A stretch of DNA of 64,000 bases from Caldivirga sp. (lineage in GTDB: Archaea; Thermoproteota; Thermoprotei; Thermoproteales; Thermocladiaceae): contig NZ_JAGDXD010000004.1 in the NCBI RefSeq assembly GCF_023256255.1, positions 1-64,000 on the forward strand, in the 5' to 3' direction. The notes beneath the pieces were generated by a model, which saw only the letters and a program-made list of their open reading frames with translations, searched no databases and was not told where the DNA came from. This document shows, in pieces, positions 1-64,000 of this stretch (position 1 is its first letter; each line of letters opens with the position of its first letter). A program made the position numbers and the translations under genes.

Positions 1-263
1 GGCCGAACGCAGTGATAACCAATGATAAGTACCCACCCAGTAAGAGACTCCAGGGTGTGGTTATTAGGAGGGGGGCTGTTATTGGTGCTAACGCCACATT
101 AATAGCCGGCATTGAGGTTGGGGAAGGAGCTGTGGTTGCCGCTGGATCAATAGTCACCAGGGATGTTAAGCCAGGGACTGTTGTTGCCGGTGCCCCGGCT
201 AAACCCATGTATAGTGTTGATGTGTATATTGAGAAGAGGAGGATTTATGAATCAATGGGTTAA
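1..263 (+). CDS. Hexapeptide-repeat (left-handed beta-helix) acyltransferase, C-terminal part
   Basis: The reading frame is open from the first base of the window, so the N-terminus lies outside. The visible part begins with a PNAVITNDKYPPS-like segment. That segment is typical of the sugar N-acetyltransferases related to WbpD, where the NDxYP turn sits beside the active site. It is followed by imperfect hexapeptide repeats (VVIRRGAVIGANATLIAGIE and VGEGAVVAAGSIVTRDV) and the usual closing motif ending in PGTVVAGAPAKP. The family transfers an acetyl or other acyl group from CoA to amino sugars for surface polysaccharide or glycan synthesis. The exact substrate cannot be told. Its stop codon lies inside the 3' end of the opposite-strand gene, so the two genes converge with a 12-bp overlap. 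Confidence 0.85.
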   Translation, partial: PNAVITNDKYPPSKRLQGVVIRRGAVIGANATLIAGIEVGEGAVVAAGSIVTRDVKPGTVVAGAPAKPMYSVDVYIEKRRIYESMG

Positions 264-785
264 GTTACTTAATCTGCCTATGAGCTCCTTATGAAACTTT
301 TCATCATCAATAATGCTCCTTATTATTGATTTAATAACCTCCATTCTAGACCTCTCTCCGCTAGTCAATACCCTTGATGATGCTGACTCATAGCTACTCA
401 ACATGTACTCATACATGCTTAAGGCTATTGTCTCATAATCCTCAAGCTCCATTAACCTATTAGCCAAATCCTTAGTCACACCACCCCTAACCGTTGCCGC
501 ATACTCCCTTATCTTACCAAGCTTACTCTCCAACTCCCTATTCATGGCTGCAACACCCTCAACGCTAAGTGAACCCTTAAGGTCATTGAGTAGCGTCTCT
601 TCAATACCCTTCAATATATCCCTATGCTTAGCTGAGTCCCTACTTATTAACTGCAGGCTAATTTTACTTAATTCATCAGCAGCTAATTCGCTTAATTCAC
701 TATATAATTCAGCCAACTCATCCTCAACCTCCTCAAGATTCCTCAACATACTGATTAATGCAGAGTTAAAATCCCTAACAACCAT
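252..785 (-). CDS. Ferritin-like four-helix-bundle protein, function unknown
   Basis: This is a 177-residue, almost wholly helical protein. Acidic and histidine residues fall where a rubrerythrin/ferritin-like diiron bundle would place them: an ELAELY helix near residue 25, DSAKH near 51, LEDYE near 113 and DDEKFHKEL near 164. This suggests a di-metal carboxylate site, but one of the Glu positions is conservative rather than canonical, so metal binding is inferred. A TATA-like GCTTTTAAAAC-type element about 25 nt upstream of the ATG indicates a leaderless transcript. No neighbouring redox gene helps fix its role. Alternatives are a plain coiled-coil protein or a spectrin-like helical protein. 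Confidence 0.6.
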   Translation of the reverse strand: MVVRDFNSALISMLRNLEEVEDELAELYSELSELAADELSKISLQLISRDSAKHRDILKGIEETLLNDLKGSLSVEGVAAMNRELESKLGKIREYAATVRGGVTKDLANRLMELEDYETIALSMYEYMLSSYESASSRVLTSGERSRMEVIKSIIRSIIDDEKFHKELIGRLSNLTH

Positions 786-870
786 AGGGCTTACGCATAA
801 GCCGTGTTTTAAAGCATTCGATAATGAAAAGGACCGTAAGGTTAATTAATTTGAGGGCATTAAGGCATTA

Positions 871-1632
871 ATGAGGGTTAGCTTCCTAGGCGTTGGCGGT
901 TGGGTTTCAATGCCCTGGCTAAACCACCCCTCGATACTGGTTGAGGCCAAGGGGGCTAGGCTGCTTCTTGATGCTGGGGAGGGTTCATATAGGCAGTTGA
1001 GGAGGTGCACTGGCCTTGACGTTGACTCAATAGATGCAGTCGTAATAACTCATGGACATGGTGATCACATCCTCGGCTTACCCTCATACGTACTAATGGC
1101 TGGTTCAAGGGGTATTAGGCTGAGTGTAATAGCCCCAAGGTATGTTATGGATGATTTAGTAAGCCTAATTAAGGTAACCCACATTCAGCAGTACGCTAAT
1201 GCACTTAACCCAATACCCATTGATATACCTAATGAGCCATCCCTCATAATGGAGCTTAAGGGTATTAGGATTTACGCAGTTAAGGTTAACCACACAGTGG
1301 ATGCTATGGCGGTTAAATTAATCGACTCAGATGAATCATGCCTAACCTACAGCGGTGATACTGCACCATCAGGGTCACTGGTTGAGTTGGCTAAGGGCTG
1401 TGGTGCACTGATTCATGAGGCAAGTGGGAATCCGGGCTTTGAGGAAGAGGCTCATAGGCATGGTCATAGTACCGTTAAGGATGCCGTTAACATCGCTAAG
1501 GAGGCTGAGGTTAGGCAATTAATACTCACTCACTTCTATACGGTTAACCCAATCGTAAGTGGCTTAAGTGAAGGAGTAAACGTGATAATACCGTATGAGT
1601 GCTCAACTATTGAATTAAGTAAAGGGTCTTAA
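871..1632 (+). CDS. Metallo-beta-lactamase-fold hydrolase, RNase Z-like
   Basis: The 253-residue protein has the zinc-binding HGHGDH motif at residues 61-66, preceded by LLLDAGEGSYRQL, a variant of the RNase Z DxGEGTQRQ segment. Later come SGDT, HEAS, HGHST and LTHF, which supply the remaining zinc ligands in the order seen in tRNase Z and ElaC proteins. It is a little short for a full tRNase Z (about 300 residues) and no clear exosite arm is visible. It could therefore be a tRNA 3'-processing enzyme or a related phosphodiesterase. A TATA-like sequence around 843-851 fits a leaderless start. Its end overlaps the convergent hypothetical gene by 4 bp. Confidence 0.8.
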   Translation: MRVSFLGVGGWVSMPWLNHPSILVEAKGARLLLDAGEGSYRQLRRCTGLDVDSIDAVVITHGHGDHILGLPSYVLMAGSRGIRLSVIAPRYVMDDLVSLIKVTHIQQYANALNPIPIDIPNEPSLIMELKGIRIYAVKVNHTVDAMAVKLIDSDESCLTYSGDTAPSGSLVELAKGCGALIHEASGNPGFEEEAHRHGHSTVKDAVNIAKEAEVRQLILTHFYTVNPIVSGLSEGVNVIIPYECSTIELSKGS

Positions 1633-1985
1633 ACACCAGCGCCCTTAACCTCCCTTAAAAGTCTCCTAAGGAATTCCCTCCTACGCCTAATCCTCCTAAG
1701 CCTACCCTCCACGTTACTCAACGGTACCCCCATTCTCCTAGCCTCAGCCACAGCCCTCTGGGCGTTAACCTCCTCAATACGTAGCCACTCATACATAACC
1801 CTAATCCTCCTAACCTCACCATAGGCATCATAACCCTGTGGCTCAACATTAATACCCAAGTAGTCGTTAAGCCACTTAACCCTAGCTTCCTCATTATCCC
1901 TAAGCGCCCTTGAAGCATCAATACCCCCAAGGAACCTAGAGTACTTGGTGGCAATTAGCTTAATTACAGGTGACTCACTGCTCAT
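1629..1985 (-). CDS. Hypothetical basic helical protein
   Basis: This 118-residue protein was not recognised. The C-terminal third is very rich in arginine (RLRRIRRRREFLRRLLR), which suggests nucleic-acid or ribosome contact. The centre contains a WLNDYLGI segment and a long predicted helix. It starts 11 bp inside the end of the upstream gene on the same strand (1975-2310), so the two are probably translated from one mRNA and may act together. Composition and codon use look like those of the neighbouring genes. A lineage-specific DNA-replication or RNA-binding accessory factor is possible, but nothing in the sequence decides this. Confidence 0.6.
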   Translation of the reverse strand: MSSESPVIKLIATKYSRFLGGIDASRALRDNEEARVKWLNDYLGINVEPQGYDAYGEVRRIRVMYEWLRIEEVNAQRAVAEARRMGVPLSNVEGRLRRIRRRREFLRRLLREVKGAGV

Positions 1986-2310
1986 TAGGCATCAGCCTCT
2001 CCATAACCCTCTGCCCAAGGTACCTGTCCTCAACCCTACTCTCAACATTACCCACAACCTCATCATTAACCTCAACAGTCTCAACTTCATTAACCTCAAC
2101 CACCTCATCATTAATGGGTCTAAGCCTACTCACTGCAGTAGCCATGTTTAAGTCAATCATCCTGAGTATTGAGTATAGGGAACGCTTATCTATCCTATTA
2201 TTGTAAGCGTAGATTAAGGCTAATTCAAGAATCCTCCTACTGCTTAAGCCAGCATTGGTAAGCCCCAAAGCCTTAATGCCACCTAACAGTAATTGCCTAC
2301 CCTTACCCAT
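1975..2310 (-). CDS. Hypothetical protein, first gene of a two-gene operon
   Basis: A 111-residue protein of unknown function. The N-terminal half (about residues 1-65) looks like a compact helical domain, with segments SSRRILELALIYAYNN and RSLYSILRMIDLNMA. The C-terminal half is acidic and valine-rich (NDEVVEVNEVETVEVNDEVV), probably a flexible or beta-rich tail. It overlaps the following gene by 11 bp, which implies translational coupling. The helical half followed by the basic partner resembles a small nucleoprotein pair, but this is only a guess. Confidence 0.6.
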   Translation of the reverse strand: MGKGRQLLLGGIKALGLTNAGLSSRRILELALIYAYNNRIDKRSLYSILRMIDLNMATAVSRLRPINDEVVEVNEVETVEVNDEVVGNVESRVEDRYLGQRVMERLMPNEQ

Positions 2311-2486
2311 GATTAGTGATGCTCATTGGTGGCATTAAAAGCTAACGCGTAGAATCAGTACCTACCATGAATTTAAAGTTTAAGTAAATAGGTAATCATG
2401 TAGATAGAGCGATAATATATAGAAATGAGTAGCATGAACACCTTATGCTATTTACATTAATGATTTGCCATAGATTAACGCGTAAA

Positions 2487-2497
2487 GCTTAAAAATA
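2487..2497 (+). promoter_or_regulatory. TATA box of the pilin gene cluster
   Basis: The sequence GCTTAAAAATA is centred about 25 nt upstream of the ATG at 2517. The expected transcription start therefore falls at or next to the start codon, giving a leaderless mRNA. The sequence fits the archaeal TATA consensus. Confidence 0.6.
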
Positions 2498-2516
2498 CAT
2501 ATTTGACAGGTAATAC

Positions 2517-3017
2517 ATGGGTAATTTGAATAGAAGGGCAAGGAGGGGTATTGAACCCATAGTGGCCGCAATACTACTAATAGTGATAACTGTCGTAGCC
2601 GCAATACTACTTTACTTCTGGTTCTCAGGATACCTATCAACGACAACAACAAGAGTATCACAAGTATCAGCTCCTGAAGAGGCGCAAATAATTGGAGTTA
2701 ACTATAATCCATCAGGTAGTCAACTAATTGTGTATGTTCAGAATGTTGGGCAAATACCCATAACCATAGACCAAGCGTATATACTAAATAGTACAACATT
2801 AAATATAATATGTACATTAACCTTAACAGGCTACTCATCACCCCCTTCAGCAGCATATACTACAGCACCAGCTAGTGGGGTAACTTTAACCTATGGTAAT
2901 TCTGCTGCATTATACTTCTCAATACCCTCTGGCTGCAGCCTAAATCCAAATTCACTCTATGTATTAAAACTTGTTACGGCAAGGGGTACTCAGATAACTT
3001 ACCAGTTCTCAACGTAA
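2517..3017 (+). CDS. Type IV pilin-like protein (archaeal pilin N-terminal domain)
   Basis: The 166-residue protein begins with a short basic leader (MGNLNRRARRG) followed by IEPIVAAILLIVITVVAAILL. This is the class III signal peptide and hydrophobic stalk of archaeal type IV pilins and adhesins, cleaved by a PibD/FlaK-type prepilin peptidase after the glycine near residue 11. The rest is Ser/Thr-rich and beta-rich with two pairs of cysteines, as in extracellular pilin heads. It is the first of three consecutive pilin-like genes. A GspE-type ATPase and two TadC/GspF-like proteins lie 5-8 kb downstream, so it is probably a structural or minor pilin of that system. The start is fixed by the signal peptide and the TATA box. 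Confidence 0.85.
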   Translation: MGNLNRRARRGIEPIVAAILLIVITVVAAILLYFWFSGYLSTTTTRVSQVSAPEEAQIIGVNYNPSGSQLIVYVQNVGQIPITIDQAYILNSTTLNIICTLTLTGYSSPPSAAYTTAPASGVTLTYGNSAALYFSIPSGCSLNPNSLYVLKLVTARGTQITYQFST

Positions 3018-3055
3018 ATTCTTAATAAGCCCTAGTGCTAAAATTAAAAGTAGCC

Positions 3056-3490
3056 ATGATGAGTTTTTTAAGGCATGGTTCAAGTGAAATCACTGGAGCG
3101 GTTCTAATACTGGTTATTTCAGTGATGCTTAGTGTGGCATTACTGGCATTATTCATAAACTACATTAATGGTTCACTACAGAGTCTCTACAGCGGTCCAT
3201 TAGGCTACCATTGTGAGTTCACTGTTATTGGTTATGCAGTGAATGGTACAGTGAACACTTATAAGGTTGCCCTTGCCCTATACAATTACGGTACTGCAAC
3301 ATGCATTATTAACGATGCTGCGGTAATTAATGCAACGACAGGTAACGTAATAATGGTTATAACCTACAGTAACCCTATTAAGTTCAATAGGTTTACCATA
3401 GTAACTATAACAGTTAATTCAATTAAACCACCCTTCATTATTAAATTCTACTCAAATGACGGGTATACAGGTGGTGCCCTTGTTGAGTAG
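3056..3490 (+). CDS. Type IV pilin-like secreted protein
   Basis: The protein carries a short leader (MMSFLRHGSSE) and a hydrophobic segment, ITGAVLILVISVMLSVALLALF, giving a class III-type signal anchor with likely processing near Gly-Ser. The extracellular part is about 110 residues, with two cysteines and many Asn/Thr residues. I place the start at ATG 3056 (or 3059). The upstream GTG at 3035 would add a stretch that does not fit a prepilin leader. It follows the first pilin gene by 38 bp and overlaps the third by 35 bp, so the three look like one operon. Confidence 0.7.
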   Translation: MMSFLRHGSSEITGAVLILVISVMLSVALLALFINYINGSLQSLYSGPLGYHCEFTVIGYAVNGTVNTYKVALALYNYGTATCIINDAAVINATTGNVIMVITYSNPIKFNRFTIVTITVNSIKPPFIIKFYSNDGYTGGALVE

Positions 3491-4913
3491 GCTTGGGCTC
3501 GGTGAGATTTACGTATTCGCAATATTCATAATAGCGGCAGCGGTCTTCTTAGTCTCAATACTGTATTTAGTTAACTCAATCAGGGGATTCATAAGTAAGG
3601 AAGTAACTTACGCCGCTGAGGCTTCAGCTTCTAAAATAACTATTATTCCCCAAGCACCACCTACTGCTAAGGGCTACTACACGTATGTTAATGCTTCCCT
3701 TAAAGGTGACTTAAGCGTGTATAGCACCGGTAACCCCTTACCCAACTATGCCTTTTGCTTAGTTAAGCTTAGTAACGGTACAGAGTATTATGCCCAGGGT
3801 ACGGTACTATATTACTCAACCAGCGGTCTCAGCATAAATGTTAAGTGCCCAATCCCATTAAGTAACCTAAGTAATGTTGCTGAATTAACCTTGACCATAC
3901 CAACCCCCCTAGGCTCAAGCGTTGAATTAACGTACAATTATATGCCATATGTACAAGTTGAAACAAAACCGCAGCTTAATGGTACTGCGGTGGGCTTATA
4001 CGTGGTGAATAATTCAACAGGCTGGGTTTACATTAATGCAACAGCCACCGCCCTTAATGGTTATGTGGTTAAGCTAGGCAGTGCCATGATACCACCTGAA
4101 TCATCCCTATTGCTTACTAATCTCACTTCACTCATTAACTCACCCATAGCGATAATTAGGTATACTGTCAATAATTTAGTTACGGTGAGCGAACTAGTAA
4201 CCACAGTGAATATACCTTTACCATCTTCATGCCTACCTGGTAACGTAACCTTTAGTTACCTCGGTAATGGGACATTAAACTCATGGCAAAGCGCATACGA
4301 TGGTTCAGGCCTCTACTGGAACTACATGGTTTACCACGGTACAGTTAATGAGTTAATGAACCCAATATACATGTATGCAACGACATTAAACTCCTCAGGT
4401 ATTCTCATTCTCTACTATGATTTATCTAAACTACAGATAGGCGTAGACCATTACCCAATGGTCTCAGCGATACTCTACCCATCGCAATTCTCAGTAAATG
4501 GAACCGTATTTTTCATTTTCATTGTTACAGACAATAATGAATTAGTTGTTATTTATAGGTCATCTAATGTTAATCCATCTTCCACGGTCTCAGGAAGTAA
4601 TTCGATAAGTGATATCGATATTCTTCTCAAGAGGACCCTTAAAATTAATGTTAATAAGGTGGTTAATATCAGCAATGGAACAATATTTAGCAATACACCA
4701 CTCTACTTTACAGTTAACCTAAAGGGCATGGTTAGTGGTAATTACAAATACTTTGGAGTAGGCTTATTTATTAATAGTACAATTATAAGTACTAGCACCA
4801 CTACTGGTGGGGGTGGTAACAAGGGAAAGGGGTCTAACACTATAGTCATTTCATCTATGGCTATTCCGTCCTATGGTGTAGCCTACTGGGATTACTTGTG
4901 TATAGGTAAGTGA
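3456..4913 (+). CDS. Large pilin-like membrane-anchored extracellular protein
   Basis: The 485-residue protein has a short leader ending in RLGLGE, then a hydrophobic stretch (IYVFAIFIIAAAVFLVSILYL) and a long extracellular region rich in Asn, Ser and Thr with many N-glycosylation sequons. Residues from about 270 to 480 look like a beta-sandwich, perhaps a lectin or adhesin head, ending in a Gly/Lys-rich loop (GGGGNKGKG) and a final hydrophobic strand. It may be the tip adhesin or a large minor pilin of the pilus encoded here. The head was not assigned to a named family. It overlaps the upstream pilin by 35 bp, and a TTG or GTG start further in is also possible. Confidence 0.7.
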   Translation: MTGIQVVPLLSRLGLGEIYVFAIFIIAAAVFLVSILYLVNSIRGFISKEVTYAAEASASKITIIPQAPPTAKGYYTYVNASLKGDLSVYSTGNPLPNYAFCLVKLSNGTEYYAQGTVLYYSTSGLSINVKCPIPLSNLSNVAELTLTIPTPLGSSVELTYNYMPYVQVETKPQLNGTAVGLYVVNNSTGWVYINATATALNGYVVKLGSAMIPPESSLLLTNLTSLINSPIAIIRYTVNNLVTVSELVTTVNIPLPSSCLPGNVTFSYLGNGTLNSWQSAYDGSGLYWNYMVYHGTVNELMNPIYMYATTLNSSGILILYYDLSKLQIGVDHYPMVSAILYPSQFSVNGTVFFIFIVTDNNELVVIYRSSNVNPSSTVSGSNSISDIDILLKRTLKINVNKVVNISNGTIFSNTPLYFTVNLKGMVSGNYKYFGVGLFINSTIISTSTTTGGGGNKGKGSNTIVISSMAIPSYGVAYWDYLCIGK

Positions 4914-4914
4914 A

Positions 4915-6546
4915 TTACTGTTTAAGCATCTTTAGGGCCACTTCCCTAAGCCCTATCTTCCCTTCCCTGAATAATTCAGGCTCCATTTGCCTAATATCCC
5001 TGGATATCTGGGGCTTGAACTCCATCTTGCTTAATATATCCCTCTCAATGTCCACCCCTGGCGCATACTCCTCAAGCAGTAGGCCCTCTGGCGTTAACCT
5101 GAATATGGCCCTTTCCGTTATGTACATGACCTCCTTCCCAGCCTTTAGGGCTAATTCAGCGTTGAAGGCTATTTTGTAGGGCTTCCTAACGAACTTAACA
5201 ATATCCCCATCCTTACCAATGGTTAACCTACCGTTCTCAACCCTAATGTCCCTCTTACCAGCCGTGAAGGCCCCTGCGAAGTATATCCTGGGTGCTCCAT
5301 GGACTATTGATGGGAAACCCCCTGGCCCTGGTAGCCTCTCAGGTAGGAAGCTTGGGTTAACGTCACCCCTTGGCCCAACCTGCATGAAGCCGAGTGATGC
5401 GGCGTTAATTGCCCCACCCTCATAGATCGTGAATTGATCCGGCATTGGTATTACAGCGAATGGGGCTATGGCTACCCCGAAGTCGTCGCCGTTTAAGGCT
5501 ATTCCACCCCATGGGCCTGATTCAACAGTTGTGAATATTAAGTCCCCTAGCCCCTCCTCACTAATCACTCTGGCTACCGTTGATGGTATTCCAATGCCAA
5601 GGTTAACTATGAGCGGCCTACCAACCTTACCAAGTAGGTTAACTAATTCAACAGTAACCCTCCTGGCTATGACCTTCTCTAAGTCCAGTTTACCATCCTG
5701 CTGAAGACAAATGTTGCTTGGGGTAACACGCCCACACACCCTTGGGTCGTACTTAATTGAAGCCGATTGAATGTGATACTCCATGGGTGCCTCAACCACA
5801 TAGTCTATTAATGGTCCTGGAACGTGAACGCTCTTAGGCCTTATTGAACCAGCCTTAGACACATACATTACCTGCGCTATGACTACACCTGGATTAGGCA
5901 TGGCCTTCGTGGCCTGGGTTATGGCTAATACAGTACCGTATATTGCCTCATCCTCCATGCTTAAGTTACCTAATTCATCAGCTGTTGAACCCCTTATTAA
6001 GGCTGCATTAGGCTTTGGGCAATCATACATTAGGTACTCCTCACCCTTAATCTCAATTAACTCAACCTTACATACCTTATGCTCCCTGGCTAAGTCATTC
6101 AAATATATACCATCCTGCCTTGGATCCAGGAATGTTCCTAAACCAACCTTAGTTATAACCGGTAAGCCAAGCGCCTTACTCCTAAACCAATGCGCCGATA
6201 CGCCTATTGGCCAAGTATAGGCCTCAACCCTATTCTCAAGGGCTAGGCGTTGAAGCCATGGTGATTGACCTAGGAATGGAAGCATGAAACCTCTAATGAA
6301 GTTGAAGTCACCCTCATCGTACATTGACTTAGCCACTAGGTCAAGACCATGATTATTAGCTGCAGGTAACGTGTCGGATACTATGAATAGGCCACTGGGA
6401 TGCCCAGTTCTCCTATATAAGTCGAAGAGCTTTATTATGAGGTACTCAGGCATTGTGGCTGCGTTGAAGCCTGAAATAGCTACTACAGAATTATCTTTAA
6501 TGCTACTTAACGCCTCCTCTACATCAGTAAGCTTGGTAATAGCCAT
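4915..6546 (-). CDS. Family I CoA-transferase (fused alpha-beta subunits; acetate/propionate type)
   Basis: The 543-residue protein spans both halves of a family I CoA-transferase, as in propionate CoA-transferase and YdiF. The N-terminal half has SGFNAATMPEYLI. The C-terminal half has a GIGIPSTVA glycine loop and VESGPWGG at about 341-348, where Glu342 would be the catalytic residue that forms the glutamyl-CoA thioester. The family moves CoA between short-chain acyl-CoA and free carboxylic acids in the cytoplasm. It stands alone between pilus genes and next to a UbiD decarboxylase on the same strand. A TATA-like GATTTAAGCTTTAAC lies 26-38 nt upstream. The acyl substrate is unknown. Confidence 0.88.
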   Translation of the reverse strand: MAITKLTDVEEALSSIKDNSVVAISGFNAATMPEYLIIKLFDLYRRTGHPSGLFIVSDTLPAANNHGLDLVAKSMYDEGDFNFIRGFMLPFLGQSPWLQRLALENRVEAYTWPIGVSAHWFRSKALGLPVITKVGLGTFLDPRQDGIYLNDLAREHKVCKVELIEIKGEEYLMYDCPKPNAALIRGSTADELGNLSMEDEAIYGTVLAITQATKAMPNPGVVIAQVMYVSKAGSIRPKSVHVPGPLIDYVVEAPMEYHIQSASIKYDPRVCGRVTPSNICLQQDGKLDLEKVIARRVTVELVNLLGKVGRPLIVNLGIGIPSTVARVISEEGLGDLIFTTVESGPWGGIALNGDDFGVAIAPFAVIPMPDQFTIYEGGAINAASLGFMQVGPRGDVNPSFLPERLPGPGGFPSIVHGAPRIYFAGAFTAGKRDIRVENGRLTIGKDGDIVKFVRKPYKIAFNAELALKAGKEVMYITERAIFRLTPEGLLLEEYAPGVDIERDILSKMEFKPQISRDIRQMEPELFREGKIGLREVALKMLKQ

Positions 6547-6725
6547 TGTAACCCCTAGCTAGGACTAGATGTTAAAGCTTAAATCGCCTATTTCATTTTA
6601 TGTTGGCCAAAAATAAAACGCATATTAGACAAATGTCGGATACTAAAAATCCTACCCACATTTACTCTATCCTAACCCTTAATAAGGGTACACTTTAAAA
6701 ACTCTTTTAAGCAATTAAATCCCTA

Positions 6726-8057
6726 TTACTCGAGTTTAATCTCATTGACATTAATCCTCTCCGGTATCTTGGCTCTCTCGAATCTCCAAGCATCCTTACT
6801 TAATGGCCTAGTGGCGTCAATACCCATTTTAGTTGTTAAGCCTATTGATTGGTCAATGGCTGCTGGATCCAGGCTTGAACCCCTGACACCCTTAATGATT
6901 ACTAAATCCTCATCAGCCCTAAACCTTGTTGCAATAGCCCACTCAACCTCATTCAAGTCATCAACGTTAACATCATCATCAACAACAACAACGTGCTTTA
7001 AGCTTGGGTGAGCGGCGAAGGCAGCAAGTATTGCGTTCTTACCCTCACCCTCAACAGTCTTCCTAATAGCCACAATGGCGTGGAGCCAACCCCCACCACC
7101 CCTCGTTAACCTAACGGCCTTAACATCAGCCACAGCCCTAACCGCATTCCAGATCCTAGCCTCCTTCTCAAAACCCATTAAAACCGAGTTCTCCGCATCA
7201 CCAGCAACAAGCACGTGGACTATTGGATTAGGCTTAACGTAGATTGAGGTCACTTTAACAATGGGTTGCTTCCTAACTACATCGTATGTACCCATTACGT
7301 CAACGCATGGACCCTCATCATGCTCAGCATCCTTAAGAATGAAACCCTCCATAACTACTTCCGCATCAACTGGAACTGGGATACCGTTACTCAACCTAAA
7401 GACCCTTAATTCACCGTTCATGAGCCTATTGGCGACACCTAATTCGCTGACACCATACGGTGGTGAGGAGGCTGAGGCTATAAGGAAGGCTGGGTGAATA
7501 CCCCAGACTATGGCTATTGGTGTATCACGCCCCTTAGCCTTATTATCATTGAAGATCCTGTAGAGGTGCCTGGGCACAAGCCTAATCACGAACTTATCCC
7601 TATCAATAACGGTAAGCCTATGAAAGGATGCATTAATGTAGTCGCCTAAGCCAAGAACCACACCACTGGTTAAGCATGGCCCAGGCTCCCTCTCAAAGAA
7701 CCTTGGTATTGGGAGTTTATTTAAATCAACTTCACTAAGCCTAATTAGGGGGAAGTCGCTAACCTCCCTTGGTTCAAGGGGATTAGCCTCAGCGTTAAGA
7801 AGCCTACTGTAAGCCTCCTCAACGCTACTGGCCCCTAAGGCCATCATTAACTTAACCCTAGTATCCACTATGTTGGCCACAGCCCTAAAGCCTGGGTGAC
7901 CCTTAATGTTATTGAAGAGTAAGGCTGGTCCAAGGCCGCTGAACCTATGGGCTATTAGCGGTATATCGAACTCCACAGCTATGGGTGAGTTAACCACCTT
8001 AAGCGAACCAGATCCCTTTAATTCATCAAGGTAACTACTCAAGTCCATTAGGTGCAC
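6726..8057 (-). CDS. UbiD-family decarboxylase, candidate anhydromevalonate phosphate decarboxylase
   Basis: The 443-residue protein matches UbiD along its whole length: GPALLFNNIKGHPG near residue 42, HDEGPCVDVMGTYD near 270 and VVVDDDVNVDDLNEVEWAIATR near 375. UbiD enzymes use prenylated FMN to decarboxylate unsaturated acids. In many archaea, including Aeropyrum pernix, a UbiD homologue of this length is the anhydromevalonate phosphate decarboxylase of the modified mevalonate pathway, which makes isoprenoid lipids. A crenarchaeon of this kind would need that enzyme, so it is the leading candidate. An aromatic-acid decarboxylase is the alternative. No partner phosphomevalonate dehydratase is visible here. 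The start could also be the second Met, three residues in. Confidence 0.82.
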   Translation of the reverse strand: MHLMDLSSYLDELKGSGSLKVVNSPIAVEFDIPLIAHRFSGLGPALLFNNIKGHPGFRAVANIVDTRVKLMMALGASSVEEAYSRLLNAEANPLEPREVSDFPLIRLSEVDLNKLPIPRFFEREPGPCLTSGVVLGLGDYINASFHRLTVIDRDKFVIRLVPRHLYRIFNDNKAKGRDTPIAIVWGIHPAFLIASASSPPYGVSELGVANRLMNGELRVFRLSNGIPVPVDAEVVMEGFILKDAEHDEGPCVDVMGTYDVVRKQPIVKVTSIYVKPNPIVHVLVAGDAENSVLMGFEKEARIWNAVRAVADVKAVRLTRGGGGWLHAIVAIRKTVEGEGKNAILAAFAAHPSLKHVVVVDDDVNVDDLNEVEWAIATRFRADEDLVIIKGVRGSSLDPAAIDQSIGLTTKMGIDATRPLSKDAWRFERAKIPERINVNEIKLE

Positions 8058-8110
8058 GTCACTGGGCCCTTAATTAAGCATTAGCCGTATTACACTGAAT
8101 GGTTAATCAG

Positions 8111-9025
8111 CTATACGTGCATTATTTGAGGCATGTATAGGTTAAGCACGTAGTTAAGCGCCACAGCCATTATGGTCATTATTGATGAGTGCATTAACCC
8201 AACGCTAAGATTCCTGTAAACAACCTTACCTATTATCATGCCTGTGAAGATTGATTGAATCATAATGCTGTAGACGAATAGAGAGTTAATGACGTTAACA
8301 CTTAGGTTACCGAATGATAGTAGGCCGGTGGGTAGTGAACTCACTATTGTTGAGGTTGTTGAAATTAACCTAGGTATTAATATGGCTAGTATCACTGAAC
8401 CCAGGAACACGTACACTATTATTATCGTGTAGGCTAACGTAATGTATGGTTTAAGGGAATTAACCTTATCAAGCTCATTAACGACAACATTATCAATCTC
8501 CCTATAGGCTAAGTCAAGAACCTCAGCAGCCTTAGTACCACTCCTCAGGGCTGATTCAAGAACTATTGAGGCTAATTCAAGGTACCTATTGTTAAGTTCA
8601 CGGGCAAGACCCATTAAGGCGGTACCTAATTCACTAGGCCCTATTACACTTGACCCAATTCTACCACCAAGCTCCCTAGCCAATACACCACCCTGCCTAA
8701 AGGTTAAGTTAACGGTTTCAGTTATAGTTAAGCCTGTGCTTAACCCATCCCTAATCATCCTAATGAAGGTGGGTAACTCACCTGTAACGTAATTATTAAT
8801 CCTCCACCTGCCGTATTCAGGTATTGATGCTATTAATATTACTAAGGCCGCTGAGACCACGTACACTGACACGTAAACGTAATTACTGGGTAATGGGGCA
8901 TTAAGGGAAATACTCATGAAGTTTAAAGTAACCACCAGCTTAGGTACCATTAAGTAGCTGAGTACAATAATGATTAATACCACCAATGCAGCGGTATACC
9001 TAATAATTATATTTAACTTACCCAT
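8111..9025 (-). CDS. Type II/IV secretion F-domain membrane protein (TadC/GspF-like)
   Basis: This is a polytopic membrane protein with two hydrophobic segments near the N-terminus. A cytoplasmic T2SSF-type helical domain follows, around residues 80-185: LPTFIRMIRDGLSTGLTITE, then ELNNRYLELASIVLESALRSG. Three to four C-terminal membrane segments close it. Such proteins form the inner-membrane platform that couples the ATPase to pilus assembly. I prefer ATG 9025 because GCTTTTAAAC at 9047-9056 sits 27 nt upstream; ATG 9034 is the longer alternative. It is transcribed divergently from the pilus ATPase gene, across a gap of about 80 bp. Confidence 0.82.
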   Translation of the reverse strand: MGKLNIIIRYTAALVVLIIIVLSYLMVPKLVVTLNFMSISLNAPLPSNYVYVSVYVVSAALVILIASIPEYGRWRINNYVTGELPTFIRMIRDGLSTGLTITETVNLTFRQGGVLARELGGRIGSSVIGPSELGTALMGLARELNNRYLELASIVLESALRSGTKAAEVLDLAYREIDNVVVNELDKVNSLKPYITLAYTIIIVYVFLGSVILAILIPRLISTTSTIVSSLPTGLLSFGNLSVNVINSLFVYSIMIQSIFTGMIIGKVVYRNLSVGLMHSSIMTIMAVALNYVLNLYMPQIMHV

Positions 9026-9105
9026 ATGGTTCATTTAATCCTTAGTGCTTTTAAACATAACTTACAGTCAGGTTTAAAGCAAGGGATTAAAATACTGTAA
9101 TATTA

Positions 9106-10584
9106 GTGAACCTAATGCACGCTAATGATTACGCTGTATTAGATGGATTGGTGCAGGTATCGATACTAATGAGTAGAGATGGCCAATACATTTACTGGGT
9201 TGAGGAACCTAAGTTAAGTAAGGAGGAGGAGAACCTACTCCTGAAGATTAGGGAAGAGTTGGGAAGGTTAATGAGTGCTAGGAATGTACCATCAATATAC
9301 GATTACAGTAGTGTTAAGGAGTACGTTAAAGGTATTGCTGAGTCATTAATTAGGCGTTACGCACCCAGTATTAATCCTGAGGGGGCTAAAAGAATAATGT
9401 ATTACCTATTGAAGAACACGGTTGGCTTCGGTCCCATTGAGCCTCTTGTTAATGATCCCAGGGTTGAGGATGTTCACATTAATGGCCCAGGTAGGAGTAT
9501 TTACGTGTGGCATAATAGGTATGGCCACATTAAAACCAACATAAGCATCAGTGATGATGAGCTAAGTAGGTTAGTGACCCTCCTCTCCCAGAGGATAAGG
9601 AGGAACCCCAGTTCAGCATCACCAATACTTGAGGGGCTTCTAATGCCGGAGAACTTCAGGGTTGAGATGCTGCTTAGGGATATTGTCTCAATAGGCCCAG
9701 TGATTACTATTAGGAAGTTTAGGGAAGTGCCATTAACCGTAGTGGAGATGATTAAGTTAGGCACCTTAAGCAGTAAGCTGGCTGCTTACCTATGGTTCAT
9801 GCTTGACCATGGAGTCAGCATACTCATAATAGGCCCCACTGGTGCAGGGAAGACAACACTACTTAACGCATTACTCTTCCTAGTTAGGAATGGGTTCAGG
9901 ATAATTACAATTGAGGATGCTAGGGAATTATACCTGCTTCACGACCACTGGGTACCCCTGGTGGCTAGGACCTCGGAGACTCCCGGAGTCGCTAACGTGG
10001 ATCTGTATGAATTGGTTAAGGTATCCATGAGGCTTAGGCCTGATTACATTGTTGTTGGTGAATTAAGGGGTGAGGAATCATACGTCTTCTTTCAGGCATT
10101 GGCAAGTGGGCACACTGGATTATCAACACTCCACGCCTACTCAGCTGAAATGGCCATTAGGAGACTGTTGTCTAAACCCATGGAGATACCTGCAACCCTA
10201 TTAACATCACTGGGCGTTATTGTGCAGATAAGCATTGTGGCTAAGGGTGATGAAATAACCAGGAGGGTTACTAGGGTTGAGGAGGTTATTGATGTTCAGG
10301 AGGATAGGCCTGTGCTTAACAGGGTTTTCGAATGGAGGAGGAGCGATGATAGTATAGTTAACGTGAATGAGTCAGTACTGGTGAGTAGGATTATTGAGAA
10401 CCACGCCCTACAGCCTGATGAGGTTAAGGCTGAGTTGAATAGGAGGGAGGAATTCATGTCACTCATGGTTAAGAGAAACATATCATCCCCCAGCGACGTC
10501 TTCGAAATAATAAATAAGTATTACATGAACCCTGAGGAAGCATTCAATGAGTTAAGTGAACGCAGGACTGGTGAAGTTAAGTGA
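9106..10584 (+). CDS. Type IV pilus/secretion ATPase (GspE/TadA/VirB11 family)
   Basis: The 492-residue protein has an N-terminal domain ending in NTVGFGPIEPLVNDPRVED (about 104-122) and the Walker A motif GPTGAGKT at 243-250. It also has the Asp-box-like ITIEDARELYL near 267, the Walker B-type DYIVVGELRGEE near 313 and the His-box SGHTGLSTLHA near 334. It hydrolyses ATP on the cytoplasmic face to drive pilin polymerisation or retraction. The next gene, a second F-domain membrane protein, overlaps by 4 bp, so ATPase and platform are translationally coupled. The start is GTG 9106 or ATG 9115. Confidence 0.93.
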   Translation: MNLMHANDYAVLDGLVQVSILMSRDGQYIYWVEEPKLSKEEENLLLKIREELGRLMSARNVPSIYDYSSVKEYVKGIAESLIRRYAPSINPEGAKRIMYYLLKNTVGFGPIEPLVNDPRVEDVHINGPGRSIYVWHNRYGHIKTNISISDDELSRLVTLLSQRIRRNPSSASPILEGLLMPENFRVEMLLRDIVSIGPVITIRKFREVPLTVVEMIKLGTLSSKLAAYLWFMLDHGVSILIIGPTGAGKTTLLNALLFLVRNGFRIITIEDARELYLLHDHWVPLVARTSETPGVANVDLYELVKVSMRLRPDYIVVGELRGEESYVFFQALASGHTGLSTLHAYSAEMAIRRLLSKPMEIPATLLTSLGVIVQISIVAKGDEITRRVTRVEEVIDVQEDRPVLNRVFEWRRSDDSIVNVNESVLVSRIIENHALQPDEVKAELNRREEFMSLMVKRNISSPSDVFEIINKYYMNPEEAFNELSERRTGEVK

Positions 10585-11396
10585 GGGTCAGTAATCCCAT
10601 TACGGTACTTAGGAATTGGCTTAACTCGTATTCACGCCAAGTCAGTGCTAAGAGTGGTTACACTATATCGTCTGAGTTAATTAAGGTTAGCGTGCTTTAC
10701 CTATCGGTCCAGGCAATTGCATCGCTTGCCTTAGCCATCATCCTAGTTAGGCTGGGGCCTAGGGTTTCATTACTCTTCATCCTGATTTCAGCATTATCAT
10801 TAACGGCAATAGGAATGATTAATGCTTATATCGTGATTAGGCTTAGGTCAAGGGCAAGGAAATTCGAGAAGTCAATAGTTACAATACTGTTAACTACAAT
10901 ACCGTTAATGGCCAGTGGGGAACCATTGGTTAATGTGTTCAATTACCTAGCTACAATCAGAATTGAACCTGAAGTTAATGGGGAATTCAGGAGACTGGTA
11001 AGTGAAGTTTACAGTGGCTTCGATATAGTGAGCGCGATTAAGAGGAGTATTGAGAGGGTTCCCTCTAGGGTATATAATGATGTTATGAGCATAATTGCTG
11101 AATCATATGGGGTAAGTGGGAATATAGCTGACGTGCTTGCACTTAAATTGGATTCAATAATAAGGAGGGAGCAGTCAATGTTCAGGTCAAGGACGCAGGC
11201 CCTATCACTAATGATGGAGGTTTACGTGGTTTCAGCCCAATTACTGCCAATACTCCTCATAATACTAACCATATCGCTGGCACCACTGGGTTCCATCCCA
11301 ATAAGCCCAGAAGCCCTCATACTCCTCATGTTCCTAGTTTACGTACCAGTGGTTGGCTCAATATTCTACATGGTAATGAGCGGGCTACTAGATTAA
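10581..11396 (+). CDS. Type II/IV secretion F-domain membrane protein, second copy
   Basis: The 271-residue membrane protein has hydrophobic segments near residues 30-50 and 58-85, a central helical domain (FEKSIVTILLTTIPLMASGEPL and ELRRLVSEVYSGFDIVSAIK-like region) and two C-terminal membrane helices. This is the TadC/GspF layout seen in the divergent gene at 8111-9025. The pair probably forms a heteromeric platform, as in archaeal systems with two F-domain proteins per ATPase. It overlaps the ATPase gene by 4 bp (ATGA-type coupling with GTG). The sequence differs clearly from the other copy, so it is not a recent duplicate. Confidence 0.8.
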   Translation: MRVSNPITVLRNWLNSYSRQVSAKSGYTISSELIKVSVLYLSVQAIASLALAIILVRLGPRVSLLFILISALSLTAIGMINAYIVIRLRSRARKFEKSIVTILLTTIPLMASGEPLVNVFNYLATIRIEPEVNGEFRRLVSEVYSGFDIVSAIKRSIERVPSRVYNDVMSIIAESYGVSGNIADVLALKLDSIIRREQSMFRSRTQALSLMMEVYVVSAQLLPILLIILTISLAPLGSIPISPEALILLMFLVYVPVVGSIFYMVMSGLLD

Positions 11397-11772
11397 AAGT
11401 ATATGCACTTTGAGAGAAGGCTTTTACGTTAATTAAGATTATTCTATTTTATTTATTTTCAATTAGTATTGATGAGATGCCACTAAGGCTCCATAACCCC
11501 ATACGTGACCAGAAGCTAAGAAGGTTCATTGTTAAGGTACTTAAGCATTAAGGATGAGTTTAAAGAAGTTAGGTACTGGGATTCAGCTCATATTATACTT
11601 TTTCTCAGTGCTAATGATTAGTATTAACCTCACCTTAAGACCTGGATCTTTTAATTAAATAGCTTAGCCAACTCTTTCTCAACTCACTAATTCAATGTCA
11701 ATATTAATGAATTATACTCATGCCTATAGAGGAAGGTAGTAAATGAGAGAAACCAATGATCCTACTTAGGCA
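11397..11772. other. Intergenic stretch without a confident gene
   Basis: This stretch of 376 bp separates the pilus operon from ABCE1, which converges on it. It is A/T-rich near 11440-11465. From about 11474 it carries a short open frame (MPLRLHNPIRDQKLRRFIVK..., 24 residues to a TAA near 11550) that could be a remnant or a tiny peptide. No RNA gene, repeat or strong hairpin was seen. Confidence 0.4.
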
Positions 11773-13581
11773 CTACTCCTTCTCAGTAACATAGTAGTAA
11801 TACTCACCAATCTCTCTTTGAATCCTATCCATTACCGAATCCTTCTTATTAATTCTTGGCCTACCATTGTGAGCATCCCTCCTGAACGTTATGTCCTGCG
11901 CCTTAAAGAACATGTTCATACCCTTCCTTAGGTCGATTGGTGAATTAGCCATACCTAACTTCCCTGGTTCACCATCAAATACCATTACTGATGAGCTTAC
12001 GTAATCAAGCATAGTTACGTCATGTTCAATGAAGAGCACTGTAGCCTCCTTCTCCTCAGCTAGCCTTGCAATAACTCTGGCTGTCCTAATCCTTTGCTCA
12101 ATGTCTAGATAGGCCATTGGTTCATCAAGTACGTATAACTCAGCATCCTTAAGTAAGGCTGCAGCTATCATAACCCTCTGAAGCTCACCACCGCTTAACT
12201 CCTTAAGGCTCTTATCCATTATCGGCGTTAAAAGTAAGCCATTGGCCAAGTCTGGCCAATGAGGCTTCTCCCTATAGTCGACACCAGCCACCTTACCTAT
12301 CATTGAGGAGACCGTTAATTCAGGGTACTTAATTGCAATATCCCTTATGTACTGAGGCTTATAGCTTATCCTAACTACACCATAAGGTATTACCACGCCT
12401 TCATCCGGTTGAAGCTCACCCACCAGTATTCTAGCAAAGGTAGTTTTACCAATACCATTTGGCCCAAGTACACCAACAACCTCACCCCTCATTAATTGCC
12501 CTGACCGCGCGATTAACTTAAAGTCACCAAGATTCTTAGTGACATCACTCCACTCCACTAAAACCCTCTCCTTCCTAACCTCTCTTGGTGGTGGTGTTGG
12601 CTTGAATGCTATTGCCTCCCTCCTAATAAGCATGTTTTCACTGGCTAAGTAACCTCTAAGGTACTCGTTAATCCCCTCCTTAGCACCTTTGATACTTGAG
12701 ACAATACCATAGGCCCCGGGCTTACCGTAGAGTATCACTACTAGATCCGCTAAGTAATCTAGCACCGCTAAGTCATGGTCAATTATTAATACGTACCTAT
12801 TGCCTGAAGTTAATTCACTAATTGCCTTAGCCACCCTAAGCCTCTCGGTAACATCTAAGTGGGTTGTGGGTTCATCGAAAATGTAGACATCACCACCCTT
12901 AAGGATGGCTGCTGCAATAGCCAGCCTCTGTAATTCCCCACCACTGAGGACACTGACGTCCCTATCCAGTAGATGAGTTAAATTAAGCTTATTGGCTACT
13001 TCAAGTACCTTTCCCTCATCACTATTAACCCTCATTAAGGCCTCCTTAACCTTACCCTTAATCACCATGGGTATTAACTCAATGTACTGCGTCTTATGAA
13101 TAACCCTAAGCCTATTACCGTAAAGCCTAGTGAAGTATGTTTGAAGCTCAGTGCCCCTAAACCTCCTGATCACCTCATCCCTACTACCATCACTTGAGCA
13201 TAGGTTAGGTATGATTGAACCAGCGAGTATGTTGGCTATTGTTGTCTTACCAAGCGCGTTCTGGCCGATTATACCTATTACTTTACCCTGCTTAAGCATG
13301 GGTAATTTAAACAACTTAAAGCCACTTGGCCCATACTGGTGGATACAGTGTTCATCAAGCTCAGAGGGTAGGTTAATTATTGTTATTGCCTCAAAGGGGC
13401 ACTTCCTTACGCAAATGCCACATGCAGTGCATAGGTCAGTTATCACTGGCCTATTAAGCTGCTCATCAAAATAAATAGCCCTCTTACCGGTCCTAACCAC
13501 TGGGCAGAATCTAATGCACTCTTGACTGCACTTCCTAGGTTGGCAAAGATCCTTATCCACTACAGCTATCCTAGTGGGCAT
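11773..13581 (-). CDS. ABCE1/Rli1 ribosome-recycling ATPase
   Basis: The 602-residue protein has the diagnostic ABCE1 order. An N-terminal domain with two [4Fe-4S] clusters (CQPRKCSQECIRFC near 13-26 and CTACGICVRKC near 51-61) is followed by two ABC ATPase domains. These have Walker A motifs GQNALGKTT near 104 and GPNGIGKTT near 372, and signature motifs LSGGELQR in each. It splits post-termination ribosomes into subunits together with aRF1/aPelota and is essential in archaea. The first P-loop reads NALGKT where most homologues have NGIGKT. It converges on the pilus operon and has no co-transcribed partner. Confidence 0.97.
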   Translation of the reverse strand: MPTRIAVVDKDLCQPRKCSQECIRFCPVVRTGKRAIYFDEQLNRPVITDLCTACGICVRKCPFEAITIINLPSELDEHCIHQYGPSGFKLFKLPMLKQGKVIGIIGQNALGKTTIANILAGSIIPNLCSSDGSRDEVIRRFRGTELQTYFTRLYGNRLRVIHKTQYIELIPMVIKGKVKEALMRVNSDEGKVLEVANKLNLTHLLDRDVSVLSGGELQRLAIAAAILKGGDVYIFDEPTTHLDVTERLRVAKAISELTSGNRYVLIIDHDLAVLDYLADLVVILYGKPGAYGIVSSIKGAKEGINEYLRGYLASENMLIRREAIAFKPTPPPREVRKERVLVEWSDVTKNLGDFKLIARSGQLMRGEVVGVLGPNGIGKTTFARILVGELQPDEGVVIPYGVVRISYKPQYIRDIAIKYPELTVSSMIGKVAGVDYREKPHWPDLANGLLLTPIMDKSLKELSGGELQRVMIAAALLKDAELYVLDEPMAYLDIEQRIRTARVIARLAEEKEATVLFIEHDVTMLDYVSSSVMVFDGEPGKLGMANSPIDLRKGMNMFFKAQDITFRRDAHNGRPRINKKDSVMDRIQREIGEYYYYVTEKE

Positions 13582-13775
13582 TTCATAATTGGCCCAGGCC
13601 CTTAGTTTTTATTGCTTTTCACCTCTCCTATACTGAATGGCTAATCAGAATCTCTGACCCTAATCACTCATCATATACCAGCGTGCTCATCACTAAAGGG
13701 ATAGGGGATTGGGGGTAAATTAAGCATTCCTCATGCTACGCGGTAAGTATTTAACAATATTAATGAGGACTAGCT

Positions 13776-14498
13776 GTGAATTGCATAAGCGTTGAGGGCT
13801 TGGTGAAATCATTTAATGGGGTAAGAGCCCTAGATGGATTAACATTCAGCGTGGAGTGCGGTGATTCAGTGGCACTCCTTGGACCAAATGGGGCTGGTAA
13901 GACAACCACCATGAGGATTATTGCTGGGCTCCTTAAATCTGACTCGGGGGTGGTTAAAGTATGTGGTTTCGACGTTATTAAGGAACCTAAGAAAGCTAAG
14001 GCATGCCTAGGATACTTACCTGAAGACGCTGCACCATTCATGAACCTGACCGTTAGGGAGAATTTAGAGTACGTGGGTTTAGTGAGGGGTTTAAGCAACA
14101 TTAAGGATGCTGTGGAGTGGGTTTCTCAAACCCTAGGTTTAAATGGCTTAATGAGCGTTCGACCATCATCACTATCAAGGGGTAATAGGCAGAGGGTTGC
14201 ATTAGCCATGGCCATCATCCATAGGCCTAAGGTACTTTTACTTGATGAGCCATTAAACTACCTTGATATTCCAACCCAGGAGAACGTTGTTGAATTACTA
14301 CTAAGCATGAGAAGAGAGGGTACTACAATGCTCATATCCACCCATATAATGTCTGTGGCGGAGAGGTTAACTAATAGAGTCATTATGATTAATAGAGGTA
14401 GATTAGTTTGGGAAGGTAGCATTAGTGAACTGATGATGCTGGTTAAGCCGGGGGAGAGAATTGAGGAGACCGTCGCCAGAATGCTTAAGGAAGCTTAA
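13776..14498 (+). CDS. ABC transporter ATP-binding protein, orphan
   Basis: The 240-residue ABC ATPase has Walker A GPNGAGKTT near 35, the Q-loop region LPEDAAPF, signature LSRGNRQR near 132, Walker B VLLLDEP near 151 and switch His in ISTHIMSV near 187. The family type is the CcmA/NatA kind used by two-subunit exporters. No permease gene is adjacent, since the next gene on the other strand is an MFS carrier. Its partner must therefore be elsewhere, or it acts in a regulatory role. The start is GTG 13776, with a TATA-like TATTTAACAATA about 25 nt upstream. Confidence 0.88.
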   Translation: MNCISVEGLVKSFNGVRALDGLTFSVECGDSVALLGPNGAGKTTTMRIIAGLLKSDSGVVKVCGFDVIKEPKKAKACLGYLPEDAAPFMNLTVRENLEYVGLVRGLSNIKDAVEWVSQTLGLNGLMSVRPSSLSRGNRQRVALAMAIIHRPKVLLLDEPLNYLDIPTQENVVELLLSMRREGTTMLISTHIMSVAERLTNRVIMINRGRLVWEGSISELMMLVKPGERIEETVARMLKEA

Positions 14499-14509
14499 CT
14501 AATATGCCA

Positions 14510-15691
14510 TTACCTATCCTCCCCCCTGAATGACCTAAAGAACATGTAGTAAAGCAGTGGATCAAGCATTGACACTAAGCCACCCGTTATCATTGATAGT
14601 GTGAACAATGAGGCATTCATCATTACGCCTGCCGTGAAACTGCCTATGCTATAGGGTAGTCTCCTAGCTAAGCCTGTTATGGATAACCCCCTAGCCCTCT
14701 CCTCACTAGCTATAACCTCCATGGATAAGGATTGCCTCATGGGTATTGTAACCATGTAGAGCGCCACCCTAACTACATAAAGTACTGAATCCACGATTAG
14801 GCTGGGTATTATAGCCATAACTATGAATAAGCCTACTGAAATGGACCTGAGCATGGATATGGCCTTAACCCTACCCATGATTCTCTCCACCCTGTCCGCT
14901 AGTAGGGTGGAAACCATTGAAGCCAGGTATGAGGCTAGGTAAATCATGTTTATGTCGAGTTCTGTGGCATGCAGATAAAGTTTAAACCACAGCGGGAGTA
15001 GTGGAGTTACCATACCTAATCCAAGGCTACCAAAGGACCCAGCAATCGCAATCCTAGTTACTGAACTACTTGACCTCCTTGGTAGTATTTGACTTATTGA
15101 ATTAACATTAACCCTCCCCCTATCCCTCCTCACCATTAGTAAAACTAGTAGAGACACTAAGCTAAGTACCGTAGATAGCTTGAATAGAAATAAGTCACCT
15201 AGGCCCATGCTGATAAGTAAGTATGATGTTGCCGCTCCAGTTAATGATGATGCCGTTGATGATGCTGTGGTAATACTGTAAACCTTAGTTCTTTCAACTG
15301 GACTCGTGTTATCAGCTAGTAGTGAAGTTTGAAGCGGCGTAACTGGTCCACCACCAGCGCCTCCCCCAGGGCCACCGCCTCCTGTAGTGCCCAGTATTGA
15401 GGTTATGAATATGGCCAGTTTATTAGTTGTTATACTATAGATTAGCATTGAAGCAGTGAATAGAGATGACATAGCTATTAGAGTATCCCTCCTACCGTAG
15501 AGATCCCCTAGGAAGCCTGCAGCTAACACTAGTAGTGATGATGAAATAGAGTTAATCATGAAGTAAAGCCCTATTAACGCTGGGTTGAAGCCTATGGACT
15601 TTAAGTAGAGGGGGATTGTGAATGATAAGTAGCCAAAGGAGAAGCTTCTAATTATCCTTGAAGCTACAAGAGCCTTAACATTCCTATTCAT
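14510..15691 (-). CDS. MFS transporter with a glycine-rich loop
   Basis: The 393-residue protein has about twelve hydrophobic segments and an MFS signature-like loop (AGFLGDLYGRRDTL, about residues 58-71) between helices 2 and 3. The matching loop in the second half is LLADRVERIMGRV. Between helices 4 and 5 lies an unusual glycine run (GTTGGGGPGGGAGGGP) before the PLQTSLLADNTSP helix. The substrate is unknown; this subfamily often exports drugs or sugars. Its start overlaps the stop of the upstream CYTH gene by 4 bp, so the two are co-transcribed. Confidence 0.85.
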   Translation of the reverse strand: MNRNVKALVASRIIRSFSFGYLSFTIPLYLKSIGFNPALIGLYFMINSISSSLLVLAAGFLGDLYGRRDTLIAMSSLFTASMLIYSITTNKLAIFITSILGTTGGGGPGGGAGGGPVTPLQTSLLADNTSPVERTKVYSITTASSTASSLTGAATSYLLISMGLGDLFLFKLSTVLSLVSLLVLLMVRRDRGRVNVNSISQILPRRSSSSVTRIAIAGSFGSLGLGMVTPLLPLWFKLYLHATELDINMIYLASYLASMVSTLLADRVERIMGRVKAISMLRSISVGLFIVMAIIPSLIVDSVLYVVRVALYMVTIPMRQSLSMEVIASEERARGLSITGLARRLPYSIGSFTAGVMMNASLFTLSMITGGLVSMLDPLLYYMFFRSFRGEDR

Positions 15692-16236
15692 TTTCCCTCG
15701 CTTATCTTACTCAACATGAGTTCCAAGTATGTTTTAGGTTCCACGGAGTCCTTCTTAACCCCAAGGGCTCTCTCCGCGAAGCTCATAATACTCTTCACTA
15801 ATTCACTAACTATACCCTGGTCATTAGTTAAGGTTTCAATCTCAATGAAGTTCCCTAACCCATTAACCTTATCCACGTATATTGTGTAACTACCGTAAGT
15901 ATACTCAGTTCTCTCCTTCCTAATAACCGCAATCTCCCTAAAGCCAAGCTCCTTCAAGGCGCCTATAGTATTGCTGGCCGAGTCAACATCAATATTATAC
16001 TCAACCCTAACCTTACCCTCACCACCTAACCTAGGTCCCTTATAAGTAACCGTTACCTTACCTGATCCATATAACCTAACCCTAACAGCCTCATCAGTTG
16101 CTGCAAAGTCCCTGCAGGGGTGATTAAAGTAATGATCCTCCTCAACATCACTACCCACATACGTAGCAAACCCCCTCAACTTACTTATAACATCATCTAC
16201 GTTACTCACCCTAAACTTAACCTCAACCTCAAACAT
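15688..16236 (-). CDS. CYTH-domain protein (class IV adenylate cyclase / triphosphatase family)
   Basis: The 182-residue protein begins with the ExExK motif (FEVEVKF) that defines the CYTH triphosphate tunnel. It then has DHYFNHPCRDF, VRVRLYG, VTYKGP, a KERTEY segment and IYVDKVNGLGNFIEIE, all expected strands of the beta-barrel. Family members hydrolyse inorganic triphosphate or thiamine triphosphate, or make cyclic AMP (CyaB of Aeromonas). Archaeal members are usually annotated as CyaB, but activity is rarely proven. It is operonic with the downstream MFS gene (4-bp overlap). Length is normal for the family. Confidence 0.88.
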   Translation of the reverse strand: MFEVEVKFRVSNVDDVISKLRGFATYVGSDVEEDHYFNHPCRDFAATDEAVRVRLYGSGKVTVTYKGPRLGGEGKVRVEYNIDVDSASNTIGALKELGFREIAVIRKERTEYTYGSYTIYVDKVNGLGNFIEIETLTNDQGIVSELVKSIMSFAERALGVKKDSVEPKTYLELMLSKISEGK

Positions 16237-16690
16237 GCAACTAACTATGAAGTAGCTTATTTAAATACTCAACTAAATCCCACTCATCCTTCATTAAAGC
16301 CTTCTACCCTAAATATACCATTCGTTCCCTGCACCCTTAGAATTCTAGAATTTAGGATTCTATTGTGAAAAGCATTAAGTGCGCTGAGAGAATGATGCAA
16401 TATTCACTAGAGGAATTTAAATGACTTAATAACGCATTTACTGCATTAAGGGAAACTATCGAGAACTATTAAGGCCAAGTCTAATTATACTGGACTAAAC
16501 CCTACTAGCGAACCAGCAAAGCTAACACCTCACCGCAGTCGGTAGGTAACTTAGTTGAATGAACCTTATATTTCGCTAAAGTAGCCCCATGGGACACTTG
16601 AAGAAGCCGTGTGGAAAGCACGTTAAACATTAGAAAATCATCGGTTGCAAAGGTATGTTTAATTCAAAATGTGTTCCACCCTGCAGGTGA
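16237..16690. other. Intergenic stretch between the CYTH gene and tRNA-Pro
   Basis: This is 454 bp without a credible coding frame. It includes the divergent promoter of the CYTH gene (AT-rich near 16250-16265) and a short inverted pair TTCTAGAATTTAGGATTCTA near 16341. A CTGA/ATGATG pair near 16384-16397 resembles the D'/C' boxes of a C/D sRNA, but the outer boxes are poor. Nothing firm can be called. Confidence 0.4.
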
Positions 16691-16810
16691 TGGGGCCGCC
16701 GGGACTTGAACCCGGGATCACCGGCGATTTGGTACCACGGGGATGGTTCCCCAGGCCGCTGGACCTGGGCTTTCGCCCAGAGTATCCTAGCCAGGCTAGA
16801 CTACGGCCCC
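16691..16810 (-). tRNA. tRNA-Pro(GGG) with two introns
   Basis: The minus strand folds into a tRNA once two introns are removed. The acceptor stem is GGGGCCG/CGGCCCC, the D-stem GTCT/GGAT and the T-arm CCGGG-TTCAAGT-CCCGG, with discriminator A. Intron 1 is 23 nt at 16759-16781, between positions 27 and 28. It shows a clean bulge-helix-bulge: GGAT (22-25) pairs with GTCC, the bulges are AC^T and AG^C, and the inner hairpin is CTGGGC-GAAA-GCCCAG. Intron 2 is 22 nt at 16727-16748, in the canonical 37/38 site, with a relaxed bulge motif. Splicing gives anticodon stem CCGGC/GCCGG and loop C-T-GGG-G-C, so the anticodon is GGG (16750-16752). No CCA is encoded. Confidence 0.92.
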
Positions 16811-17043
16811 TATTGTTGGCTTACCTAAAGTGTGGTTATTTAAACTTTGGGTTCGTTTAGAATCTTAGAGTTAACTTAGGGTATTTTACGTTAATTACGT
16901 GTTCCTTTATGGTTGCGGCATTAATGATTCTAAAGGACTTATGAAGTTAAAATTAATGTCTTCCTTAATCAGTGTTGGTAACCATTATGAAAATGGTCAG
17001 TTGTGTGATTAATATTTTTAAGGTTAAGCTGAAGCGAATACTC

Positions 17044-17628
17044 ATGGTGTCTGTGAATAGTGTTTTAACATACATGGGTATTGCCGCTGCCGTATTGGCT
17101 TGGGTAGTTATAGCAGTTAGCATTAGTCTTAATCCTTGGTTCAGCATGTTTGGTAATGCCCTGAGCGACTTAGGTAATCCTCATGCTAATTACTACTGGG
17201 TGTATAATTATGGCTTGGTTGTAACGGCAGCCTTAATGCTCTTATTCTCATTTCACCTACTGCTTGTTTCTGAAAATAAAGTTGAGGTAATGGGTTCCTC
17301 CTTTGTCACTATTGCCTCTATTTTCCTTGCCCTAATAGGTATTTTTCATGAAGGCACTTACCCCCACACCTTCGTTTCTGAATGGTTCTTCACGCAAATG
17401 GATTTAGCTGTTGTTGTTTGGAGCATTGGCCTAGTATTGAGTAGAAGACTTAACTACGGTATTCCACTCCTACTGCTTGGTTTAATAGCCCCAGTACCGG
17501 CATTGCTAATTAAATGGCCCTCAACAGCCCTTCTTGAGACATATGGTATAGTAATTATTGACATATGGGCTATAGTTGCAACAATACTGATTAAGGGTAA
17601 GGCACCTAGGGTTCACTGCGGAGTTTAA
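17044..17628 (+). CDS. DUF998-family integral membrane protein
   Basis: The protein has about 194 residues and six predicted membrane segments. The first loop carries NPWFSMFGNALSDLGNP, followed by YYWVYNYGLVVTA. This F-x-x-x-x-ALSDLG/NYGL pattern is typical of the DUF998 family, which is common in archaea and has no known function. A later loop has GIFHEGTYPHTFVSEWFF, also a family feature. I start it at ATG 17044 because AATATTTTTA at 17011-17020 lies 29 nt upstream. An in-frame ATG at 16972 would add an implausible basic leader. No functional partner is evident. Confidence 0.8.
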   Translation: MVSVNSVLTYMGIAAAVLAWVVIAVSISLNPWFSMFGNALSDLGNPHANYYWVYNYGLVVTAALMLLFSFHLLLVSENKVEVMGSSFVTIASIFLALIGIFHEGTYPHTFVSEWFFTQMDLAVVVWSIGLVLSRRLNYGIPLLLLGLIAPVPALLIKWPSTALLETYGIVIIDIWAIVATILIKGKAPRVHCGV

Positions 17629-17660
17629 TGCTTAAAAAGGTTAAGGGAAAATGGTGAACC

Positions 17661-18056
17661 ATGGCTGAGGCGGCTTATGCGCCTTTAAAGGTGGTGGTTT
17701 GCCCCATATGTAACTACATGGGTGATGTAAAGGGATTGAAGCTAGACTACTCCACCGTACCTCAACCTACTGAGGTAACGTGCCCTAAGTGTGGGCAGAA
17801 GGTACCTATTGAATCCATTGCAACACACATGAGGAAGCACCTTAAGGTTGGTGGAAAGAACTACACGTGTGATATTTGCCAAGCTAAGGTTCAAGGTGAG
17901 GGACAAGCCATGAGACATATGAAGGAACACATGATTGCAGGCTTCAGGAAGGGTAGTGTAATACTTTGGGTTTGCCTAGCCTGTGGTAGAGTGTTTAAGT
18001 ATAGGTCATCAGCCTTAGCTCACTTAACGGCATTCCATGAGAGGCCGATGGATTAA
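17661..18056 (+). CDS. Three-finger C2H2-type zinc protein
   Basis: The 131-residue protein carries repeated zinc-ligand sets: CPIC near residue 15, CPKC followed by HMRKH near 41-57, CDIC followed by HMKEH near 70-88, and CLAC followed by HLTAFH near 105-123. Classical C2H2 fingers are unusual in archaea but occur in Thermoproteales. The protein is likely to bind nucleic acid and may be a transcription regulator or an RNA-binding factor. Its stop is 1 bp before the ATG of the CDP-archaeol synthase gene, so the two are in one operon. An upstream TATA-like AATGCTTAAAAAGG near 17628-17640 marks the promoter. Confidence 0.75.
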   Translation: MAEAAYAPLKVVVCPICNYMGDVKGLKLDYSTVPQPTEVTCPKCGQKVPIESIATHMRKHLKVGGKNYTCDICQAKVQGEGQAMRHMKEHMIAGFRKGSVILWVCLACGRVFKYRSSALAHLTAFHERPMD

Positions 18057-18057
18057 C

Positions 18058-18600
18058 ATGAACATCGGCCTATTGATTGCCCAAGCCTTACTCATAATAT
18101 GGCCACCCTACGTGGCTAATGCAACCCCGGTTTTAGCCAAGAGGGTTTTCAAGGGTAGGCTTCATCCAATTGACTTCAATAAGTCTCTTAAGGATGGTAA
18201 GAGGGTTCTGGGGGATGGTAAAACCTATGAAGGGTTCATGATGGGTGTTACCCTAGGAACCCTGGGTGGTTACCTTGTGGTTTACGTTATTGGTTCATTA
18301 ACTACACCACTACTTAAGTACCCTACCATGCTTGATTCCTTCGTAATGTCAGTGGCTGCGCTCCTAGGTGATATGCTGGGTGCCTTCATTAAGAGGAGGC
18401 TTGGCTTAAGGAGGGGTGAACCAGCCCCATTACTGGATCAGCTTGATTTCCTCCTAGCCTCCCTACTTGCACTATACTTAATTAACCCAAGCATTTTACC
18501 TGCTCCAGTAGCAGTGGCTGCAATAATCATAACCCCCCCAATTCACCTAGCCACAAATGCTGGCGCATACCTACTTGGCCTTAAGAGCGAACCTTGGTAG
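18058..18600 (+). CDS. carS: CDP-archaeol synthase (CarS)
   Basis: The 180-residue membrane protein matches CarS (formerly DUF46): WPPYVANATPVL near residue 13, then HPIDFNKSLKDGKRVLGDGKTYEGF, the conserved cytoplasmic catalytic loop with DG(K/R) residues, and a GAFIKRRLGLRRGEPAPLLDQLDF loop near 110. The enzyme transfers CMP from CTP to the unsaturated archaetidic acid DGGGP, giving CDP-archaeol for polar ether-lipid synthesis at the membrane. I use ATG 18058, directly after the stop of the zinc-finger gene. The longer start at 18037 would overlap that gene by 20 bp. Confidence 0.93.
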   Translation: MNIGLLIAQALLIIWPPYVANATPVLAKRVFKGRLHPIDFNKSLKDGKRVLGDGKTYEGFMMGVTLGTLGGYLVVYVIGSLTTPLLKYPTMLDSFVMSVAALLGDMLGAFIKRRLGLRRGEPAPLLDQLDFLLASLLALYLINPSILPAPVAVAAIIITPPIHLATNAGAYLLGLKSEPW

Positions 18601-18702
18601 GCTAGGGTTAGCTTAATTATGCTTAATTTGAGAGTCAGCCATGCGAGCCTTCCTCATTTACTCAGGACTCGAGATCCACATCACTTAGATTACATTAGTA
18701 GC

Positions 18703-19725
18703 CTAGCCCTTAATACGCTTTCCCATAGTTAAACATGAGTCTGCGTATTCAAGTAAATCACTGAACATTACTTCAGCCGTTGCCTCAGCTGGGCCTGTTG
18801 GACCTATGACGGTTATTTCCTTCCCATCATTGAGTTTAATGATTAATGCATTATAGTTGCCAGTAATGGAGCCAATAACGCTACTTGCTGGGACTTCCAT
18901 GGGCTTGACACTTATTAACCTCCTAGTTAAATCCACTGAAGCCACTTGCTTAATCCTAATACCCTTCCTGGCGCTCTCCTTAATGTAATCATCCTTTAGG
19001 TTTAACATTGATTGTACATCAGCATCCCTTAAACTCGCATTAATGCCCATAACGTTAGCCAGTATGGTTGCCTTAGCTGCAGCATCCAAGCCACCTAGGT
19101 CTATTGCTGGGTCTGGTTCAGCTATCTTCTCCTCAATAGCCCTTTTAATAGCCTCACTCATGGTTAACCCATTCTCCACAAGGGTTAGGACGTAATTCGA
19201 CGTAGCGTTCAATACGCCCTCAATATTTTTAATGATCCTACCCCTTAATCCCTTGAGCAGTTGAATTACAGGTGTACCAGCCATTACGGTAGCCGTGAAG
19301 CCTAAGTATACCCTCTTATTCCTAGCTTCATTAATTAACTCCCCGTAAGCCAAGGCTAAGCCTGTCTTATCCGCAGTAATCACTGATATACCCTCACTTA
19401 TCAGTAGCCTGTATATTGTTAAATTTGGTTCACCGGTATGGTAACTTGGCGGTATTGATACTACTGCAACATCTGGTTTAAGGTTAATTAAGTCCCTTAG
19501 CTCAATTGTCTTGAAGTTAGGTGCACTATATACGCCCTTATTGGTTAAGTCAATGAGTGCTCTACTGCCTATGCATTCATCATTAATTAAACCACCCCTC
19601 GATGCAAGTATGCCTATTACGCAGGGTTCTAGCCCTAGCTTATTTAATTCAGTAACCCTGTTTACTAGTATCCTTGTGAAGGATTTACCAACATTCCCAA
19701 ACCCTATGAGAGCTATTTTAACCAT
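18703..19725 (-). CDS. hom: Homoserine dehydrogenase
   Basis: The 340-residue protein starts with the NAD(P)-binding GFGNVGKSF motif. It then has a VVSIPPSYHTGEPN loop, the VITADKTGLALAYGEL segment with the catalytic-site Lys, and the homoserine dehydrogenase signature around GVLNATSNYVLTLVENGLTMSEAI with AEPDPAIDLGGLDAAAK downstream. It reduces aspartate semialdehyde to homoserine for threonine and methionine synthesis. There is no fused aspartokinase or ACT domain, which is the usual archaeal form. No other threonine-pathway gene is adjacent. Confidence 0.95.
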   Translation of the reverse strand: MVKIALIGFGNVGKSFTRILVNRVTELNKLGLEPCVIGILASRGGLINDECIGSRALIDLTNKGVYSAPNFKTIELRDLINLKPDVAVVSIPPSYHTGEPNLTIYRLLISEGISVITADKTGLALAYGELINEARNKRVYLGFTATVMAGTPVIQLLKGLRGRIIKNIEGVLNATSNYVLTLVENGLTMSEAIKRAIEEKIAEPDPAIDLGGLDAAAKATILANVMGINASLRDADVQSMLNLKDDYIKESARKGIRIKQVASVDLTRRLISVKPMEVPASSVIGSITGNYNALIIKLNDGKEITVIGPTGPAEATAEVMFSDLLEYADSCLTMGKRIKG

Positions 19726-19742
19726 AATGAAGATAGCGTTAA

Positions 19743-19934
19743 TTAGCGTTTTAAAGACTCACTTATGGGTTTCCTAACGGGTAATACCTCAATCTTATGA
19801 GGTATTTTCGATATGGGGCTTAAGCACCTTGGGCACTTACCACCCCAATACCTAGCCACATCCTCTGCACTCTTAGGCTTATCACCCTTATACAGTATGA
19901 AACCGCACCAGCGGCATACATACTCAATAGCCAT
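19743..19934 (-). CDS. Small zinc-ribbon protein
   Basis: A 63-residue protein with two CxxC knuckles: CRWCGF near residue 7 and CPRCLSPI near 38. It is an archaeal DUF-type zinc ribbon often found near translation or metabolic genes; its role is unknown. I start it at ATG 19934 because a TATA-like GCTTTTAAATT on the minus strand lies about 28 nt upstream (19958-19967). A start 26 codons further upstream is possible but gives a hydrophobic leader with no sense. It lies just upstream of homoserine dehydrogenase (17 bp gap) and may be co-transcribed with it. Confidence 0.75.
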   Translation of the reverse strand: MAIEYVCRWCGFILYKGDKPKSAEDVARYWGGKCPRCLSPISKIPHKIEVLPVRKPISESLKR

Positions 19935-20031
19935 GCATCTACTGTTTTTAACTAATTTAAAAGCATTATCTTTAATTAATAATATCCTTATAAATATAAT
20001 GCAATATTTCAATTGCTAAGAATAGAATAAT

Positions 20032-20640
20032 TTATTTGCAGTTTAGAAAATTAAATGGCTTAATATTGATGAATAAGACCCTCCAATCACCCCACTCATC
20101 GTCCTTAAAAATAGCCGACACTGAACCAGTATCGATCCTAATCCTATAAATGTTGCTCTGGCTTGAACCCACTACATGGGTAATTAATGATGCTATAGGT
20201 TGATAATGGGAAACCACTACAATGTTCTCCTTCGCCTCATTAATTACATTAATCATCCTACCTAAGACTGACTCAGCATCCTCACCACCAGGTGGTGGGT
20301 ATTTGAGCGGGTTCCTTGAGTATTTGAGGAAACCAGGCCCTATATCATTAATCTTCATCATCTCCCACTTACCCATTTCAACTTCCCTAACCCTCTCATC
20401 AATTGTTAAGTCAACCTTAATTTCACCAGCAATAATACTGGCGGTTTCCCTAGCCCTAAGAAGTGGGGATGCAATAATTCTACTTATCCCCTTAGTATTA
20501 TTCTTAAGAAACCTAGCTACGCATAATGCCTCTAATCTGCCTTTCTCAGTTAATGGCCCTACATTAATGTCCCTACTCTGCAATATCCCCTCCCTATTCA
20601 GTGTTGATTCACCATGCCTAACTAGGTAAATAGTAGCCAT
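20032..20640 (-). CDS. Histidine phosphatase (phosphoglycerate mutase-like)
   Basis: The 202-residue protein starts with the catalytic motif LVRHGES near residue 5. It continues with GPLTEKGRLEA, ASPLLRARETA, a VREVEMGKWE segment carrying the acid residue, and VVVSHYQPI with the second histidine. This is the complete cofactor-dependent PGM / alpha-ribazole phosphatase fold. Likely activities are a sugar-phosphate or alpha-ribazole phosphatase; true phosphoglycerate mutase in such archaea is usually the ApgM type. No operon partner is visible. A divergent TATA region separates it from the tRNA fragment at 20718. Confidence 0.88.
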   Translation of the reverse strand: MATIYLVRHGESTLNREGILQSRDINVGPLTEKGRLEALCVARFLKNNTKGISRIIASPLLRARETASIIAGEIKVDLTIDERVREVEMGKWEMMKINDIGPGFLKYSRNPLKYPPPGGEDAESVLGRMINVINEAKENIVVVSHYQPIASLITHVVGSSQSNIYRIRIDTGSVSAIFKDDEWGDWRVLFINIKPFNFLNCK

Positions 20641-20687
20641 GAGGTCTCTGAACCTAAACCCTATTAAGCATTAACATTGCGGAAAGC

Positions 20688-20698
20688 TTATTTAAGCC
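20688..20698 (+). promoter_or_regulatory. TATA box upstream of the tRNA 5' fragment
   Basis: GCTTATTTAAG is centred about 25 nt before position 20718, the first base of the tRNA-like sequence. This is the spacing expected for archaeal transcription of a tRNA gene with its 5' end near the start site. Confidence 0.5.
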
Positions 20699-20717
20699 AG
20701 GTACATAGTGGTTGTTA

Positions 20718-20780
20718 GCCCCGGTAGTATAGCCCGGTCAAGTATACGGCGCCGATCACCAAACCCCTAACCGGGGTTCC
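20718..20780 (+). tRNA. Split-tRNA 5' fragment, Glu-like (gene ends after the D-arm)
   Basis: The sequence begins with acceptor strand GCCCCGG, then TA, and a D-arm with GTAT...GTAT pairing around AGCCCGGTCAA. Up to position 27 this is the pattern of archaeal tRNA-Glu (or Asp). After ...GTATAC the sequence changes to GGCGCCGATCACC, with no anticodon arm, T-arm or CCA end. An AACCCC-TAACC-GGGGTT hairpin follows at 20762-20778. I infer a trans-spliced 5' fragment: the GC-rich tail would pair with the leader of another fragment and form the bulge-helix-bulge substrate at about position 27-29. CCGGGGT at 20771-20777 could instead pair with the fragment's own acceptor strand. The partner fragment was not found in the window. 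Confidence 0.75.
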
Positions 20781-20843
20781 TTATGATGATTCACTCCTTA
20801 ACTCAGCAGGTATTTAAAGGGCAGTGGAATATAGGTAGGTGAA

Positions 20844-21356
20844 ATGGCTAATAATGATGCATATCTCCAATTAGGTAATTCAATAAGCCTAGCAGCTGCC
20901 ATACTAATACTTGCTGTACTTGCTGAACTAGTATTAAATGGGCTTAAGGCTATATACTTACCATGGGTTCTCTCAGTAATGTGGATATTATGGATAATGG
21001 GTATAGCAGCGTACGTATCATACGTATCAGCTGAACTGAGGGTTAGGCAATTAATGGTGTACACTGTCCCCTTAGCATTAGCAATAACCCTAGTGGGTTT
21101 AATACTACTTACTGAGCATAAATTCCTCGGCGCTGAATTAGTGGTACTAGGTTACTTCCTAGAGCCTATAGCTGGCGTATCACTTTACTTAAGGCTCCTT
21201 AGCATAAATGGACCTGCAGCACATGCATTCTTCTGGGGTGCATTCTTGTTCACTGTGGGATTACCTCTAATACTGATTAAGGATGCTTACGTATCGCTGA
21301 TAGGTGACTTAATTAAGATGATGGGCTTAATGCTACTCATTCTACGCAGTAAGTGA
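20844..21356 (+). CDS. Polytopic membrane protein, unknown
   Basis: The 170-residue protein has about six hydrophobic helices and short loops, and was not recognised. The first helix is SLAAAILILAVLAELVL. Later helices include ALAITLVGLILL and VVLGYFLEPIAGVSLYL, and short charged loops carry LRVRQL and LTEHKFLG. No transport or enzyme motif is visible. It sits between a split-tRNA fragment and tRNA-Leu, with a TATA-like GTATTTAAAGG about 30 nt upstream of the ATG, so it appears to be a single-gene unit. Confidence 0.65.
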   Translation: MANNDAYLQLGNSISLAAAILILAVLAELVLNGLKAIYLPWVLSVMWILWIMGIAAYVSYVSAELRVRQLMVYTVPLALAITLVGLILLTEHKFLGAELVVLGYFLEPIAGVSLYLRLLSINGPAAHAFFWGAFLFTVGLPLILIKDAYVSLIGDLIKMMGLMLLILRSK

Positions 21357-21484
21357 ATATTACCCAATACACTGTGAAAGCCACACCACCAAGAATCGAG
21401 ATACTAATACGCCTGGTGCTTTCCTAAGTTGATCACAGGAAGTGGAGAAACGCTTAAAAAATAAGGTCAATTAAGTAAACACAA

Positions 21485-21569
21485 GCGGGGGTGCCCGAGC
21501 TTGGTCAAAGGGGGCGGACTTAAGATCCGTTGGCGTAGGCCTGCGTGGGTTCAAATCCCACCCCCCGCA
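21485..21569 (+). tRNA. tRNA-Leu(TAA)
   Basis: A complete intron-less class II tRNA. The acceptor stem is GCGGGGG/CCCCCGC and the anticodon stem GCGGA/TCCGT with loop C-T-TAA-G-A (anticodon 21521-21523). It has a long variable arm and T-arm GTGGG-TTCAAAT-CCCAC. Discriminator A is followed by an encoded CCA at 21570-21572. The accessory island with PaREP1 genes starts directly downstream. Confidence 0.96.
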
Positions 21570-21734
21570 CCATACTAGGAATTGACCATGAATACGCTCA
21601 CGAGGCATCATGCATACGGTTATGGGCTAGTCCTCAAGGGTAGGAGCGGTGATGGCCAAAAATAGGTGGATCATGGAGGTAAGCCAACATGGTATACACA
21701 TTGGTAAAAACAAGTGCCGAGTAATCGTTGAATT

Positions 21735-22205
21735 CTATTTCGATTCGAGTGTTTCTTTCAATTTATTAATTAACACCAGCATGGCCTCTCTATGTATATC
21801 GAAGCTCTCCTTTATCATTAAATTGTGGTAGAAGTTTGCGTGTAAACCCTCGGCCATTCTAAAGTTGATGAGTATGGACTTGTCCCTGGTTTCCCTATAT
21901 AATTTTTCAACTATTGCGTCGTAGTCCCTATGGCTGTAGTGCTCCCAGCCATGGGTTTCAGCAATGGCATTTAACAACGCTGTAACAGCACCCTAAAGCT
22001 TCTCGCCAGCCTGGGCCAGGTCACCCCTCGCGTAAAGCTCCTCAGCAGCCCTAAGGTAATCCTCATGAAGCTTAAGGTACAATTCAACCCTCCGCGGAGG
22101 GTAAAGCCTCTCGGCAATTAGGTCAACAATAAACTCCTCAACATCCCTATCACCGGCTAACCTCCTCAGCAACTCCATAACTGTTGGCGATAGGGTTATT
22201 GACAT
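21735..22205 (-). pseudogene. PaREP1-family gene interrupted by an in-frame TAG
   Basis: Two open stretches in the same frame encode the N-terminal 70 and C-terminal 80 residues of one PaREP1 (HEPN-like helical) protein. They are separated by a single TAG at 21993-21995. Around it the sequence reads ...QAGEKL-stop-GAVTALLNAIAE. The intact PaREP1 genes at 26176 and 27216 have QASEKAYKA and QASEKLYKA, so the stop replaces the aromatic residue of the EKx(Y/W) helix. A change from TAT, TAC or TGG would suffice. PaREP1 proteins are abundant paralogues in Thermoproteales with a fold related to HEPN; their function is unproven. Either the gene is recently dead or the stop is a sequencing error. Confidence 0.75.
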
Positions 22206-22298
22206 TGTTAATTAATAAACCTGAGGATTTTAAACCCCTCCTTACTTAATGGATTACGTATTCACTTCAGTAATGTGGACATAGAGACTGTGGAGGCG

Positions 22299-22913
22299 TT
22301 ACTCTATATTGGGTAAATCCTCACCCTTAGGCGCGTTTATTAGGTCGTTGATTAGGGCTTCAACATCGTAGCCACTCCTAGTAGCCGCATATCTAACATC
22401 CTTAATCTCCTCACCACTTGAACCAGCCTTAAGAATCATTATGGACTTAACGAATAGCCTCGAGCCTAGCCTAACCCTAATCATTGAGTCTAATAAATGC
22501 ATGTAGTATGCCGAGTAGGCTATGGCTAACCTAACCATGAGGTCTCCTTCGAGTGGCTTGTAGATGTTGAAGAATTCGTGTGGCCCAAGGACACCAGTCC
22601 ACACGCCAATACCAGAGCCATCGCCATCTAGCCTAACGATTATGTTATAGCCCGGTGGGTCGAAGATGTTGAAGAAGTGGTTACCATTAACCACGTAGTG
22701 TAGCCTATTGAAGCCCTTGATGGCGGCCTCCCTAAACCTATCCTCAAAACCATCATCAACACCACTAAGCTCAACGAATCCGGCATTTTGGTTAAGCCAG
22801 CCTAGGTGGTTAATTAGGGTGTTGACGTCTATTCTTAGCTTAGCCTCAAGCTCAACAATGAATGCATCAATAGTCCCAGCATCATCAGGCATTATTAGGC
22901 TGTATTGCCTCAA
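22299..22913 (-). CDS. Hypothetical protein paired with a winged-helix regulator
   Basis: The 204-residue protein was not recognised. It has a mixed alpha/beta composition with segments YNIIVRLDGDGSGIGVWTGVLGP near 89-108 and HFFNIFDPP near 79, and a helical C-terminal third. It could be a small ligand-binding or sensor domain. It overlaps the upstream winged-helix gene by 4 bp, so it is probably co-expressed with it and may modulate that regulator. It lies inside the accessory island next to PaREP1 genes and is probably lineage-specific. Confidence 0.6.
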   Translation of the reverse strand: MRQYSLIMPDDAGTIDAFIVELEAKLRIDVNTLINHLGWLNQNAGFVELSGVDDGFEDRFREAAIKGFNRLHYVVNGNHFFNIFDPPGYNIIVRLDGDGSGIGVWTGVLGPHEFFNIYKPLEGDLMVRLAIAYSAYYMHLLDSMIRVRLGSRLFVKSIMILKAGSSGEEIKDVRYAATRSGYDVEALINDLINAPKGEDLPNIE

Positions 22914-23155
22914 GGCCTCTTTAATGATGTGGAGTTTGGAGTATTCATTTCAAGGATCCTCAACCCCTCCTCAGTAATACTATAAACCCCAACATCAATC
23001 CTCTCGATCCAACCCCTCTCAATAAGGTATCTTAGGTAATTACCACAAGCACCCCTAGCCATTCCAATTAGCTTGCAAAGCTCACTAAAGGTTGCACTAG
23101 GCCTATTCCTTAAGTAATCCAACACCAGTAAGTACAGACCCTTCCCACCACCCAT
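22910..23155 (-). CDS. Winged helix-turn-helix DNA-binding protein
   Basis: The 81-residue protein is a single wHTH domain: LLVLDYLRNRPSATFSELC, a recognition-type helix ARGACGNYLRYLIERGWIER, and a wing ending in VYSITEEGLRIL. Such small regulators repress or activate neighbouring genes. The downstream 204-residue gene overlaps it by 4 bp and is the obvious operon partner. A divergent gene begins 49 bp upstream (23204), so this intergenic gap is a likely operator. The cysteine pair in SELCKLIGMARGACG may be redox-sensitive, but this is speculative. Confidence 0.75.
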   Translation of the reverse strand: MGGGKGLYLLVLDYLRNRPSATFSELCKLIGMARGACGNYLRYLIERGWIERIDVGVYSITEEGLRILEMNTPNSTSLKRP

Positions 23156-23203
23156 GGCTAAGCCCCTCTTGTTCTATATTATTTAGAGCACTTACATACA
23201 TGT

Positions 23204-23560
23204 ATGCCTCAGTGTCAGCCTAGGGTTGATGGTGCGGAGTATTGGAGTGAGGCTTGGTGGAGTGAAGGGTTTAGGACTCTTGACAAGGCTTACTCTAGGC
23301 TAATGGGCTTTATTGAGGCTAGGGGGAGTGTTATTGGGATGCTTAGCGGCGACTTAAGTAACCTACTTAAGGATGCTAACTTGAGGGACTTTACCCTAAA
23401 GGTTATTCTAGGCGGTTTTAGGGATGAGTGCCTTAACAACCCATTGGATGCTGGTAAAGTGGGTGAATGCTTCAATAGGCATGCCATAGGTAGGTTCTAT
23501 AGGGAGGTACTGGGCATTGGACTAACCAACGAGGACCTATCAGAATTAGTCATCTGTTAG
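23204..23560 (+). CDS. Hypothetical protein divergent from the wHTH gene
   Basis: A 118-residue protein of unknown family. It has a tryptophan-rich N-terminus (EYWSEAWWSEGFRTL), a helical centre and several cysteines (positions about 4, 84, 97 and 118) that could bind metal or form disulfides. It is divergent from the winged-helix operon with a 48-bp gap containing CTATATTATTTAGAG, a plausible TATA region. Its island location and lack of known motifs suggest an accessory gene. Confidence 0.55.
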   Translation: MPQCQPRVDGAEYWSEAWWSEGFRTLDKAYSRLMGFIEARGSVIGMLSGDLSNLLKDANLRDFTLKVILGGFRDECLNNPLDAGKVGECFNRHAIGRFYREVLGIGLTNEDLSELVIC

Positions 23561-23635
23561 AGGTGTTTTTGCTAATTTATTTATAAGCTTTTCACTAGCA
23601 AAATGCTTAAATATGAGTTTAGCTAATACTGTACA

Positions 23636-23737
23636 TTGCTTTACTTGCCACCAGTAGCCATAAACGTACTAGCCACACTGGCACTGGCCATAAGGACCAT
23701 GAGGACGCCGCCGGCGCAAACCCTGAGGTATGAGTGA
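23636..23737 (+). CDS. Possible small peptide gene (33 residues)
   Basis: An open frame starting at TTG 23636 encodes a short protein with a hydrophobic core (PPVAINVLATLALAIRTM) and the ending TPPAQTLRYE. A TATA-like TGCTTAAATATG at 23604-23615 lies about 26 nt upstream, which fits a leaderless mRNA. The codon choice looks coding, with strong third-position bias. The TTG start, short length and lack of a known family keep confidence low. Confidence 0.3.
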   Translation: MLYLPPVAINVLATLALAIRTMRTPPAQTLRYE

Positions 23738-23742
23738 AGGAG

Positions 23743-24834
23743 CTATAGCTTTAAGGTGGTTCTTCTAATTATTGGGTCAGCAACCACGTACTCATCATTT
23801 ATCTTCTCCACGATGCCGTGGTCAATCAACTCCCTCAACAGTACATATAGTGATTTATCATTAATTGACCTACCCTCCGCCCTCTCAATAGCGGCTTTAA
23901 GATCACTCCAACTCCTCCTCATAAATAACTCCCTAAGCAGCACCCTATACCTAGGGCTCCTATTGGCTAGGAAGTTCCTAAGTTCAGTAAGCGCCATCTC
24001 GGTCGCTGTCTCGAGGACCTCATCAAGCGATTGCCTACCCTCAACCGCGTATTGATGACCAACGTAAGTGAGCCAACCAATGACGCCATCAAGCTCATTC
24101 ACGACACGCACCAGGAGGTCATCGCTTGGCCTAACACCGTACTGCTCGAAACCCCTCCTAAGGAAGTCCAGCGACTCATCGGGACTGAGCCTCCTGGTGC
24201 TTACGAAGTGGATGTACCTACCAAACAATGGCGCCTCAGGATCCTTAACCCTAAGGAATCTATCTAACACGCCAACCTCGGAGCCCGAGAGTAGGAATTT
24301 TACGTACCTCAGATTGTCGTAAGAATACGCGAGTATCATGTTAAAGTTAATCCAGGTGACCTTACTCAATTCCTGCGCCTCGTCAATGGCTATGACCACA
24401 GCTTTACCCAACCCAGCACCAAGATCATTAATCGCATCTAATAAATCGCCGACGCTCAACCTACGATGGCCACCAAGCCCAAACTCCACGCGTATTGGCG
24501 ATACCTCAACCTTAATCCACCTAATTCTTAATAAGGCATCCTTAACCCTATCAATGAGTGACCTATTCCTGCTCAGGAAGCCCTCAAGCCCACGCCTAAT
24601 CAACTCAGCGATGTCTGACTGCCTAGGCCTGCTACTAAACCTAAGGTCGAGGTAGATAAATGGGTAACCAGCCTCATTAAGCGCAACCCTCATTAGTGAG
24701 GTCTTGCCAGTCCTCCTGAGGCCCCTAACGACAATTATCTTCTCATTAACGATGCCGCTAATTAATCTCCTCAACTCAGTCTCGAAATCGTATAAGTCCT
24801 CCCTCTTACTTTTAGGTTCAAGATCAAAAAGCAT
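23743..24834 (-). CDS. Archaeal AAA-type ATPase (PF01637-like) with winged-helix C-terminus
   Basis: The 363-residue protein has Walker A GLRRTGKTS near residue 41, Walker B VVIAIDEAQEL near 146, a sensor-like LLSGSEVGVL near 182 and a C-terminal winged helix (RRSWSDLKAAIERAEGRSINDKSLYVLLRELIDHGIVEK region near 310-350). This is the archaeal-specific STAND-like ATPase family, which is expanded in hyperthermophiles and often mobile or paired with PaREP genes. Its role is unknown; defence or regulatory functions are proposed for relatives. Promoter elements upstream of ATG 24834 are weak. Confidence 0.85.
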   Translation of the reverse strand: MLFDLEPKSKREDLYDFETELRRLISGIVNEKIIVVRGLRRTGKTSLMRVALNEAGYPFIYLDLRFSSRPRQSDIAELIRRGLEGFLSRNRSLIDRVKDALLRIRWIKVEVSPIRVEFGLGGHRRLSVGDLLDAINDLGAGLGKAVVIAIDEAQELSKVTWINFNMILAYSYDNLRYVKFLLSGSEVGVLDRFLRVKDPEAPLFGRYIHFVSTRRLSPDESLDFLRRGFEQYGVRPSDDLLVRVVNELDGVIGWLTYVGHQYAVEGRQSLDEVLETATEMALTELRNFLANRSPRYRVLLRELFMRRSWSDLKAAIERAEGRSINDKSLYVLLRELIDHGIVEKINDEYVVADPIIRRTTLKL

Positions 24835-24904
24835 AATACCAGTAACTTACCTATAGGGTAGGCTTATTAAACTATCGATACCAACACTAGTACTGCAAAT
24901 ATAG

Positions 24905-24955
24905 GGCGTTGACAAGGCTAGGCCTGGTCGGGTAAGGAGGGTTCAAATCATACTA
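24905..24955 (+). repeat. Decayed tRNA 3'-end-like sequence resembling tRNA-Leu
   Basis: Three blocks occur in the same order as in the 3' half of tRNA-Leu and its flank: TAGGCCTG (24919-24926, matching 21536-21543), GGGTTCAAATC (24939-24949, matching 21547-21557) and ATACTA (24950-24955, matching 21572-21577). The acceptor strand is missing and the spacing differs by 9 nt. It may be a degenerate att-type duplication left by an integrated element. Chance similarity to the T-loop alone cannot be excluded. Confidence 0.35.
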
Positions 24956-25063
24956 AGTCATTGTGAGGTTGACCTGTAATGCGCGCTGCCGTGAGTTAAG
25001 GCGTGAATAAGGGAGTGCAGGGATACGTGTCTTAATGACTCTTCATGTTCAGGGCGTGGAAAA

Positions 25064-26071
25064 CTACCTCAGTAATTGCTTGATTATTGCTCGGTAGATG
25101 GGTAGTTGCCATGCGTAGTACTCCCCAATGCCGAGCTCTGGGTCTTTGGGTATGCTCGCATTCCCTATCGTCGAGACCCACTTGTAGATTATCAGGTTGT
25201 TCCTTATCAATAGATCGCCGAGTTCTATTAACCTGGCGTTTGAATCCCTATGTATTGCGTCTGGGTCATTAACCACCTCGATTAACTCCTTCACCAATCC
25301 CCTACCCTTAACCTCATCAACGATGGGTGCCAGCCTCTCCACTACCGAGTTTCTATACGCCGTCAAGTCCCAATTAAACGCCATAGCCAACTCCCAAAGG
25401 GCTCTCGGGTTACCGCCAAGTAATGTCCAGACCTCGTCAAAGTCAAGCCAACTTGGTGGTTTGAGGGGTAGGTATAGATCCCTAAAGGATTCCCTATTGA
25501 GGTTCCATATTAATCTAGTAACTAGGTAATTATGCCTAAATAGTAACTTAAGGCTCTCGCCCTCAGATGTAGTGGCTATTACGTTCACGGCCCTGGGCCC
25601 GTACTCACTCATGAACTTCTGCATGAATTCGTAAAGCCACTTAATGTACCACTCAACGTTATTGATGCCCATTGATTTAACAACATCATCCACGGCCAGG
25701 AGAACGTACTTACCGTTGAGCCTTGTCCTCAGGGCCTTCTCGATTATTAACGTGGCCACCCTGGTTAACGCCCTACCAACGCCCTCATTAATAAAGCCAC
25801 TCACCAACCCCCTAACCACGTCCATGACTAACTCAACCCCTGGCGAGGTAAGTAATGCCTTATCTAGGTCAATGCCCTCGGTGGCGTCTATGTAGAGGGC
25901 AACCCCATCATCCCCAAAGTACTCCCTGAACCTCCTCACGAATTCCTTAAGCAGCCTAGTCTTGCCACAACCCTCAGGGCCATAGATGTAGAGGGGCACG
26001 TACCTAAAGCCAGAAGCCCAATCCCTCAGCCAATAAAGCTCCACAACCCTGTTAACGAAGGGAGGCTCCAC
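25064..26071 (-). CDS. Archaeal AAA-type ATPase, second family member
   Basis: The 335-residue protein has Walker A YGPEGCGKTRLL near residue 30, Walker B YVLLAVDDVV near 119, a sensor segment VNVIATTSEGES near 160, and a helical C-terminal domain. It belongs to the same broad archaeal ATPase group as the gene at 23743 but is not close to it. It is the second of two such genes in the island, with PaREP1 genes on both sides. A link between PaREP1 proteins and these ATPases is inferred only from proximity. Confidence 0.8.
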   Translation of the reverse strand: MEPPFVNRVVELYWLRDWASGFRYVPLYIYGPEGCGKTRLLKEFVRRFREYFGDDGVALYIDATEGIDLDKALLTSPGVELVMDVVRGLVSGFINEGVGRALTRVATLIIEKALRTRLNGKYVLLAVDDVVKSMGINNVEWYIKWLYEFMQKFMSEYGPRAVNVIATTSEGESLKLLFRHNYLVTRLIWNLNRESFRDLYLPLKPPSWLDFDEVWTLLGGNPRALWELAMAFNWDLTAYRNSVVERLAPIVDEVKGRGLVKELIEVVNDPDAIHRDSNARLIELGDLLIRNNLIIYKWVSTIGNASIPKDPELGIGEYYAWQLPIYRAIIKQLLR

Positions 26072-26175
26072 AACCCTCAGATAGCATCCACTAACCCCTT
26101 AAAATACATTGTTCTCCGCCTATTGTTTTTAACTTTATAAAATTCTTAAATCACTGCATTGCTTAATTAAAGGGG

Positions 26176-26673
26176 TTGTGTGCCAAGTTAATTGTGGAGA
26201 TACCTGAAGAGTTGCTTAGGGAGGTTGAGAAGAGGGGTTTGGACATAGTTGACATCATCATTAACGCGATTGAGAGGGTGGATCCATCTGGCGGCGTTAA
26301 GTTGAGGGTTGAGTTAGCTGTTAGGTTTCTGAACGAGGCTAGGGAGTATTTGAATAGGGGTGATGCTGTTCAAGCATCCGAGAAGGCTTATAAGGCCATT
26401 GAGGAGACTGTTAAGGCACTGGCTGAAAAATATAATTTACCTGAATACCAGCAGGCAGTTAAGGATGGCGGATGGTTCGCTTATCTGCTACAGAGGGCGA
26501 GCAACACATTATCTACAATGCTTGGTGAATGGGTGGCGGCAGGCTGGGCATCGGCATATGCCGTACGTGTGTGGGGGTTTCACGAGGGGAAATTGGAGGT
26601 GAAGGATTTAACCACGTACATTAAAATCATTGAAGATACGGTAAATAAGGCACTGCAGATATTAAGTAAGTGA
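26176..26673 (+). CDS. PaREP1-family protein (HEPN-like)
   Basis: The 165-residue helical protein has the PaREP1 pattern: an N-terminal VEIPEELLREVEKRGLDIV segment, then FLNEAREYLNRGDAVQASEKAYKA near 55-78, ETVKALAEKYNL, a tryptophan-containing middle, and WGFHEGKLEVKD near 133-144. The last motif corresponds to the conserved VNGFHE block and carries the histidine typical of this HEPN-like family. The start is TTG 26176, with TTCTTAAATC at 26143-26152 about 28 nt upstream. The GTG six codons further in is the alternative. A cytoplasmic RNA-related role is suggested by HEPN relatives but not shown. Confidence 0.82.
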   Translation: MCAKLIVEIPEELLREVEKRGLDIVDIIINAIERVDPSGGVKLRVELAVRFLNEAREYLNRGDAVQASEKAYKAIEETVKALAEKYNLPEYQQAVKDGGWFAYLLQRASNTLSTMLGEWVAAGWASAYAVRVWGFHEGKLEVKDLTTYIKIIEDTVNKALQILSK

Positions 26674-26707
26674 GGTAACATTATATTAGTTCCTACACTC
26701 TACATGA

Positions 26708-27117
26708 TTAGGTTAAGTCCATATGCGTTGTATTAACCCTCGTGGGGGTTGATTTAAGCAGTTTAATGACCTCAGGGTGGTTAGCCTCCTTAGCGTAATC
26801 CAACGGGATTCTACCATCCATATCCCTAATGCTTAAATAAGCCCCGCTGCTAATGAGAAGTTTAACCATGTTAACGTCACCATCCCTCATTGCTAAATGT
26901 AGTGGGGTTCTACCGTCGCTATCTCTAGCGTTTGGATCGGCGCCATAGTTAAGCAGCGCAACGTAGTGTTAATGCGGCCACCACCAGCCGCCATGTGGAG
27001 TGGGGTCTTACCGCCACTATCCCTAACATTAGGGTCGCACCCCTCCCTCAAGAGCTTAACAATACCCTCAGCATCACCACTCCTGGCAAGTTCAAGCAGT
27101 TCAAGGCAATTAGGCAT
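26708..27117 (-). pseudogene. Ankyrin-repeat protein gene broken by a frameshift
   Basis: The 5' part (from ATG 27117) encodes repeats with LARSGDAEGIVKLLREGCDPN and GKTPLHMAAGGG. The frame then shifts by one base near 26961-26972. In the new frame the repeats resume as VALLNYGADPNARDSDGRTP, LHLAMRDGDVNMVKLLISSG and GRIPLDYAKEANHPEVIKLL. Together these are about four ankyrin units of roughly 136 residues. Ankyrin proteins mediate protein contacts. Either the gene is recently inactivated or the read has a one-base error. It lies between two PaREP1 genes on the opposite strand. Confidence 0.78.
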
Positions 27118-27215
27118 ATAGGTTTATGGATGCATTATCCTTTTAAAGATTTAACACATTTTAAATGCAGCGCCTTTACGAAAACCCTTAAATATATGCG
27201 CCATTGTTTTTTAAC

Positions 27216-27692
27216 GTGGCTATTCCACCATCATTAGTAGAGGCCCTCAGGAGGAGGGGCCTAGATGTTGGCTACCTAATCGACACCCTACTAATTAACT
27301 CAAGCATTGACCCCCCTGAAGCCGTTAAGGCCCATGCAGAATTGGCTACTATGGCTTTTAATGAAGGTGTAGAATTCGCTAATAAGGGTGATGTTGTTCA
27401 GGCCAGTGAGAAGTTGTATAAGGCTGTTGAGGAGGCTATTAAGGCACTGGCCATGGCCAAGAACCTGGAGGAGGCTAGGGAGGCCTTAAGTAAAGGGAGG
27501 TGGACAGTGGCATTATTAGACAATGCGGTATCTAAGCTAGGTGATGTAGTTGAGAGGGCATGGGATGCGGCATATTTCCTACACGTGAATGGTTTCCATG
27601 AGGTGAGGATTAATATTGAGCAGGTTAGGAGGAGGATCCCATACATAAGGTCATTGATTGATGAACTCAGGGATGAAGTTAAGGTTCAGTGA
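27216..27692 (+). CDS. PaREP1-family protein (HEPN-like), second intact copy
   Basis: The protein has about 158 residues with IPPSLVEALRRRGLDVGYL, FNEGVEFANKGDVVQASEKLYKAVEEA, a central WTVALLDNAVSKLG and AWDAAYFLHVNGFHEVRIN near 115-133. The VNGFHE block is the PaREP1/HEPN signature. It is clearly related to, but diverged from, the copy at 26176. I place the start at GTG 27216, with CTTAAATATAT near 27187-27197 about 24 nt upstream. A TTG at 27204 would add four residues. Confidence 0.82.
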   Translation: MAIPPSLVEALRRRGLDVGYLIDTLLINSSIDPPEAVKAHAELATMAFNEGVEFANKGDVVQASEKLYKAVEEAIKALAMAKNLEEAREALSKGRWTVALLDNAVSKLGDVVERAWDAAYFLHVNGFHEVRINIEQVRRRIPYIRSLIDELRDEVKVQ

Positions 27693-27812
27693 ATTATTTT
27701 CTCTTTTTATAAAAGTACCCATTATAAAAGTCGAATGAATCATATTTCATCGCTATGAATTTATTAAATTTGACGCAAACCGCCTTTTTAAACAGTAGAA
27801 GGCTGGTAAATT

Positions 27813-28355
27813 ATGGAGCAGGCTAAGGCGCTTGAGGTGAGTGGAGTGTCTCTAGCGGATAAATATCTACCCATCTTGAGGGTTACGTTGGGTTGGATGT
27901 ACTTCTCGGCCTTCCTAAGGAGAACAGTTAATGTGCCAGCCAAGTTGAATCCGCACTCAAGCGCCTACGTTGGTGGTAAGTTGATAACCTTCCTGCCACA
28001 TGCATGGCAGCCCATAGTGAGTACCCTTGAGTGGATTCTAATGCATCCACACTTACTCTACATCTTCCTACTGGCGTTCACAGCTATTGAGGGCATATTT
28101 GGCCTATTAATGATGCTAGGCTTCATGACTAGGCTATCTGGTCTCGTTATAGCTCTACTGGCCTGGAGCATTGGGGCTGCTGGCGGTTGGCTCGGCCCAA
28201 CGTGTGTTGATGAGTGGCAGATAGCCACTGTTGAGGGTGCAGCGGCCTTCATGTTCATGTTCACTGGTAGTAGGTGGCTATCCATTGACCAGTACCTCGC
28301 CAGGAGGTATCCCGCTGGTTTAAGAATTTGGAAGATTAACGTACCCCTATGGTGA
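27813..28355 (+). CDS. doxD: Thiosulfate:quinone oxidoreductase large subunit, DoxD
   Basis: The 180-residue membrane protein has four hydrophobic helices and matches Dox[21 protein letters not shown] near 24-43, [18 protein letters not shown] near 72-90, [15 protein letters not shown], and a [15 protein letters not shown] loop near 124-138. DoxDA of Acidianus ambivalens oxidises thiosulfate to tetrathionate and passes electrons to caldariella quinone. The gene for DoxA follows directly with a 7-bp overlap. CCTTTTTAAACAG near 27782-27793 is the likely TATA region. This suggests sulfur-oxidising capacity, although such organisms are mostly known as sulfur reducers. Confidence 0.9.
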
Positions 28356-28867
28356 TGGCTATGGACAGGACCTCCGTATACGCGGTCCTTGGATTCATAA
28401 TAGCCACGGCCATAACGATGGCGCTTTACCAAATAAACTTCCTCGGATTCACCCACCTAACCAACTACTCTAAGAAGCCAGCATACTCCCTAGCGGGGAC
28501 TCAACTATTTGAAAATGGCACACTGGTGCTCCACATAACTAGGGTTGCCGGGCCAGACACCTACGGTGGATTTATAGTGCTTGTACAGGTCCTGTACCCC
28601 AATGGTACAGTGGCTTACCAGTGGAATGCCGCATACCTAGGCCGCATACCGCAGAGTGATATAGTGAATAAGTATAATTTACCAGGACACCTAGTTCACT
28701 CCGATGGATTCGCCCTAGTGGTTCCATTGGGGCAATCCGCTATTGTTAAGTTATACGCGCCTGTAGCATTCAGTCCAGGCATATACATTGTTAGGGCCTA
28801 TGATACTGATGGACAGTATGAGGCTTATGGAATTAAGTCCCAGACTTATGTAACCGTAACCAGTTAG
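28349..28867 (+). CDS. doxA: Thiosulfate:quinone oxidoreductase small subunit, DoxA
   Basis: The 172-residue protein has one N-terminal membrane anchor ([19 protein letters not shown]) and an extracytoplasmic beta-rich domain with [37 protein letters not shown] and [21 protein letters not shown]. This is the DoxA family, the glycosylated small subunit of the Acidianus-type thiosulfate:quinone oxidoreductase. It overlaps doxD by 7 bp, so the subunits are translationally coupled. Several NxT/S sequons are present, which fits an external location. Confidence 0.88.
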
Positions 28868-29483
28868 CCTAATCCTTAATCTTTACCTTAAAAGAAACCG
28901 TTACTGCATATTAAGGCGTATTAATGTAACCTATTATTCTAAGTGTCCTGTAGCTCCACATTAATCACAAGAGCCTTAACCCTCAGTTAATGGAATCTCC
29001 TTGGGCAGTGTAACTTTACTGCCTTTAAGCTTACTCAATGTTTCAATTCCATTCAGTACCATGTGGACCTCCTCAATCTCCCTACTTCATTTAAATCTCT
29101 CAAGATCCTCCAGGATATTCACCATCTTAATGCTTGGCTTTAACAGGCTTCAACATCCCTAACATTCTCTAACTTAAGCTTCACATTCAGTGGGAATTTC
29201 AGAAAATACGTTAATGAGGTATTGCAAATAAGCATACACATTAATAATATCATTGTAAAACCGTTTACAGCGCTAGGAGGAAGAGTAACAGTATAATGCC
29301 AGGTAGACCAATACTACCACCTAGATCAACTATTTGAGAATCATGAGAGATTAATCAACGTGAAGTATGTTGAACTTGTGACATACCCAGAATCCTCAAC
29401 CCCATACCAAGAACCGAAATAAGCTTCCTCACCCAATACTCCCTAGGTAAACCAAGGACAAGGTGAAGCAACAAAACAGAACA
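28868..29483. other. Decayed region with coding relics
   Basis: This 616-bp stretch has no intact gene but does not look like plain spacer. Read on the minus strand, 28985-29110 gives short protein-like runs such as EEVHMVLNGIETLSKLKG and SKVTLPKEIPL broken by stops. The part from 29279 to 29470 also shows coding-like composition in several frames. It appears to be the remains of one or two genes. No transposon end or RNA was identified. Confidence 0.4.
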
Positions 29484-30755
29484 CTAAAAGGCTGGGTAGC
29501 TCACTTTCCCTAGACTGTATTTAATTATGAGAAATATCACTATACCCGTTAACATTGCAATTAATAATGCCTCTGGTGCACCAACTACAGTACCTATGAA
29601 TGCCCAAATAATGGAGCTTAGGATTTGCGATACCGTTAATATAGTCCACATTGATGAGTAGACGATTCCAAACTCCCTACGTGGAGTTACATATATGAGC
29701 ATACTTCCCATCGCGGTGAAGAATGCGTTTATTGGTATATTATATATGAAATTGAGTATGAAGAGAGTTGGCACTGCAATAATCATAATTCTAATGGTCA
29801 TTGGAACAATGCAGAAACCCAATCCTACAATGAGGGCAATTACCATGAGGACAATAATAGTACCTAACTTATTAACTCTGAACCTAGGTGCAAGCATTGA
29901 CCCAATGACCACACCAATGGTACCAAACACTCTATCAATACCAGCGAGTAGCGCAATGTTGTAGTAGATTGATAGTATACTGTAATTCAAGACGTCCAAC
30001 GATATTATCAATAGGTAAGTAATCACCATTATTAGTATCAATACCCTAAAGCTAATGTTGTTTTTAACTAATTCACTGAACTTAACGAAGCCTTGTCTGA
30101 GGACTTGGGTGCTCGGTCTATCCGTAACCCTTCCATGATGCCTCATGAGTGTTAATGGTATTAATGCCACCATGGAGAGTAGGGCTGAGGTCAAGATTAG
30201 GTACTTAGCAGTATCAATGTTTAGGTATAGTAAGTAGCCTGAGATGACTATTGCGGTTATTGATATTAACGATCTTAGTGTATTATTGAGTGATGTGTAT
30301 AGTGTTATCTTCTCATTATCATTATAAAGCAAGTCCTTAATTAATGCGCTTCTTATAACACCCATTGCCGAGTATATACTCATGCCAAGCATGATAGTAA
30401 TGAGCATCAGGATTAGGCTTAGGCTGTTTATCCCCATCATGACTATTATGAGGAATGCAATAACGTAAGATACAGACATTAAGGCATCACTTATGGCCAA
30501 TACCTTCTTCTCATGACCAAGAACATCAATCACCGCACCACTGAAAAACCTCATTATTGTTGATGATGCGTAGAACACATAGACGAGGGCAACACCAAAA
30601 ATCCTCATTGTATCAAAACCAAGGATGAATGAAACAAACTGAGTAACATCATACACAGTATTATTGAAGACATTAGAGTAAACAAGCAAAACAACATCCT
30701 TAATGCCCAGGATACTACAATATCTGTTAAATAAATTACGTAATAAGTTAATCAT
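29484..30755 (-). CDS. MFS-type transporter, unknown substrate
   Basis: The 423-residue protein has about twelve hydrophobic helices. The helix 2-3 loop, FFSGAVIDVLGHEKKVLAISDAL near 74-96, resembles the MFS GxxxDxxGxR/K motif. The second half has a matching GVVIGSMLAPRFRVNKLG loop near 285. Nothing identifies the substrate. It overlaps by 4 bp the start-proximal remnant of an ABC ATPase (30752-30955), a strange pairing that suggests rearrangement. Composition is more A/T-rich than the genome core. Confidence 0.75.
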   Translation of the reverse strand: MINLLRNLFNRYCSILGIKDVVLLVYSNVFNNTVYDVTQFVSFILGFDTMRIFGVALVYVFYASSTIMRFFSGAVIDVLGHEKKVLAISDALMSVSYVIAFLIIVMMGINSLSLILMLITIMLGMSIYSAMGVIRSALIKDLLYNDNEKITLYTSLNNTLRSLISITAIVISGYLLYLNIDTAKYLILTSALLSMVALIPLTLMRHHGRVTDRPSTQVLRQGFVKFSELVKNNISFRVLILIMVITYLLIISLDVLNYSILSIYYNIALLAGIDRVFGTIGVVIGSMLAPRFRVNKLGTIIVLMVIALIVGLGFCIVPMTIRIMIIAVPTLFILNFIYNIPINAFFTAMGSMLIYVTPRREFGIVYSSMWTILTVSQILSSIIWAFIGTVVGAPEALLIAMLTGIVIFLIIKYSLGKVSYPAF

Positions 30756-30955
30756 AACCTCCCCCTACTAAATGCATCCTCATCAGGCTTTAATTCACTG
30801 TAAATTCGCCTAAGCAGTGTTGTACTGCTCGCCTCATTAGGGCCTAGAATTGAGACTACTTTACCCTTATGAAACTCAATATTGATATCACCATTAACTG
30901 GTATGTTGCTGAAACTTTTCCGCACCTCCATTGTCTTCACTATTATGTTTTCCAT
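30752..30955 (-). pseudogene. Truncated ABC-ATPase N-terminus with degenerate Walker A
   Basis: The 67-residue frame starts like an ABC ATPase (VRKSFSNIPVNGDINIEFHKGKVVSIL). The P-loop, however, reads GPNEASSTTLLRR, where GPNGAGKTTLLRR is expected. The essential lysine is gone and the frame ends after LKPDEDAFSRGRL, without signature or Walker B. It therefore cannot bind ATP normally and is most simply a decayed remnant. Its end overlaps the MFS gene start by 4 bp. A TATA-like element near 30975-30992 (TTTAAATTT) might still drive the MFS gene. Confidence 0.65.
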
Positions 30956-31045
30956 ATTTAGTATCAGATTTAACTGATACTGAATCTTTTAAATTTTACG
31001 TCTCGAAGAACGTTTTTACCTGGTATTACTAGAGAAATTACATCA

Positions 31046-31681
31046 CTATGATGAGAAGGATTGCGCATTAGTTAGCTCAATGCTGATTAATTGCTGGATT
31101 TCTGTTTTACTTAAGGTTGCTCCATTTATAATAATTATAAGTATATCGTGGCTATTTGTGGCCATGACTGCAGTGTATTGTTCACCATTACCAGAAGGGG
31201 ATTCAACCATGTAATTGTATCCCCTTATGTTACCCATTATAGGGCTTTTAGGGGGAAGGGTTAGATTGAAATATGAAGTTACCGCGAAGTATGAAACGAT
31301 AACTACAGTAACTCCATTTAATGTTCCACGTAGGGTGGTTTCATAAGCCTTTAGTGGATTAATATTCATTTTATTAGGAAGCGGGAAGAAGTATAGGGAC
31401 CCGGTCTTAAATGGGTTACCATTATAAGGTACTACGTAGTACCCATTACTGTTTTTACTCAGATACCCATACATGGCTGTCTGAACATTCCATGACCCTC
31501 CTAAAACCTGATGAGCTTGAGAGGGCGTAAGTAATAAGGGGAAATTCCGTGGAATTAATGAAACCCTAGCTTGAGTCACTATGTAAACTGTACCTACTAC
31601 AGTTGTCACTATTACTAAGATTACTATTATAATCACCATAGTAGATATGCCTCTCTTAAATGTATATTCTAAGTAATTCAT
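31046..31681 (-). CDS. Membrane-anchored extracellular protein with pilin-like N-terminus
   Basis: The 211-residue protein starts MNYLEYTFKRGIST, followed by the hydrophobic MVIIIVILVIVTTVVGTVYIV. This is a short basic leader and stalk resembling archaeal prepilin signals. The outer domain is Ser/Asn/Thr-rich with the segments LTPSQAHQVLGGSWNVQTAMYG and YAVTSYFNLTLPP-like strands, and near its end VMATNSHDILIIIINGATLS. I did not recognise a family. It may be a surface lipoprotein-like or pilin-like subunit. The gene stands alone in an A/T-rich neighbourhood. Confidence 0.6.
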   Translation of the reverse strand: MNYLEYTFKRGISTMVIIIVILVIVTTVVGTVYIVTQARVSLIPRNFPLLLTPSQAHQVLGGSWNVQTAMYGYLSKNSNGYYVVPYNGNPFKTGSLYFFPLPNKMNINPLKAYETTLRGTLNGVTVVIVSYFAVTSYFNLTLPPKSPIMGNIRGYNYMVESPSGNGEQYTAVMATNSHDILIIIINGATLSKTEIQQLISIELTNAQSFSS

Positions 31682-31833
31682 TAAATGGGTTAAAAATGAA
31701 TTATTAATAAATTTTTCTGAAAACTATAAACAATTGAAAAATAGTGATTTTAATTTATTTATTAATTAATTAGTATTTAATTTTCTTTAAGGATTTTCCA
31801 ATTGCTTTAATATTACATATTAAGAGTATTCAG

Positions 31834-32040
31834 GTGAGGGATGGGATTGCCTTTGCCTACATTACTCACGATATTTCCACAGCCAAGTACTTCAGTGATA
31901 AGATACTGGTAATGTACGCCGGTAAAATGGCTGAAATAGGACCATACAGAGACGTGATAAGGGATACACTGAGAAGTATGCTTACTCCCTTAACTTGGAG
32001 GGCATTAACACTTTCTGTCTCTCATTGGCGTAAACCCTAG
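31834..32040 (+). pseudogene. C-terminal remnant of an oligopeptide-type ABC ATPase
   Basis: The frame reads FAYITHDISTAKYFSDKILVMYAGKMAEIGPYRDVI. This is the switch-histidine region and C-terminal arm of OppD/OppF-type ATPases (ITHDxxxAxxxxDxxxVMYxGxxxExG). Everything before it, including P-loop, signature and Walker B, is missing, and the region upstream is A/T-rich non-coding sequence. The last part of the frame overlaps the end of the opposite-strand gene at 31982 and is probably not coding. It marks a deleted importer gene. Intact relatives lie at 61574-63782. Confidence 0.6.
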
Positions 32041-32500
32041 CCTCCTTAACAGCATTAAGTATACTTAGTGGAGGTTGATTAGACTTAGCTAAGTCAAGTA
32101 TTTCCCTAGCCTTAGTAATTAACCTATAATCATACTCCACAAGTCTCTCTAAGTCCTCTGGGTAAACCTTAAACCTATCGTGCATACCAGCATCACCAAG
32201 TGGGGCATTATAGACTTCACTTATTAACTTCCTTATCTCACTCAGTAAGTTCTCATACTGCTGAATTATGGGGTCAAATGGGTTTGATTGAGCTACTAGA
32301 GCCTCATTAGCCTCAATAAGGCCCCTAGCCTCCTCAAGCATCTGGGTTATTGCCTTTCTCACTAGGAAGTCGTCCTGCCTAATTAAGTCCTTAACCTTAT
32401 ACCCCCTAAATCCAGGAACCATTAATTGAAGCCTCTCCAATGGGGTTAAGGGTGATTCAGATACCGGGGTGGGTGATTCATTATCCTGCCTATTACTCAT
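31982..32500 (-). CDS. Helical cytoplasmic protein, SPFH-cluster member
   Basis: A 172-residue, mostly helical protein that I did not recognise. Its N-terminal 25 residues are disordered and Pro/Ser-rich (NESPTPVSESPLTP). Helices follow, with AITQMLEEARGLIEANEALV and YENLLSEIRKLISEVYNAPL, then YRLITKAREILDLAKSN. It is the last of three genes on this strand after the SPFH protein and a small membrane protein, with gaps of 54 and 23 bp. The three probably form one complex at the membrane. Confidence 0.65.
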   Translation of the reverse strand: MSNRQDNESPTPVSESPLTPLERLQLMVPGFRGYKVKDLIRQDDFLVRKAITQMLEEARGLIEANEALVAQSNPFDPIIQQYENLLSEIRKLISEVYNAPLGDAGMHDRFKVYPEDLERLVEYDYRLITKAREILDLAKSNQPPLSILNAVKEARVYANERQKVLMPSKLRE

Positions 32501-32554
32501 GGTTCACTACTGTTGCTACTGAAATTTAAGCCTTTTATCTTTAATGCACGTTAA

Positions 32555-32971
32555 CTAACTAAGCCTAACACCAACGTAGCCTCCTATGATACCGGAGATT
32601 AAGTTAACAACTATGAATACGCCTATCTTAGTCCTTAATGGTCCTACATAAGCATCGAACAGTATTGATAGGAAGGCTAAGGATACTATGGTGAATATGA
32701 CTATCCTTTGAGTGGACTTAAATATATTCGAGTAACCCATCATGTACTCTGACTTATAAGGTCTAGTGAAAATAATTAATATTACATATAATGCCAGTGT
32801 TAATAGGAGACTAACCCAGTAACCCTTGTAAAGTGACCAAAATGGGCTTAGAGCCAGTGGAGTGGGGTAGAATATGTTGGCTAATGCCTCCAGGGCTAGT
32901 GTTAGTACCGAAACTAGGAAGGAGAACCCCACTCCACTTACAGCACCATACCTCACATCTCTAGTACTCAT
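32555..32971 (-). CDS. Four-helix membrane protein, SPFH-cluster member
   Basis: The 138-residue protein has four hydrophobic segments: GVGFSFLVSVLTLALEAL, WVSLLLTLALYVILIIF, IVIFTIVSLAFLSILF and IGVFIVVNLISGIIGGYV. Only short loops separate them. There are no enzymatic motifs. Its place between an SPFH-domain protein and a helical soluble protein suggests it anchors or partners the SPFH assembly in the membrane. The start ATG is 23 bp after the stop of the SPFH gene. Confidence 0.65.
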   Translation of the reverse strand: MSTRDVRYGAVSGVGFSFLVSVLTLALEALANIFYPTPLALSPFWSLYKGYWVSLLLTLALYVILIIFTRPYKSEYMMGYSNIFKSTQRIVIFTIVSLAFLSILFDAYVGPLRTKIGVFIVVNLISGIIGGYVGVRLS

Positions 32972-32994
32972 GGTTAAGTTAATTCACTTAAGCC

Positions 32995-33873
32995 TTAACT
33001 CTCCTGACTGGAGCCCTCTTCCCTCTTCCTCTCTGGTTTAGCCATGGGTGGTGTGAATTGGGTGGTTGGTATTACCCCGGTTCCCCCTATTACTAAGTTT
33101 ATTGGGTAATATGGTACGCCAAGCATCATGTTTGTGGCTGCTGGGTCTGAGCGTTGAGCCATTATTTCAGCTAACCTAGCCCTAATTGCGGTAACTGGGT
33201 CTAGGCCAATTGCGGTGAACTGTATTATCCTCCTCATGGTTTCATCCTCAGGCTCAAGTCTAACTATCCTGCAGGTAAGCAGGTTAACACCCATCTCTTC
33301 CATCACAGTCCTAAGTGATGCTGTTACCGCATCGGTTATCTTATGTAGGTTCGCGTAAACTTCATTAAGGGAAATCATGTTAAGCACCTGTGATACTGAC
33401 TGATCCACTATTGGTGATAGGAATATGGCAAAATCATTAACAGTGTACTTAAGTTCACTGAATTGAATACTGTTAATGAACTTAACGGGGTCAGATATCG
33501 TGAAGTAGTAGGCCACTTGATACTTCATTGGTACAAGCTCCTTAGTCTGAGTTGAACCCTCGCTCCTAGCCTCATGACGCGCAGTGCTAATGAAAAGTAC
33601 CTCCACCTCCCATGGCAGATTACCTGAGTACTGGAGCCTTGCGAAGAATTGGGAAACTGGGTTAGCTGGAGTCTGTAGATCATGAGCTCCCGGATCAAAG
33701 ACACCAGTCACTTGGCCCTGAACCCTAACTACTGCCCTCTGGTTTGAATAAACTATTAGCCTTGACCTAGTCCTAACATCCACTGAGTGATACTTAACTA
33801 CAAGGTCGTTAGGACCCATTTCATCAATACCCTTCTCATTAACAGAGGATATTACCTGCGCCCTAATTGACAT
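32995..33873 (-). CDS. SPFH/Band 7-like protein (virion core protein/YdjI type)
   Basis: The 292-residue protein has an SPFH-type beta-sandwich (about 25-215) with VYSNQRAVVRVQGQVTGVFDPGAH and LPWEVEVLFISTARHEARS. An alpha region follows with SQVLNMISLNEVYANLHKITDAVTASL and MEEMGVNLLTCRIVRL. It ends in a Pro/Lys-rich tail. No N-terminal membrane helix is present, as in the bacterial YdjI-like and poxvirus core-like SPFH group. Such proteins form oligomeric scaffolds. The two following genes are likely partners. The promoter region upstream is A/T-rich. Confidence 0.82.
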   Translation of the reverse strand: MSIRAQVISSVNEKGIDEMGPNDLVVKYHSVDVRTRSRLIVYSNQRAVVRVQGQVTGVFDPGAHDLQTPANPVSQFFARLQYSGNLPWEVEVLFISTARHEARSEGSTQTKELVPMKYQVAYYFTISDPVKFINSIQFSELKYTVNDFAIFLSPIVDQSVSQVLNMISLNEVYANLHKITDAVTASLRTVMEEMGVNLLTCRIVRLEPEDETMRRIIQFTAIGLDPVTAIRARLAEIMAQRSDPAATNMMLGVPYYPINLVIGGTGVIPTTQFTPPMAKPERKREEGSSQES

Positions 33874-34440
33874 AAATTAAGTATAATACCTGGTGGTTTA
33901 AATACATTGCTGTATTCAATAATGAAATAAACCTTTACCTACTCATAACCTTGCCTAGGACACCTACTGAAACTTGTTTCAACATACCAGGTTAATTATA
34001 AAATAAAATACGATTTTTAGTTAAATATAATTCATAACGTTATATTATAATCAAAATTATAAGATATATTTTATATTAATAAAGTTCAATCACATTAAAA
34101 AGAAATACCTAAGATGCGGATTCAGGACAATGAGGACCTAATTATAATTGATGAACTGAACGATAAGCCTTACTTCTTCTAATGATTGGGGTTGGTTTTT
34201 AAATTTTCTGTTTTGCTTTAGTGCTTCAGGAACCGCGGATTAGGGTCTCCATGGTTTATTACTGGACGAACAGAGCAGGGGTAACGCTTACCAGCAGTAA
34301 GCAGTTAGGATGAAGGTAGTAAACCATAAACCAATGAACCACCCAAGGAAAACATTCCTCAATGGTGGAGAAGGAGATGGTGACGCTGATTGAGGCTCAT
34401 AACCGTTAACCTTATATTTAATTATAGATCAGGTTCATAT
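33874..34440. other. Long intergenic region
   Basis: About 570 bp without a supported protein gene. Bases 33990-34090 are extremely A/T-rich (promoter or melting region). From 34251 to 34368 the sequence turns G/C-richer and contains two nested inverted-repeat structures, described separately. The end carries the promoter of the Thr-rich surface protein (CTTATATTTAA at 34410-34420). Confidence 0.5.
34251..34368 (+). ncRNA. Candidate structured RNA (two hairpins)
   Basis: The first unit has a 12-bp outer stem, ATGGTTTATTAC (34251-34262) with GTAGTAAACCAT (34316-34327), containing one G-U pair. Inside it is a perfect stem GCTTAC-CAGCA-GTAAGC (34286-34302). A second unit follows: CCACC/GGTGG (34339-34343 and 34364-34368) enclosing AGGAA-AACA-TTCCT. 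The G+C content is higher than the flanks, and an A/T-rich TTTTTAAATTTTC lies about 50 nt upstream. No tRNA, C/D, H/ACA or SRP signature was found, so the class is unknown. The strand is assumed. Confidence 0.35.
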
Positions 34441-42648: not shown

Positions 42649-42882
42649 ATGAGTAGAGCTACTAGGAGTAGGACTAGGAGGAGGCCATTATCAGGATTTA
42701 AAGCATGTAGAAAGTGCAAGTTGATAGTTCCCGATGAGGTTAATCAATGCCCCAACTGTGGTAGCATTGAATTCAGTGAAGAGTGGAGGGGATTAATAAT
42801 TGTCCTTAACCCTGAGGAATCATGCATAGCCAAGGAGTTAAACATAAGTAAACCAGGCATGTACGCTGTTGAAGTATCGTAA
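42649..42882 (+). CDS. spt4: Transcription elongation factor Spt4 (RpoE'')
   Basis: The 77-residue protein has a zinc ribbon with CRKCKLI near residue 20 and CPNCGS near 34. The Spt4 core EEWRGLIIVLNPEESCIAKELNISKPGMYAVEV follows. Spt4 binds the NGN domain of Spt5 and raises RNA polymerase processivity. The N-terminus carries an extra arginine-rich stretch (ATRSRTRRRP), a common archaeal extension. A TATA-like TGTTTATTAACCC near 42618-42630 sits about 25 nt upstream of the ATG. Confidence 0.93.
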   Translation: MSRATRSRTRRRPLSGFKACRKCKLIVPDEVNQCPNCGSIEFSEEWRGLIIVLNPEESCIAKELNISKPGMYAVEVS

Positions 42883-43156
42883 GCTTCATTAACGATATTC
42901 CCATCAACACCTAGGCTACTTAATTTATACTCAGCTTAAATGCTATGTGGAGGTTAATAACTATGTACTCTATTGTTACCTTCATGTGAAACACTATTAT
43001 TATTAAAGATCAGTGTGTAAATATATAAAAATTTAATTGTATATTGCTTATTACGTATCGATTAATTTTCATTAACTTAAGCTCACGATAATATTACATT
43101 TATCTATCAATTATATAATCAACAATATTTATAAGTGCAATTAACAAACACTACTA

Positions 43157-45040
43157 ATGAGCGCCTCAGGCTACAGCTTAAGCAATTTACGTGGCATTAT
43201 GAACGATGAATCGTATAATCGATTAACGGCGATAAAAAACGATAGGCTTCATTCCTTCTTAGCTTGGGTTATTGAAGTATGCGAACCAGCATCAGTATTT
43301 GTGTCTACTGGTAGTCCTGAGGATAATGAGTACATTAGGAGGAAAGCCATTGAGAGTGGTGAGGAAATCCCCCTAAGGCTAAGGGGGCATACTGTACACT
43401 TCGATAGTCCACTTGACCAAGCAAGGGCTAGGGATGATACAGCAATACTGCTGCCTAATAATCAGAGGCTTCCCTTCATAAGAACTAAGGATAGGGATGA
43501 GGGTATTAAGGAAATGATAACACTACTTAAGGGTGTAATGAAGGGTAGGGAGATGCTTGTGGGTTTTTACTCACTTGGCCCTAAGGCATCACCCTTTAGC
43601 GTACTTGCTGTCCAAGTAACCGACTCCTACTATGTCATGCATAGTGAGAATATTCTATATAGGCAAGCTTACGATGAATTCATTAGGCAGGGGAAAGAGG
43701 CACGCTTCCTAAAGTTCATTCACTCCCAAGGCGAGTTAAATGAGATTAAGCAGAGCAGGAACATTAAACAGAGGAGAATATTCATTGATTTAACCGATGA
43801 GACAGTTTACAGCGTTAATACCCAGTATGGTGGTAATAGTATTGGCTTAAAGAAGCTTGCGCTTAGGTTAACAATAAAGAGAGCAATGGAGGAGGGATGG
43901 TTAAGTGAGCACATGTTCCTAATAGGTGTGAATGGGCCAGGAGGTAGAGTTACCTACTTTACAGGTGCATTCCCCTCAATGTCGGGTAAGACCTCAACAG
44001 CAATGTTGGGGAGATTGGTTGGAGATGACTTGGCGTACTTAAGGATCATTAATGGGGAAGTCAAGGCAGTTAATCCAGAAGCTGGAGTATTCGGCATAAT
44101 AGAGGGTATTAATCCGATAGATGACCCATTAATATATGATGTATTGAGTAAGCCAGGGGAAGTAATATTCTCCAACGTTTTAATGCTTGAAAACGGCGAC
44201 GTCTACTGGAATGGTAAGGGGGAACCTGAACCCAGTAGTGGAATTAACTACACTGGTAAGTGGTGGAAGGGTAAGGTTGATGAGAAGGGTAACCCAATAC
44301 CACCATCCCACCCAAACGCGAGATTCACTGTTTCACTGAAGGCCTTCAGTAACCTAGACCCAGTTTACGATGACCCAAGTGGCGTACCTGTTAAGGGCAT
44401 AATATTCGGTGGTAGGGATTCAGACACCATGGTACCACTTCTAGAATCCTTTAACTGGGAACACGGCGTCATAACCATAGCCGCATCCCTTGAATCCGAG
44501 AGAACCGCTGCGGTTATTGGTAAGGCTGGGGAAAGGGAATTTAACCCCATGGCTAACTTAGACTTCCTTTCAGTTGACCTAGGCGTATACATAAGTAATT
44601 ACCTTAAGTTTGGTAAAGAAGCCTTGAATCCACCTAAGATATTTAGTGTTAATTACTTCCTTAGAGATGAAAATGGCGAGTTCATGAATAGTAAAGAGGA
44701 TAAGAAAGTATGGTTAGCCTGGATGGAGAGAAGGGTAAATGATGAATTAGACGCGGTTGAGACACCCATAGGCTTAATACCAAGGTATAGCGACTTAAAG
44801 GCATTATTTGAGGAAGTTTTAGGTAAGGAATATCGGTTTGAGGATTACGAAAAGCAATTCACTGTAAGAGCCGGTAAACTTATTGAGAAGATTGATAGAA
44901 TAACTAAAATATACTCAGAAATACCAACAACACCTAAGGTACTGTTCAATATACTAAATGAACAGAAACAGAGACTACTGGAGATTGAAGGTAAGTACGG
45001 TTACGTGATTCCACCAAGCGTCTTCGATAAGAATCAGTAA
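43157..45040 (+). CDS. pckG: Phosphoenolpyruvate carboxykinase (GTP)
   Basis: The 627-residue protein matches GTP-dependent PEPCK throughout: FVSTGSPEDNEYIRRKA near 48-64, HSQGELNEIKQ near 193, LIGVNGPGGRVTYFTGAFPSMSGKTSTAM near 254-282 (P-loop PSMSGKT; many bacterial and animal enzymes have PSACGKT), KPEAGVFGI-type nucleotide region, and VPVKGIIFGGRDSDT near 411. It interconverts oxaloacetate plus GTP and PEP plus GDP plus CO2 in gluconeogenesis. A/T-rich ATTTATAAGTGC sits about 25 nt upstream. Confidence 0.95.
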   Translation: MSASGYSLSNLRGIMNDESYNRLTAIKNDRLHSFLAWVIEVCEPASVFVSTGSPEDNEYIRRKAIESGEEIPLRLRGHTVHFDSPLDQARARDDTAILLPNNQRLPFIRTKDRDEGIKEMITLLKGVMKGREMLVGFYSLGPKASPFSVLAVQVTDSYYVMHSENILYRQAYDEFIRQGKEARFLKFIHSQGELNEIKQSRNIKQRRIFIDLTDETVYSVNTQYGGNSIGLKKLALRLTIKRAMEEGWLSEHMFLIGVNGPGGRVTYFTGAFPSMSGKTSTAMLGRLVGDDLAYLRIINGEVKAVNPEAGVFGIIEGINPIDDPLIYDVLSKPGEVIFSNVLMLENGDVYWNGKGEPEPSSGINYTGKWWKGKVDEKGNPIPPSHPNARFTVSLKAFSNLDPVYDDPSGVPVKGIIFGGRDSDTMVPLLESFNWEHGVITIAASLESERTAAVIGKAGEREFNPMANLDFLSVDLGVYISNYLKFGKEALNPPKIFSVNYFLRDENGEFMNSKEDKKVWLAWMERRVNDELDAVETPIGLIPRYSDLKALFEEVLGKEYRFEDYEKQFTVRAGKLIEKIDRITKIYSEIPTTPKVLFNILNEQKQRLLEIEGKYGYVIPPSVFDKNQ

Positions 45041-45096
45041 GATTGTGTTTTAATTTCATTAAAAATCAGCTAACCTAAACCTTAATATTAAGGGTT

Positions 45097-45294
45097 TCAA
45101 GAATATTTATGAACCTTATATAACCTTCCCAGTAATATTAAACCACTTTGAGTAATACAATAACCACATGCACTATTCCTAACTAACCCTAGGTCTTCAA
45201 GGTATGTTAAAATTGGCATAAGCCTATTATAGGCTAAGCTTAACTCAATAGATACCTTAAAGAATGGGGATTACTTAATTAGAATGTCAACCTT
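45097..45294 (-). pseudogene. Winged-helix gene relic with an in-frame stop
   Basis: On the minus strand the frame reads KVDILIK, a TAA (45271-45273), then SPFFKVSIELSLAYNRLMPI, LTYLEDLGLVRN, CGYCITQSGLILL and a TGA (45097-45099). It aligns with the intact wHTH protein at 42317 (VEIIMEIL, LNLAYDRLDQMLQQL, GLVTYDGDSFCITHKGLELL). This is thus a decayed paralogue rather than spacer. No start codon in a sensible place was seen. It fills most of the 350-bp gap between pckG and the HEPN gene. Confidence 0.55.
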
Positions 45295-45391
45295 AGCTAG
45301 TAGACATCAATATGAACGCATTGGGGGAGCGGATTTATTATGATTTTAATGATCATAGTATTTTTAAGTAACCTATTAACGTATACTCATT

Positions 45392-45763
45392 GTGGCTGAA
45401 TACCTTAAGGACAATGCCTTAGATTTCTTAAGGGAGGCGGAGGATGACTTAAAGAATGGCAAGTATAATTTAGCGATATTTCACTTGGAGCAGGCACTTC
45501 AATTGGCATTGAAGTATAAGTTATTTCAGTTAACTGGAAGCTTTCAGAAAACCCATGATATAGTAGCCTTACTAGATCAGGTAATTGAATTAACTAATAA
45601 TGAGAATTTAAGGAATACTAGAATTAATGAGGCTGTAGCGTTGAGCCTGTTAAGGCAAGCCTACATAGCATCCAGATACCTACCTTATAAGTATGATGAG
45701 GCCACGGTAAGAAAAGTTTACCTCCTAGTTAAGGTGATTTTAAGTGAACTTGGTATTGCGTGA
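45392..45763 (+). CDS. HEPN-domain protein (toxin-type partner)
   Basis: The 123-residue, all-helical protein matches the HEPN family: AEYLKDNALDFLREAEDDLKNGKYNLAIFHLEQALQLALKY near 2-42, THDIVALLDQVIELT near 52, and a C-terminal EAVALSLLRQAYIASRYLPYKYDEATV segment near 77-103. The R-x4-6-H ribonuclease motif is not clearly complete (RQAYIASRY), so catalytic activity is uncertain. The downstream nucleotidyltransferase overlaps it by 20 bp. HEPN/MNT pairs are a widespread archaeal toxin-antitoxin type. The start is GTG 45392. Confidence 0.88.
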   Translation: MAEYLKDNALDFLREAEDDLKNGKYNLAIFHLEQALQLALKYKLFQLTGSFQKTHDIVALLDQVIELTNNENLRNTRINEAVALSLLRQAYIASRYLPYKYDEATVRKVYLLVKVILSELGIA

Positions 45764-46094
45764 ACACTGGTTAAGGAGACTTGAGGTTTTAAGGAACGCT
45801 AAAGCCTACGTTAAAAGAATTAAGGAAATCTGCGTGAATGAAATAGACCCAGAATGTAGGGTCATTTTATTTGGATCAGTAGCTAAGGGTACCTATAGGA
45901 TTGATAGTGACGTTGATGTACTTGTTATAACAAGCAGAGCTACGGATGCATGGAGTAGGGCTAAAATAGCCAACATGATACATGAGAAACTTGGGGTTTA
46001 CGATCCCCTAGAGCTTCATGTAATTACAATGAGCGAGTTCGAGAATTGGTATAAAAGATTCATGGACGTTTACGAAGAAGTGAACTTTCCTTAA
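45744..46094 (+). CDS. MNT-type nucleotidyltransferase (antitoxin-type partner)
   Basis: The 116-residue protein carries the minimal nucleotidyltransferase motif GSVAKGTYRIDSDVDVLVI near 48-66 (GS-x9-DxD) in a short alpha/beta fold. Such MNT proteins neutralise HEPN partners, in some cases by AMPylating them. It overlaps the HEPN gene by 20 bp. The frame begins at GTG 45744, but a TTG a few codons later could be the real start. Length is standard for the family. Confidence 0.88.
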   Translation: MNLVLREHWLRRLEVLRNAKAYVKRIKEICVNEIDPECRVILFGSVAKGTYRIDSDVDVLVITSRATDAWSRAKIANMIHEKLGVYDPLELHVITMSEFENWYKRFMDVYEEVNFP

Positions 46095-46372
46095 TGAGTT
46101 TACTTTGTCGCAAAAGTTTTAAGAAATCTCACGCCCATTCTAGGGCAGAATTCTTTTTCGTGTTAATAGAAGTCTTTTTATATTCATTTATTATTAACTA
46201 ATTTTGTGGGGAGGCTGCTGAGGCCTGGGTGGTAGGTGTAGGATTTCTTATATTCTTGGGCAATTAAGCTACTTAACAAACCATGCTACGGCAATTGCTT
46301 ATTACTTAATTTTGCCAGTCTATAGACTTTACTCTGTAGAAAAATTTATTAATTGGCCTGTTGAGTGGGGTT

Positions 46373-46537
46373 GTGCCTCTGGTGGTTAGGGGGAGGGTTG
46401 AGGTTAGGAGCTCGAGGGGTGGTAGGTATAGGTGGTTGGGTATTTACCTAGGTAATGTGCCTGAGTTGGAGAAGTACCGTGGCAGGGGCGTGTGCATAGT
46501 CATCTACACACCAGAGGAGTGTAGGATAGGTGATTAA
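46373..46537 (+). CDS. Small protein encoded directly upstream of tnpB
   Basis: A 54-residue, basic, beta-rich protein (RGRVEVRSSRGGRYRWLGIY, LGNVPELEKYRGRGVCIVIY, TPEECRIGD). Its start is GTG 46373 with AAATTTATTAATT near 46343-46355 about 25 nt upstream, so it is probably the first gene of the element transcript. It overlaps the tnpB frame by 8 bp. A decayed homologue lies at 35749 beside another TnpB remnant, so the association is recurrent. The fold is unassigned; a small swapped-hairpin (AbrB-like) DNA-binding domain would fit the size and strand pattern but is not shown. Confidence 0.6.
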   Translation: MPLVVRGRVEVRSSRGGRYRWLGIYLGNVPELEKYRGRGVCIVIYTPEECRIGD

Positions 46538-47765
46538 CGTGTTGGTTAGGACTGTTAAGCTTAGGGTTAGGGTTAACCATGAAGTGTACTTCGCACTTAA
46601 GGAGGTTGAGGGGGAGTATAGGGGGATACTGGAGGATGCGTTGGAGTACGGATTGAGAAGTGGGGTTAACTCGTTCGTGATGCTCAAGGCCGGTATTTAT
46701 GGGGCTGAGAGGGAGAAGCATGGGGGCTTACCGTCACATTACATATATACTGCATGTGAGGATGCTTCGATGAGGCTAAAAAGCTTCCTCAAGCTGAGGA
46801 GGCTCGGTAGGGCTTACACTGATAGGCCCGAGTTAAGGAGTGTGACGGTACACCTCGACGATCACCTGTGGAGGTTTGGGCTTGACGCCATACGTGTAGC
46901 CACTAAACGTGGTTGGGTGGGGCTTGAGCCACAGTACCATAAGCTCTTCTGGATGTACCTCAACGGTGGTTGGGGGTTGGCTAGTGAGGCTAGGTTTAAA
47001 CTGTTGGAGGGGAACTTTGTTGAGTTCTTCATAGTTTTTAAGAAGGATGAGCCTAAACCTTATGAACCAAAGGGTTTCATCCCAGTTGATCTCAATGAGA
47101 ATTCAGTCTCTGTATTACTTGATGAAGAACCTATCCTTTTAGAGACCAACACCAAGAAAATTACTCTAGGCTATGAGTATAGGAGGTGGAGAATTGAGAA
47201 AGGGAGGTCCACTAAGGATAGGGATGTAAGGAGGAAGTTAAAGAAGCTGAGGGAGAGGGATAAAAAAGCTGATGCTAGGAGGAAATTGGCTAAGTTAATC
47301 GTTATGGAGGCTTATGAGAGTAGGAGCGCCATAGTCCTTGAGAACCTGCCTAAGAGGGCTCCGGAGCACATGGTTAAGGGTGTGAAGGATAAGCAGCTTA
47401 GGTTGAGGATCTACCACTCAGCCTTCTCCTCAATGAAGAATGCCATCATCGAGAAGGCTAGGGAATACGGAGTACCAGTAATGCTCGTAAACCCATCCCA
47501 CACCTCCACAACCTGCCCAATCCACGGGGCTAGAATCAACTACCGGCCCAATGGGAGCAATGCTCCAAGGGTCGGCAAATGCCCCGTGGGTGGTGAACTT
47601 TGGCATAGGGACGTGGCCGCACTATACAACCTACTGAGGAAGGCCGGAGATGGGAGGCCCATGCCGTTGGCCTCGACCGGGCCCCATGACCCACACGTGA
47701 TCAATATGAGCGTGTGGCCGAGGGCCAAGTCCCTACACTCAATCATGAGTGAAATGAAAGTGTAG
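46530..47765 (+). mobile_element. tnpB: TnpB-family nuclease of an IS200/IS605-type element (no TnpA)
   Basis: The 411-residue protein has the RuvC-like triad expected for TnpB: Asp187 (FIPVDLNENSVSVLL), Glu271 (AIVLENLPKR) and Asp361 (LWHRDVAALYNLL). A basic linker (RRKLKKLRERDKKADARRKLAKLI) lies near 234-257. The zinc-ribbon region is divergent: CPIHG near 329 and CPVGG near 351, where canonical TnpB has CxxC twice. No tnpA is nearby, so mobility would need a TnpA elsewhere. TnpB proteins are RNA-guided nucleases, with a guide RNA usually coming from the 3' end of the gene. The start is GTG 46530 or GTG 46539. Confidence 0.85.
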
Positions 47766-47768
47766 GGA
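47730..47768 (+). repeat. Inverted repeat at the 3' end of tnpB
   Basis: TCCCTACACT (47730-47739) and AGTGTAGGGA (47759-47768) are perfect 10-bp complements, with a nested ACTCA-ATCA-TGAGT in the loop. The structure contains the tnpB stop codon. It could be the element's right-end hairpin or the 3' part of a TnpB guide RNA. Confidence 0.6.
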
Positions 47769-47829
47769 CAAACGGTAGGATTTAGCTGAAGTTTAATAAT
47801 AGTGGGATTTTTATCTTTATCTTCTATAT

Positions 47830-48048
47830 GTGAAAATTGAATGGAAGACTTATGAAACTTTTGCTCTATTAGGATTTAGAAGTTGGTGCACGGCGACTCT
47901 AGCAGAGAACGTGTTGCTTAATGATGTCGGCGAAATAGAAATACCCTCGAGATCCTCCGTGCACCTGGCGACCCCAAACCAAGTATTGCTCTTATTGGCG
48001 ATACACTTGAGTACTAACACCGTCTTACTCGCGTTAATAACAGAGTAA
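47830..48048 (+). CDS. Doubtful open frame downstream of tnpB
   Basis: A 72-residue frame from GTG 47830 (start KIEWKTYETFALLGFRSWCTATLAE) with a hydrophobic end (VLLLLAIHLSTNTVLLALITE). It uses CGA and CGG arginine or glycine-type contexts that are rare in neighbouring genes, and I recognise no family. A TATA-like run (TTTTTATCTTTATC) lies about 20 nt upstream. It may be a relic within the element flank or a chance frame. Confidence 0.2.
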   Translation: MKIEWKTYETFALLGFRSWCTATLAENVLLNDVGEIEIPSRSSVHLATPNQVLLLLAIHLSTNTVLLALITE

Positions 48049-48104
48049 TTGGCCTTAACCCTTACAAACCTCTCAAAGTAGGAAAAGGAAAACGCAACAA
48101 CTGG

Positions 48105-48190
48105 CGCCGGGGCCGGGATTTGAACCCGGGCCCCCTTGCGGGGATGGGCTTAGCAGGCCCACGCCTTAAACCAGGCTCGGCCACCCCGGC
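48105..48190 (-). tRNA. tRNA-Ser(GCT)
   Basis: A complete intron-less class II tRNA on the minus strand. The acceptor stem is GCCGGGG/CCCCGGC, the anticodon stem TGGGC/GCCCA with loop C-T-GCT-A-A (anticodon 48152-48154). It has a long variable arm TCCCCGCAAGGGGG and T-arm CCGGG-TTCAAAT-CCCGG. Discriminator G is followed by an encoded CCA (complement of 48102-48104). Confidence 0.96.
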
Positions 48191-48467
48191 TATCATTTAG
48201 CCCTTAATAGGCTCCTTAAAAGGTTTCCCTCTTGAGACTTAATACCTACATTACAGAGACAACAGTAAGGAACCTTATTGATTGCCATAAATGCGTTTAT
48301 GCCTTTGTACTCTTTCCGTCACTAGGAATGATGTAATGAAAACAATCACCCTCAGGTAATGGTATTACTCATTACTCCACTATTCATTGTACCCTCATGG
48401 GTACCTAACTTGTTAGGTTAAGTATGGGAATAAAATGCTTATATACGTCTGGCTAAACATTTACTGT

Positions 48468-49136
48468 ATGTCGACTGGAGAAGAGGGACCTAGCCTTATT
48501 AGTGAGGATGAGATTAAGAGCGAAATTACGCGTGTAATGAAGGCGCTGTACGAGAGGGGGTTAGTGTCTGCACTTGGGGGTAATGTTAGTGCAAGGGTGC
48601 CGGGAGCTAATGAGTTTTGGATAACACCGAGTGGTGTCTTTAAAGGTGCTGTTAATGTTGATGACTTAGTCAAGGTTGACTTAGATGGTAATGTGGTTGA
48701 GGGTGTGCTTAGGCCGTCAACTGAGACTCCCTTCCATGCGGCCATATATAAGGTTAGGCCTGATGTGAATGCCGTTATTCACGCGCATAACCCAGTTACG
48801 TTAGGGTTGGCATTAGCTGGTGTTAACCTGAAGCCTATATCAGTTGAGGCTATTATGACATTGAGGAAGGTTGAGGTTGTTCCCTTTGCCTTTCCTGGAA
48901 CAGACCAGTTAGCTAAACTGGTTTCTGAGGCTGCACTTAAGGGTGCGCGTGCAATAATATTGATGAACCATGGTGTAGTGGGTATGGGGGCTAATTTACT
49001 TGAAGCTGAGGCAGTAGTAGAGACCCTTGAGGAGGTTGCAATGGCGCAATTCGTAGCGATGGCGTTGGGTAAGGAACCACCGGTTATACCTGAAAAGGAT
49101 GTTGAACTCTACATGAAGTTGTACTTCCAGGGTTAG
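48468..49136 (+). CDS. Class II aldolase, probable L-rhamnulose/L-fuculose-1-phosphate aldolase
   Basis: The 222-residue protein is a class II (zinc) aldolase/adducin-fold enzyme: ERGLVSALGGNVSARV near 28-43, FWITPSGVFKG near 49, the zinc ligands in VIHAHNP near 106 and LMNHGVVGMG near 170, and a catalytic glutamate in STETPFHAA near 86. It would split L-rhamnulose 1-phosphate to DHAP and L-lactaldehyde. That substrate is inferred from the kinase and isomerase downstream. I start it at ATG 48468, with GCTTATATAC at 48436-48445 about 27 nt upstream. The longer frame to 48435 is unlikely. It is the first gene of the cluster. Confidence 0.85.
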   Translation: MSTGEEGPSLISEDEIKSEITRVMKALYERGLVSALGGNVSARVPGANEFWITPSGVFKGAVNVDDLVKVDLDGNVVEGVLRPSTETPFHAAIYKVRPDVNAVIHAHNPVTLGLALAGVNLKPISVEAIMTLRKVEVVPFAFPGTDQLAKLVSEAALKGARAIILMNHGVVGMGANLLEAEAVVETLEEVAMAQFVAMALGKEPPVIPEKDVELYMKLYFQG

Positions 49137-49145
49137 GTGAATAAT

Positions 49146-51011
49146 ATGAGTGAGTGGTATGGTTACGTGGGAAAGATACTTGAGGTTGATTTAAGCAGTG
49201 GCAGAACTAAGATTAGGGAATTGAAAGAAGATGAAGCTGACATGTTCATAGGTGGTATTGGCCTTGCTGCTAAGATAATGTTTGATGAAGTTGATCCAAG
49301 GGTTGAACCCTTTAGCCCAGATAACGTCCTAGTATTCATGACAGGGCCATTAACTGGTACAATGGTTCAATGCAGTGGCCGTTACGTGGTGGCTGCTAAG
49401 TCGCCATTAACCATGGCTTGGGGTGAAGCCCATGCATCAGGCTTTTGGGGTGTTGAACTTAAGAAAGCCGGCTTCGACGGTATAATAATTAAGGGTAAGT
49501 CAAGTAACCCAGTTTACTTATACATACATGATGGGGAGGTTGAAATCCGTGATGCATCTAAGTACTGGGGCTTAACAACTGTTGAAACAGACCTCGGCTT
49601 AAAGAGTGATTTAGGAGATAAGGCAGTACGTGTGGCTGCAATAGGCCCAGCTGGTGAGAGACTTGTTAGGTACGCCATAATTGCCTCAGACATAACCCCA
49701 GATGGACCTAGGGTGGCGGGTAGGACAGGGATGGGGGCTGTCATGGGTTCAAAGAACCTTAAGGCTATTGTTGTTAAGGGTAATGGGCAGATTAGGATTA
49801 AGGAGCCCGAGAAGCTTAGAAGTAACATTAATAGGCTTCTACCTTACATACTTTCTTACCCAACGACGCAACTCTACTCAATATATGGTACTGCAGGTGA
49901 GGTTGAGGAATTCCATGAGTATGGTGACATGCCTATAAAGAATTTCACAGTGGGTAAGTGGGATGGTATACTTAATATAAGTGGCAGGGCTTTTAGGGAG
50001 AAGGGCATCGTGAAGGCCCATAGGGCATGCTGGGCATGCCCCATACACTGCTGGAAGTACGTTGAGGTAAATAATGTTAAAGGCAGAGGTCCTGAATACG
50101 AGACTATTGCCTCATTAGGCTCAATGCTGATGATAGATGATCCCTACTACATAGCTGAGGCAAATGATCTATGCAATAAGTATGGTATAGACACAATATC
50201 AACCGGAGGTACTATTGCATGGGCTATTGAGAGCTTTGAGAAGGGGTTATTGACTAAGGAGGATACTGGTGGATTAGAGCTTAAGTGGGGTGATAAGGAA
50301 ACTGTACTTAAGCTCATAGAACTTATAGGGAAACGTGAGGGTTTCGGTAAGTTACTTGGGGAGGGGTGCCGTGTAGCTTCAAGGAGTGTAGGTAGGGGTA
50401 CTGAGAAGTACTGCATGCACGTTAAGGGTACTGAAATGCCGATGCATGATCCAAGGGCCTTCAAGGGTATGGGGCTTCAATACGCAACGTCAAACAGGGG
50501 TGCTGACCATCTTCAGGGTTTAACATTCAGGATTGAGCAGGGTGAGAGGATAACGGACTTGAAGATTTACGAGAGGTATGACAGGGTCTCCTACATTGGT
50601 AAAGGACGCGTGGTAGCCACTATGGAGACTTGGCACGAGGTCCTTGAGTCACTGGTAATATGTAAGTTCATAAGTATACCACCATTACACTTAGCTGGAA
50701 TGTACACTTTAGTGACGGGAAGGAAGAAGACACTGCAGGACCTTTTAACTGCCGGTAGGCGTATATTCACGTTGAAGAGAATGTTCAATGTAATAAACGG
50801 TATAAGTAGGAAGGATGATACATTACCTGAAAGGTTCCTGAAGGAGCCATTAAGTGAAGGTGGGGCTAGAGGACAGGTTGTTGAACTTGAACCCATGCTT
50901 AACGAGTACTACAACTACATGGGTTGGGATGAGAATGGTATACCAACTAGGGAGACCCTAAAAGAATTAGGAATATTACCAATAGTGGAGAGATTCATGA
51001 ATAATAAGTGA
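49146..51011 (+). CDS. aor: Aldehyde:ferredoxin oxidoreductase (tungstopterin AOR family)
   Basis: The 621-residue protein matches AOR from start to end: YVGKILEVDLSSGRTKI, FIGGIGLAAKIMFDEVDP, GRTGMGAVMGSKNLKAIVVKG near 192-212, and the [4Fe-4S] ligands CWACPIHC near 295-302. A further cysteine lies in LVICKF near 500, with YATSNRGADHLQG near 455. The enzyme oxidises aldehydes to acids using ferredoxin and a tungsten bis-pterin. Given its neighbours, L-lactaldehyde is the likely substrate. I use ATG 49146, with AGGTGA at 49134-49139 as ribosome-binding site; GTG 49137 is the alternative. It overlaps the kinase gene by 4 bp. Confidence 0.92.
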   Translation: MSEWYGYVGKILEVDLSSGRTKIRELKEDEADMFIGGIGLAAKIMFDEVDPRVEPFSPDNVLVFMTGPLTGTMVQCSGRYVVAAKSPLTMAWGEAHASGFWGVELKKAGFDGIIIKGKSSNPVYLYIHDGEVEIRDASKYWGLTTVETDLGLKSDLGDKAVRVAAIGPAGERLVRYAIIASDITPDGPRVAGRTGMGAVMGSKNLKAIVVKGNGQIRIKEPEKLRSNINRLLPYILSYPTTQLYSIYGTAGEVEEFHEYGDMPIKNFTVGKWDGILNISGRAFREKGIVKAHRACWACPIHCWKYVEVNNVKGRGPEYETIASLGSMLMIDDPYYIAEANDLCNKYGIDTISTGGTIAWAIESFEKGLLTKEDTGGLELKWGDKETVLKLIELIGKREGFGKLLGEGCRVASRSVGRGTEKYCMHVKGTEMPMHDPRAFKGMGLQYATSNRGADHLQGLTFRIEQGERITDLKIYERYDRVSYIGKGRVVATMETWHEVLESLVICKFISIPPLHLAGMYTLVTGRKKTLQDLLTAGRRIFTLKRMFNVINGISRKDDTLPERFLKEPLSEGGARGQVVELEPMLNEYYNYMGWDENGIPTRETLKELGILPIVERFMNNK

Positions 51012-52519
51012 GAGCGCTCATGGATTCAGTAGTAATGTTGGCTATAGACGTAGGTGCAAGTGGAGGCAAGGCTATTGCGGGGGTATTGGACTTGAAGGAA
51101 CTTAAGTTAACCATTGATGAATTATACAGGTTCCCCAACCAAATGATTAAGGTTGATAACCACCTGTACTGGAATGTGCTTCAACTATGGGGTGAAGTTA
51201 AGAATTCGATTAAAGTAGCCTTAAGAAAGTATAAGGGTAAGTTAACCTCAGTGGGTATTGATACTTGGGGTGTTGACTTCGCACTGTTGGATAACCACGA
51301 CGAATTAGTGGGCCTACCTTACGCTTACAGGGATCCTATGACTGAAGGATTAATGAGTGAAGTCTTCAGTAAGGTACCTAAGGAAGTAATATACAGTAGG
51401 ACTGGTATACAATTCATGCGTATTAACACCCTCTATCAACTTTATGCCTTAGTTAAATTAAATTCACCTAAACTTAGGATAGCTAAGTCAATGCTAATGA
51501 TACCTGACTTACTTAATTACTGGTTAAGCGGCGTTAAGGTTAATGAGTACACTAATGCATCAACAACTCAATTCCTTGATGCTAGGAGCAGAAAGTGGTG
51601 TATGGACATATTGGAGAAGCTCAATATACCAACCAACATCCTCCTTGAAATAGTCAACGCCGGTTCCGTTTTAGGTAACTTAAGAAGGGATATTGTTGAA
51701 GAGATGGGTGAGAAGGCAGGGAAGGATATAAGTGTAATAGCGCCAGCAACACATGATACTGCCTCAGCAGTGGCAGCTGGACCAATGATTGATGAAAACA
51801 CTGGATATGTGAGTTCAGGAACCTGGAACCTTGTTGGAGTAGAGTTAAGTGAACCCTTAATTAATGAACAAGCAATGCTAAGTAACTTCACCAATGAAGG
51901 TGGTGCCTTTGGGACAATTACTTTCTTAAGAAACATGCAGGGCATGTGGATAATACAGGAGATTAGGAGGATAATGATGGATTTAAGTGGAAGAGAGTAC
52001 ACTTACGATGAGTTAGTTAACCTTGCTATTAAGGCTGAGGAAACTGGATCTTTCATAGATGTTGATGATCCAAGATTTCTGGCTCCAATAAACATGATTA
52101 ATGAGATACATGGTTATCTTAAGGAAACTGGACAAAGGGAACCAGGTAGTTTAGGTGAGTTAATTAGACTGATTATAAGTAGTATAGCGTTGAAGCATAG
52201 GTACATATTTGAGAAGGCGACTAAAATAACAGGACGGGGGCTGAGGAGAATTAACATATTTGGTGGTGGTTCTAGAAACAACCTGATGAACCAATTAACA
52301 GCTAATGTAATGGGGATTCCTGTTTATGCAGGGCCTGAGGAATCAACATCCATCGGCAACATACTTATTCAAGCGTCAGGTATGGGCATTATTAAGTCTA
52401 TTCATGAGCTTAGATCCATAGTTAGGAATTCATTCAATATCAGAGTCTTTGAGCCTAAGGATGAGGAGAAGTACGATGACATGTATTCCATGTTCATAAC
52501 CAGGCTTAACCTACCCTAA
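51008..52519 (+). CDS. FGGY-family carbohydrate kinase, probable L-rhamnulokinase
   Basis: The 503-residue protein starts with the ATPase motif AIDVGASGGKAIAG. It has SVGIDTWGVDFALLDNHDEL near 78, PYAYRDPMTEG near 100, RTGIQFMRINTLYQLYAL near 130, a GYVSSGTWNLVGVEL phosphate-binding loop near 266 and FGGGSRNNLMNQLTANVMGIPV near 418. The order and the GIDTWGVDF motif are those of rhamnulokinase. It would phosphorylate L-rhamnulose on C1. It overlaps aor by 4 bp. The start is GTG 51008 or ATG 51020 or 51032. Confidence 0.9.
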   Translation: MRALMDSVVMLAIDVGASGGKAIAGVLDLKELKLTIDELYRFPNQMIKVDNHLYWNVLQLWGEVKNSIKVALRKYKGKLTSVGIDTWGVDFALLDNHDELVGLPYAYRDPMTEGLMSEVFSKVPKEVIYSRTGIQFMRINTLYQLYALVKLNSPKLRIAKSMLMIPDLLNYWLSGVKVNEYTNASTTQFLDARSRKWCMDILEKLNIPTNILLEIVNAGSVLGNLRRDIVEEMGEKAGKDISVIAPATHDTASAVAAGPMIDENTGYVSSGTWNLVGVELSEPLINEQAMLSNFTNEGGAFGTITFLRNMQGMWIIQEIRRIMMDLSGREYTYDELVNLAIKAEETGSFIDVDDPRFLAPINMINEIHGYLKETGQREPGSLGELIRLIISSIALKHRYIFEKATKITGRGLRRINIFGGGSRNNLMNQLTANVMGIPVYAGPEESTSIGNILIQASGMGIIKSIHELRSIVRNSFNIRVFEPKDEEKYDDMYSMFITRLNLP

Positions 52520-52576
52520 CCCGTTTAATGATTAATGATTGCTATAACTTAAAAGTAAACTCATGCTAATCCACCA

Positions 52577-53695
52577 GTGGTAGGCATGAGCATAAGCAGG
52601 TTAAGATCAGCCTACTCTGGTTTCATGGAGGGTAAGACTGTTGATCAATTCTTCAGCGAGTACAATGTTAAGTTCGCTGCAGGCACATGGACCGCCGGGG
52701 ATTTCTCAGACAGATTCAATAGGGGTGGTTATTTCCCAAACCTACCAAGGGGGCTAGTGGATCAATTGAGGAGAATAAAGGAGGCTGGGATTGAGGGGGT
52801 TGTGCCCATAGATGCTCAATTCTTTGATGATAACCTTAAGGTTAAGGAGGACTTAATAAGTGAGGTTAAGGCAACTGCGAGTGAGTTAGGCCTTAAGATA
52901 GCTGGGTTAGGAATGGATATTTCAGGCTTCCACGTGTTTAAACTAGGTTCATTAACAAACCCTGACCCCAAGGTGAGGGAACTAGCCTTAAGCACTCTTA
53001 CTCAGAGCCTTGACGTTGCCCATAGCCTTGGCTTAGATTCAGTATCGCTTTGGCTTGGCCCAGATGGATGGGATTATAGCCTTGAGTCCAATTATGGTAA
53101 GAAGATTAAGGAGCTTTACGAGGGGTTACTCAGCCTAGGTAAGGAGGCTCATAGACTGGGCATTAAGTCCTTTGGGCTTGAAGCCAAGCCTAAGGAACCT
53201 AGGGAAGGTAATCTAATCATACCCACATCCCACGTGTCCATAATACTTGCAAGTAGGTTAAACAGTGATTTAGGTTCAAGACTATTCGGAATAACCATAG
53301 ACTATGGTCATGAATTAATGTACGCTGTTGAACCAGCCTACACTGTTTACTTAGCTAGGGAACAAGGGGTCTCAGTATCCACAGTACACATTAACACGGC
53401 TAAGTGGCACAGTAATGATGAGGATAGGGTGGTTGGAACAGGGGATGCGTGGCATTTCGTGGATTTCCTCTATGCGCTACTGGATACTGGTTACTCAGGC
53501 TGGTTTACCCTGGATCAATTCACGTATAGGCTTAACCCAGTGGATGGGTTGAGGCTATCGAAGGAATTATTCGCAAACCTGTATAAGAAGGCGCTTGCAC
53601 TATACATCTCCAAGGATGAGTTTGAGGGCATTAGATCCACCGGTGATCAGGCTAAGGTACTTGACTACGTTAAGAGAATAATGTATGGCTTATGA
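52577..53695 (+). CDS. Sugar isomerase, probable L-rhamnose isomerase (xylose-isomerase-like TIM barrel)
   Basis: The 372-residue protein fits the rhamnose-isomerase type found in Pseudomonas stutzeri and Thermotoga: FAAGTWTAGDFSDRFNRGGYFPN near 33-55, HSLGLDSVSLWLGPDGWDY near 150, KSFGLEAKPKEPREGNLIIPTSH near 196 and TIDYGHELMYA near 236. HINTAKWHSNDEDRVVGTGD near 270-290 carries metal and substrate residues. It would convert L-rhamnose to L-rhamnulose. TATA-like ACTTAAAAGTA near 52548 suggests its own promoter; the start is GTG 52577 or ATG 52586. It follows the kinase after 57 bp. Confidence 0.9.
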   Translation: MVGMSISRLRSAYSGFMEGKTVDQFFSEYNVKFAAGTWTAGDFSDRFNRGGYFPNLPRGLVDQLRRIKEAGIEGVVPIDAQFFDDNLKVKEDLISEVKATASELGLKIAGLGMDISGFHVFKLGSLTNPDPKVRELALSTLTQSLDVAHSLGLDSVSLWLGPDGWDYSLESNYGKKIKELYEGLLSLGKEAHRLGIKSFGLEAKPKEPREGNLIIPTSHVSIILASRLNSDLGSRLFGITIDYGHELMYAVEPAYTVYLAREQGVSVSTVHINTAKWHSNDEDRVVGTGDAWHFVDFLYALLDTGYSGWFTLDQFTYRLNPVDGLRLSKELFANLYKKALALYISKDEFEGIRSTGDQAKVLDYVKRIMYGL

Positions 53696-53713
53696 TCACT
53701 AAGTTAAAAAGCC

Positions 53714-54331
53714 CTAAATCTTAAACATGTAAGTGTTCTTTAATGCATTCCAAGTGGCCATGGCGAAGTTGAGGGTTGTCCTTGTTTCACCAAGGGTCCT
53801 TGACCAAACATCCTTAATTCCAGCTAACCTAAGTATAGGCTTTATGGTATCGCCTGCAACTAAACCAACACCCTTAGGTGCAGGTATGAGTTCAACAATC
53901 ACTGTACCAGCCTTACCCCTAACCACGAATGGTACACTGTGTGGTTCATCACATGAACAATACCATGAACCACAACCCCTCCTCACGGGGATGATGTTGA
54001 CCTTAGCTTCCCTTATTGCCTTCTCCATAGCTGGACCTATTTGCCTAGCCTTACCAACACCTATACCCACGTATCCATCTTCATTACCTAAGGTTACCGC
54101 CACTTGAAATTGACTAACCTCCCCAGCATCAGTCTGTCTCTGTACAATGTTTATACTAAGTACCTCGTACTTAAGGTTAGTTAGTAACGCATCAACAATC
54201 TCAGGTTCCTGAATTCTTGCATTAGCAATGAATATGTCATCAATTGACTTTACCTTACCCTCCTTAACAAGCCTACCAATCTCAGTCCTAGGCTTCCACT
54301 CCTCAATATTAGCAGTAGGGACTTCAGACAT
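53714..54331 (-). CDS. rps5: Ribosomal protein uS5
   Basis: The 205-residue protein has the double-stranded-RNA-binding half (EIVDALLTNLKYEVLSINIVQRQTDAGEVSQFQVAVTLGNEDGYVGIGVGKARQIGPAMEKAIREAKVNI near 45-115) and the C-terminal ribosomal S5 domain (GKAGTVIVELIPAPKGVGLVAGD near 137-160, SRTLGETRTTLNFAMATWNAL near 178-198). A cysteine-bearing insertion (RRGCGSWYCSCDEPHSVPF) is the usual archaeal/eukaryotic feature. It helps form the mRNA entry site of the small subunit. It is not in a normal spc-type operon here; uL15 lies 1.3 kb away on the opposite strand. Confidence 0.96.
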   Translation of the reverse strand: MSEVPTANIEEWKPRTEIGRLVKEGKVKSIDDIFIANARIQEPEIVDALLTNLKYEVLSINIVQRQTDAGEVSQFQVAVTLGNEDGYVGIGVGKARQIGPAMEKAIREAKVNIIPVRRGCGSWYCSCDEPHSVPFVVRGKAGTVIVELIPAPKGVGLVAGDTIKPILRLAGIKDVWSRTLGETRTTLNFAMATWNALKNTYMFKI

Positions 54332-54440
54332 TGCCCAAATAGCTTAGCCACCCTTTTTAAATCTAATGCCACCTCAATGAGCGATAGTGATCCACAGGAC
54401 CGAGGTAACATTTATATTGTTTGCTTAGGCTAAATTAACC

Positions 54441-54968
54441 GTGGGTAATGAAGAACTGAACATTAAGGAACTACTTGAATTAAGGAGGAGGATTAGAGAA
54501 AGGGTTAATGAACTTAGGGATGAGTTAAGCATGCTTGAGTCAACACTTAAGGTAATAGATGCACTAATAAGGACCCGGTCAATAACCACAGCTGATAAGG
54601 TTTCATCCAAGGAGGAACTGCACTTAACAGCACCCGATGGGGAAGAGGTAGCTAAGTTAACGTATGATGATAATAGTATCGTTATTGAATTCAGTAAACC
54701 AATAACTGATCAACCACCATTAAGGAGGTTCTTCATTGAGAAGGTTCTTAATGGCCTTAAGGGTGAGGATGAGGAATTAGTCAATGGTGGTGAATTAGAT
54801 GAATCTAGGGGATTTAATTATGAGGTTGAGAGAAATAGTGAGGGTCTCATAACCAAGATAATTATTCGAAACTACAGGGAGCAGCGTAGGTTGAAGAGGA
54901 TTATTGATGCACTTAAGTGGACTGTATCAAAGATGGGTGAGAAGCAGGGTTCGGAATCGTCACAGTAA
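54441..54968 (+). CDS. Hypothetical coiled-coil protein near ribosomal genes
   Basis: The 175-residue protein begins with a long coiled coil (LLELRRRIRERVNELRDELSMLESTLKVIDALI near 10-42). A beta-rich region (GEEVAKLTYDDNSIVIEFSKP) and a helical C-terminus (YREQRRLKRIIDALKWTVSKMG) follow. It resembles conserved crenarchaeal proteins of unknown function that sit next to ribosomal genes. The start is GTG 54441, with TTTATATTGTTTGC near 54411 about 25 nt upstream. Its end overlaps the convergent bud32 by 9 bp. Confidence 0.65.
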   Translation: MGNEELNIKELLELRRRIRERVNELRDELSMLESTLKVIDALIRTRSITTADKVSSKEELHLTAPDGEEVAKLTYDDNSIVIEFSKPITDQPPLRRFFIEKVLNGLKGEDEELVNGGELDESRGFNYEVERNSEGLITKIIIRNYREQRRLKRIIDALKWTVSKMGEKQGSESSQ

Positions 54969-55619
54969 TCTCCCCGTGTAGTACCTTGCCAAGCTCCTAA
55001 TTCTCCTAACCCACTTAACTACGGAAGCAGCCTTATCCCTACCGACAGCATTACTGTAGCCATCAATGAAATCATTGAAGAGTTGCTCACTGTACTCGCC
55101 GTAATTGCTTTCAAGAGATCTGAGTAGTACATTTAGGTCTACTGCAGCCTTTCTAAGGTATTTACTGTCCCAGGTTGGCTTTAGCTTCTCGCCAAGCCCA
55201 AAGTCTATTAAGTACTCGTCACTATTGTTGACTATGACGTTGGCTGGAGTTGGGTCACCGTGGAGTATACCCTCATTATGCAGTATACCAATTAATGTCC
55301 CCATTTTACTCATTAATGCCTTAGTCAAATTAGAGTAACCACTATTCTTGATAATGCTGTTTAAAGTTGGTGAATTCAAGTATTGCATCCTTATCTTAGT
55401 CCTAACCACATCAACATCATACACCACCGGAGTCTTAACACCTAAATCGGCGGCATCCATCATTAACCTAGCTTCATTAATAGTCCTCCTAATCCTAATC
55501 ATCCTATCAAACACCGGGTCCCTATAACTCTTAGGTGTCCTCTCCTTAACAAGTACCGTTAAGCCTAGCCAATCCTCTAAGTATAGTAAAGCTTCCGCAC
55601 CCTTAGCTACTACTTTCAT
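54960..55619 (-). CDS. bud32: KEOPS kinase Bud32 (PRPK)
   Basis: The 219-residue small protein kinase lacks the large N-lobe insertions of canonical kinases. It has the invariant lysine region VLVKERTPKSYRDPVFDRMIRIRRTINEARLM near 23-54, the catalytic loop ILHGDPTPANVIVNN near 118 (HGD-x4-N) and the DFG motif LIDFGLGEK near 135. Bud32 is the ATPase/kinase of KEOPS, which with Kae1 makes t6A37 in ANN-decoding tRNAs. It is a stand-alone gene here, not fused to kae1 as in some archaea. The end overlaps the coiled-coil gene by 9 bp. Confidence 0.93.
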   Translation of the reverse strand: MKVVAKGAEALLYLEDWLGLTVLVKERTPKSYRDPVFDRMIRIRRTINEARLMMDAADLGVKTPVVYDVDVVRTKIRMQYLNSPTLNSIIKNSGYSNLTKALMSKMGTLIGILHNEGILHGDPTPANVIVNNSDEYLIDFGLGEKLKPTWDSKYLRKAAVDLNVLLRSLESNYGEYSEQLFNDFIDGYSNAVGRDKAASVVKWVRRIRSLARYYTGRLL

Positions 55620-55665
55620 TATGTGGGCTGCATTGTTAAAGTTTTAAACCCTCCCCATTAAGGGT

Positions 55666-56115
55666 GTGTCTGTGAGACGTAGAGAGAAGAAGTCTAGGAA
55701 GCTAAGGGGCTGGAGAACACACTCATGGGGAAGGGTTGGTCAACATAGGAGCAGGGGCCAAAGGGGTGGAGGGGGCAAAATTGGGTTACTTAAGCATAAG
55801 AAGAGCCTACTACTTAAGATAACTAATGGTGAACTTTACCCCCTGATAGGTAAGCATGGATTCTATAGACCAAGCCCAAAGGTTAACGTAATAAATGTAG
55901 GCGACTTAAATGAGTTAATAGACTCACTAATGAGAAGGAACTTAATTAAGATGGAGGGTGATAAGTACGTTATTGACCTAACCCAGTTAGGGTATGGTAA
56001 ACTACTTGGTGAAGGTAAAATAAAGAAGCCGGTGGTGGTTAAGGTTAAGGCAGCTTCAGCAAGGGCTATTAAGGCTATTAAGGAAGCCGGTGGTGAAGTC
56101 TTAATAGTTCAATAA
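55666..56115 (+). CDS. rpl15: Ribosomal protein uL15
   Basis: The 149-residue protein has the basic N-terminus typical of uL15: RKLRGWRTHSWGRVGQHRSRGQRGGGGKIGLLKHKKSL near 11-49, then GFYRPSPKVNVINVGDLNELIDSL and the C-terminal KKPVVVKVKAASARAIKAIKEAGGEVLIV. The start is GTG 55666, with GTTAAAGTTTTAAACCC about 25-30 nt upstream. It binds 23S rRNA late in assembly. uS5 and uL15 are normally close in archaeal operons but here they stand apart and on opposite strands. The following gene, tpi, lies 51 bp downstream. Confidence 0.96.
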   Translation: MSVRRREKKSRKLRGWRTHSWGRVGQHRSRGQRGGGGKIGLLKHKKSLLLKITNGELYPLIGKHGFYRPSPKVNVINVGDLNELIDSLMRRNLIKMEGDKYVIDLTQLGYGKLLGEGKIKKPVVVKVKAASARAIKAIKEAGGEVLIVQ

Positions 56116-56166
56116 CGTGTTAAACTTAGGTTAATGCTTATACACCCCATAACCTAGTTTTAATTA

Positions 56167-56844
56167 ATGAAGGTTCCAGTACTCATAATAAACATGAAGG
56201 CTTACCCAGAGTTACTAGGGGGTGGTGCTGTTAAATTGGCTCAAGCGGCTGAGAAGGTTTCTAAGGAATTGGGAGCATCTATAATAGTTGCACCACCGCA
56301 TACTTACCTAAGGCAGGTTGCTGAAGCAGTAAGCATACCCGTTTACGCTCAGTCAGCCGACCCAGTGGATCCTGGGGCTAGGACTGGCCACATACCCCTA
56401 GAGTTTATTAAGGATGCTGGGGCATCAGGTGTAATAATAAATCACAGTGAACATAGATTACTACTAAATGACATAGCCATGCTTGTTAATAAGGCTAAGA
56501 CACTTAACCTTGAAACAGTGGTATGTTCCCCAGACCCATTATCAAGCGCCGCTGCGGCTGCTCTTGCACCTACTGCTGTCGCCATGGAACCGCCTGAGTT
56601 GATAGGTACTGGTAAGTCCGTTAGTAGGACTAAGCCTGATGTGGTTGTTGAAACTGTTAACGCGGTTAAGAGGGTTAACGGTAATGTTAATGTTATTACA
56701 GGTGCAGGCATAGAGGATTATAATGATGTTGCTAAGGCAATTGAATTAGGCACCGTGGGTGTATTAGTGGCAAGCGCAATAGTTAAGGCTAAGGATTGGG
56801 AAGGTAAGATAACAGAGTTAGCTAAGCCTCTTGTAGGTAAGTGA
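56167..56844 (+). CDS. tpi: Triosephosphate isomerase
   Basis: The 225-residue protein is an archaeal-type TIM, shorter than bacterial ones. It has the N-x-K motif IINMKAYPE near residue 8, the catalytic histidine in IINHSEHR near 95, the catalytic Glu in [21 protein letters not shown] near 139-160, and the phosphate-binding [10 protein letters not shown] and [12 protein letters not shown]. It interconverts DHAP and glyceraldehyde 3-phosphate. It is 3.1 kb from the rhamnose cluster, whose aldolase would feed it DHAP. A TATA-like ATAACCTAGTTTTAATTA precedes the ATG. Confidence 0.95.
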
Positions 56845-56920
56845 AGTTAAATGCCAACACTGGGTAAAAATATTAAATGGTTACCTAAATATGCAAAGCC
56901 TAACCTAATTCCTTAAAACG

Positions 56921-58505
56921 CTAACTACTCTGGGTTCTCTCAATGGCCCTTAATCTACTTAATTGAAGGTAGTAATCAAGACCACTTACTAGGGCTTCAA
57001 TACTAGCCTTAATTACACTGGTGGAAACACCAATGGTCCTCCACCTCCTTACACCATCCGTGAACTCAGCCGTTACCCTAACTAGGCTCTCAGTATTCTT
57101 AACCTCTGAGGGTAATACAACCCTATAATCAGTTAAAGTAACACCGGAGAGTTCAGGGTAAACCTTCTGGAGAGCCCTTCTTAACGCTAAGTCGACAGCA
57201 TGAACAGGACCAACCCCCTCAGCTACTTCAAGTTGCCCATTAACCTTAACTACCGCTAGGTTCATACCGCTTTCATCAATGACCCTCCAATACTCTACCC
57301 TAATCATATCCCTGTATAGGTTAAGTTCCCTTAATGCTATTAGGACAGCTGACGCTGGGGCTAAGTCGAAGCTGTAGCCCCTGTTCTCAAGTTCCTTAAT
57401 CCTCATTAAGGCCTTCTTAACCCTCTCATCCCTCTTATCAACCTTAATACCGTTCTCCTCCAGGTAAACCACCAGGTTAGATGAGCCTGAAAGCTCAGAT
57501 AGTATGAAACGCCTTGAATTACCCACCACCTCAGGGTCAATATGCTCGTAGGCCCTCGGGTTCTTTAAAACGGCATCAACATGCACACCAGCCTTATGCG
57601 TGAACGCGTAGTCACCCACATATGGTTGGTATGGGTTTGGCTGTAGACCTGCTAATTCGTAAACTAACTTAGACACCTCCCTCAGTTTCCTTAAGCTACC
57701 TGGGCCATTTAAGGCCCTTAAACCAACCTTAATCAGTAGGTTTGGTATTACTTGTATTAAATCGGCGTTACCTGTTCTTTCCCCAATACCGTTGATAGTT
57801 CCTTGAACATGCCTTGCCCCAGCTAAGACGCCCATAATTGTGTTAGCTACTGCGCAACCTGAATCATTATGCATGTGTAAACCAACCTTAACCTTAACTG
57901 TGTTCACAACCCTCCTAGTTATCTCGTAAACCTCATTAGGCATCATGGCACCATTAGTGTCGGCTAATACCACTACCCTGGCCCCGGCATCTTCAGCAGT
58001 CTTCACAACGGAGAGCGCGTAATCAGGATCATCCCTAAAGCCTTGGTAGAAGTGTTCAGCGTCAAAGATTACGTCAAGGCCATGCGACTTCATGTAGTTA
58101 ACACTGTCGTATATCATTTCAAGGTTGTCTTCCTTACTCACCCTCAATATCTCAGTAACATGAAGTACCCATGATTTACCAAATAATACCACGGTATCAA
58201 CCCCTGTCCTTAATACTGCGTTTAAACTTGGATCATTACTAGGCTTAGTGTCCCTCCTCCTGGTGCTACTGAATGCTGCAACCTTAGCGTGCCTTAGTGA
58301 ATACTTCCTAATTTCCCTGAAGTACTCCTCATCCTTTGGGTTTGATCCAGGCCAACCACCCTCAACGTAGTCAACGCCAAGTTCATCAAGAAGTAGAGTT
58401 AACCTAACCTTATCATTAAGTGTGAATGATATGTTTGCACCCTGGGCTCCATCTCTTAGGGTCGTGTCCAGGACCTCAACGGTTGATTTCTAGAACACCT
58501 TCCAT
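56921..58505 (-). CDS. cimA: Citramalate synthase (LeuA-like), 5' end frameshifted
   Basis: The frame encodes a full-length (about 528-residue) homocitrate/isopropylmalate-type synthase of the citramalate class. It has LDTTLRDGAQGANISF at the N-terminus, GLHMHNDSG and GTINGIGERTGNADL in the barrel, and a C-terminal regulatory domain with EGVGPVHAVDLALRRALQKVYPEL. It would condense acetyl-CoA with pyruvate for isoleucine synthesis. The ATG at 58505 is 26 nt downstream of TATA box 58527-58534. Its first nine codons end at a TGA, and the catalytic start of the protein is in the next frame. One extra base near 58487-58489 would explain this. The first ATG/GTG/TTG in the good frame is 58192, too late to keep the active site. 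Confidence 0.8.
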
Positions 58506-58662
58506 AGTTTAGTTGACTACTTGGGGTATATAAGTTTTACCTAAATAATTGATTAAGTAAATACAATAATGATCACGCGATATAGCCTTATTACTCGGCT
58601 AAATAGGTTAACTAAAAGGTAAGTGAGTAAGTTTAATTAACTTGCAGTAATTCCTTAATCAT

Positions 58663-59268
58663 ATGGTTAATGAAAAATGGATAACCGTTAATGGAAGGAG
58701 AGTTAGGATACTTCAAGGTGGTTCAGGTAAACCAACGCTAGTCTTCATTCATGGTCTCAGCTTCAGTGCTGATACTTGGAATGAATGCTGCCTAGGTTAC
58801 TTCGAGAGGAAACATGAGGTTTACGCCATAGACATGCCCTATGGTCCAAGATCAAGGAGTGACCATTTTGAGAGGGAGAGCGAGAATGATTATGCCGAGC
58901 ACTTGAAAGCCGTTATTGATGCATTAGGTGTCTTAAATCCAATACTAATAGGTGCATCAATAGGTGGGGAAACGGTACTAAGGTACTTGGCCTTAAGTTA
59001 TCCTGCATCTGCAGCAGTAGTGATAGGGCCGGTGGGTGTTAATAGGATTGACCTTGCTAAAATAAGTAGGCCAGTGCTGGGTATATGGGGCAGTAGGGAT
59101 AATGTATCACCAAGGTATAATGCCGACTTATTAACTAGATTCGGCTTTAAAGTGGTTTACATAGATGGCGCAGGGCACCCTGCGTATCTTGATAAGACTG
59201 AGGAATTCATAAAAATAGTTGAGGAATTTCTAAGTGAAGTGGGGACGGCTGCCATCACTGATCGTTGA
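58663..59268 (+). CDS. Alpha/beta hydrolase
   Basis: The 201-residue protein has the alpha/beta-hydrolase layout: oxyanion-region FIHGLSF near 30, nucleophile elbow ILIGASIGGETVLRYLAL near 95 (GxSxG), acid in IWGSRDNVSPRYNADLL near 144, and catalytic His in DGAGHPAYLDK near 170. It could be an esterase or a small-molecule hydrolase. The short lid region (SDHFERESENDYAEH) suggests a water-soluble ester or thioester substrate. It is a single gene near the citramalate gene on the opposite strand. Confidence 0.85.
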   Translation: MVNEKWITVNGRRVRILQGGSGKPTLVFIHGLSFSADTWNECCLGYFERKHEVYAIDMPYGPRSRSDHFERESENDYAEHLKAVIDALGVLNPILIGASIGGETVLRYLALSYPASAAVVIGPVGVNRIDLAKISRPVLGIWGSRDNVSPRYNADLLTRFGFKVVYIDGAGHPAYLDKTEEFIKIVEEFLSEVGTAAITDR

Positions 59269-59436
59269 TGAGGTATCAGGGTTCCGACTAATTTTAACTA
59301 GGGCCTTAATGCCATTAAGCCCGTAATGCTTCATGAGAATCCTAACCCTAAAGTTGAAGATATCCCATAATGTTAATTACCTTGGCTTAGTAACTTTAAG
59401 CTTAAAAGCTTTTAAACTAATGTGATTTAATTATTC

Positions 59437-61341
59437 ATGGTTTCACTCTCAAGTGGTGTTTTGCTTAGTAAAGTCTACGGTGGCTTATTAGGTAAGAATG
59501 CTGGTGGTAGTCTTGGTACTCCTTATGAGAGGGGGATTGGGCAGGAGGATTTGATTGATGTTAGGCTTGAGCCTAAGCTTTACCCTAATGATGATTTTGA
59601 GGTTCAGATGGCTTGGCTTAGGCTTATTGAGGACAGGGGATTAGACTTAACTGAGCATGACCTTGCGCAATGCTGGCTCGATTGCATTCACTATAATTGG
59701 GATGAGTATGGTTTAAGCAAGAGGAATCTGAGACTAGGCATATTGCCACCAATGTCCGGCTTCTTCAATAACTGGTTTAGACACTGCATGGGCTCACCCA
59801 TTAGGTCTGAGGTTTGGGCAATGATAGCCCCAGGCCTACCTGACGTGGCCGCTGAGTACGCCTTTAGGGATGCGATTGTTGACCATGGTGGTGGTGAGTC
59901 AGTTTACGGTGAAGTCTTCAATACTGTACTGGAGTCTTTAGCATTCATTGAGAGTGACTTGGTTAAACTCATTAAGCATGCGTTAAGCTACATACCACAG
60001 CATAGTTTAACATATAAGTCAATAGAGAAGGCCCTTGAGGCCCATGATAAGGGCTTGGATTTAAGGGAGGCTAGGAGGAGCATTATTGAGCTTGCACCCG
60101 CCGAGTACCGTAGGATAGCGCAGTACTCACCCATTAACCTAGGCTTCGAGGTATTGGGCCTACTCTACGGTAATGGTTTCGTAGACACCATGATGAAGAC
60201 GATTAGCCTAGGCTACGACACCGACTGCACGGCAGCTACTGTGGGTGCAGTGTTGGGTATTATTCATGGTAGGGACTACATACCCCCAGATTACGTTAAG
60301 GTTTACGAGGAAGTTACAACCAATGAATCATGGGGTGGCGTCTCCAATATTAGGGCTAATAGGACTGTGGCTGAACTGGCTAATAGGATCATTAAGGTTA
60401 CGTACAGGTTACTCGCTAAGCATAATGACAAGGTTACCGTAGGGGGTATGGGTGATGTCACTTGGCTCATAGACCCATTTACAATAAAGCCCAGTGGATC
60501 ATGGTTAAACTATAAGCCCAACACCTGGACCCTTAGGTTCACTGGAATTGAGGCTACTGTTGAGTATCCAAGTGGCCCGGTGCTTAAGCCTAATGTTGAA
60601 TTACCAATACTAATTACCGTTAGGAGCCTTAGGTTAAGCCCAGTTAACCTAGGTTATATAGTCCACGGCATTAACCCCAAGGCGTATCAAATAAACCCAG
60701 TAAGTGGGGGATTGCTTATTGAACCTGGTTCAGAAGCCAGGGTTGAGTTTAGGGTTAGGTTAATTAACCTTAATGAACTAGGCATTGTGGAGCATCCCGT
60801 GATCCAATTCATTGCCATTGATTCACTAGAATCAATTAACGTAACCTTAACAATACTGCCCCCAGTGGTTTGGTTCATTAGTAGGGTTAGTGATGGGGAT
60901 GAGGATGTTGGAAGGTGGGTTGGTGAGGCTGCCGCTGGTGAGTGGGCTGCAGTGTATAGGGATGGCTATGACCTAGGCCTTGAGGATTTAATACCTAAGG
61001 GTTCCTCAATGGCTATTGTGGGTTTCATCAATAACCCAGGTGATTCAAGGATGATACACGTGGGTATTCCTAATAATGCACCGTACGCTAAACTATGGTT
61101 TAATGAAGAACCTATTGTTGAGTCCAGGGAGAAGTATGTGCTTAGGCCTAATTACGATGGGGATGGTAGGAATTACGCAGATGCAATTATGAAGCATGGG
61201 TGGAACACTGTTGCCATAAAGGTTAAGCGCATTGATGAACCAGTAAGCCTACACTTCATGATTAGTGAATCAGCCAAAAACCTACATAGGGGAGTAACCA
61301 ACGTAATACAGCATATGAGGCCAAGTTTGAAGCCTGACTAA
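59437..61341 (+). CDS. ADP-ribosylglycohydrolase-fold protein with beta-rich C-terminus
   Basis: The 634-residue protein has an N-terminal ADP-ribosylglycohydrolase domain (about 1-310): KVYGGLLGKNAGGSLGTPYERG near 12-33, NDDFEVQMAWLRLIED near 51 and LGYDTDCTAATVGAVLGIIHGRD near 253-275, which supplies the metal-binding acids. The C-terminal half (about 340-634) is beta-rich, with two sandwich-like modules. This fusion is seen in large ADPRG proteins of carbohydrate-degrading organisms, where the fold may act on glycosides rather than ADP-ribose. It is next to an ABC importer. TATA-like GCTTAAAAGCTTTTAAAC lies upstream at about 59399. Confidence 0.82.
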   Translation: MVSLSSGVLLSKVYGGLLGKNAGGSLGTPYERGIGQEDLIDVRLEPKLYPNDDFEVQMAWLRLIEDRGLDLTEHDLAQCWLDCIHYNWDEYGLSKRNLRLGILPPMSGFFNNWFRHCMGSPIRSEVWAMIAPGLPDVAAEYAFRDAIVDHGGGESVYGEVFNTVLESLAFIESDLVKLIKHALSYIPQHSLTYKSIEKALEAHDKGLDLREARRSIIELAPAEYRRIAQYSPINLGFEVLGLLYGNGFVDTMMKTISLGYDTDCTAATVGAVLGIIHGRDYIPPDYVKVYEEVTTNESWGGVSNIRANRTVAELANRIIKVTYRLLAKHNDKVTVGGMGDVTWLIDPFTIKPSGSWLNYKPNTWTLRFTGIEATVEYPSGPVLKPNVELPILITVRSLRLSPVNLGYIVHGINPKAYQINPVSGGLLIEPGSEARVEFRVRLINLNELGIVEHPVIQFIAIDSLESINVTLTILPPVVWFISRVSDGDEDVGRWVGEAAAGEWAAVYRDGYDLGLEDLIPKGSSMAIVGFINNPGDSRMIHVGIPNNAPYAKLWFNEEPIVESREKYVLRPNYDGDGRNYADAIMKHGWNTVAIKVKRIDEPVSLHFMISESAKNLHRGVTNVIQHMRPSLKPD

Positions 61342-61568
61342 TACTGCTCAGACTCTGATGAGGGCCTTAAACCTTCCTGACCAGCCTGCTTCCTAATATC
61401 ATTAATAGTCCACACAAGCAGTATTATGAGGAATACTAGGGCTACTAGGGCCACGTAGAAGCTTACCTCATCTGGGTTTAGGTAAATGAAGGATATGCCT
61501 AAGAGCACCAATAGGCTAAGTATTATACCATAAACAGCCTTACCTATTTCAGGATGCATAATGGCCAC
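61338..61568 (-). CDS. Small two-helix membrane protein at the end of the importer operon
   Basis: The 76-residue protein has two hydrophobic helices: IILSLLVLLGISFIYL near 14-30 and ALVALVFLIILLVWTI near 39-55. Its C-terminus is charged, with a KQAGQEGLRPSSESEQ tail. It lies 5 bp after the Opp/Dpp ATPase gene on the same strand and is probably the last gene of that operon. It may be an auxiliary subunit. The overlap with the stop of the ADPRG gene is 4 bp. Confidence 0.6.
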   Translation of the reverse strand: MAIMHPEIGKAVYGIILSLLVLLGISFIYLNPDEVSFYVALVALVFLIILLVWTINDIRKQAGQEGLRPSSESEQY

Positions 61569-61573
61569 TTGTT

Positions 61574-62773
61574 TTAATATAACCAGCAGGCAACCATCAC
61601 GTTGCCAACCTTCTTAAGCGGAGGCCTCTCCTTAAAGCACCTATCCATGGCGAACGGACACCTATCACTGAACTTACATCCTGGAGGCGCTCTAAGTGGG
61701 TTAGGTGGATCAAGGCTCCTAAGCTTCATAACCTTCTTGCTCCTTGACTTAACTGGGTCAGGTTCAGGGATTGCCGATAATAAGGCTTGAGTATATGGGT
61801 GTAGTGGGCTCTCAAGCATCTCCTTGGCCGGCCCATACTCCATTATTGAACCTAGGTACATTACCGCAGCCTTACCAGTGTCACCAGCCATGTAGTACGC
61901 CATTCCTAAGTCATGAGTTATGAAAAGTACACTTAGGTTCATCTCCTTTTGAACCGCTAAAAGTAGGTCAAGCACCTCAAGCCTAAGTGATGCATCAAGC
62001 ATTGTAACTATCTCATCCGCCACAACGAACTCAGGTTTAACGAGTAACGCCCTAGCAATAGATACCCTTTGCCTCTCACCGCCGCTTAACTCGAAGGAAT
62101 ACTTATTAACATAGGACTTAGGGTTAAGGCCGACGTTCTCTAGGGCTTCAAATATCATCTTCTCCTCCTCAGCCTTACTATGTACAAGCTTATTAGCCCT
62201 CAATGGAACAGCCAATATATCGTATACTGTCTTATATGGGTTAAGGCTTGAGTATGGGTCCTGGTGGATGTACTGCGACTTAAGTCTATAAACCCTATAT
62301 TCCTCATCAGTCATTGTTGAAATATCCCTACCATGGAAGTATATTCTACCAGTCGCAGGCGCGTATAATCCAACTAGAGTCTTGCCAAGGGTAGTCTTAC
62401 CACTACCTGACTCACCAACAACTGCCACTGTTTCACCCTTATTCACCGTTATGTCAACGTGGTCAACAGCGTACAGATCCTTCTTACTGAACATGCTTCC
62501 AACCTTAAAGACTACAGTTAAGTCCTCTGCCGCAATCACAACATCCTCACTATACTTCCTCTCAGGCCCCTTTCTACCACTCATGTAGGCAGCGTGACTC
62601 ATGTATATTGGGCAATTCATGTAGTCAAATATGCAATACCAGCCAAGTGGATTAACAGACTTCTGAGTTAAACTACACAGGTAACCTCCCTGGGGGGTTC
62701 TTTGAAGGTATGGGCAAACCGGGGCAGGTCCTCTTGGACTACTACTTGAACTACCGCTATTGCTCACTGGCAA
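61574..62773 (-). CDS. Oligopeptide/oligosaccharide ABC importer ATPase (OppF/DppF type)
   Basis: The 399-residue protein is an ABC ATPase with Walker A GESGSGKTTLGKTLVGLY near 115-133, the Opp insertion QYIHQDPYSSLNPYKTVYD near 168, signature ELSGGERQRVSIARAL near 228, Walker B PEFVVADEIVTMLDAS and the oligo_HPY C-terminus (PPGCKFSDRCPFAMDRC near 367-383). The N-terminus carries an unusual 70-residue extension with cysteines at about 20, 33, 47 and 54, which could bind a metal cluster. It works with OppD just upstream. Many archaeal transporters of this type import sugars, which fits the rhamnose/glycoside context. Confidence 0.88.
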   Translation of the reverse strand: MPVSNSGSSSSSPRGPAPVCPYLQRTPQGGYLCSLTQKSVNPLGWYCIFDYMNCPIYMSHAAYMSGRKGPERKYSEDVVIAAEDLTVVFKVGSMFSKKDLYAVDHVDITVNKGETVAVVGESGSGKTTLGKTLVGLYAPATGRIYFHGRDISTMTDEEYRVYRLKSQYIHQDPYSSLNPYKTVYDILAVPLRANKLVHSKAEEEKMIFEALENVGLNPKSYVNKYSFELSGGERQRVSIARALLVKPEFVVADEIVTMLDASLRLEVLDLLLAVQKEMNLSVLFITHDLGMAYYMAGDTGKAAVMYLGSIMEYGPAKEMLESPLHPYTQALLSAIPEPDPVKSRSKKVMKLRSLDPPNPLRAPPGCKFSDRCPFAMDRCFKERPPLKKVGNVMVACWLY

Positions 62774-63782
62774 TCACCTTGCCGGCTACCTGCTGTTGTA
62801 CAAGATTTGCCTTTATGCATGATGAGTAATGCCCTGGTTCAACCTCAACAAGGTTCATGTCCGCATCAGCGCATTCAATGGACGCAAATGGGCACCTATT
62901 TATGAATGGGCAACCCCTATTGTTGGTGGTTGCGGCTACCCCAGCGGGCTTAAGCTTAACTATCCTCTTACCTATTGCTGGGAAGGAGTTTATCAACATT
63001 AAAGTGTATGGTGAATATGGGCGTGAGTACACTGTGTAAACGTCTCCAAGCTCCATTACGTAACCCCTGTAGAGAACAAGCACCTTATCTGCAACATCAG
63101 CTACGACGGATAAGTCGTGGGTTATGAGCATTATACCGACGTCGCGCTCCTTACGTAGATCCTTAATTAATTCAAGTATCTGCCTTTGTGTTAAGGTATC
63201 TAGCGCCGTAGTTGGCTCATCAAGTATTATAACGTCTGGGTTCAGCATTAAGGCTAAGGCAATCATAACCCTCTGTTTCATACCACCTGATAGTTGATGC
63301 GGATATGACCTAAGTACCCTAGCTGGTTCAAGTCTCACTGAACGGAGTAGTTCAGCGGCAATCTTAAGTGCCTCCTCCTTATCAATGCCATGAGCTTGAG
63401 CCGTATCAATGAAGTGATCCTTAACCGTCAACAGTGGGTTCAGTGAGTTCATTGCACCTTGAAACACTATTGATATTTTACCCCACCTATACCTAATCCT
63501 CCTAAGCTCCTCCTCAGGGGCTGCTAATACATTATCCATCTTGGATCCATCCCTACTATAAAGTGTAGCCTCACCAGTTATTACAGCATTATTGGGGAGT
63601 AGTCTCATTAGGGCTAAGGCTATGGTAGTCTTACCACTACCTGACTCACCAACTATACCTAGTATTTCATGCCTATGCAGCTCGAACGAAACGTTTTTAA
63701 CTGCCTCAACGTCAAAGGTCGCTGTCTTATACGTTACGTTCAGGTTCTTAACGGAGAGCACAACCGACGACATTTCTGTCAC
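62757..63782 (-). CDS. Oligopeptide/oligosaccharide ABC importer ATPase (OppD/DppD type)
   Basis: The 341-residue protein has Walker A GESGSGKTTIALALMRLLP near 42, the family motif IVFQGAMNSLNPLLTVKDHF near 99, signature QLSGGMKQRVMIALALMLNP near 167, Walker B DVIILDEPTTALDTLTQRQ and the C-terminal GCPFINRCPFASIECA cluster near 287. It pairs with the OppF protein encoded downstream (17-bp overlap) and with the permease upstream (4-bp overlap). The order permease-OppD-OppF is normal for these importers. Confidence 0.9.
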   Translation of the reverse strand: MTEMSSVVLSVKNLNVTYKTATFDVEAVKNVSFELHRHEILGIVGESGSGKTTIALALMRLLPNNAVITGEATLYSRDGSKMDNVLAAPEEELRRIRYRWGKISIVFQGAMNSLNPLLTVKDHFIDTAQAHGIDKEEALKIAAELLRSVRLEPARVLRSYPHQLSGGMKQRVMIALALMLNPDVIILDEPTTALDTLTQRQILELIKDLRKERDVGIMLITHDLSVVADVADKVLVLYRGYVMELGDVYTVYSRPYSPYTLMLINSFPAIGKRIVKLKPAGVAATTNNRGCPFINRCPFASIECADADMNLVEVEPGHYSSCIKANLVQQQVAGKVIASEQ

Positions 63783-64000
63783 CTCGAAGCCCTACGCTTA
63801 CTGGCTAATTTAATTTCTACCTCCCTTCTCCTCTTGGGGTCGAAGACATAAACTGAAGCGTTAGCGAAGTAGACGAAGCCCATTAGTATTATAGTTTGAA
63901 CGACTATAAGTATGACTACTGGTATTGTTCCTGTCGGTGAGAATATTGCTGCTTCCTGGTAGAATGCATTGCCCATTATCGCTCCCCAATTTATGTTACT
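63779..64000 (-). CDS. ABC importer permease (OppC/DppC type), C-terminal end
   Basis: The frame is open to the end of the window, so the N-terminus is outside. The visible 73 residues are NINWGAIMGNAFYQEAAIF, a proline-containing hydrophobic segment (IPVVILIVVQTIILMGFVYF) and the FDPKRR tail. This is the standard end of DppC/OppC permeases, where the last helix is followed by a GDxLRDxxDPR segment. It overlaps oppD by 4 bp, so at least the three genes are co-transcribed. The solute-binding protein and OppB should lie further out. Confidence 0.85.
   Translation of the reverse strand, partial: SNINWGAIMGNAFYQEAAIFSPTGTIPVVILIVVQTIILMGFVYFANASVYVFDPKRRREVEIKLASKRRASR

Follow-up and report, generated by a model that had tools for sequence, protein, structure and literature searches.

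A predicted phosphorylative 6-deoxyhexose operon of Caldivirga, most likely for L-fucose, ending in putative ferredoxin-linked lactaldehyde oxidation

Which sugar might be degraded by an operon that places an aldehyde:ferredoxin oxidoreductase (AOR) family protein directly behind a class II aldolase, and which aldehyde would that oxidoreductase act on? These questions are raised by a locus in Caldivirga sp., contained in a window of 64,000 nucleotides (contig NZ_JAGDXD010000004.1, positions 1 to 64,000) to which all coordinates refer. The genes and candidate control elements are:

48403..48418, no strand: 16-base palindrome ACCTAACNNGTTAGGT, a probable operator that directly precedes the promoter, conserved in the genus
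48438..48445, + strand: TATA-like box CTTATATA, the predicted operon promoter, found by sequence inspection
48468..49136, + strand: class II aldolase of the FucA/AraD superfamily (PF00596 Aldolase_II, 167 bits, 4.3e-49)
49137..51011, + strand: AOR family protein, full length, with AFOR_N and AFOR_C domains
51008..52519, + strand: FGGY sugar kinase of the rhamnulokinase/fuculokinase group (FGGY_N 100 bits, FGGY_C 125 bits)
52548..52555, + strand: candidate second TATA-like box CTTAAAAG ahead of the isomerase
52577..53695, + strand: aldose isomerase of the xylose/rhamnose isomerase fold (PF01261 AP_endonuc_2, 82.5 bits, 5.2e-23)

Overall, the open reading frames for the aldolase, AOR, FGGY kinase and TIM-barrel isomerase lie in a row on the plus strand (48468-53695), and the Pfam matches of all four proteins exceed the curated cut-offs. 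A preliminary description of this DNA had called the genes consecutive, with the first three tightly spaced or overlapping, and the junctions bear this out. Specifically, the aldolase stop codon (TAG, 49134-49136) abuts the GTG start of the AOR at 49137, the AOR and kinase genes overlap by four bases (51008-51011), and 57 bases separate the kinase from the isomerase. The same order is present in all five genomes of the genus, which indicates that the arrangement is not due to chance. Identity to the window proteins in the other four genomes is 92-98% for the aldolase, 89-95% for the AOR, 74-88% for the kinase and 81-92% for the isomerase.

With respect to transcription, the position of the TATA-like box relative to the aldolase start at 48468 suggests a leaderless transcript; a longer aldolase reading frame from 48435 would overlap the box. 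A TTATATA core is found at about the same position in all five genomes, as is a CTTAAAA motif in the kinase–isomerase gap. The palindrome precedes the aldolase gene in all five as well (perfect in G002-G004, with one mismatch in G000 and G001), and six Markov-simulated 64 kb windows held no site with up to two mismatches. As a regulon marker it was set aside: at this stringency it was confined to the operon (16 genus loci, including the GH78 and GH29 regions; exact search of 333 loci), and, as a point against the reading proposed below, no site of the operon type preceded GH29 or GH78 in the genus loci fetched. A three-mismatch variant lies in the kinase–isomerase gap of G003 and G004, and the remaining weak matches were at the level of the simulation.

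Taken together with the comparisons below, these features lead us to propose, with a probability of roughly 0.7, a phosphorylative catabolic operon for a 6-deoxyhexose, most likely L-fucose with L-rhamnose or both sugars as the alternative, that ends in ferredoxin-linked oxidation of lactaldehyde. The isomerase would convert the deoxysugar to its ketose, the kinase would phosphorylate the ketose at C1, and the aldolase would cleave the ketose-1-phosphate to dihydroxyacetone phosphate (DHAP) and L-lactaldehyde. The AOR would then oxidize L-lactaldehyde to L-lactate with reduction of ferredoxin, and lactate would continue to pyruvate, probably via iron–sulfur (LutAB-like) or racemase-plus-flavoprotein enzymes. 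Gene order, families, active-site motifs, conservation, lactate genes and co-occurrence are read from sequence; every substrate and reaction direction is what we infer from them.

The aldolase is best described as a putative L-fuculose-1-phosphate (or L-rhamnulose-1-phosphate) aldolase. Its closest solved structures are the fuculose phosphate aldolases of S. pneumoniae (4c24/4c25, 104.7 and 104.6 bits), and it carries an HxH motif within IHAHN from residue 104 and the histidine of MNHG from 166. It fell under the cut-off of every curated model tested, including the FucA model that it matches best (NF040649, 120.6 of 250 bits), and no RhaD-type aldolase was found among its 39 PDB matches or the 25 of 31 NCBIfam matches listed. 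Across 81 genomes of the class, all 11 relatives of at least about 64% identity are directly followed by an AOR.

In terms of the AOR, AFOR_N and AFOR_C score 266 and 462 bits (gathering cut-offs 29.8 and 27), and the protein matches the solved structures 9mqx and 1aor at 469 and 429 bits. An alternative ATG start is located at 49146. The CxxCxxxC motif, the fourth (distal) cysteine, and the active-site Glu and His motifs, whose functions we take to be those assigned in P. furiosus AOR, are kept in nine of nine aldolase-linked AORs. These nine form a single clade with 100/100 support in a tree that took 9 of the 11 aldolase-linked AORs (leaving out G002 and the truncated G061), three AORs whose neighbors are distant aldolases, and 10 of a further 18 AOR loci (the other eight had no reading frame under the filter); two of its rows duplicate others.

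What the AOR most likely oxidizes is indicated by lactate-metabolizing genes that join the aldolase–AOR pair in three other genera, and which are LutA/LutB-like, lactate-racemase (LarA) or EtfAB/GlcD-like. In G045 the pair is accompanied by a CCG protein and a LutB/LdhH-like protein (LdhH 415 bits and TIGR00273 346 bits, each under its cut-off), in G073 by LarA (419 bits, cut-off 460), and in G071 the row reads EtfB, EtfA, GlcD-like flavoprotein (closest to GlcD, 303 bits), LarA and then the pair. In the genus of the window, the operon has no lactate genes beside it, and G000 and G001 encode a LutB-like protein (352 bits, cut-off 445) at another location. These neighbors, together with the 11 of 11 linkage, support the preliminary suggestion that the AOR serves L-lactaldehyde, and the enzyme is most likely an L-lactaldehyde:ferredoxin oxidoreductase that makes lactate, with ferredoxin as presumed acceptor and tungsten rather than molybdenum as presumed metal.

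The kinase, which is predicted to phosphorylate the C1 hydroxyl, gives mixed indications as to the sugar. The rhamnulokinase model TIGR02627 scores 472.6 bits, under its cut-off of 527.95 but far ahead of the other models, the fuculokinase model TIGR02628 reaching 132 bits (cut-off 470.9); the closest solved structures are FcsK (4c23, 324 bits) and then RhaB (2cgj, 290 bits). Among the 80 loci of bacterial kinase relatives, 29 have a RhaA-like and 15 a FucI-like gene nearby, the neighbor labels (RhaA, FucI, RhaD, RhaI) being our own sequence reading and not a model scan. A tree of 75 kinases from these loci and the five genus kinases did not decide between rhamnose and fucose, since the genus kinases and one bathyarchaeal kinase form a separate clade (100/100) outside both the RhaA- and the FucI-linked groups.

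The isomerase, a candidate L-fucose or L-rhamnose isomerase with an alternative ATG start at 52586, is likewise under the cut-off of every curated model tested. It scores 41 bits against the RhaI model TIGR02635 (cut-off 531), and no FucI-family model appears among its Pfam or NCBIfam matches. Seven residues that are presumably metal ligands (E202, D242, H245, H271, D281, D283 and D313) align with those of four RhaI-like sequences and are invariant in 15 relatives, giving the RhaI pattern Glu, Asp, His, His, Asp, Asp, Asp; at the positions of D242 and H271, the aligned residues of xylose isomerase are Glu and Asp. The predicted structure (pLDDT 82.9) matches 3ktc, xylose isomerases (Z 29.6) and P. 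stutzeri L-rhamnose isomerase (Z 28.9, 3.3 Å, 322 residues). As these tie within one Z unit, the modeled fold did not serve as a guide to substrate.

The choice of sugar was informed by co-occurrence, in which all counts are confounded by shared ancestry: isomerase orthologues of about 46% identity or more occur in 17 of the 81 class genomes (21 at E 1e-10; G062, G063, G065 and G070, at about 32% or less, were dropped). Strong matches to GH29, the alpha-L-fucosidase family, occur in 16 genomes (E 1e-30; 19 at 1e-3, with G048, G063 and G068 dropped), every one of which has the isomerase. For GH78, the alpha-L-rhamnosidase family, the figure is 13 of 14 (E 1e-16; 17 at 1e-8, with G064, G066 and G067 dropped and G060 kept on a fragment at a contig end); by genus the values are 8/8 and 6/7, respectively. 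Relatives of the E. coli-type fuculokinase (threshold 300 bits) are present in 10 of 81 genomes, nine with the isomerase, and these nine are three-quarters of the 12 isomerase genomes outside the genus; at E 1e-30, 33 genomes match, the rest being other FGGY kinases, those of the genus included. Against TIGR02628 the kinases of the other isomerase genomes reach 442 bits, still under 470.9.

A further consideration is that the genus likely has a separate, non-phosphorylated rhamnose route, probably elsewhere in the same genome. An L-rhamnonate dehydratase (G000:C28; NF011968, 656 bits, passing the cut-off of 393; 551 bits to 2oz3) and a zinc alcohol dehydrogenase adjoin the GH78 alpha-L-rhamnosidase. 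Nine of the 81 genomes encode close relatives of the dehydratase, none of them an isomerase genome outside the genus. L-fucose thus appears more likely than L-rhamnose as the sugar of the operon. The preliminary description had proposed a phosphorylated L-rhamnose pathway with an AOR, set apart from the non-phosphorylated route. Its scheme of isomerase, FGGY kinase, class II aldolase and AOR for the aldehyde holds; rhamnose as stated does not find support, with GH29 and fuculokinase co-occurrence leaning to L-fucose, and the contrast is weakened by the dehydratase in the same genus. That description had itself named fucose enzymes as an outcome that would count against it, and it is these that the comparison appears to favor. 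More tentatively, at somewhat below even odds, the window's genus and six others with the pair, which span several families of the class, may share an L-fucose route with two new components: an L-fucose isomerase that would have evolved from the xylose/rhamnose-isomerase fold and not from FucI, and a dedicated L-lactaldehyde:ferredoxin oxidoreductase subfamily of the tungsten AORs. The latter would be coupled to LarA and to lactate oxidation of the EtfAB or Lut type, and the lower half of the sugar would in this way yield reduced ferredoxin.

The best-supported rival, though an unlikely one, is L-rhamnose via L-rhamnulose and L-rhamnulose-1-phosphate, giving a genus with two rhamnose routes that meet at L-lactaldehyde. 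It gains from the kinase's best curated model, the bacterial kinase relatives that are more often near a RhaA-like than a FucI-like gene, the RhaI-type metal site, the P. stutzeri enzyme among the top structural matches, GH78 in all five genus genomes, the isomerase in 13 of the 14 GH78 genomes, and a G048 neighborhood in which genes for an FGGY kinase and a GH106 rhamnosidase converge on that of the isomerase. However, xylose isomerases score equally high structurally, the distribution of the isomerase agrees better with that of the fucosidase, the kinase of relatives outside the genus is of the fuculokinase type, the aldolase is nearest to fuculose-phosphate aldolases with no RhaD chain among its 39 PDB matches, and the rhamnosidase of the genus has a dedicated L-rhamnonate dehydratase and an alcohol dehydrogenase beside it. 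A single operon with promiscuous enzymes for both sugars is conceivable, as both ketose-1-phosphates give DHAP and L-lactaldehyde, and GH29 and GH78 both occur in the genus. Rhamnulokinases and fuculokinases are also hard to separate by sequence, with mixed specificity reported in PMC3245297. Nonetheless, such breadth would be unnecessary for rhamnose given the rhamnonate route, and we consider it improbable.

There is a slimmer chance that a pentulose-1-phosphate (D-ribulose- or L-xylulose-type) is cleaved and that the AOR converts glycolaldehyde to glycolate; rhamnose isomerases accept pentoses, the G071 flavoprotein is GlcD-like, and a ribulose-1-phosphate aldolase model matches the aldolase at 109 bits. 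Archaeal FucA-type aldolases can be broad: PMC9700705 describes a haloarchaeal homologue as a ribulose-1-phosphate aldolase that accepts a wide range of aldehydes. That model match is, however, far under its cut-off of 300, and lactate racemase and LutB/LdhH-like genes adjoin the pair. Lactate production for biosynthesis has a precedent in methanogens, in which coenzyme F420 synthesis is supplied by a lactaldehyde dehydrogenase together with a homologue of FucA, but it is scarcely credible here given the lactate-metabolizing genes, kinase and isomerase attached to the pair and its patchy distribution together with glycosidases.

Relative to known systems, the proposed L-fucose operon resembles the bacterial FucI-FucK-FucA pathway in its isomerase, C1-kinase and class II aldolase yielding DHAP and L-lactaldehyde, with the aldolase nearest FcsA and the kinase nearest FcsK among solved structures; it differs in an isomerase that is xylose/rhamnose isomerase-like without a FucI match, and in an AOR where bacteria use an NAD-linked dehydrogenase or reductase. 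The bacterial L-rhamnose pathway (RhaA/RhaI-RhaB-RhaD) shares the below-cut-off rhamnulokinase assignment and RhaI metal-ligand pattern, whereas the low RhaI score, the lack of a RhaD-type aldolase match and the AOR set the operon apart. The non-phosphorylated route (rhamnose dehydrogenase, RhmD) likewise ends in L-lactaldehyde, but proceeds by oxidation and dehydration instead of isomerization and phosphorylation and has no genes in common. Like archaeal AOR family members (P. furiosus AOR, FOR and WOR5; H. volcanii WOR83), the operon AOR has both AFOR domains at full length and the cluster and active-site motifs, yet it belongs to a separate clade fixed beside a class II aldolase. The Acetobacterium-type EtfAB-lactate dehydrogenase with lactate racemase is a known system that the G071 set of EtfB, EtfA, FAD oxidase and LarA resembles in gene content; in G071, the set is in one row with the aldolase–AOR pair.

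To our knowledge, the physiological substrate has not been firmly established for many members of the AOR family. The open-licence papers that we searched contained no report of L-lactaldehyde as a substrate of the family, nor a description of the proposed lactaldehyde step, which recurs across related archaea. Gene order across genera would name the substrate of an AOR in a clade of its own, L-lactaldehyde, and its product, lactate. On this reading, thermoproteal archaea would in addition have a phosphorylative route for deoxysugars, in which a fucose isomerase of non-FucI type may take part. Energy would be conserved in the form of reduced ferredoxin, in contrast to bacteria, which generate NADH or release propanediol at this point.

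With respect to gene layout, the operon and the elements upstream of it occupy the following positions in the window.

48403-48418, palindrome upstream of the aldolase gene
48438-48445, TATA-like box upstream of the aldolase gene
48468-49136, + strand, class II aldolase (ORF listing and Pfam)
49137-51011, + strand, aldehyde ferredoxin oxidoreductase, AOR (ORF listing and Pfam)
51008-52519, + strand, FGGY kinase (ORF listing and Pfam)
52577-53695, + strand, xylose-isomerase-like protein (ORF listing and Pfam)

The aldolase and AOR genes abut, the AOR and kinase genes overlap by 4 bases, and a gap of 57 bases separates kinase from isomerase. Together with the coordinates, the Pfam assignments and a gene order shared by all five genus genomes, these junctions bear out the preliminary description of four consecutive genes, the first three tight or overlapping. 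Both upstream elements are conserved in 5/5 genus genomes, and a scan of 16 genus loci at up to 2 mismatches found no other copy of the palindrome. From sequence, a further TATA-like box ahead of the isomerase gene suggests that the isomerase can also be transcribed alone.

The region upstream of the operon varies within the genus. The window carries a TnpB-like protein (Cas12f1-like TNB domain, 46530-47765), whereas G001 has a divergent sugar-porter MFS gene (L066:16046-17437) and G002 a gene for a DapA-family aldolase (L067:8037-8930) in its stead. At 45392-46094, a HEPN gene and a nucleotidyltransferase (MNT-like) gene overlap and probably form a HEPN-MNT toxin-antitoxin pair. A 634-aa ADP-ribosylglycohydrolase-family protein (59437-61341), for which a glycan role is possible, is encoded near ABC ATPase genes; relatives are found immediately 5′ of the operon, in divergent orientation, in G003 (L068) and one gene away from a GH29-like (alpha-L-fucosidase) gene in another genus (G045, L320).

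The aldolase–AOR pairing extends well beyond the genus. Among 81 genomes of the class there are 11 aldolase relatives at about 64% identity or more, and an AOR directly follows on the same strand in 11/11, counting two (G054, G061) in which it runs off the contig end; the next relative (55%, G064) is without an AOR within the 17 kb examined around it. In a 22-row tree, nine of the aldolase-linked AORs group as a single clade (100/100). The window's genome holds seven further AOR matches, so it is one specific AOR that has stayed next to the aldolase. In G052, G005 and G016, less closely related aldolase and AOR genes are likewise only a short distance apart, accompanied in G052 by an FGGY kinase. 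A row of D-2-hydroxyacid dehydrogenase-like, FGGY kinase and class II aldolase genes also recurs (L081:5382-10344, L230:3907-7055, L085:5459-8601), and in G052 an AOR follows it, another aldolase–AOR association with different members. A further class II aldolase of the genus, paralogous at about 41% identity (L332:7680-8270, L333:5964-6530), sits tightly 3′ of an apparent FAD-dependent oxidoreductase gene.

In terms of AOR substrate, lactate genes are attached to the pair in three other genera. In G045 a LUD/4Fe-4S protein, whose best models are LdhH (415 bits) and LutB/LldF (346), neither reaching its cut-off, joins it together with a CCG protein; in G073 a lactate racemase-like LarA does so (419 bits, below the cut-off of 460). 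The G071 row of EtfB, EtfA, GlcD-like FAD oxidase, LarA, aldolase and AOR (L219:352-7779) is a candidate for a complete lactaldehyde-to-pyruvate module. Because aldolase, aldehyde oxidoreductase and lactate-metabolising enzymes occur together, gene linkage indicates a route in which the aldolase would release DHAP and a hydroxyaldehyde, and lactaldehyde would be oxidized by the AOR to lactate and thence converted to pyruvate. The earlier proposal of an AOR for L-lactaldehyde is therefore well supported by comparison; the titles and abstract beginnings of the open-licence literature searched yielded no description of such an oxidation.

The end product cannot choose the sugar, since L-fuculose-1-phosphate and L-rhamnulose-1-phosphate both give L-lactaldehyde. 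We judge, rather than compute, the probability of fucose at about 50%. GH29 fucosidase occurs in 16/81 genomes, all 16 with the isomerase orthologue (17/81 overall), although kinship of the genomes inflates these and all GH29, GH78, fuculokinase and isomerase co-occurrence counts given here. Per genus, the isomerase is present in 8/8 with GH29 versus 6/7 with GH78 rhamnosidase. Relatives of the E. coli-type fuculokinase at 300 bits or more, none passing the curated cut-off, occur in 10/81 genomes, 9 of these with the isomerase, and cover 9/12 isomerase genomes outside the window's genus. The nearest solved structures are fuculose phosphate aldolases for the aldolase, with no RhaD among its 39 solved-structure matches, and pneumococcal fuculose kinase for the kinase.

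Rhamnose, the sugar originally proposed, is unproven and less likely. In its favor, rhamnulokinase is the kinase's best curated model (472.6 bits, below the cut-off of 527.95), the seven metal ligands of the isomerase are the RhaI set, from which xylose isomerase differs at two (Glu, Asp), and GH78 is found in 5/5 genus genomes and 14/81 of the class, 13 with the isomerase. In G048 the isomerase gene is convergent to FGGY kinase and GH106 rhamnosidase genes. Against it stand the tracking of fucosidase, the fuculokinase relatives, and a second cluster in the genus:

L227:4623-9657 (G000:C28; also L228, L284, L285), GH78 alpha-L-rhamnosidase divergent from Zn-alcohol dehydrogenase and L-rhamnonate dehydratase

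The enolase-superfamily protein beside GH78 in G000 scores 656 bits with the L-rhamnonate dehydratase model, above its cut-off of 393, and 551 bits with structure 2oz3. The arrangement is repeated in G001, G002 and G003, and in G004 the GH78 and dehydratase genes are on separate short contigs. Relatives of the dehydratase at 84% or more occur in 9/81 genomes, the five of this genus and four of genus g4, the latter without the isomerase. This cluster likely encodes a non-phosphorylated rhamnose route, with the alcohol dehydrogenase (best curated models threonine dehydrogenases, below cut-off) as rhamnose dehydrogenase, judging from its position. Rhamnose freed by the rhamnosidase is most simply explained as handled by this route, which would leave the phosphorylated operon for fucose or, less probably, both sugars. 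The AOR could serve both routes, since both end in L-lactaldehyde. Another sugar is the least probable substrate.

Neither kinase phylogeny nor isomerase fold singles out one sugar: the genus kinases and one bathyarchaeal kinase (59% identity) form a clade apart, and a published analysis, which suggested mixed specificities, found the branch of rhamnulokinases and fuculokinases to be poorly resolved (PMC3245297). The AlphaFold model of the isomerase (15 sequences; pLDDT 82.9) is a TIM barrel, with matches that tie at Z 29.6 for xylose isomerases, 29.3 for 3ktc and 28.9 for P. stutzeri L-rhamnose isomerase. If the operon does act on fucose, its isomerase would be a putative non-FucI-family L-fucose isomerase.
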